The position numbers were made by a program, and so were the translations under genes. A stretch of 33,605 bases of DNA, from assembly GCA_017619375.1 (NCBI GenBank), contig JAFZSL010000012.1, positions 1 to 33,605 of the forward strand. The letters run 5' to 3'. This document shows positions 1 to 33,605 of this stretch, piece after piece. Every line of letters starts with the position of its first letter. Position 1 is the stretch's first letter. This DNA comes from Prevotella sp. Its GTDB lineage: Bacteria; Bacteroidota; Bacteroidia; Bacteroidales; Bacteroidaceae. The notes under the pieces were generated by a model. It was given only the letters and a program-made list of their open reading frames with translations. It was not told the origin of the DNA and made no database searches.

Positions 1-1
1 C

Positions 2-448
2 CTCGGTGAGGACAAGAAGTCCGTCGTCACTGGTGTTGAAATGTTCCGCAAGCTCCTCGACGAGGGCCAGGCTGGTGACAACGTTGGTCTGCTCCTCCGT
101 GGTATCGACAAGAAGGAAGTGAAGCGCGGCATGGTGCTCTGCCATCCGGGTCAGATCAAGCCCTTCAAGAAGTTCAAGGCTTCCATCTACGTTCTGAAGA
201 AGGAAGAGGGTGGCCGTCACACTCCGTTCGGCAACAAGTATCGTCCTCAGTTCTACCTCCGCACCATGGACTGCACCGGTGAGATCACTCTCCCCGAAGG
301 CGTTGAAATGGTGATGCCTGGTGACAACGTGGAAATCACTGTCGACCTGATTTACGCTGTGGCTCTCAACCAAGGTCTCCGCTTCGCTATCCGCGAGGGT
401 GGTCGCACCGTGGGCTCCGGCCAGATCACAGAGGTCTTCGAAGACTAA
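2..448 (+). CDS. tuf: Elongation factor Tu, C-terminal part (5' end outside window)
   Basis: EF-Tu carries aminoacyl-tRNA to the ribosomal A site as a GTP ternary complex in the cytoplasm. Only the last 148 codons are here. The reading frame is open from base 2, and the first internal ATG at 41 is not the start. The visible part covers beta-barrel domains 2 and 3, with the family segments [19 protein letters not shown] and GLLLRG near the beginning, [15 protein letters not shown] in the middle and a terminal [15 protein letters not shown] stretch, which are near-invariant in bacterial EF-Tu. The GTPase domain lies upstream of the window. The gene ends with TAA and is followed 23 nt later by a strong terminator and then directly by tRNA-Trp. 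Identification is essentially certain. Confidence 0.98.
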
Positions 449-471
449 TCCATCCATAGGATGAGAACAAG

Positions 472-503
472 GTTCCCGCGACAGTGGGCGCGGGAACTTT
501 TTT
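472..503 (+). terminator. Rho-independent terminator after tuf
   Basis: A 9-bp perfect GC-rich stem (472-480 with 489-497), an 8-nt loop and six T residues (498-503) form a classical intrinsic terminator. Its T tract ends exactly at the base before tRNA-Trp, leaving no room for a promoter between them, so it is probably a partial terminator or a processing boundary. Confidence 0.9.
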
Positions 504-576
504 ACGGGAATAGCTCAGTTGGTAGAGCATCGGTCTCCAAAACCGAGGGTCGTGGGTTCGAGTCCTCCTTCCCGTG
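504..576 (+). tRNA. trnW: tRNA-Trp (anticodon CCA)
   Basis: The 73-nt cloverleaf has a 7-bp acceptor stem (504-510 with 569-575), a D arm with GCTC/GAGC, a 5-bp anticodon stem (530-534 with 542-546) around loop CTCCAAA with anticodon CCA at 537-539, and a T arm with loop TTCGAGT. The T stem has one T-C mismatch (553/567). The discriminator is G576 and the 3' CCA is not encoded, so it must be added by a nucleotidyltransferase. The gene sits between tuf and secE, as in other Bacteroidales. Confidence 0.97.
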
Positions 577-596
577 CTAAATAAGGAAAGAAAGAT

Positions 597-812
597 ATGT
601 TTAAGAAAATTGTAGACACTTGCAAGAGATTCGGAAACTATTGCAACGAGTGTTATAAAGAGCTTGCGCATAAGACCACTTGGCCTACTTACAAGGAACT
701 TTCCCACAGTGCGATGGTTGTTTTGACTGCTTCCCTTATCATCGCTCTCGTGGTGTTTGTCATGGATGTGGTGTTCAAGAATCTGATGCTTTTCATCTAT
801 AACTTGGCATAG
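597..812 (+). CDS. secE: Preprotein translocase subunit SecE
   Basis: This 71-residue single-span SecE is the small essential subunit that clamps SecY in the inner-membrane SecYEG channel. An amphipathic N-terminal helix leads to the family signature TTWPTYKEL (about residues 27-35), followed by one hydrophobic segment (about 38-60). The length is that of the short, one-helix SecE found outside enterobacteria. The ATG at 597 has a purine-rich AAGGAAAGAAAG just upstream. The gene follows tRNA-Trp by 20 nt and precedes nusG by 4 nt, the usual secE-nusG pairing. Its partner secY is encoded at about 25.4 kb of this window. Confidence 0.96.
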   Translation: MFKKIVDTCKRFGNYCNECYKELAHKTTWPTYKELSHSAMVVLTASLIIALVVFVMDVVFKNLMLFIYNLA

Positions 813-816
813 ACAG

Positions 817-1362
817 ATGGCGAGGACAGGTAAGCAATGGTACGTGCTTAAGACCGTAAGCGGCAAGGAAGCCAAAGTGAAGGAATACATCGAGGCTGAA
901 CTTAAGCACAACCCACAGTTGTCACAGTATGTTTCCCAGGTCGTGATTCCCACAGAGAAGCACGCCACACAGAAGAGTGACGGGAAACGTGTGGTCAAGG
1001 AGAAGGTTTCTCTCCCTGGCTACATCTTCGTTGAGGCTGAAATGAAAGGCGATGTGGCACACACATTGCGCTTCATGCCCAATGTGATGGGCTTCCTCGG
1101 AGGCCTTGACAACCCTTCTCCTGTCAAACAGTCGGAAATCAACCGCATGCTGGGTAACGCCGAAGAGACCGAGATAGTGAACGAGGTATCGATTCCCTAC
1201 GAGGTCAACGACAAGGTGAAAGTGACAGACGGCCCATTCAACGGCTTCTCCGGTGTCATCGAAGAGGTGAACACCGAAAAGAGGAAGCTGAAGGTGATGG
1301 TCAAGATTTTCGGGCGTAAAACGCCGCTCGAACTTGGTTTCATGCAAGTGGTAAAAGAATGA
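817..1362 (+). CDS. nusG: Transcription termination/antitermination factor NusG
   Basis: NusG (181 aa) binds the clamp of elongating RNA polymerase, affects pausing and Rho termination, and can couple transcription to the ribosome through S10. The NGN domain starts at QWYVLKTVSGKE (about residue 7) and includes SLPGYIFVEAEM. The KOW domain is in the C-terminal third, with VKVTDGPFNGFSGVIEEVN and a terminal KTPLELGF segment. The length is typical of the family. It follows secE after 4 nt and begins the run into rplK, with a 60-nt AT-rich gap before rplK in which I see no clear promoter. Confidence 0.98.
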   Translation: MARTGKQWYVLKTVSGKEAKVKEYIEAELKHNPQLSQYVSQVVIPTEKHATQKSDGKRVVKEKVSLPGYIFVEAEMKGDVAHTLRFMPNVMGFLGGLDNPSPVKQSEINRMLGNAEETEIVNEVSIPYEVNDKVKVTDGPFNGFSGVIEEVNTEKRKLKVMVKIFGRKTPLELGFMQVVKE

Positions 1363-1422
1363 GGGGATTGTTACGGCCCTGACATTCTTTTATAATATCA
1401 AACTTTAATATTAATAAAACAA

Positions 1423-1863
1423 ATGGCTAAAGAAGTTGCTGGATTAATCAAATTACAGATTAAGGGTGGCGCTGCAAATCCTTCTCCCCCAGTTGGACCT
1501 GCCCTTGGCTCCAAGGGCATCAACATCATGGCATTCTGCAAGGAGTTCAACGCCAGGACCCAGGATAAGGCAGGAAAGATCCTTCCTGTCGTTATCAGCT
1601 ATTACAACGACAAGTCTTTCAGCTTCGTTATCAAGACACCTCCCGCAGCCATTCAACTGCTCGAGGCTGCCAAGGTGAAGGGTGGATCGTCGGAGCCCAA
1701 CCGCAAGAAGGTGGCTTCCGTCACATGGGAACAAGTTCGCGCCATCGCAGAAGACAAAATGCCTGACCTGAACTGTTTCACCATCGAGTCTGCCATGAAG
1801 CTGATCGCAGGCACAGCCAGAAGCATGGGTATCACCGTAAAAGGAGAGTTCCCTGGTAAATAA
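1423..1863 (+). CDS. rplK: 50S ribosomal protein L11 (uL11)
   Basis: L11 (146 aa) binds the 23S rRNA GTPase-associated region and forms the base of the factor-binding stalk with L10 and L7/L12. The N-terminal domain contains the proline-rich loop [19 protein letters not shown] (about residues 18-36), where thiostrepton-resistance changes occur in other bacteria, and the key prolines are intact. The C-terminal rRNA-binding half contains the glycine-rich AGTARSMGI near residue 130. The ATG is preceded by an A-rich stretch rather than a Shine-Dalgarno sequence. It lies 21 nt before rplA, the standard L11 operon pair. Confidence 0.98.
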
Positions 1864-1884
1864 TCATCTTCAATTTTAGGAACT

Positions 1885-2577
1885 ATGAGTAAACTGACAA
1901 AAAACCAGAAAATCGCAGCCGCCAAGATTGAAGCAGGGAAGTTGTACACCTTGAAGGAGGCCACCGAGCTTGTCAAGGAAATCACCATGACGAAGTTCGA
2001 GGCTTCTGTCGACATCGACGTGCGCCTTGGCGTTGACCCGAGGAAGGCCAACCAGATGGTGCGTGGCGTGGTGTCTCTCCCTTGCGGAACAGGAAAGGTA
2101 GTTCGCGTGCTTTGCCTCTGCACCCCCGACCAGGAAGAAGCTGCCAAGGCAGCCGGAGCCGACTACGTGGGTCTTGAGGAATACATCGACAAGATCAAGG
2201 GTGGATGGACCGACGTCGACGTGATCATCACCATGCCTTCGTGCATGGGCAAGATCGGTCCGTTGGGACGCATCCTCGGCCCTCGCGGCCTCATGCCTAA
2301 CCCGAAGAGCGGCACCGTCACGATGGACGTCGCCAAGGCTGTTAAGGAAGTGAAGCAAGGCAAGATCGACTTCAAGGTCGACAAGACCGGTATCGTGCAT
2401 GCCTCCATCGGCAAGGTGAACTTCACCCCTGACCAGATTTATCAGAACGCGAAGGAATTCGTCGCCACGATCATCAAGCTGAAACCTGCTGCTGCTAAAG
2501 GTACATACATCAAGAGTATCTTTATTTCAAGCACCATGAGCTTGGGCATCAAGGTCGATCCCAAGTCGGTCGAATAA
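1885..2577 (+). CDS. rplA: 50S ribosomal protein L1 (uL1)
   Basis: L1 (230 aa) forms the mobile stalk beside the E site that helps release deacylated tRNA. The family signature is visible as [21 protein letters not shown] (residues about 125-145), with a conserved C-terminal [15 protein letters not shown] segment. In many bacteria L1 represses its own operon by binding the rplK leader. The 60-nt rplK leader here is too short and AT-rich for me to recognise such a site. The length is normal. It sits 24 nt upstream of rplJ. Confidence 0.98.
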
Positions 2578-2601
2578 CAACGCTTTAATCTGACGTGTAA
2601 C

Positions 2602-3120
2602 ATGAAGAAAGAAATAAAAGATACAATCATCGTTGAACTCGGCGAGAAACTGAAGGAGTTCCCTCATTTCTACCTGGTCGATGTGACCGGTTTGGATGCA
2701 GAGAACACCAGCAAGTTGCGCCGCAAGTGCTTCAAGAGCGACATCAAGATGGTGGTTGTGAAGAACAAACTGCTGCACAAGGCTTTGGAAGCCAGTGAAG
2801 TGGACTTCACCGAAATCTATCCCGCATTGAAGGGTAACACCGCCGTCTTTTTTTGCCAGACAGCAAATCAACCCGCAAAGCTGCTCAAGGAGTACACCAA
2901 GGAAGGTATTCCCGCACTGAAGGCTGCCTATGCCGAGGAGGGAATCTTCGTTGGTGCCGACAAACTCGAGGAGTTGGCTTCCATCAAGAGCAAGAACGAA
3001 CTCATCGCCGACCTCGTGGCTCTGCTGCAGTCGCCTGCGAAGAACGTTGTCTCTGCTCTCCAGTCAGGCGCAAACACCATCCATGGTGTGTTGAAGACTT
3101 TGGGCGAGCGTCCTGAATAA
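2602..3120 (+). CDS. rplJ: 50S ribosomal protein L10 (uL10)
   Basis: L10 (172 aa) anchors dimers of L7/L12 to the L11-binding region of 23S rRNA. The N-terminal rRNA-binding domain contains KLRRKCFKSDIKMVVVKNKLLHKAL (about residues 38-62), the usual L10 core, and the C-terminal helix (about 135-172) is the L12 docking helix. Length and order are typical. It is followed after 53 nt of very AT-rich sequence by rplL, whose product is needed in several copies per ribosome. Confidence 0.97.
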   Translation: MKKEIKDTIIVELGEKLKEFPHFYLVDVTGLDAENTSKLRRKCFKSDIKMVVVKNKLLHKALEASEVDFTEIYPALKGNTAVFFCQTANQPAKLLKEYTKEGIPALKAAYAEEGIFVGADKLEELASIKSKNELIADLVALLQSPAKNVVSALQSGANTIHGVLKTLGERPE

Positions 3121-3173
3121 CTTTTCAAAGTCACTTTCACAAACATTAACAAACAATTAAAATTTTAAATAAA

Positions 3174-3551
3174 ATGGCAGATATCAAAGCTATTGCTGAG
3201 CAATTGGTAAATTTGACAGTAAAGGAAGTTAACGAGTTGGCAAACTACCTCAAGGAAGAGTATGGAATCGAGCCCGCAGCAGCTGCTGTTGCCGTAGCCG
3301 CCGGCCCCGCCGCCGCCGCTGGTCCTGTTGCAGAAGAGAAGACCGAGTTCGACGTCGTTCTCGCTGAGATTGGCCCCAACAAGCTGAAGGTCGTTAAGGC
3401 CGTGAAAGAGGCTTGTGGCCTGGGTCTGAAAGAGGCCAAGGAACTGGTTGACGGCGCTCCCTCCACTCTTAAGGAAGGTCTGTCGAAGGCTGAGGCCGAG
3501 AACCTGCAGAAGGCTATCGAGGCCGAGGGTGCCAAGGTTGAGCTCAAATAA
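3174..3551 (+). CDS. rplL: 50S ribosomal protein L7/L12 (bL12)
   Basis: L7/L12 (125 aa) is the multicopy flexible stalk protein that recruits and activates translational GTPases. An N-terminal dimerisation domain (1-30) is followed by an Ala/Val/Pro/Gly-rich hinge (about 36-52) and a C-terminal factor-binding domain with [20 protein letters not shown] and a terminal GAKVELK. The ATG at 3174 is preceded by a long A/T-only stretch, consistent with strong translation without a Shine-Dalgarno sequence. A palindrome and an attenuator-like hairpin separate it from rpoB. Confidence 0.98.
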
Positions 3552-3566
3552 GCCCAATCGTCACTT

Positions 3567-3582
3567 TGCCGCCATGGCGGCA
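3567..3582. promoter_or_regulatory. 16-bp perfect palindrome in the rplL-rpoB gap
   Basis: TGCCGCCATGGCGGCA is a perfect inverted repeat that could fold into a short GC-rich hairpin in the mRNA just after rplL. Together with the following terminator-like hairpin it resembles the two-element processing and attenuation arrangement known from the E. coli rplL-rpoB gap. The comparison is inference. Confidence 0.5.
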
Positions 3583-3601
3583 TAAGCTTCTCGAATTACA
3601 T

Positions 3602-3639
3602 GGTTAAGAGTCTCCCAGTAGGGGATTCTTAACCTTTTT
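3602..3639 (+). terminator. Attenuator-like hairpin between rplL and rpoB
   Basis: A 14-bp continuous stem (3602-3615 with 3621-3634, including two G-T pairs) closes a 5-nt loop CAGTA and is followed by TTTTT. It sits 53 nt upstream of the rpoB ATG with no recognisable promoter after it, so it most likely terminates only part of the transcripts and lowers RNA polymerase subunit synthesis relative to ribosomal proteins. Confidence 0.82.
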
Positions 3640-3691
3640 GTGTCTTACAAATGCAAATGCCGGCTATGCCGGTGACAAACAAACCACATTA

Positions 3692-6600
3692 ATGGCCACC
3701 AAAATCACCAACAACAGGGTAAATTTCGCCAGTGTCAAGAACCCGATGCCCACGCCGGACTTCCTTGACGTGCAACTCAAGTCCTTCCAGGACTTCCTGC
3801 AGCTCGACACACCCCCCGAACTGAGGAAGTATGATGGCTTGTACAAGGTGTTCTCAGAGAACTTCCCCATCACCGACACGAGAAACAACTTCGTTCTCGA
3901 GTTCCTTGACTATTTCATCGACCCGCCGCGCTACTCCATCGACGAGTGTCTCGAGCGAGGACTGACCTACAGCGTGCCGCTGAAGGCCAAGATGAAACTC
4001 TACTGCACCGACCCGGAGCATGTCGACTTCAAAATCGTCACCTCTGACGTGTTCCTTGGAACCATCCCCTATATGACGAGCAACGGCACGTTCATCATCA
4101 ATGGCGCCGAGCGCGTCGTCGTATCGCAGCTGCACCGCTCTCCGGGCGTCTTCTTCAGCCAGGGCGTGCACTCCAACGGCACCAACCTCTATTCCGCACG
4201 CATCATCCCGTTCAAGGGCTCTTGGATAGAATTCGCCACGGACATCAACAACGTGATGTACGCCTACATCGACCGCAAGAAGAAACTGCCTGTCACCACG
4301 CTTCTCCGCGCCATCGGCTATGAGAACGACAAGGACATCCTCAACATCTTCGACCTGGCCGAGGAGGTGAAGGTGACCAAGAAGAACATGAAGGAGGTCA
4401 TCGGCCGCAAATTGGCAGGCCAGGTGCTGAAGTGGTGGACAGAGGACTTCTCCGACGAGACCACGGGAGAAGTCGTCTCCCTCGAACGCAACCAGGAGAT
4501 CTTCAAGCGCGAGACAGTCATCACACAGGAAGTCGCTGATGAAATCCTCAACAGCGGCACCACCACCATCCTCCTGCACAAGAACGATGACCAGTCGAGC
4601 AAGTACAACATCATCTTCAACACCTTGCAGAAAGACCAGAGCAAGTCGGAGAAGGAAGCCGTGCAGTACATCTACCGACAGCTGCGCAACGCCGAGCCCG
4701 CCGACGACGCCAGTGCAAGGGAGGCCATCCAGAACCTGTTCTTCTCAGACAAACGATACGATCTGGGAGAGGTGGGACGCTATCGCATCAACAAGAAGCT
4801 CAACCTCGACACCGACATGGATGTGCGCATCCTCACCAAGGAGGACATCATCGAGATCATCAAGTATCTCATCCAACTGGTCAACTCCAACGCCACCGTC
4901 GATGACATCGACCACCTCTCCAACCGCCGCGTGCGCACCGTGGGAGAGCAGCTGGCCAACCAGTTCTCCATCGGCCTGGCACGCATGAGCCGTACCATAC
5001 GCGAGCGCATGAACGTCAGGGACAACGAGACCTTCACTCCCACAGACCTCATCAACGCGAAGACCATCTCAAGCGTCATCAACACTTTCTTCGGAACCAA
5101 CCCGCTGAGCCAGTTCATGGACCAGACCAACCCGCTGGCGGAGGTGACACACAAGAGGCGTCTCTCCGCTCTCGGACCTGGAGGACTCTCCAGGGAAAGG
5201 GCCGGCTTCGAAGTGCGTGACGTGCACTATACACACTACGGACGACTCTGCCCCATCGAGAGTCCTGAAGGCCCCAACATCGGCCTCATCTCCTCGCTCT
5301 GCGTCTATGCCACCATCAACGAACTGGGCTTCATCGAGACACCCTACCGCAAGGTGACCAACGAGGTGGTGGACCTCGACAACGAGCATGTGGTCTACAT
5401 GACAGCCGAAGAGGAGTCGGAGCACTACATCGGCCAGGGCAACGCACCGCTCAATGCCGACGGCACTTTCATCAGGGACGTGGTGAAATGCCGCCTCGAC
5501 GCCGACTTCCCCGTCGTGGAACCTGCAAACGTGTCGTTCATGGACGTGTCGCCGCAGCAGATTGCATCCGTCTCGGCAGCACTCATCCCGTTCCTCGAGC
5601 ATGACGACGGCCACCGAGCACTCATGGGATGCAACATGATGCGCCAGGCCGTGCCCCTGCTGCACAACGACTCACCCATCGTGGGAACAGGCTTGGAGAG
5701 ACAGGTCTGCGAAGACTCCCGCACCATGATCGTGGCGGAAGGCGAAGGCGTGATAGAATTCGTCGACGCCACAACCATCCGAATCCTCTACGACCGCACC
5801 GAGGACGAGGAGTTCGTCAGCTTTGACGAGCCAACCAAGGAATACCGCATTCCCAAGTTCCGCCGCACCAACCAGAACATGACCATCGACCTCAGGCCCA
5901 TCTGCAACAAGGGTGACCGTGTGCACAAGGGCCAGATACTCACCGAGGGATATGCCACCGAAAACGGGGAACTCGCACTCGGACGCAACCTCCTCGTGGC
6001 TTACATGCCTTGGAAGGGCTACAACTACGAGGATGCCATCGTGCTCTCCGAGAGGCTCGTCAGGGAAGACGTGCTCACCAGCGTGCATGTCGACGAGTAC
6101 CAACTCGACGTCCGCGAGACCAAGCGCGGCATGGAAGAGTTCACCTCCGACATTCCCAATGTCAGCGAGGAAGCCACCAAGGACCTCGACACCAACGGCA
6201 TCATCCGCGTCGGCGCACGTGTGGAACCGGGAGACATCCTCATCGGAAAAATCTCACCAAAGGGAGAAAGCGACCCCTCGCCAGAGGAGAAACTCCTCCG
6301 CGCCATCTTCGGCGACAAGGCCGGCGACGTGAAGGACTCCTCACTCAAGGCCAACCCGTCGCTCAGCGGAGTCGTCATCGACAAGAAACTCTTCTCCAGG
6401 GCCGTGAAGACACGCGAGTCGCGCAAACTCGACAAGGTGCAACTCGCCAAGATCGACGAGGAATACGAGGCCAAGAACAACGACCTCAAGGACATCCTCG
6501 TGGACAAACTCCTCAAGCTCGTCAAGGGGAAGACCTCGCAAGGCGTGAAGGACTATGCCGACACCGAAATCATCGCCAAGGGTGCGCAGTTCACCGTCGT

Positions 6601-7504
6601 CAATCTCAAGAACCTCAACTACGAGGGCATCCAGTCGAACAACTGGACCGACGACGACCATATCAACTCGCTCATCTCCAAGCTGATCATGAACTACATC
6701 CGCAAGGCAAAGCTCCTCGACGCAGAGCTCAAGAGAAGGAAGTTCGCCATCACCATCGGCGACGAACTGCCCTCAGGCATCCTGCAGATGGCAAAAGTCT
6801 ATGTGGCCAAGAAACGCAAGATCGGCGTGGGTGACAAGCTTGCCGGACGCCACGGAAACAAGGGCATCGTGTCGAAAGTCGTCAGACAAGAGGACATGCC
6901 TTTCCTCGAGGACGGAAGACCCGTCGACCTCGTGCTCAACCCGCTGGGCGTGCCTTCGCGCATGAACCTCGGACAAATCTTTGAAGCCATCCTTGGAGCG
7001 GCTGGAAAACGTCTCGGAGTGAAATTCGCAACGCCCATCTTCGACGGTGCGAAACTCGACGACCTTTCGGAATGGACCGACAAGGCCGGACTGCCCAGAC
7101 TCTGCTCCACCCACCTCTACGACGGTGAGACAGGAGAGATGTTCGACCAGCCAGCCACCGTGGGCATCACCTACTTCCTCAAACTCGGACACATGGTGGA
7201 GGACAAGATGCACGCAAGAAGCATCGGCCCATACTCCCTCATCACCCAGCAACCGCTTGGAGGTAAGGCTCAGTTCGGCGGACAGCGTTTCGGAGAAATG
7301 GAAGTCTGGGCACTGGAGGCTTTCGGTGCCAGCCACGTACTTCAGGAAATACTCACCGTCAAGTCCGACGATGTCGTGGGAAGAAGCAAGACCTACGAGG
7401 CCATCGTCAAGGGCGAGCCAATGCCAGTGCCGGGAATACCCGAATCTCTCAACGTGCTGCTGCATGAACTCCGCGGACTCGGATTAAGCATCAAACTCGA
7501 CTAA
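3692..7504 (+). CDS. rpoB: DNA-directed RNA polymerase subunit beta
   Basis: RpoB (1270 aa from ATG 3692) is one of the two large catalytic subunits of RNA polymerase. I chose ATG 3692 ([12 protein letters not shown]) over an in-frame TTG at 3638, because that extension would begin at the T tract of the attenuator hairpin and is not family-like. The rifampicin pocket is at about residues 473-500 ([18 protein letters not shown]). The positions equivalent to E. coli D516, H526 and S531 are unchanged, so no classic resistance substitution is seen. The C-terminal part has [16 protein letters not shown] near residue 1046. The gene ends 13 nt before rpoC, so the two are co-transcribed and probably balanced. 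Confidence 0.98.
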
Positions 7505-7517
7505 ATCGTTATCAGAC

Positions 7518-11888
<4,371 letters not shown>

Positions 11889-11896
11889 GTCAAACT

Positions 11897-11924
11897 GCAG
11901 GTGTCCAACGAATTGGACACCTGC
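11897..11924 (+). promoter_or_regulatory. 12-bp perfect hairpin after rpoC
   Basis: GCAGGTGTCCAA (11897-11908) pairs perfectly with 11913-11924 around the tetraloop CGAA. There is no T tract after it, so it is more likely a 3'-end stabiliser, processing site or pause than a strong intrinsic terminator. The next gene starts 29 nt later without a visible promoter. Confidence 0.7.
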
Positions 11925-11953
11925 TTGAATTGTCAGCATTAACACTTTCAATC

Positions 11954-12277
11954 ATGGACAACCAAAACAAGCCGCAAGGCAACCAACTGCAAATAGAGGT
12001 GGGACCGGACGTGGCACAAGGTGTGTACGTCAACTTCGCGCTCATCGCACATTCCAGTTCGGAGTTTGTGATGGACCTCGCATCGGTGCTGCCGGGACTC
12101 CAGAAAGCCACCGTCAGGACCAGGGCCATCCTGGCTCCCGAGCATGCCAAGCGCCTCGCCATGGCATTGCAGGAGAACATCGCAAGGTATGAGCAGGAGT
12201 TCGGAAAGATACAACTTCCCAACTCAAAACCACGCACCATCTCACCCTTCAACATCGGAAACAAGGGCGAAGCATAA
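11954..12277 (+). CDS. DUF3467-family small protein behind rpoC
   Basis: This 107-residue protein of unknown function resembles the DUF3467 family, which in Bacteroidota is usually found directly after rpoC. Family-like segments are VNFALIAHSSSEFVMDLASVLPG (about residues 24-46) and LAPEHAKRLAMALQENIARYEQEFG (about 58-82). No signal peptide, membrane segment or cysteine is seen, so it is probably cytoplasmic. I chose ATG 11954 (MDNQNKPQG) rather than the in-frame TTG at 11930, which would add eight unlike residues. Co-transcription with rpoBC suggests a role around RNA polymerase or its regulation, but that is inference only. Confidence 0.85.
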   Translation: MDNQNKPQGNQLQIEVGPDVAQGVYVNFALIAHSSSEFVMDLASVLPGLQKATVRTRAILAPEHAKRLAMALQENIARYEQEFGKIQLPNSKPRTISPFNIGNKGEA

Positions 12278-12305
12278 GCTTGGTGCATAGCCCATCTCTT
12301 TTCGT

Positions 12306-12336
12306 GGAGCGCCAACCTGAAAAAGGCTGGCGCTCC
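12306..12336 (+). terminator. Hairpin after the DUF3467 gene, probable terminator
   Basis: A 9-bp GC-rich stem (12306-12314 with 12328-12336), extended by two more pairs past an A-C mismatch, closes a 7-nt loop TGAAAAA. It lies 28 nt after the DUF3467 stop codon. Only TTT follows a few bases later, so termination may be imperfect, but a new promoter is present before rpsL, making this the likely end of the rpoBC transcript. Confidence 0.65.
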
Positions 12337-12347
12337 GCCGTTTCCAA

Positions 12348-12520
12348 TCATCCCACCCCTCCGACTGGTCCGCCGACTCCAATCCTTTCGCCGACTCTGA
12401 CCCCTCTGACCCCTCCGACGGCTTCAATCATTCCGCCGACTCTGACCCCTCCGACGGCTCCGACCACCCCAACGATTCCGACCATTTCGACGACTCCGAC
12501 ATCTCCGATTTCTCCGAAAA
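12348..12520. repeat. Degenerate TCCGAC-rich low-complexity tract
   Basis: About 170 bp of C/T-rich sequence is built from degenerate units such as CTCCGAC, TCTGACCCC and GATTCCGAC. It includes an exact 17-nt direct repeat CGCCGACTCTGACCCCT at 12389-12405 and 12434-12450. Plus- and minus-strand open frames across it give only Pro/Thr-rich or Gly/Val-rich repeats and look non-coding. A shorter related tract follows the rplQ terminator. The function is unknown to me. Confidence 0.75.
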
Positions 12521-12651
12521 GTAAGCAAATCCCCACGTCTTCGGTATCGTTTTTCGTATTAAAAAATGTTATAACCGTTAAAAAACCGTAAATCATACCA
12601 AAAGGAGGGACTCAATCCCCCATTTAGTTAGGTTTATTCAAGCAAAGTTTG

Positions 12652-12659
12652 TACCTTTG
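12652..12659 (+). promoter_or_regulatory. Bacteroidota -7 promoter element for the str/S10 run
   Basis: TACCTTTG matches the Bacteroidota -7 consensus TAnnTTTG exactly, in an AT-rich stretch 86 nt upstream of rpsL. I find no clean TTTG about 19 nt upstream (the sequence there is TTAGG). Transcription would start near 12664-12667 and give a leader of about 80 nt. Confidence 0.75.
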
Positions 12660-12667
12660 CAGCCCAA

Positions 12668-12690
12668 ATGGTGCGCCGAAGGTGTACCAT
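12668..12690 (+). promoter_or_regulatory. Leader hairpin upstream of rpsL
   Basis: ATGGTGCGCC (12668-12677) pairs with GGTGTACCAT (12681-12690) in a 10-bp stem with two G-T pairs and loop GAA. It begins almost at the expected transcription start. It is a candidate autoregulatory or stabilising 5' structure for the rpsL-rpsG-fusA transcript. It does not match any leader I can name. Confidence 0.6.
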
Positions 12691-12745
12691 ATATTAATGT
12701 GTAAACAACAATACAACATAAATATCAAACAAAAAAATTAACAAA

Positions 12746-13126
12746 ATGCCAACAATTTCGCAATTAGTAAGGAAAGGCAGGAAGGAATTGGTAGACAAGA
12801 GCAAGTCTCCCGCGCTGGACTCATGTCCTCAGCGTCGTGGTGTTTGCGTGCGTGTCTATACCACCACTCCTAAAAAGCCTAATTCGGCAATGAGAAAAGT
12901 TGCCCGTGTAAGACTGACCAACCAAAAGGAAGTGAACTCCTACATCCCCGGTGAGGGTCACAACCTGCAAGAGCACAGCATCGTGCTCGTCAGAGGTGGT
13001 CGTGTTAAGGATCTCCCTGGTGTGCGTTATCACATCGTTCGCGGTACGCTTGACACAGCAGGCGTCGCCAACCGCACCCAGCGCCGCTCAAAGTACGGTG
13101 CCAAACGTCCGAAGCAGAAGAAATAA
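12746..13126 (+). CDS. rpsL: 30S ribosomal protein S12 (uS12)
   Basis: S12 (126 aa) lies at the decoding centre and controls accuracy. The conserved loops [19 protein letters not shown] (about residues 40-57) and [17 protein letters not shown] (about 84-100) are intact. K43 and K88, the usual sites of streptomycin-resistance substitutions, are both lysine, so no resistance allele is seen. D89 is the residue methylthiolated by RimO in E. coli. A promoter and leader hairpin lie upstream, and a 154-nt gap separates the gene from rpsG. Confidence 0.98.
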
Positions 13127-13280
13127 TAACCGGAGAAGGTTAGTATCAGCAAGGACAAAAACCATTCATTCAAATAATCGTTTTGCTGGAGAAGTCACGA
13201 CAGGTTGAGTAAATGCTCTCGTGTGAGCGTTGAAGAACAAGTAAGAACAGCCCCAAGCAGAATTTATTTCAAACAATAAA
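13127..13280 (+). promoter_or_regulatory. rpsL-rpsG intercistronic region with small hairpins
   Basis: This 154-nt gap has no gene. It holds a 5-bp hairpin TAACC/GGTTA (13127-13142) directly after the rpsL stop and a 7-bp hairpin (13212-13218 with 13225-13231, loop TCGTGT). In E. coli, S7 represses its operon by binding the rpsL-rpsG gap. Its unusual length here suggests a similar site, but I cannot show homology. Confidence 0.4.
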
Positions 13281-13757
13281 ATGAGAAAAGCAAAACCAAA
13301 GAAGCGTCTGGTGCTGCCAGACCCCGTCTTCAATGACCAAAAGGTATCGAAGTTCGTCAACCATCTCATGTATGATGGCAAAAAATCCATTTCCTACGAA
13401 ATCTTCTACAATGCATTGGACATCGTGAAAACCAAGATGGCCAAAGAGGAGAAGACTCCTCTGGAAATTTGGAAAACCGCACTCGACAACATCACACCGC
13501 AAGTGGAGGTGAAGAGCCGCCGTATCGGTGGAGCCACCTTCCAGGTGCCTACTGAAATCCGTCCCGACCGCAAGGAGAGCGTGTCCATGAAGAACATGAT
13601 CAACTACGCTCGCAAGCGCGGTGGCAAGAGCATGGCTGAGAAGCTGGCTGCTGAAATCATGGACGCCTACAACAACCAGGGTGGCGCTTACAAGCGCAAG
13701 GAAGACATGCACCGCATGGCCGAGGCCAACAGGGCATTTGCTCATTTCAGGTTTTAA
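13281..13757 (+). CDS. rpsG: 30S ribosomal protein S7 (uS7)
   Basis: S7 (158 aa) nucleates assembly of the 30S head and contacts E-site tRNA. It starts [19 protein letters not shown] and contains [26 protein letters not shown] and the C-terminal [19 protein letters not shown], all diagnostic. Length is typical for Bacteroidota. It is flanked by rpsL (154 nt upstream) and fusA (31 nt downstream), the classical str operon order. S7 is the usual repressor protein of that operon in enterobacteria. Confidence 0.98.
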
Positions 13758-13788
13758 CAATTCAGGTATAGCATAAGGTAAAAAGATA

Positions 13789-15912
13789 ATGGCAAAGCAA
13801 AACTTACAACTCACCCGGAACATAGGCATCATGGCCCACATCGACGCCGGCAAGACCACCACTTCCGAGCGCATACTCTTCTATACGGGCAAGACGCACA
13901 AGATCGGCGAGGTGCACGACGGAGCCGCCACCATGGACTGGATGGCACAGGAACAGGAGAGGGGCATCACCATCACCTCTGCTGCCACCACATGCTCATG
14001 GGAATGGAACGGAAAGAAATACAAGATCAACCTCATCGACACTCCGGGACACGTGGACTTCACCGCCGAGGTGGAGCGCTCGCTCAGGGTGCTCGACGGA
14101 GCCGTTGCCACCTATTCCGCAGCCGACGGCGTACAGCCGCAGTCTGAGACCGTGTGGCGCCAGGCCGACAAGTACAACGTGCCGCGTATCGGCTACGTGA
14201 ACAAGATGGACCGTTCCGGAGCCGACTTCTTCGGGACAGTGCAGCAGATGAAGGAGATACTCGGTGCCAACCCGTGCCCCGTGCAGATCCCCATCGGAGC
14301 AGAAGAGAACTTCAAGGGCGTGGTCGACCTCATCACCATGAAGGCCATCCTCTGGAACGATGAGTCCATGGGTGCCGAATATGATATCGAGGAAATCCCC
14401 GCCAACCTCGTCGACGAGGCTCAGGAGTGGCGCGACAAGATGCTGGAGACAGCTTCCAACTACGATGACACCCTCATGGAGAAATACCTCGAAGGCGAGG
14501 AAATCACCAAGGAGGAAATCATCGCCGCCATCCGCAAGGGAACCGTGGCCATGGAGGTCACCCCGATGGTCTGCGGCTCGTCCTACAAGAACAAGGGTGT
14601 GCAACCATTGCTCGACTATGTCTGCGCATTCCTGCCTTCACCCATCGACGCCGTCCACATCGTAGGCGTCAACCCCGAGACGGAGGAGGAAGAGTCTCGC
14701 AAACCCTCCGAGGACGAACCGACATCGGCTTTGGCCTTCAAGATCGCCACCGACCCCTACATGGGACGTCTCGTCTTCTTCCGCGTCTATTCCGGAAAAG
14801 TGGCTGCAGGCTCCTATGTCTTCAACCCACGCTCTGGAAAGAAGGAGCGCATCAGCAGACTGTTCCAGATGAATTCCAACAAGGAAATCCCCATGGATTC
14901 CATCGACGCCGGCGACATCGGCGCTGGCGTGGGATTCAAGGACATCCACACCGGTGACACCCTCTGCGACGAGGAACATCCCATCGTGCTGGAGTCCATG
15001 ACCTTCCCCGACCCCGTCATCGGCATCGCCGTGGAGCCCAAGTCACAGGCCGACATCGACAAACTCGGAATCGGACTGGCCAAGCTCGCAGAAGAGGACC
15101 CCACCTTCACCGTGAGGACCGACGAGCAGAGCGGACAGACCATCATCTCCGGAATGGGTGAGTTGCACCTCGATATCATCATCGACAGGCTCAAGAGAGA
15201 GTTCAAGGTGGAATGCAACCAGGGAAAACCCCAGGTGAACTACAAAGAGGCCATCACACGCACCGTGGAAATCGAAGAGGTCTACAAGAAGCAGACCGGC
15301 GGTCGTGGCAAGTATGCCAAGATCCTCGTACAGGTCGGACCTGTCGACGAAGACTACGATGTCAAGGCCAACGGCGGACTGCAGTTCGTCAACGAGGTGA
15401 AAGGTGGCAACATCCCCAAGGAGTACATCCCCTCCATCCAGAAGGGCTTCGAGACAGCCATGAAGAACGGCATCCTCGGAGGATATCCCGTGGAATCACT
15501 GAAGGTCACCGTCGTCGACGGAGGCTTCCACCCCGTGGACTCCGACCAGCTGTCATTCGAGATTGCTGCCATCCAAGCCTACAAGTCCGCATGCGTGAAG
15601 GCTGCTCCCGTGCTGATGGAACCCATCATGAAACTCGAGGTGGTCACACCTGAGGAGAGCATGGGCGACGTCATCGGAGACCTCAACAAGCGTCGCGGCC
15701 AGGTGCTCGGCATGGACGAGGCACGCTCCGGAGGACGCATCGTCAAGGCACTCGTGCCACTGTCGGAAACCTTCGGCTACGTCACCACACTCCGCACCAT
15801 CACCTCGGGAAGGGCTACGTCCTCCATGGAGTACGCACACCACGCTCCGCTCTCGAGCTCGATTGCAAAGGCCGTCCTCACCGAAGTCAACGGCAGGGCC
15901 GACCTCGTATAA
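13789..15912 (+). CDS. fusA: Elongation factor G
   Basis: EF-G (707 aa) is the GTPase that drives ribosomal translocation and, with RRF, ribosome recycling. The GTPase domain shows the P loop AHIDAGKT (residues 16-23), DTPGHVD (84-90) and NKMD (138-141), all intact. Later domains include [23 protein letters not shown] and a C-terminal [12 protein letters not shown] segment. Because it sits in the str operon it is likely the housekeeping copy; some Bacteroidales also have divergent second EF-G genes elsewhere. A 94-nt gap with a 10-bp hairpin separates it from rpsJ. Confidence 0.97.
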
Positions 15913-15935
15913 ACGAAACAACATGTGGCGGCTGC

Positions 15936-15967
15936 GCGCTGCTTAGCGAATGACTCTTAAGCAGCGC
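15936..15967 (+). promoter_or_regulatory. Hairpin in the fusA-rpsJ gap
   Basis: GCGCTGCTTA (15936-15945) pairs perfectly with TAAGCAGCGC (15958-15967) around a 12-nt loop. No T tract follows, so it is unlikely to be a simple terminator. It lies 40 nt before rpsJ, where the E. coli S10 operon has its L4-controlled leader, so it may regulate the S10 genes. This is inference. Confidence 0.55.
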
Positions 15968-16006
15968 TCCCAGCGCCACTCACCAAAATCATCAAACAAA
16001 AACATC

Positions 16007-16312
16007 ATGAGTCAGAAAATCAGAATCAAACTGAAGTCCTACGACCACAAGCTCGTGGACAAGTCGGCCGAGAAGATCGTCAAGGCCGTGAAAGCTACAG
16101 ACGCCGTCGTGAGCGGTCCCATCCCCCTGCCCACACACAAGCGCATCTACACTGTCAACCGCAGTACGTTCGTCAACAAGAAGGCACGCGAGCAGTTCCA
16201 ACTCTCGGACTATAAGCGCCTCATCGACATCTACAGCTCTACTGCAAAAACCATCGACGCGCTGATGAAACTGGAACTCCCCAGCGGCGTGGAAGTGGAA
16301 ATCAAAGTATAG
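16007..16312 (+). CDS. rpsJ: 30S ribosomal protein S10 (uS10)
   Basis: S10 (101 aa) is part of the 30S head and also the partner of NusB and NusG in antitermination and coupling. I chose ATG 16007 ([15 protein letters not shown]) because it gives the standard S10 N-terminus. The longer frame from 15950 runs through the intergenic hairpin and is unlike the family. The segments [18 protein letters not shown] and a C-terminal GVEVEIKV are typical. It begins the S10 gene series, with rplC 47 nt downstream. Confidence 0.98.
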
Positions 16313-16359
16313 AATTTCATTCACATATTTACAACAACAACCTTTAACAACAAATTGAA

Positions 16360-16974
16360 ATGCCAGGATTAATTGGAAGAAAAATCGGAATGACATCCGT
16401 TTTCAGTGCCGACGGCAAAAACGTGCCGTGCACTGTTATCGAAGCTGGTCCTTGTGTTGTAACCCAGGTGAAGACAAAAGAGGTGGACGGCTATGAGGCC
16501 TACCAACTCGCTTTCGCAGAGGCCAAGGAGAAGAACACCACCAAGCCTCTCATGGGTATCTTCAAGAAAGCCGGGACAACACCGAAAAGACACTTGGCCG
16601 AGTTCAAGTTCGAGGAGGAATACAACCTCGGTGACACCATCACCGTGGAAATCTTCAACGACTCCACTTTCGTCGATGTCACAGGCACCTCCAAAGGAAA
16701 AGGTTTCCAGGGCGTCATGAAGCGCCATGGATTCGGAGGCGTCGGACAGCAGACTCACGGCCAGGACGACCGCGCACGCAAGCCGGGTAGCATCGGAGCT
16801 TGCTCCTATCCCGCCAAAGTCTTCAAAGGAATGAGGATGGCAGGACAGATGGGTGGAGACAGGGTCACCACCAAGAATCTCAGAGTGTTAAAAGTCATCC
16901 CTGAGCACAACCTCATCCTCGTGAAGGGGTCTGTGGCCGGATGCATTGGTTCAACCGTCTTAATTCAGAAATAA
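16360..16974 (+). CDS. rplC: 50S ribosomal protein L3 (uL3)
   Basis: L3 (204 aa) is an early assembly protein whose long loop approaches the peptidyl transferase centre. The N-terminus [15 protein letters not shown] and the central signature [19 protein letters not shown] (about residues 109-127) are diagnostic, and the loop glutamine region VGQQTHGQ is present. The stop codon overlaps the rplD start by one base (TAATG at 16972-16976), so translation of the two genes is probably coupled. Confidence 0.98.
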
Positions 16975-17603
16975 TGGAAGTCAACGTATTAAATATCAAA
17001 GGTCAGGAGACGGGGCGCACTGCCACACTCAATGACGACATCTACGGCATCGAACCAAACGACCATGTCCTGTACCTCGACGTGAAGCAGTACCTCGCCA
17101 ACCAAAGGCAGGGAACACACAAGGCTAAGGAGAGAAGCGAGCATAAAGGCAGCACCAGGAAGCTCGGACGCCAAAAGGGCGGCGGCGGTGCACGCCACGG
17201 TGACATCAACTCACCACTCCTCAGGGGAGGCGGCAGGGTCTTCGGTCCCAAGCCTCGCGACTACCGCACCAAACTCAACAAAAAGGTGAAGGTGCTCGCC
17301 CGCAAGAGCGCACTCTCATACAAAGTCCAGGAAGACGCCCTCATCGTCGTGGAAGATTTCACTTTCAATGAGCCAAAGACTAAAGAATTCATAAATGTTG
17401 TTAAAAATCTTAAAGTCGACGGCAAGAAAGTGCTTCTCGTTTTGCCAGAAGCAAATAAAAACGTATATTTGTCGGCTCGTAACTTGCAGCGTTCCGAGGT
17501 TATACTTGCATCATCACTCAATGCTTACAAAGTTTTGAATGCTGATGTTCTTGTCGTGACCGAAAATTCGCTGAAGACCATCGACACAATCTTAACTAAA
17601 TAA
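16974..17603 (+). CDS. rplD: 50S ribosomal protein L4 (uL4)
   Basis: L4 (209 aa) lines the exit tunnel with its long extended loop. In enterobacteria it also represses the S10 operon. The start at 16974 gives [14 protein letters not shown]; an upstream in-frame ATG at 16941 lies inside rplC. The tunnel loop region contains [18 protein letters not shown]-like sequence (here [18 protein letters not shown], about residues 59-76), rich in Arg, Lys and Gly. The last third (nt 17380 onward) is visibly more AT-rich in codon choice than the first part, which may reflect local expression tuning. Confidence 0.97.
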
Positions 17604-17605
17604 CC

Positions 17606-17610
17606 AGGAG
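17606..17610 (+). promoter_or_regulatory. Shine-Dalgarno-like AGGAG before rplW
   Basis: AGGAG lies 7 nt upstream of the rplW ATG at good spacing. Most genes in this window lack such a site, as expected for Bacteroidota, so this is one of few exceptions. Confidence 0.6.
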
Positions 17611-17617
17611 AATAGAA

Positions 17618-17911
17618 ATGGCACTTATTTTGCGTCCACTGGTCACTGAGAAGATGACCAAGACTACCGACAAACGTCCCAACCGTTATGGTTTCATCGT
17701 ACGTCCGGAAGCTAACAAACTCCAGATAAAGGAAGAAGTCGAGCGTCTGTACAACGTTACAGTGGTCGACGTGAACACGATGCTCTTTGCCGGGAAGCGC
17801 TCGCAGCGTTACACCAAGGCAGGCATGATCAAGGGTCAGAAGAGCTCGTTCAAAAAAGCTATCGTCACGCTCAAAGAGGGCGAGACTATCGATTTCTACA
17901 GCAATATTTAA
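17618..17911 (+). CDS. rplW: 50S ribosomal protein L23 (uL23)
   Basis: L23 (97 aa) sits at the tunnel exit and is the docking site for trigger factor and the signal recognition particle. It starts [19 protein letters not shown] and has the conserved [19 protein letters not shown] (about residues 26-44) and VVDVNTMLF. The extended C-terminal basic region ([21 protein letters not shown]) fits the family. It lies 14 nt after rplD and 7 nt before rplB. Confidence 0.97.
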
Positions 17912-17918
17912 AAATAAA

Positions 17919-18749
17919 ATGGCAGTACGTAAATTAAAGCCCGTCACACCGGGCCAAAGACACAAGATTATTGGTACGTTCGAAGAGATTACTGCATCCG
18001 TACCAGAGAAGTCTCTCGTTAGAGGAAAGCGCTCCACCGGAGGTAGGAACAATTCCGGCAAGATGACCGTCCGCTACAGAGGTGGAGGACACAAGAGAAA
18101 GCTTCGCCTCGTGGATTTCAAACGAGAGAAGGATGGTGTTCCCGCAGTGGTGAAAACTATCGAGTACGATCCCAACCGCTCTGCTCGCATCGCCCTGCTC
18201 TACTATGCTGATGGCGAAAAACGCTACATTATTGCTCCCATCGGGCTCCAGGTGGGCGACAAACTCAATTCCGGCGCTGAGGCAGCACCTGAAGTGGGCA
18301 ACGCCCTTCCATTGGCCAAGATTCCCGTGGGTACCGTGATCCACAACATCGAGCTCCGCCCGGGACAGGGTGCCAAGCTCGTCAGGTCGGCCGGTAATTT
18401 CGCTCAGTTAACCTCTCGTGAAGGAGATTACTGCGTTGTCAAACTCCCTTCGGGAGAGATTCGCAAAATCCTCAGTGCTTGCAAGGCTACCATCGGTAGC
18501 GTCGGCAACTCCGACCACGCCCTCGAGCAGTCGGGTAAGGCCGGACGCACCCGCTGGCTTGGAAGGCGCCCGCACAACCGCGGCGTCGTGATGAACCCGC
18601 ACGACCACCCGATGGGCGGTGGCGAGGGACGCCAGTCTGGCGGACACCCCCGCTCACGCACCGGACTCTATGCCAAGGGACTCAAGACACGCGCTCCCAA
18701 GAAGCATTCGAACAAGTACATTATCGAGAGAGCAAACAAGAAAAAATAG
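17919..18749 (+). CDS. rplB: 50S ribosomal protein L2 (uL2)
   Basis: L2 (276 aa) is among the most conserved ribosomal proteins, needed for subunit association and for the integrity of the peptidyl transferase centre. The N-terminal half has the OB-like RNA-binding region ([18 protein letters not shown]). The C-terminal part carries [20 protein letters not shown] (about residues 227-246), including the conserved histidine of that loop. Length matches the family. It is followed 16 nt later by rpsS. Confidence 0.98.
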
Positions 18750-18765
18750 TTAACAAGAGGAAATT

Positions 18766-19032
18766 ATGAGTCGTTCACTTAAGAAAGGTCCATACATCAA
18801 CGTAGCTCTCGAGAAGAAAATTCTCGCCATGAACGAGAGCGGCAAGAAAACGGTCGTCAAGACCTGGGCCAGGGCATCTATGATCTCACCCGACTTCGTG
18901 GGTCATACTGTTGCAGTACATAACGGAAACAAATTCATCCCTGTTTACATCACCGAGAACATGGTGGGTCACAAACTCGGAGAGTTCTCCCCAACTCGCA
19001 GGTTTGGCGGACACGCCGGAAACAAGAAGTAA
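18766..19032 (+). CDS. rpsS: 30S ribosomal protein S19 (uS19)
   Basis: S19 (88 aa) belongs to the 30S head and contacts S13 and the A-site tRNA region. The N-terminus [12 protein letters not shown] and the C-terminal [18 protein letters not shown] are diagnostic. A partial purine-rich site AAGAGGAAA precedes the ATG. It sits in the standard order rplB-rpsS-rplV. Confidence 0.98.
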
Positions 19033-19067
19033 GCAGGCCAACCCTTTGAATAAAAAACAATAACATA

Positions 19068-19475
19068 ATGGGAGCAAGAAAGAAAATCGCGGCTGAGAAA
19101 AGAAAGGAAGCCGCCAAGAACCTCTACTTTGCCAAACTCGTAGGGGTGCCCTCATCACCAAGGAAAATGAGATACGTCGTCGACATGATCCGTGGCATGG
19201 AGGTCAACAAGGCACTCGGAGTGCTCAAGTTCTCTAACAAGAAGGCCGCCATCGACGTGGAGAAACTCCTCCGCTCTGCCGTGGCCAACTGGGAGGCCAA
19301 GAATGACCGTAAGGCTGAGGACGGAGAACTTTACGTCTCTCGCGTCTTCGTCGATGAGGGAGTCACATGGAAGAGAATGAGACCTGCACCGCAGGGACGT
19401 GGATACCGCATCCGCAAGCGCAGCAACCACGTCACCCTTTTCGTAGATTCAAAAACTAATGACGATAAAGAATAA
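19068..19475 (+). CDS. rplV: 50S ribosomal protein L22 (uL22)
   Basis: L22 (135 aa) has a beta hairpin that forms the exit-tunnel constriction with L4. Visible family features are [21 protein letters not shown] (about residues 26-46), the motif [22 protein letters not shown], and the hairpin region [22 protein letters not shown] (about 102-123). The hairpin has no insertion or deletion that I can see. The gene lies 35 nt after rpsS and 5 nt before rpsC. Confidence 0.97.
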
Positions 19476-19480
19476 ACAGA

Positions 19481-20203
19481 ATGGGACAGAAAGTTAATCC
19501 AATCAGCAACCGTCTGGGAATCATCAGAGGATGGGACTCCAACTGGTTCGGAGGCAAGAGCTTCGGCGAAAACATCGTGGAAGACCAGAAGATCCGCAAA
19601 TACCTCAATGAGAGACTGGCCAACGCCAGCGTTTCCCGTATCGTCATTGAGCGCACACTCAAGCTTGTCACCATCACCATCTGCACCGCTCGTCCGGGTA
19701 AGGTCATCGGCAAGGGCGGCGAGGATGTCGACAAGTTGAAGGAAGAACTGAAGAAACTCTCCAACAAGGAGATTCAAATCAACATCTATGAGGTGAAGAA
19801 GCCCGACCTCGACGCCACCATCGTTGCGAACAACATCGCACGTCAGCTCGAGGGCAAGATCGCCTACAGGCGCGCCATCAAGCAGGCCATCGCCAATGCC
19901 ATGCGCGCACAGGCCGAGGGCATCAAGATCCAAATCACCGGACGCCTCAACGGTGCTGAAATGGCCCGTAAGGAGATGTACAAGGAGGGAAGGACACCTC
20001 TGCACACCTTCCGCGCAGACGTGGACTACTGCCAGGCCGAAGCTCTCACCAAGGTAGGCATCTTGGGCATCAAGGTGTGGATCTGCCGCGGAGAGGTTTA
20101 TGGAAAGGTTGACCTCGCACCCAACTTCACTCAGGAGAAGGCCGGTGGAAGACAAGGAGGCGGTGGACGCCCAAGAGGAGGTCGCAAGAGAAATAACCGT
20201 TAA
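19481..20203 (+). CDS. rpsC: 30S ribosomal protein S3 (uS3)
   Basis: S3 (240 aa) lines the mRNA entry channel and takes part in helicase activity. A KH domain is visible with the GxxG loop G77-K78-G79-G80 in [13 protein letters not shown]. The C-terminal domain includes [12 protein letters not shown] and GILGIKVWI, followed by a Gly/Arg-rich basic tail (about residues 222-240) common in Bacteroidota. It starts [14 protein letters not shown], only 5 nt after rplV. Confidence 0.98.
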
Positions 20204-20217
20204 AAAAAGAAGCTACA

Positions 20218-20646
20218 ATGTTACAGCCAAAAAGAGTAAAATATAGAAGACCTCAGGACGGACGCGGCAAGAAAGGCAACTCCGGCAGGGGTACTGAACT
20301 GGCCTTTGGTTCGTTCGGCATCAAGACACTCGAGCACAAATGGATCGACAGCCGTCAGATTGAGGCTGCACGTGTCGCCGTCAACAGGTATATGCAGCGC
20401 GAGGGACAGGTGTGGATTCGCATCTTCCCGGACAAACCCATCACAAGGAAGCCGGCAGACGTCCGTATGGGTAAGGGCAAGGGTGACCCCGCAGGATGGG
20501 TGGCACCTGTTCAGCCCGGCCGCATCCTCTTCGAAGTAGAAGGTGTCAGTTTCGACATCGCAAAGGAGGCTCTCCGCCTCGCTGCGCAGAAACTGCCCGT
20601 GAAAACCAAGTTCGTCGTTAGACGTGATTTCGACAAAAACGCATAA
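20218..20646 (+). CDS. rplP: 50S ribosomal protein L16 (uL16)
   Basis: L16 (142 aa) helps position tRNAs in the A and P sites of the 50S subunit. The N-terminus [19 protein letters not shown], the central [20 protein letters not shown] (about residues 58-77) and [16 protein letters not shown] are diagnostic. The arginine of the GRGxxG-type loop region is retained. It follows rpsC by 14 nt and precedes rpmC by 3 nt. Confidence 0.98.
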
Positions 20647-20649
20647 GCC

Positions 20650-20844
20650 ATGAAGATAAATGAAGTAAGGGAACTCTCTACCCAGGACTTGGTCGAGAGA
20701 CTTGAGGGAGCCATGGCCAACCTTCAGCAACTGAAGATGAACCATGCCATCACTCCGCTGGAGAATCCTATGCAAATCAAGATGGTCCGCAAAGACATCG
20801 CCCGCATGAAGACTGAGCTCCGTCAAAGAGAACTTAACAAATAA
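20650..20844 (+). CDS. rpmC: 50S ribosomal protein L29 (uL29)
   Basis: L29 (64 aa) is a small two-helix protein near the tunnel exit beside L23. It starts [20 protein letters not shown] and ends with the family motif [19 protein letters not shown]. Size and place between rplP and rpsQ agree with the conserved order. No Shine-Dalgarno sequence precedes it, and the 3-nt gap suggests translational coupling to rplP. Confidence 0.96.
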
Positions 20845-20855
20845 CAATGGTCCAG

Positions 20856-21113
20856 ATGGAAACAAGAAATTTAAGAAAAACAAGAACGGGTGTTGTCGTG
20901 AGCAACAAGATGGATAAAACCATTGTTATTGCCGCCAAGTTCAAGGAGATGCACCCCATCTACGGCAAGTTTGTGCAGAAGACAAAGAAATACCATGCAC
21001 ATGACGAGAAAAACGAGGCCAACATCGGCGACACCGTGCTCATTATGGAAACCCGTCCCTTGAGCAAGACCAAGAGATGGAGACTAGTTCAAATCATCGA
21101 AAAAGCTAAGTAA
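20856..21113 (+). CDS. rpsQ: 30S ribosomal protein S17 (uS17)
   Basis: S17 (85 aa from ATG 20856) is a primary 16S rRNA-binding OB-fold protein. I prefer ATG 20856 because [14 protein letters not shown] matches the usual Bacteroidota N-terminus. An in-frame ATG three codons earlier (20847) is also possible and would give 88 residues. Diagnostic segments are [24 protein letters not shown] and [18 protein letters not shown]. It lies 2 nt before rplN. Confidence 0.95.
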
Positions 21114-21115
21114 TC

Positions 21116-21481
21116 ATGATACAGGCAGAATCAAGACTGACAGTTTGCGACAACAGCGGAGCTCGCGAGGCACTCTGCATCAGGGTGCTCGGAGGTACGC
21201 GCCGCCGTTACGCCAGCGTGGGAGACATCATCGTCGTGGCCGTTAAGAACGTCATACCTTCCAGCGACCTGAAGAAAGGTGCCATCTCCAAAGCACTCAT
21301 CGTCCGCACCAAGAAAGAGGTGCGCAGGGCCGATGGTTCCTACATCAGGTTCGACGACAACGCATGCGTCCTGCTCAACAATGCTGGCGAGCTTAGGGGA
21401 AGCCGCATCTTCGGACCCGTCGCCAGAGAGTTGCGCGCCGTCAATATGAAGGTGGTGTCCCTCGCACCAGAGGTACTTTAA
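21116..21481 (+). CDS. rplN: 50S ribosomal protein L14 (uL14)
   Basis: L14 (121 aa) lies at the intersubunit face and is the binding site of the silencing factor RsfS. It starts [27 protein letters not shown] and has the conserved [33 protein letters not shown] and [11 protein letters not shown] segments. Length is standard. It opens the spc series in conserved order, with rplX 22 nt downstream. Confidence 0.98.
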
Positions 21482-21503
21482 CATTTTAAACAGCACTACA
21501 CCA

Positions 21504-21824
21504 ATGATCAAATTACATATCAAAAAAGGCGACAACGTGATTGTCCTCGCTGGTGAGGACAAGGGCAAGACCGGAAAGGTGCTCCAAGTGGACCGCGAGA
21601 AGATGCGCGCCATCGTAGAAGGTGTCAACATCGTCACCAAGAGTGCCAAACCTTCGGCCAAGAACCCTCAAGGAGGCTTCGTCAAGGTGGAGGCTCCCAT
21701 CCACATCTCCAACCTGAGCCTCATCGACCCAAAGAGCGGAGAAGCCACTCGAATCGCAATCAAGGTGAAAGAGGACGGTAAGAAAGTCCGCATCGCCAAA
21801 AAATCAGGAGAGGAGATTAAATAA
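21504..21824 (+). CDS. rplX: 50S ribosomal protein L24 (uL24)
   Basis: L24 (106 aa) is one of the proteins that initiate 50S assembly. The N-terminal KOW motif is visible in [27 protein letters not shown] (about residues 7-33), and the core continues with [20 protein letters not shown] and [18 protein letters not shown]. The stop codon overlaps the rplE start (TAATG at 21822-21826), indicating coupled translation. Confidence 0.97.
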
Positions 21825-22378
21825 TGAATACAGCACAGTTAAAGAAACAGTACAATGAAGTCATTGCACCGGCGCTGATGAAGCAGTTCAACTACTCCTC
21901 GCCCATGCAAATACCGACTCTGAAGAAGATCGTCATCAACCAGGGTCTCGGAGACGCCACCCAGGAGAAGAAAATCATCGACGTGGCCATCAACGAGCTC
22001 ACCGCCATCGCAGGACAGAAGGCCGTTGCCACTTACTCCAAGAAGGACATCGCCAACTTCAAGCTCCGCAAGAAGATGCCCATCGGCGTCATGGTGACTC
22101 TGCGCAGGGAGCGCATGTATGAGTTCCTCGAGAAGCTCGTCCGCGTGGCACTGCCCCGTATCCGCGACTTCAAGGGTATCGAGTCGAGACTCGACGGCCG
22201 TGGCAACTACACCCTCGGCATCGACGAGCAAATCATCTTCCCTGAGATCAACCTCGACAGCATCGAGCGCATCCAGGGCATGAACATCACTTTCGTCACC
22301 TCCGCTAACACCGACGAGGAGGGCTTCGCCCTGCTCAAGGCTTTCGGACTTCCTTTCAAAAACGCTAAAAACGCATAA
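21824..22378 (+). CDS. rplE: 50S ribosomal protein L5 (uL5)
   Basis: L5 (184 aa) binds 5S rRNA together with L18 and L25 and contacts the P-site tRNA and S13. Diagnostic segments are [15 protein letters not shown] (about residues 28-42), [24 protein letters not shown] and [20 protein letters not shown]. It overlaps rplX by one base and precedes rpsN by 3 nt. Length is typical. Confidence 0.98.
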
Positions 22379-22381
22379 TCC

Positions 22382-22684
22382 ATGGCAAAAGAATCAATGA
22401 AGGCCCGTGAGGTCAAAAGGGCAAGGCTCGTGGCCAAGTATGCTGAGAAGCGCGCCGCACTCAAGAAAATCATCGCCACCTCCAACGACATCGCCGAGGC
22501 TTACGAGGCAGCACGCAAGTTGCAAAGCATCCCGCGCAACGCCAACCCGATCCGCCTCCACAACCGTTGCAAGATCACTGGTCGTCCAAAGGGTTACATG
22601 AGACAGTTCGGCCTCTCCCGCATCCAATTCCGCGAGATGGCGTCTGCCGGCCTCATCCCTGGCGTGAAGAAGGCAAGTTGGTAA
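22382..22684 (+). CDS. rpsN: 30S ribosomal protein S14 (uS14), zinc-independent type
   Basis: S14 (100 aa) is a late-assembling 30S head protein. The C-terminal signature [31 protein letters not shown] (about residues 58-88) is clear. The protein has a single cysteine and lacks the CxxC pairs of zinc-binding S14, so it is the long zinc-free form usual in Bacteroidota. It follows rplE by 3 nt. A 66-nt gap with a small hairpin separates it from rpsH. Confidence 0.96.
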
Positions 22685-22715
22685 GAAAGAAGACAGCTTT
22701 TTATATTTAATATTG

Positions 22716-22730
22716 TCGGGGGAGTCCCGA
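22716..22730 (+). promoter_or_regulatory. Small hairpin in the rpsN-rpsH gap
   Basis: TCGGG (22716-22720) pairs with CCCGA (22726-22730) around loop GGAGT in an otherwise AT-rich 66-nt gap. The loop contains GGAG, and the ATG of rpsH is 20 nt downstream. S8 is a translational repressor in the E. coli spc operon. Whether this is an S8 site is unknown. Confidence 0.35.
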
Positions 22731-22750
22731 TTAATTAAACATTTTATTTT

Positions 22751-23146
22751 ATGACAGATCCAATAGCAGATTATCTGACAAGGCTCAGAAATGCAATCAT
22801 GGCACATCACCGTGTCGTGGAGGTTCCTGCATCCAACATCAAGAAGGAGATCACCAAGATCCTCTTCGAGAAGGGCTACATCCTCAACTACAAGTTCATC
22901 GAGGACGGTCCGCAGGGCACCATCAAGGTCGCGCTCAAGTATGATCCGACGACCAAGGCTAACGCCATCAAGAAACTCAAGAGAGTTTCCACTCCTGGTC
23001 TCCGCAAGTACACGGGGTACAAGGACATGCCGAGAGTTATCAACGGATTGGGCATCGCCATCTTGTCCACATCCAAAGGTGTAATGACAGACAAGGAAGC
23101 CAAAGAACTGAAGATCGGCGGCGAAGTCCTTTGCTACGTCTATTAA
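22751..23146 (+). CDS. rpsH: 30S ribosomal protein S8 (uS8)
   Basis: S8 (131 aa) is a primary binder of 16S rRNA helix 21 in the central domain. It starts MTDPIADYLTRLRNAIMAHH and contains STPGLRKYTGYKDMPRVINGLGIAILSTSKGVMTDKEA (about residues 79-116), the diagnostic C-terminal region. It lies in conserved order before rplF (18 nt). It may regulate the operon, as in E. coli. Confidence 0.98.
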   Translation: MTDPIADYLTRLRNAIMAHHRVVEVPASNIKKEITKILFEKGYILNYKFIEDGPQGTIKVALKYDPTTKANAIKKLKRVSTPGLRKYTGYKDMPRVINGLGIAILSTSKGVMTDKEAKELKIGGEVLCYVY

Positions 23147-23150
23147 TCAA

Positions 23151-23156
23151 GGGAGG
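23151..23156 (+). promoter_or_regulatory. Shine-Dalgarno site GGGAGG before rplF
   Basis: GGGAGG ends 8 nt before the rplF ATG, ideal spacing for pairing with the 16S rRNA 3' end. This is rare among the genes of this window. Confidence 0.6.
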
Positions 23157-23164
23157 AAAGCAAA

Positions 23165-23737
23165 ATGTCTAGAATAGGTAAATTGCCCATCGCCATCCCG
23201 GCTGGCGTAGAAGTCAAGCACGACAAGCAGACCCACATCGTGACCGTCAAAGGTCCGAAGGGTGAACTCTCACAAAAAGTGGACCCTTCTGTCAACATGA
23301 CATTGGAGAATGGTGAATTGGTTTTCGCCATCAACGAAGACAGTCCCGTCAACCTCAAGCAGAAGCAGGCTTTCCACGGCCTCTACAGGGCATTGGTCAA
23401 CAACATGGTTGTCGGTGTCAGCGAAGGATTCCAGAAGACACTCGAACTCGTCGGCGTGGGCTACCGTGTCTCCAACAAGGGCAACCTTCTTGAGTTCGCA
23501 CTGGGATACTCACATCCCATTTTCATCATGCTGCCCCCAGAGGTGAAGGTGGAAACCAAGTCTGAGAGAAATCAGAATCCTGTCATCATCTTGGAGTCTT
23601 GCGACAAGCAGTTGCTCGGACTCATTTGTGCTAAGATTCGCTCTTTCCGCATGCCTGAACCTTACAAGGGCAAGGGTATCCTGTTCAAGGGTGAGGTCAT
23701 CCGCAGGAAGTCTGGCAAGTCGGCCTCGGCTAAGTAA
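23165..23737 (+). CDS. rplF: 50S ribosomal protein L6 (uL6)
   Basis: L6 (190 aa) lies near the factor-binding site and the sarcin-ricin loop. The N-terminus MSRIGKLPIAIPAGVEV is diagnostic, and the second repeat domain contains LELVGVGYRVSNKGNLLEFALGYSHPI (about residues 94-120). The C-terminal signature is PEPYKGKGILFKGEVIRRK. It is one of the few genes here with a clear Shine-Dalgarno sequence. It precedes rplR by 18 nt. Confidence 0.98.
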   Translation: MSRIGKLPIAIPAGVEVKHDKQTHIVTVKGPKGELSQKVDPSVNMTLENGELVFAINEDSPVNLKQKQAFHGLYRALVNNMVVGVSEGFQKTLELVGVGYRVSNKGNLLEFALGYSHPIFIMLPPEVKVETKSERNQNPVIILESCDKQLLGLICAKIRSFRMPEPYKGKGILFKGEVIRRKSGKSASAK

Positions 23738-23755
23738 CTATAAAACCTTACGATT

Positions 23756-24181
23756 ATGACAACGAAGAAAATAGAAAGACGAATCAAGATCAAATACAGA
23801 ATTCGCAAGAAGGTCAATGGCACTGCCGAGCGTCCACGCATGACGGTTTTCCGCAGCAACAAGGGCATCTATGTGCAAATCATCGACGACTCCTGGATGA
23901 ATACGGAGAAGCCTTTCACCACCATCGTGAAGAAAAAGCACCCCAAGCGCAACGTGGCCGTGCAGAACTACCCGAAGGGAAAGACTCTCGTATCCGCTTC
24001 TTCCAAGGGAATGGAGAACATGCCCAAATGCCAACAGGCAGAGAAAGTGGGCGAGCTGATAGCAGAAAGAGCGAAGGCCGCTGGCATTACAGCTGTCGTG
24101 TTCGACCGTAATGGTTATCTGTATCACGGAAGAGTGAAGCAACTGGCTGACGCAGCCCGTAAAGGTGGACTAAATTTTTAA
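23756..24181 (+). CDS. rplR: 50S ribosomal protein L18 (uL18) with a basic insertion
   Basis: L18 (141 aa) binds 5S rRNA and connects it to the 50S central protuberance. The N-terminal basic tail, [21 protein letters not shown] (about residues 25-45) and the C-terminal [26 protein letters not shown] are clear L18 features. Between IIDD and GKTLVSASS the protein carries about 27-28 extra residues (46-73), rich in Lys and with aromatic and Thr residues, where usual bacterial L18 has only two or three. This explains a length of 141 instead of about 114-120. The frame is intact on both sides, so it is an in-frame insertion, not a frameshift. Confidence 0.95.
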
Positions 24182-24187
24182 ACGATC

Positions 24188-24700
24188 ATGGCAATCAATA
24201 GAGTAAAAATCAATAGTGATTCTGAGTTGAAGGACCGCCTGGTGGCTATCAACCGCGTCACCAAGGTGACCAAGGGTGGTCGAACATTCACATTCGCTGC
24301 CATCGTCGTTGTGGGCGACGGAAAAGGCATCATCGGATGGGGTCTCGGCAAGGCTGGCGAAGTGACTTCCGCCATCGCCAAAGGTGTTGAGGCTGCTAAG
24401 AAGAACCTCGTGAAGGTTCCCGTGCTCAAGGGCACCATTCCCCATGAGATGGAAGTTGCCTTCGGAGGCGCCAAGGTGTTCCTCAAGCCCGCAGCTCCCG
24501 GTACTGGTATGGTGGCTGGTGGCGCCATGCGCGCCGTCCTCGAAAGCGCCGGCATCACAGACGTGCTGGCCAAGTCGAAGGGCTCTTCCAACCCGCACAA
24601 CCTCGTGAAGGCCACCATCAAGGCGCTCTGCGAGATGCGTGACGCATACACTGTCGCCGGCGACCGTGGCATTTCAATGCAAAAAGTATTTAGAGGATAA
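24188..24700 (+). CDS. rpsE: 30S ribosomal protein S5 (uS5)
   Basis: S5 (170 aa) takes part in decoding accuracy and mRNA helicase activity at the entry channel. The N-terminal double-stranded RNA-binding fold contains [31 protein letters not shown] (about residues 26-56), covering the loop where spectinomycin-resistance changes arise. The C-terminal part has [19 protein letters not shown] and [15 protein letters not shown]. It follows rplR by 6 nt. Confidence 0.98.
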
Positions 24701-24705
24701 GGAGG
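24701..24705 (+). promoter_or_regulatory. Shine-Dalgarno site GGAGG before rpmD
   Basis: GGAGG (within AAGGAGG) lies 7 nt upstream of the rpmD ATG, directly after the rpsE stop. It supports the choice of the start of this very short gene. Confidence 0.65.
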
Positions 24706-24712
24706 AATTGAT

Positions 24713-24889
24713 ATGGCTACAATCAAAATCAAGCAGATCAAGAGCAAAATCGGTTACCCCGTAGACCAGAAGCGCACTCTCGAGGCCCTTGGGCTTCGCA
24801 AGATCTCGCAAGTGGTCGAGAAGGAGGACACTCCCTCCATTCGCGGCATGATCCGCAAGGTGCATCACCTGGTGACCATAGTAGAATAA
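24713..24889 (+). CDS. rpmD: 50S ribosomal protein L30 (uL30)
   Basis: L30 (58 aa) is a small 23S rRNA-binding protein. The frame from ATG 24713 to TAA 24889 begins [20 protein letters not shown] and continues with [20 protein letters not shown] and [15 protein letters not shown], the standard L30 pattern in which the LGLRK turn is the hallmark. It has a good Shine-Dalgarno sequence and the conserved place between rpsE and rplO. Confidence 0.97.
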
Positions 24890-24918
24890 TCAAACAGACA
24901 TTTTAAAGCGAAGGATTT

Positions 24919-25362
24919 ATGAAATTACATACGTTGAAACCCGCTCCCGGCTCCACTCACTCGCGTCGTCGCATCGGTCGTGGCACCGGTTCTGGTCTGG
25001 GTGGTACATCCACACGTGGCCACAAAGGCGCCAAGTCGCGCTCTGGTTACAAGAGGAAGATAGGCTTCGAGGGTGGCCAGATGCCACTCCAACGCCGTGT
25101 CCCAAAGGCTGGATTCAAGAACATCAACCATAAGGAGTATTTCGCAGTCAACCTTTCCACGCTGCAGAAGCTTGCAGACAAGGGACTGACGAAAATCGGC
25201 ATTGAGGAACTCAAGGCCGCCGGTCTCACCAATGGCAAGGAATTGGTGAAAATCCTTGGCATGGGAGAGCTCACCGCTCAATTGGAGGTTGAGGCTCATG
25301 CCTTCTCGAAAACTGCCGAGGCAGCCATCCAGGCAGTTGGTGGTAAAACAACTATAATCTAA
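24919..25362 (+). CDS. rplO: 50S ribosomal protein L15 (uL15)
   Basis: L15 (147 aa) is a late-assembling protein reaching into 23S rRNA with an extended glycine- and arginine-rich N-terminus. That region is visible as RRRIGRGTGSGLGGTSTRGHKG (about residues 16-37), followed by GFEGGQMPLQRRVPKAGF (about 49-66). The globular C-terminal domain ends with AFSKTAEAAIQAVGGKTTII. It lies 29 nt after rpmD and 4 nt before secY. Confidence 0.98.
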   Translation: MKLHTLKPAPGSTHSRRRIGRGTGSGLGGTSTRGHKGAKSRSGYKRKIGFEGGQMPLQRRVPKAGFKNINHKEYFAVNLSTLQKLADKGLTKIGIEELKAAGLTNGKELVKILGMGELTAQLEVEAHAFSKTAEAAIQAVGGKTTII

Positions 25363-25366
25363 GTAA

Positions 25367-26704
25367 ATGAAAAAGTTTATCGAGACACTGAAGAACATTT
25401 GGAAGGTGGAGGACTTGCGTCAGCGCGTCCTCATCACCATCCTGTTCACTGCGATCTATCGCTTTGGTTCGTTCGTCGTACTTCCTGGCATCGACCCGGA
25501 AAAGTTGGGAAAACTGCAGGAACAGACCCAGGGCGGTTTGATGTCGCTGCTCGACATGTTCTCCGGTGGTGCTTTCTCCAACGCGTCAATGTTCGCGCTG
25601 GGAATCATGCCATACATCTCTGCATCCATCGTGATGCAGTTGCTCGCCGTCGCTGTACCCTATTTCCAGAAAATGCAGCGAGAGGGTGAGAGTGGCAGGA
25701 AGAAGATCATGTGGTACACGCGTATCCTTACCGTGGCCATCCTTCTCTTCCAGGCTCCCTCTTACCTCATCAACCTCAAGATGCAGTCTGCCGCTGCCTT
25801 GAACCCGGCCATCTCCTGGACGTGGTTCATGTGGACGGGACTCGTCATCCTCGCTGCCGGTAGCATGTTCATCCTATGGCTGGGTGAGCGCATCACCGAC
25901 AGGGGCGTTGGCAATGGCATTTCGCTCATCATCATGATCGGCATCATCGCACGTCTGCCGAGTGCGTTCATGCAGGAGGTCACCAATCGTTTCACCGAGA
26001 CCAAGGGCGGTGGTATCATCATGCTCATCATCGAGTTGCTGATTCTCTTCGCCGTGGTATGTGCTTCGATTCTCCTCACCCAGGCAGTGCGTAAGGTGCC
26101 GGTGGAGTACGCTCGCCGTGTACAAGGCAACAAGACCTATGGCGGAGCGCGCCAGTACATTCCCTTGAAGCTGTTTGCTGCCAACGTGATGCCTATCATC
26201 TTCGCCCAGGCGTTGATGTTCATCCCTCTGGCTCTCGTGCAGTATACCACTGACAGCACCAACTATGTGATGCGCTCACTCCTCGACCACACCAGCTTGT
26301 TGTACAACGTGATCTTTGCGATACTCATCATCGCGTTCACCTATTTCTACACGGCCATCACCCTCAATCCCACTCAGATGGCTGAGGACATGAAGAGGAA
26401 CAACGGTTTCATACCGGGTGTCAAGCCAGGTAAGCCCACTGCCGACTACATCGACACGATCATGTCGCGCATCACGCTTCCCGGTTCGCTCTTCATCGCA
26501 TTCATCGCCGTCATGCCTGCATTTGCAAGCTTGCTTGGCGTGCCGCAGGGATTCGCACAGTTCTTCGGCGGCACATCGTTGCTGATTCTCGTGGGTGTGG
26601 TGATCGACACTTTGCAGCAGATTCAGAGTCATCTGATGATGCGTCATTACGACGGATTGCTCAATTCCGGACGCACACGTGGAAACGGTGTATCGGCATA
26701 TTGA
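25367..26704 (+). CDS. secY: Preprotein translocase subunit SecY
   Basis: SecY (445 aa) is the membrane channel of the SecYEG translocon and is expected to have ten transmembrane helices. Hydrophobic segments are visible from about residue 20 to the C-terminus. Hallmarks are the plug region around GGLMSLLDMFSGGAFSNASMFALGIMPYISASIVMQL (about 46-82), GNGISLIIMIGIIARLPS, VEYARRVQGNKTYGG in the cytoplasmic loop and GTSLLILVGVVIDTLQQI near the end. It sits between rplO and map, as in spc operons. The partner SecE is at 597-812. Confidence 0.98.
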   Translation: MKKFIETLKNIWKVEDLRQRVLITILFTAIYRFGSFVVLPGIDPEKLGKLQEQTQGGLMSLLDMFSGGAFSNASMFALGIMPYISASIVMQLLAVAVPYFQKMQREGESGRKKIMWYTRILTVAILLFQAPSYLINLKMQSAAALNPAISWTWFMWTGLVILAAGSMFILWLGERITDRGVGNGISLIIMIGIIARLPSAFMQEVTNRFTETKGGGIIMLIIELLILFAVVCASILLTQAVRKVPVEYARRVQGNKTYGGARQYIPLKLFAANVMPIIFAQALMFIPLALVQYTTDSTNYVMRSLLDHTSLLYNVIFAILIIAFTYFYTAITLNPTQMAEDMKRNNGFIPGVKPGKPTADYIDTIMSRITLPGSLFIAFIAVMPAFASLLGVPQGFAQFFGGTSLLILVGVVIDTLQQIQSHLMMRHYDGLLNSGRTRGNGVSAY

Positions 26705-26713
26705 TGCCCTGCA

Positions 26714-27514
26714 ATGAGCATATTTCTCAAGACTGAAGATGAAATAGGGCTGATGAGGCGGGCCAACAGACTCGTAGGCCTTACGCTCGCCGAACTGGCT
26801 CGACATATCAAACCGGGTGTCTCAACTCTCCAACTTGACAAGATAGCTGGAGAGTTCATCCGCGACAATGGGGCGACTCCTACCTTCAAGGGTTTCCCAA
26901 ACCCGTATGGTGGTCCTTTCCCCGCAAACATATGCACGTCGGTGAATGATGTCGTCGTCCATGGTGTGCCGAATGAAAAGACGGTGCTGAAAGAAGGTGA
27001 CATCATCTCCATCGACTGTGGCACGCTCCTCGATGGATTCAACGGCGACTCTTGCTACACGTTCTGCGTGGGCGAGGTGAGCCCGGAGGTCAAGAGGTTG
27101 TTAGCCACCACATACGAGTCTCTGTACAAGGCCATCGAGGTGGCTGTCGCAGGACACCATGTGGGCGACATCGGTTCGACAGTGCAGGACTATTGCGAGG
27201 AGAGAGGCTACGGCATCGTACGGGAGCTCACCGGCCATGGCATCGGACGCAAGATGCACGAGGATCCCATGGTGCCCAATTACGGCAGGCGTGGGAACGG
27301 ACCGTTGCTCAAGGCGGGCATGTGCATAGCCATAGAGCCAATGGTCACCATGGGTGACAAGGCCGTGGTGCTGGCACCTGACAAATGGTCGGTGCTCACT
27401 CGTGACCATCGGCCGGCCGCTCACTACGAGCACACCATCGCCATACGTCGTGGAAAGTCGGAAATATTATCATCTTTTGAGGAAATAGAATCAATAGTAG
27501 GAAAAATCTGTTAG
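26714..27514 (+). CDS. map: Methionine aminopeptidase type I
   Basis: This 266-residue enzyme removes the initiator methionine from nascent proteins after deformylation. The five metal ligands of the pita-bread fold are all present: D101, D112, H175, E208 and E239. The substrate-pocket histidine H83 (VVHGVPN) is also there. The motif GHGIGRKMHEDPMVPNYG is typical of type I. There is no N-terminal zinc-finger extension. It lies between secY (9 nt) and infA (3 nt), a common Bacteroidota arrangement linking protein maturation to ribosome synthesis. Confidence 0.97.
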   Translation: MSIFLKTEDEIGLMRRANRLVGLTLAELARHIKPGVSTLQLDKIAGEFIRDNGATPTFKGFPNPYGGPFPANICTSVNDVVVHGVPNEKTVLKEGDIISIDCGTLLDGFNGDSCYTFCVGEVSPEVKRLLATTYESLYKAIEVAVAGHHVGDIGSTVQDYCEERGYGIVRELTGHGIGRKMHEDPMVPNYGRRGNGPLLKAGMCIAIEPMVTMGDKAVVLAPDKWSVLTRDHRPAAHYEHTIAIRRGKSEILSSFEEIESIVGKIC

Positions 27515-27517
27515 AAT

Positions 27518-27736
27518 ATGGCAAAGCAAGCCGCAATAGAGCAAGACGGTACCATCGTGGAGGCCCTCTCCAATGCGATGTTCCGTGTCGAGTTAGAGAA
27601 TGGGTGTCCCATCACGGCCCACATCTCGGGCAAGATGAGAATGCACTACATCAAAATCTTGCCTGGTGACAAGGTGAAGGTCGAGATGAGCCCTTACGAC
27701 CTGACAAAAGGCAGGATAGTGTTTAGATACAAATAA
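27518..27736 (+). CDS. infA: Translation initiation factor IF-1
   Basis: IF-1 (72 aa) is an S1-like OB-fold protein that occupies the 30S A site during initiation. The sequence [29 protein letters not shown], followed by [38 protein letters not shown], matches the whole family without gaps. It sits between map and rpmJ, its usual neighbours. Confidence 0.98.
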
Positions 27737-27745
27737 TTATCAGTT

Positions 27746-27862
27746 ATGAAGACAAGAGCATCATTGAAGAAGCGCACCCCTGATTGCAAGATCGTGCGTA
27801 GGAAGGGCCGTCTTTTTGTCATCAACAAGAAGAACCCCAAATACAAGCTTCGTCAGGGTTGA
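27746..27862 (+). CDS. rpmJ: 50S ribosomal protein L36 (bL36), zinc-free type
   Basis: L36 (38 aa) is the smallest 50S protein and is encoded from ATG 27746 to TGA 27862. It begins [20 protein letters not shown] and ends [14 protein letters not shown]. Of the C-C-C-H zinc ligands of classical L36, only C14 is left; the positions near 11, 27 and 33 are Thr, Asn and Tyr. This is therefore the cysteine-poor form seen in Bacteroidota. It directly follows infA (9 nt). Confidence 0.96.
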
Positions 27863-27871
27863 GCATCAACA

Positions 27872-27888
27872 AGGGCAGTGATTGCCCT
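27872..27888 (+). promoter_or_regulatory. Hairpin in the rpmJ-rpsM gap
   Basis: AGGGCA (27872-27877) pairs with TGCCCT (27883-27888) around loop GTGAT. It lies 37 nt before rpsM, followed by a run of A and T. In E. coli the alpha-operon leader that binds S4 is also just before rpsM, so this is a weak candidate for a related control element. Confidence 0.4.
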
Positions 27889-27925
27889 GTAAGAACAAAC
27901 ATTTTTAAATTTTTTACAAACAAAC

Positions 27926-28306
27926 ATGGCAATAAGAATTGTTGGAGTAGATTTGCCCCAGAACAAGCGTGGCGAAATCGCATTGACCTATATCTACGGC
28001 ATAGGTCGAAGTAGTTCAGCAAAGATATTGGACAAGGCGGAAGTAGATCGTGGCCTCAAGGTCAACGAGTGGTCTGACGACCAAGCTGCCAGAATCCGTG
28101 AGATTATCGGAGCTGAGTACAAAGTGGAAGGCGACCTCAGGTCGGAAATCCAAATGAACATCAAGCGTCTCATGGACATCGGTTGCTATAGGGGCGTCAG
28201 GCATCGTAACGGTCTTCCCGTACGCGGTCAGAGCACAAAGAACAATGCTCGCACCAGAAAAGGTAAGAAGAAGACTGTCGCTAACAAGAAAAAGGCTACC
28301 AAGTAA
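27926..28306 (+). CDS. rpsM: 30S ribosomal protein S13 (uS13)
   Basis: S13 (126 aa) forms head bridges with L5 and contacts P-site tRNA. It starts [27 protein letters not shown] (residues 1-27). The family signature [28 protein letters not shown] is at about residues 91-118, followed by a lysine-rich tail. It begins the alpha gene series and is followed by rpsK after 24 nt. Confidence 0.98.
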
Positions 28307-28330
28307 TCAACTACAAAGTTTTACACTACT

Positions 28331-28720
28331 ATGGCAAAGAAAACAGTCACTTCGAAAAAGAGAAATGTCAAGGTGGATGCTCTTGGACAATTGCATGTCC
28401 ACAGTTCATTCAATAATATCATCGTGACACTGGCCAACAGCGAGGGTCAGGTCATCTCATGGTCGTCTGCTGGAAAGATGGGTTTCCGCGGATCGAAAAA
28501 GAACACCCCGTACGCTGCGCAGATGGCCGCAGAGGATTGCGCCAAGGTGGCTTACGACCTCGGCTTGAGGAAAGTCAAGGCCTATGTCAAGGGTCCTGGA
28601 AACGGACGTGAGTCGGCCATCAGGGCCATCCACGGTGCCGGTATCGAGGTTACCGAAATCATCGACGTCACTCCGCTGCCACACAACGGCTGCAGGCCTC
28701 CGAAACGCCGTCGCGTATAA
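28331..28720 (+). CDS. rpsK: 30S ribosomal protein S11 (uS11)
   Basis: S11 (129 aa) is a platform protein contacting the E-site mRNA region. Conserved segments are [46 protein letters not shown] (about residues 21-66) and the C-terminal [18 protein letters not shown]. The Asn-Gly in that tail is the isoaspartate-prone site known in E. coli S11. A 78-nt gap with a structured hairpin separates it from rpsD. Confidence 0.98.
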
Positions 28721-28730
28721 TCATCAATTT

Positions 28731-28766
28731 GCTCGCGGGAATGCCGTCGAGGCACTACCTGCGGGC
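28731..28766 (+). promoter_or_regulatory. Two-stem hairpin upstream of rpsD, candidate S4 leader
   Basis: A lower 9-bp stem (28731-28739 with 28758-28766, two G-T pairs) encloses an AA/CTA internal loop and an upper 4-bp stem (28742-28745 with 28751-28754, loop GTCGA). A run of nine T residues follows near 28787-28795, immediately before the rpsD start. S4 is a known autoregulator in other bacteria. Whether S4 binds here is inference. Confidence 0.6.
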
Positions 28767-28798
28767 ATCAAAAAATCAAAGCAACATTTTTTTTTAGT

Positions 28799-29404
28799 AT
28801 GGCAAGATACATAGGACCGAAATCAAAAATTGCGCGCCGCTTCGGACAACCGATTTTCGGCGCCGACAAAGTTTTGTCCAGGAGAAACTTCCCTCCCGGA
28901 CAGCATGGCAACAACAGAAGACGCAAGCAGTCTGAATATGCTGTCATGTTGGCAGAGAAGCAAAAAGCCAAGTATACCTATGGGGTGCTTGAGCGCCAGT
29001 TCAGAAACATGTTCGAGAAGGCTGCCAAAGCAGAAGGCATTACCGGTGAGGTGCTGCTTCAGAACTTGGAGAGCAGACTCGACAACATTGTCTTCCGTCT
29101 CGGAATCGCACCAACTCGCGCTGCAGCACGTCAACTCGTAAGCCACAAGCATATCGTGGTCGATGGGAATGTGGTCAACATCCCTTCTTACTCCGTGAAG
29201 CCCGGCCAGGTGGTGGGCGTTCGCGAGAAGTCAAAGTCGCTTGAGGTCATCCAAGACCGTCTCGCAGGGTTCGACCATAGCAAATATCCCTGGTTGGAAT
29301 GGGATGAGGACACCAAGAGTGGCAAATACCTTCACAAACCAGAGCGCGCTGATATTCCTGAGGAAATCAAGGAGCAGTTAATCGTTGAGTTGTACTCTAA
29401 ATAA
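28799..29404 (+). CDS. rpsD: 30S ribosomal protein S4 (uS4), zinc-free type
   Basis: S4 (201 aa) is a primary 16S rRNA-binding protein and assembly initiator. It starts [21 protein letters not shown] and has no cysteine cluster in the N-terminal domain, so it is the zinc-free form. The S4 RNA-binding domain is at about residues 95-155 ([41 protein letters not shown]). A structured 78-nt gap lies upstream and rpoA begins 10 nt downstream. Confidence 0.98.
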
Positions 29405-29414
29405 TCAATCATTA

Positions 29415-30407
29415 ATGGCGATATTAGCATTTCAAAAACCCGACAAAGTCGTAATGTTGGAGGCGAACGATAAGTTCGGTAAGTTCGAATTCCGTCCTCT
29501 TGAGCCTGGCTTTGGCGTTACCATCGGCAACGCCCTGAGGCGAATTCTTCTCTCCTCACTCGAGGGCTTTGCCATCAACACCATCAAAATCGGTGGCGTT
29601 GAGCATGAGTTCTCGTCTGTGCCTGGAGTAAAGGAGGATGTCACCAACATTATCTTGAATCTCAAACAAGTGAGGTTCAAGCAATCAGTAGAAGAATTCG
29701 AGAACGAGAAAGTTAGTATCACCGTGGAGAATTCCACAGAATTCAAGGCTGGTGATATAACCAAGTATCTGACTGGATTTGAAGTGTTAAACCCAGATTT
29801 GGTGATTTGTCATTTAGATGTCAAAGCGTCGATGCAACTCGACATAACCATCAACAAGGGACGTGGATACGTGCCTGCTGATGAGAACCGTGAAGACTGC
29901 ACCGATGTCAACGTAATTCCAATCGATTCTATCTACACCCCAATCCGTAATGTGAAGTATACCGTCGAGCCATACAGGGTCGAGCAAAAGACCGACTACG
30001 ACAAACTCGTGCTCGAGGTTACCACGGATGGTTCCATCCACCCGAAGGATGCATTGAAAGAGGCTGCCAAAATCCTCATCCATCACTTCATGCTCTTCTC
30101 CGACGAGAAGATCACACTCGAAACTCCGGGTACTACAGAAAACCAGGAGTTTGATGAGGAAGTCCTTCACATGCGTCAACTACTCAAGACCAAACTTGTC
30201 GAGATGAACCTTAGCGTCCGCGCTCTCAACTGTCTCAAAGCCGCTGACGTGGAAACCCTTGGCGACTTGGTGCAGTTCAACAAGACCGACCTGCTCAAGT
30301 TCCGCAACTTCGGTAAGAAATCGCTCTCCGAGCTTGATGATTTGCTCGAGAGTCTGAATCTTTCGTTTGGAACCGATATTTCAAAGTACAAAATTGAAAA
30401 AAATTAA
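29415..30407 (+). CDS. rpoA: DNA-directed RNA polymerase subunit alpha
   Basis: RpoA (330 aa from ATG 29415) dimerises to start RNA polymerase assembly. I chose [13 protein letters not shown], because the longer frame from 29385 overlaps rpsD. The N-terminal domain has [28 protein letters not shown] (about residues 25-51). The C-terminal domain carries the helix-hairpin-helix residues used for UP-element DNA contacts in E. coli: R269, N272, C273, K275, G300, K302 and S303 by alignment. Two different modes of promoter activation are therefore possible. It precedes rplQ by 9 nt. Confidence 0.98.
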
Positions 30408-30416
30408 AAACGAGAA

Positions 30417-30908
30417 ATGAGACACAATAAGAAATTCAACCATCTGAGTCGTACTGCTGACCATCGCAATGCCATGCTTGCCAACATGACCATTTCGTTG
30501 ATCATGCACAAAAGAATCACTACGACTCTCGCAAAGGCAAAGGCCTTGAAAAAGTATGCCGAGCCGCTGATCAACCGCTGCAAGCTCGAGTATAACAAGA
30601 CCAAGGAAGAGTCCACCCCCAACCGTCGTGTGGTCTTCCGCTACTTGCAGAACAAAGAGGCTCTGAAGGAGCTCTTCGGCCCCGTGGCTGAGAAGATTGG
30701 CGACCGCCCCGGTGGATACACCCGCATCATCAAACTGGGTTACCGCTTGGGCGACGCAGCTCAGACCTGCTTCATCGAACTCGTCGACTTTGATGAGAAC
30801 ATGGCAAAGGCCACCAAGACAGCCAAGAAGACTCGCCGCAGCCGCCGCAAGTCTTCAGAGGCCCAGACCGAGGCCCCTGTTGCCACTCAGGAAGAGACCG
30901 CTGAATAA
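30417..30908 (+). CDS. rplQ: 50S ribosomal protein L17 (bL17) with basic C-terminal tail
   Basis: L17 (163 aa) lies near the tunnel exit. The N-terminal core [24 protein letters not shown] and the C-terminal core [23 protein letters not shown] (about residues 103-125) are diagnostic. After residue 125 there is a Lys/Arg-rich then Glu/Ala-rich tail of about 35 residues that is absent from E. coli L17 but common in Bacteroidota. It is the last gene of the ribosomal block and is followed by a strong terminator. Confidence 0.97.
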
Positions 30909-30930
30909 AGCACTGTTCCCACATACATGA

Positions 30931-30961
30931 AGCCCCTGGCAGAATGCTGCCAGGGGCTTTT
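30931..30961 (+). terminator. Rho-independent terminator closing the ribosomal gene block
   Basis: GCCCCTGGCAG (30932-30942) pairs perfectly with 30947-30957 around loop AATG, with an additional A-T pair, and is followed by TTTT. It lies 23 nt after the rplQ stop. Confidence 0.93.
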
Positions 30962-30978
30962 GTCGTGGTTGGGTATGT

Positions 30979-31024
30979 GCTCCGACCACTGCGATTCCTT
31001 CGATTCCTCCGCATCCTCCGCCCC
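30979..31024. repeat. Short TCC-rich low-complexity tract after the rplQ terminator
   Basis: About 45 bp of degenerate TCCGA/GATTCC/CATCCTCCG units follows the terminator. It shares the exact 11-mer GCTCCGACCAC with the larger tract at 12457-12467, and both are followed within a few bases by CGATTCC. Both tracts lie just after a terminator hairpin. No coding role is supported. Confidence 0.6.
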
Positions 31025-31074
31025 TTCTGATTTTCCAATTAGGGTTTTCCCTATCTTTTTTTGGGGATTTTCCA

Positions 31075-31105
31075 TTTGCGATGCCATGGGATATGCTTAC
31101 TTTTG
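31075..31105 (+). promoter_or_regulatory. Bacteroidota promoter P1 upstream of the lipoprotein gene
   Basis: TTTG (31075-31078), a 19-nt spacer and TACTTTTG (31098-31105) match the Bacteroidota sigma consensus at both elements with ideal spacing. Transcripts would start near 31110 and carry a leader of about 120 nt. Confidence 0.72.
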
Positions 31106-31202
31106 CCATCGTGAAGAGGTGGCCTTCGCTGCCGGGATGAAGAAAAGATGCCGTAACAGGTGGAAAAGTCGATTCCCTCGCTTCCATGTCGAAAAAAAAC
31201 AT

Positions 31203-31210
31203 TATATTTG
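31203..31210 (+). promoter_or_regulatory. Second -7 element P2 close to the lipoprotein gene
   Basis: TATATTTG matches TAnnTTTG exactly and is followed 23 nt later by the ATG at 31234. No TTTG is found about 19 nt upstream, so this promoter is less certain than P1. If used, the in-frame ATG at 31186 would lie upstream of the transcript. Confidence 0.55.
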
Positions 31211-31233
31211 CAAGACAACAATTGGATAAGAAA

Positions 31234-32037
31234 ATGAAAAGGTTATTTATTTACATCGCATGTGCAGCCTTGTTGCTTACCGGCTGCGGCACTTATACCG
31301 GTACGGGCGCTTTCACCGGTGCTCATTTCGGCTCCATCCTCGGCTCTGCCATAGGAGGCATCACGGGCGGCTATAGGGGTAGCGACGTGGGCACCATCAT
31401 CGGCATGGCCGGTGGCGCTGTCGTGGGTGCTGCCATAGGCAGTGCGGCCGACGAAGCCAATCGTCGCGAGGTGCATGAGCGTTACGAGCAGGTGCAACGT
31501 AACAAGCGGCAGCAAAACTATCCCGACAGGCGTTATGACGACCAAGGCTACTTCGACCCTTCTGGCTCGGGCGACGACAGGCTTTACGACTTCAACGGCT
31601 CCGACTACACGGGCGACTACTCTGCCTCCAGCGCAAGGGTGATGGCTCCTGGTGCATCGAGCATTGAAGAAATCAGCACCGGCTATTCGGTGAACAACAA
31701 GATCGAGGTGCGCAATCCCCGGTTCGTGGATGACAACCGCGACGGATTCATCAACTCCAACGAGGTGAGCAAGGTCATCTTCGAGGTGTACAACAATTCC
31801 GACCAGATGCTCTATGACCTGCAACCCATCGTGGTGGAGTCATCGGGAGTGAAAAACCTCTATATCTCGCCCACCATCCATGTCGAGCACCTCGCTCCGG
31901 GAAAAGGCATACGCTACACCGCCATGGTGAAGACGGGAAGGGTGAAAGACGGAAACGCCACCTTCTGCCTGTCTGTGCTACAGGGAAACCGCGTGATGTC
32001 GAACGTCACGGAGTTCACTGTCAGGACAAGAAGATGA
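31234..32037 (+). CDS. Glycine-zipper lipoprotein with an EF-hand-like loop
   Basis: This is a predicted 267-residue envelope lipoprotein of unknown function. A signal peptide ends in lipobox L-T-G-C with lipidated C18. Residues about 21-71 form a glycine-zipper region with repeated small-residue spacing (GSILGSAIGGITGGYRGS, GMAGGAVVGAAIGS), as in membrane-inserting Gly-zipper proteins. A charged, Tyr- and Asp-rich linker (about 72-130) follows. Residues 166-177 (DDNRDGFINSNE) fit the EF-hand loop pattern, with D166, N168, D170, G171, N174 and E177 as likely calcium ligands or turn. The C-terminal part (about 178-267) looks beta-rich. I chose ATG 31234 because it gives the signal peptide start. 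It is monocistronic, with its own promoter and a palindromic terminator. Confidence 0.85.
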   Translation: MKRLFIYIACAALLLTGCGTYTGTGAFTGAHFGSILGSAIGGITGGYRGSDVGTIIGMAGGAVVGAAIGSAADEANRREVHERYEQVQRNKRQQNYPDRRYDDQGYFDPSGSGDDRLYDFNGSDYTGDYSASSARVMAPGASSIEEISTGYSVNNKIEVRNPRFVDDNRDGFINSNEVSKVIFEVYNNSDQMLYDLQPIVVESSGVKNLYISPTIHVEHLAPGKGIRYTAMVKTGRVKDGNATFCLSVLQGNRVMSNVTEFTVRTRR

Positions 32038-32059
32038 ATTGAAAGACGCGTCAATCTGG

Positions 32060-32107
32060 AACAACCAAGAGGTCATGGAAATCGATTTCCATGACCTCTT
32101 GGTTGTT
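32060..32107. terminator. 48-bp perfect palindrome, probable bidirectional terminator
   Basis: The inverted repeat has 24 perfectly matched base pairs centred on ATCGAT (centre between 32083 and 32084). It lies between two convergent genes, 23 nt after the lipoprotein stop and 28 nt before the minus-strand stop. The plus-strand 3' flank TTGTTTGT gives a weak T-rich tail. A shared terminator is the simplest explanation. The arm length is far above normal. Confidence 0.75.
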
Positions 32108-32134
32108 TGTGGGAGATGATAGGAGTATAGGAGG

Positions 32135-33160
32135 TTATTGTTCCTCTTTCACTGCCACGCATTCCATTTCCACAAGCCACTCCGGGCGGCACACCTTGCC
32201 TTGGAGCAACACGTGGGGAGTGGTGGGGTAGGCCTTGCTGAGGAATGCCTCCACCAGTTCACGGTCGGAGGGGTCTCTGAGGTATACCAGGAAATATCTG
32301 ACATCTCTCATCGTGGAGCCTCCGTCGTGCAGGAGGGCTCCAATGTTTTCCAACAGGCGTGCCGTCTGGCGCTGGATGTCGCCTACATACATGGCCTTGC
32401 CGTGCTTGTCGATGCTTGCCGTGCCGGAGATGAAGATGGTCTGCTTGCCGTCCAAATCAAGGCGTGTGCCGCGCTCGAAGGATACACCGTATTCGTGTGT
32501 GGGGTTCAGGTTGTCGAGCGCATGAAGGTATTTCATATCCGTTTCTTTCACTTCCGGGTAGGTGAGGAAGTCGATGGCAACGGATGCACTGCGCGTCTGC
32601 GAGAAGCCACCGATGCCGGTGCTGGCGATGAAATGGGTCTCCGGGGTGAGCCCTTGGTTGCGGAAGATGTCGTTGCGGGCACGCACCATCCCTTCGTAAT
32701 TCACGTCGATGTCTGCCACGTAAATCCATGTCCTCACGCAGTGCTCCTTCAGCGTCAATCCCTTCTCCTTCATCTTGTCCAGGTATTTGTTGAAGATGAG
32801 CATTGTCTGGATGTAGGAATTGGCTCCTCGTGTCTCTTCCTCGCTCAGGCGGATGCTGTCAAGTATGAAGTTGTCGCTGCTGTCCGAAGTCTTCACCAAG
32901 ATGGTGATTTTCGAGCCGTCGAGTGGCGGCTGCTCAATGATGGAGCAGGCAGCCTTGCTGAGGATGGATTGGTAGAGTGTGGAGGTGACGAGGTCGTCGT
33001 ATTGGTTTTGCGCATCGCTGAGAAACACCTTGGTGAGTTGGAGGTGGCGGCCGGCCGACTGCTCCTCTTCCAAATAGGTGGAAAGGGTGAGGTAAAGCTC
33101 ACCCAAGCGGTTTGCAAACCGCTCTCTTCCCTTCGGTGCGATGATAGTGTATTTGTCCAT
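32135..33160 (-). CDS. Rid/YjgF-superfamily protein, possibly chorismatase-like
   Basis: This 341-residue protein has a clear C-terminal Rid/YjgF-type domain (about residues 225-340; TIFISGTASIDKHGKAMYVGD, then VRYFLVYLRDPSD). Two weaker Rid-like segments are visible before it: QLTKVFLSDAQNQ near 41-53 and CVRTWIYVADIDVNYEGMVRARNDIF near 141-166. It may thus be a three-module internal pseudo-trimer, as in chorismatases of the FkbO/Hyg5 type, which are of similar size. The canonical RidA arginine (in P-A-R-S) is not seen at the equivalent PHVL position, so ordinary imine deaminase activity is doubtful. I chose ATG 33160 (MDKYTIIAPKG) because a perfect promoter lies just upstream of it; the longer frame from 33235 would start upstream of that promoter. 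No signal peptide is present. The substrate is unknown. Confidence 0.75.
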   Translation of the reverse strand: MDKYTIIAPKGRERFANRLGELYLTLSTYLEEEQSAGRHLQLTKVFLSDAQNQYDDLVTSTLYQSILSKAACSIIEQPPLDGSKITILVKTSDSSDNFILDSIRLSEEETRGANSYIQTMLIFNKYLDKMKEKGLTLKEHCVRTWIYVADIDVNYEGMVRARNDIFRNQGLTPETHFIASTGIGGFSQTRSASVAIDFLTYPEVKETDMKYLHALDNLNPTHEYGVSFERGTRLDLDGKQTIFISGTASIDKHGKAMYVGDIQRQTARLLENIGALLHDGGSTMRDVRYFLVYLRDPSDRELVEAFLSKAYPTTPHVLLQGKVCRPEWLVEMECVAVKEEQ

Positions 33161-33200
33161 TATAATTTGCGACTTGTGGCGTGATTTTGCTTTTGGTCTA

Positions 33201-33231
33201 CAAAGGTAATGAAAACCGAGTGCAATGCAAA
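33201..33231 (-). promoter_or_regulatory. Promoter of the Rid-like gene, proximal copy
   Basis: On the minus strand, TTTG (33231-33228), a 19-nt spacer and TACCTTTG (33208-33201) form an exact Bacteroidota promoter. Transcription would start near 33194, about 35 nt before the ATG at 33160. An imperfect 14-bp inverted repeat (33223-33259) overlaps the -33 element and could be an operator. Confidence 0.8.
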
Positions 33232-33264
33232 GCAAAAGACGAAGTTTTTGCTTTCATTGCCGAG
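33201..33264. repeat. 64-bp direct repeat, copy 1
   Basis: These 64 bases recur without mismatch at 33289-33352. The unit contains a complete minus-strand promoter and an inverted repeat (CAATG-C-AAAGCAAAA with TTTTGCTTT-CATTG, one bulged C). The copies are 24 nt apart, giving an 88-bp period. Confidence 0.95.
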
Positions 33265-33288
33265 GAGCATCTTATCTTCGCCGTCAGG

Positions 33289-33319
33289 CAAAGGTAATGA
33301 AAACCGAGTGCAATGCAAA
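33289..33319 (-). promoter_or_regulatory. Promoter of the Rid-like gene, distal copy
   Basis: The second repeat copy carries the same TTTG (33319-33316), 19-nt spacer and TACCTTTG (33296-33289) on the minus strand. It would produce a leader about 88 nt longer that runs through the inverted repeat of copy 1. Confidence 0.7.
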
Positions 33320-33352
33320 GCAAAAGACGAAGTTTTTGCTTTCATTGCCGAG
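33289..33352. repeat. 64-bp direct repeat, copy 2
   Basis: This copy is identical to 33201-33264, including the promoter and the inverted repeat. The flanking bases differ, so the duplicated unit has sharp ends at CAAAGGTAATG and GCCGAG. Confidence 0.95.
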
Positions 33353-33592
33353 TAACGAATTGGGCGACATACAAAATGAAACCCCGAATAACTGTTTTTC
33401 CAAGCCTTTGGCTTGGATGAATCACAACCACCCCGCCCCCTCCTTGAAGTCCTAAGGAGGGGTACCTGCCCTCCCCCCGTCCCCCTCCCGACATCGGGAG
33501 GAGGCTCAACCGCACCTACGCGGTGATCGTTCATTAAGGTACTGCTCCCTTAAAAGCGGTCGCTGTGATTTTTTACGCAACAAAGTTGCGAT
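33353..33592. other. Non-coding C-rich region with a series of hairpins
   Basis: No credible gene is seen. The region holds four or five inverted repeats in a row: CCAAGCC/GGCTTGG (33400-33416, loop TTT), CCCCTCCTT/AAGGAGGGG (33437-33462, loop 8 nt), CCTCCCG/CGGGAGG (33484-33501, loop ACAT), ACCGC/GCGGT near 33509-33524 and CGCAAC/GTTGCG (33576-33590, loop AAA). The stretch 33431-33490 is strongly C-biased. Such a set of short palindromes resembles an intergenic repeat of REP type, but I see only one copy. Confidence 0.55.
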
Positions 33593-33600
33593 TACCTTTG
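33593..33600 (+). promoter_or_regulatory. Plus-strand -7 promoter element at the window edge
   Basis: TACCTTTG matches TAnnTTTG and would drive a gene beyond the right end, divergent from the Rid-like gene. The 10-mer ATTACCTTTG is the same as in both minus-strand repeat copies. No good TTTG is found about 19 nt upstream; the hairpin CGCAAC/GTTGCG lies directly before it. Confidence 0.5.
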
Positions 33601-33605
33601 TTCGC

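Follow-up and report, generated by a model that had tools for sequence, protein, structure and literature searches.

Promoters that move, and repeats that carry promoters, have been described in several forms. Putative mobile promoters, reportedly described by Matus-Garcia et al. in 2012, are short repeated promoter sequences that lie before unrelated genes of one genome. The Frpo promoter of the F plasmid is said to allow transcription of single-stranded DNA. The BrickBuilt MITE of Porphyromonas gingivalis and P. gulae is built of 23-nt units without spacers, has a separate leader and tail, and ends in small inverted repeats (12-bp TIRs, perfect in one copy) (PMC4596501). The same source gives four-base target duplications, a bidirectional arrangement, distances of 49-591 nt from coding sequences, and reported promoter activity (PMC4596501). 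REP sequences and REPINs, which are moved by RAYT, are present in many copies, form an imperfect hairpin, and are non-coding (PMC8049555).

We analyzed 33,605 bp of Prevotella DNA (the window), which is the whole of contig C25 in a 4.26-Mb draft genome of 78 contigs. Near its right end, upstream of a minus-strand gene, is what we regard as probably a two-unit array of a dispersed, promoter-bearing palindromic repeat, a MITE-like mobile promoter that spreads by copying. Like the putative mobile promoters, it consists of short repeated promoters before unrelated genes. However, it differs from them in its nested palindrome, covarying stems, and tandem arrays, and in its host range, which takes in many species of a single genus and some further genera of the order. 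Conjugative plasmids also place promoter boxes in a fold-back strand, in their Frpo-type single-stranded promoters, whereas here the copies are multiple, on chromosomal draft contigs, and before housekeeping genes. With BrickBuilt, the repeat shares Bacteroidales hosts, intergenic positions, tandem units, filled and empty sites, and changes in copy number. In contrast to BrickBuilt, its units are 73-94 nt long, are themselves predicted promoters, point in one direction, and lie a median of 31 nt from the start codon. It resembles REP sequences and REPINs in being non-coding, in its many copies, and in its imperfect hairpin, but the genome is without a Y1/RAYT gene and the copies sit at promoters in one orientation. 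Our literature search, which was partial in coverage, found no description of this repeat.

A repeat search placed the gene-proximal copy of a 64-bp core, holding the inner stem-loop and promoter, at 33201-33264 and the upstream copy at 33289-33352, both on the minus strand. They are 100% identical and start 88 bp apart, and each carries the promoter TTTG-N19-TACCTTTG on that strand (33201-33231 and 33289-33319). The Bacteroidota consensus is TTTG at -33 and TAnnTTTG at -7 (PMC7366714). TTTG-N19-TAnnTTTG matches four times in the window, two of the matches being these copies, against a mean of 0.06 over 100 shuffles. By pattern search, the -7 box TACCTTTG is at 33201-33208 in the proximal copy and at 33289-33296 in the second. 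Both are intact, and both promoters could be active. Pattern search and a DNA fold put the -33 TTTG (33228-33231 and 33316-33319), its G bulged, in the 3' arm of an inner palindrome with 15-bp arms, an 8-nt loop, and one bulge (33222-33260 and 33310-33348; supported by the DNA fold and by covariation over 56 units).

Neither copy ends where the 64-bp identity does. We aligned 56 units and built a covariance model (R1), which matched the proximal copy with 100.9 bits over 33199-33287 and the upstream copy with 89.2 bits over 33287-33375. The full unit extends about 24 nt upstream beyond the core, and the 24-nt junction between the cores (33265-33288, minus strand) is the 5' part of the proximal unit. 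This junction includes the outer arm CGAAGATAA (33272-33280, minus strand), which complements the -7 region apart from a single mismatch and a single G.T but lies outside the predicted fold in the window. In the proximal unit the outer and middle arms are partly decayed, and the fold is the inner stem only. Terminal inverted repeats, as in a MITE, are present but imperfect, and are partly decayed in the window. The identity looks 64 bp long because of what lies next to the copies: another dispersed repeat (33353-33605) beside the upstream one and the gene's own leader beside the downstream one. The two identical 64-bp units 88 bp apart, each with a promoter, that an earlier note on this DNA described were found exactly as stated. 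Its inverted repeat does overlap the -33 box, but the 14 bp given for it was too short, as the arms have 15 bp with one bulged base. Its reading of sharp 64-bp ends as the boundaries of the repeat was wrong for the family. Elsewhere, the window holds a tandem repeat with a 45-bp unit and a 9-bp sub-period (12355-12508; TRF).

The gene downstream (32135-33160, minus strand) encodes a 341-amino-acid protein with a C-terminal Rid (Ribonuc_L-PSP) domain by Pfam (PF01042); Rid-related NCBIfam matches were below cut-off. The Rid domain matches only about the C-terminal third of the protein, and the best NCBIfam match, also below cut-off, is to the FkbO/Hyg5 chorismatase family. Its ATG is 40 nt past the proximal -7 box, and its nearest orthologues are in rumen Prevotella assemblies. 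Of the 36 orthologous rid loci, 16 gave an R1 match (E ≤ 1e-3). A single unit, against two in the window, precedes each of the two closest orthologues, and in one of them it has another stem.

The repeat that abuts the upstream unit, which we call the cap, is a separate dispersed element of about 310 bp when complete. In the window (33353-33605, minus strand) it ends in CAATTCGTTA directly at the first unit and runs into the contig end. It has G-rich palindromes (CTCCCGATGTCGGGAG, CCTCCTTAGGAC..AAGGAGG) and occurs at 11 places in the genome, the window included, over at least 150 nt at 91-100% identity. Several contigs begin or end in it. The cap accounts for where the 64-bp identity stops on the left in the window, and probably also for the contig end. 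At 7 of the 9 places in this genome where its right end was found, that end meets a unit directly (one cut by a contig end), the exceptions being on contigs C18 and C37. The same junction occurs in other genomes as well, twice in G019 and once in G179, and probably in G065, where the contig ends 8 nt on (all read by eye). We considered the cap as an essential mover of the units. However, its right 78 nt matched in only 3 of 100 genus genomes, including this one, so the units spread without it. At the window, the composite of cap and units would supply the promoter of the Rid-family gene. In the genome as a whole, 8 of the 156 contig ends are within 300 nt of a unit, where a simple estimate expects about 1 or 2. 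This suggests that arrays tend to break the assembly, and for that reason a count of exactly two units in the window is not beyond doubt.

The unit is abundant in its own genome. Searched by itself, the 64-mer matched 60 times at E ≤ 10; R1 gave at least 123 at E ≤ 0.1 and at least 100 at E ≤ 1e-3 (150 of 2,197 candidates scored). These searches bear out the suggestion in the earlier note that this is a multicopy promoter module. We grouped 100 units into 68 arrays: 49 singles, 10 pairs, 6 triples, 2 arrays of four, and 1 of five. The period within arrays is 74-90 nt here and 73-94 nt in other genomes. An open reading frame starts within 100 nt in the promoter direction at 56 of the 68 arrays (51 within 60 nt), compared with 9 (7 within 60 nt) in the reverse direction, and the median distance from unit to start codon is 31 nt. 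For five arrays the start is more than 120 nt away, and for two, one of them at a contig end, none was found. Ten downstream proteins, examined with Pfam, are Lon, MutS, a member of the rRNA adenine dimethylase family, a DnaX-like clamp loader, two ABC proteins, a cyclophilin, a Na/H exchanger, a GH43 protein, and one without a match. Among these ten there is no obvious regulon. The repeat therefore places near-identical promoter copies before unrelated genes, as a mobile promoter does. A sister promoter repeat (CTCGGTTTTGATAAAAACCTCACGCTCGAAAAAGC..GCTTTTTACTCACTAATTCGGTTTTTTGCACTATCTTTG) with its own stem combines with the unit at loci L015, L016, L163, L167, and L175. Short tandem modules (GCGTGATTTTGGCT.CGCCGAAAGTACTC) at L171 and L181, upstream of dnaX, resemble units cut down to the -7 palindrome alone.

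We extended the analysis to related genomes. R1 matched 51 of 60 genus genomes, including this one, at E ≤ 1e-5, and the number of matches in each ranged from 1 to 71; these counts are lower bounds, since at most 73 candidates were scored per genome under stricter filters. The other nine were negative at that threshold, and one of them is a single contig. A draw of 119 genomes from the order, including this one, gave a match in 8 of the 118 others and none in 110. The eight all have different family labels, and six of them hold at least 4 to 34 copies (at most 36 scored). Their arrays keep the layout but have other stems. At L130:857-1022, in another genus, a unit lies just upstream of a tRNA-Arg gene as its apparent promoter. 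We also considered carriage by phages. An exact 14-mer of the unit occurs in 59 viral contigs, but a search of 515 kb of them with the covariance model gave no unit at E ≤ 0.01, and the idea was set aside.

The complete unit, about 73-94 bp long, is a nested imperfect palindrome with three stems, and its right end is the -7 box. Its right half is a complete -33/-7 promoter. Upstream of a CTCGG motif is a conserved block, CGAAGRTAGG.TGC.CC, whose sequence, inverted and complemented, is that of the -7 region of the same unit. The outer stem pairs this block with the -7 box, which is its 3' arm. The middle stem has three bases per side (ACC/GGT, GCC/GGC, and so on), and the inner stem has 15 pairs, with the -33 TTTG in its 3' arm. 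The bulged G of that box is without a partner in 53 of 56 aligned units.

To assess this structure we used alignment A1, which was gathered by sequence (BLAST and then a profile HMM) without reference to structure, the structure being read from the same sequences. Over the 27 pairs of the three helices, 84.6% of cells were paired, compared with 72.4% in shuffles and 43-52% on sliding. Double-changed cells numbered 202, spread over 20 pairs, against 71.5 in shuffles, and none of 500 shuffles was as high. The inner stem alone had 93.4% of cells paired. The outer helix was the weakest (70.6% over all rows, with double changes in 6 of 9 pairs), in part because the outer arm is missing from units preceded by the cap or by host sequence. 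Among the 62 units whose outer arm could be located, 40 have an arm that complements their own -7 box at its two variable bases; 2,000 shuffles gave a mean of 17 and a maximum of 27. We rejected the alternative that the outer arm pairs with the preceding -7 box: of 10 units in which the boxes differ, 7 matched their own, 2 the preceding one, and 1 neither. Eighteen units from other Bacteroidales genera, aligned with MAFFT, folded unprompted into the same middle and inner stems with double changes in 8 of 9 pairs, though they had been found with R1 and are not fully independent. Against shuffles their mean z was -2.8, and z was below -1 in 16 of the 18. RNAalifold did not call the outer stem in this set (A4); several single-sequence folds show it.

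A structured RNA should favor G.U pairs. Departures from pairing in the inner stem were G.T in 12 cells and A.C in 11, which suggests that the dyad probably acts as DNA and not as RNA. Over all pairs except 9-110, set aside because the -7 TTTG fixes one side of it, the counts were 54 G.T and 57 A.C (79 and 57 with that pair). The idea of an RNA element was dropped on this lack of a G.T excess in the inner stem and on the lack of any Rfam match above gathering score. The two Rfam matches that 31900-33605 gave at E ≤ 1 lie outside the repeat and fall far short of the gathering score.

Comparison of relatives shows that the presence and number of the units differ between them. In this genome, mutS is preceded by a truncated cap and two units; in two relatives a plain promoter takes their place, and the sequence aligns on both flanks. 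In this genome 228 nt separate landmarks that are 9 nt apart in both relatives. This is the only clean filled and empty site; at other genes, the relatives have different units or promoters that have diverged. We saw no target-site duplication at this sole site, where the truncated cap leaves the ends of the moved element undefined. Copy number also varies between species, with one genome per species, read by eye. Before lon there are five units in this genome, at least four in G179 (at a contig end), and one in G065. The counts before ksgA are one, one, and two, with none in G009. The cyclophilin gene has one unit in this genome, none in G179 and G009, and a degenerate promoter in G065. Over the 13 loci compared, the best paralogue in this genome came closer than any sequence at the orthologous place in 9, tied in 1, and lay farther in 3; the comparison favors paralogues, being the best of 24 against 1 or 2 orthologous places, some without a unit. 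The homogenization or recent duplication suggested by the earlier note agrees with this greater likeness within the genome. We also considered a RAYT/REPIN system, but the genome, which is 99.98% complete, had no match to a Y1 transposase (PF01797), whereas 5 of 14 control genomes did. With no target duplication at the one site examined and no transposase tied to the repeat, we have not filed it as a MITE.

The position of a unit within its array matters. The -7 box matched TAnnTTTG in 61 of 67 gene-proximal and 24 of 33 internal units of this genome (Fisher p = 0.033) and in 36 of 36 proximal and 6 of 21 internal units of other genomes (Fisher p = 2.5e-9), although related copies are not independent in these tests. 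In other genomes, the 50 matches taken without 7 further units gave 36 of 38 proximal and 3 of 12 internal. This suggests that the last unit is the promoter and the others often are not, and it makes stacked promoters or an expression switch set by copy number, which the earlier note had proposed, doubtful. Judging from its position, orientation, and intact -7 box, the gene-proximal unit would be the promoter of whatever gene follows. The family would spread by placing copies on the upstream side of existing promoters, accompanied by the cap or not; the filled and empty site at mutS is the one case observed. Arrays may then grow and shrink in place as direct repeats, by recombination or slippage, which would account for the copy numbers that differ between species. 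The palindrome, as DNA, would most likely be a fold-back substrate or a signal for this copying.

A stronger version of this proposal, which we hold only tentatively, is a mobile element defined by its fold. A nested palindrome with a full promoter in its right half would land on the -7 boxes of other promoters, replace promoters, and pile up in tandem, and it would have spread through several Bacteroidales families with full turnover of its stems. Internal copies would lose promoter function yet stay, so that the element would ride on promoters without being kept only for them. The same persistence of internal units with broken -7 boxes counts against a selected regulatory structure, in which a cruciform or fold-back strand makes the promoter boxes double-stranded, tunes their opening with supercoiling or allows transcription of single-stranded DNA, and spreads only secondarily. 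Such a role would fit the location of both boxes in the arms of nested stems, an architecture kept across families of the order despite unrelated stem sequence, and an inner stem without RNA-strand bias. However, the proximal unit in the window folds at the inner stem only, and the structure is evidently not needed at the rid loci without a match or in the nine negative genus genomes. We therefore regard this explanation as unlikely.

The units could also be ordinary promoters whose quasi-palindromes were perfected by replication strand switching and spread by gene conversion, with no element and no function. The symmetric departures in the inner stem agree with this, and gene conversion could explain the likeness of paralogues. 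However, perfecting should remove the bulged G of the -33 box, which nearly all aligned units leave unpaired, and the difference at mutS is a gain and not a tract of equal length, so we give this account little credence. Least probable is an operator array, with a dimeric repressor bound to the inverted repeat and the degree of repression set by the length of the array. In its favor, tandem operators occur commonly, and the palindrome does overlap the -33 box. But stems of quite different sequence, with conserved pairing, stand side by side in one genome and even in one array (L012), which argues against one repressor, and the ten downstream proteins form no obvious regulon. The repressor operator that the earlier note proposed to test for in the inverted repeat is not supported, given the differing stems.

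If the repeat is indeed a mobile promoter that spreads by copying, then one may ask why the arms of a covarying palindrome should contain the -33 and -7 boxes. Such a repeat would help to explain contig breaks in draft genomes of this group. It would also be a ready source of new promoters and of copy number variation, and would mean that, in a major group of gut and rumen bacteria, a proliferating DNA repeat is replacing the core promoters of housekeeping genes.
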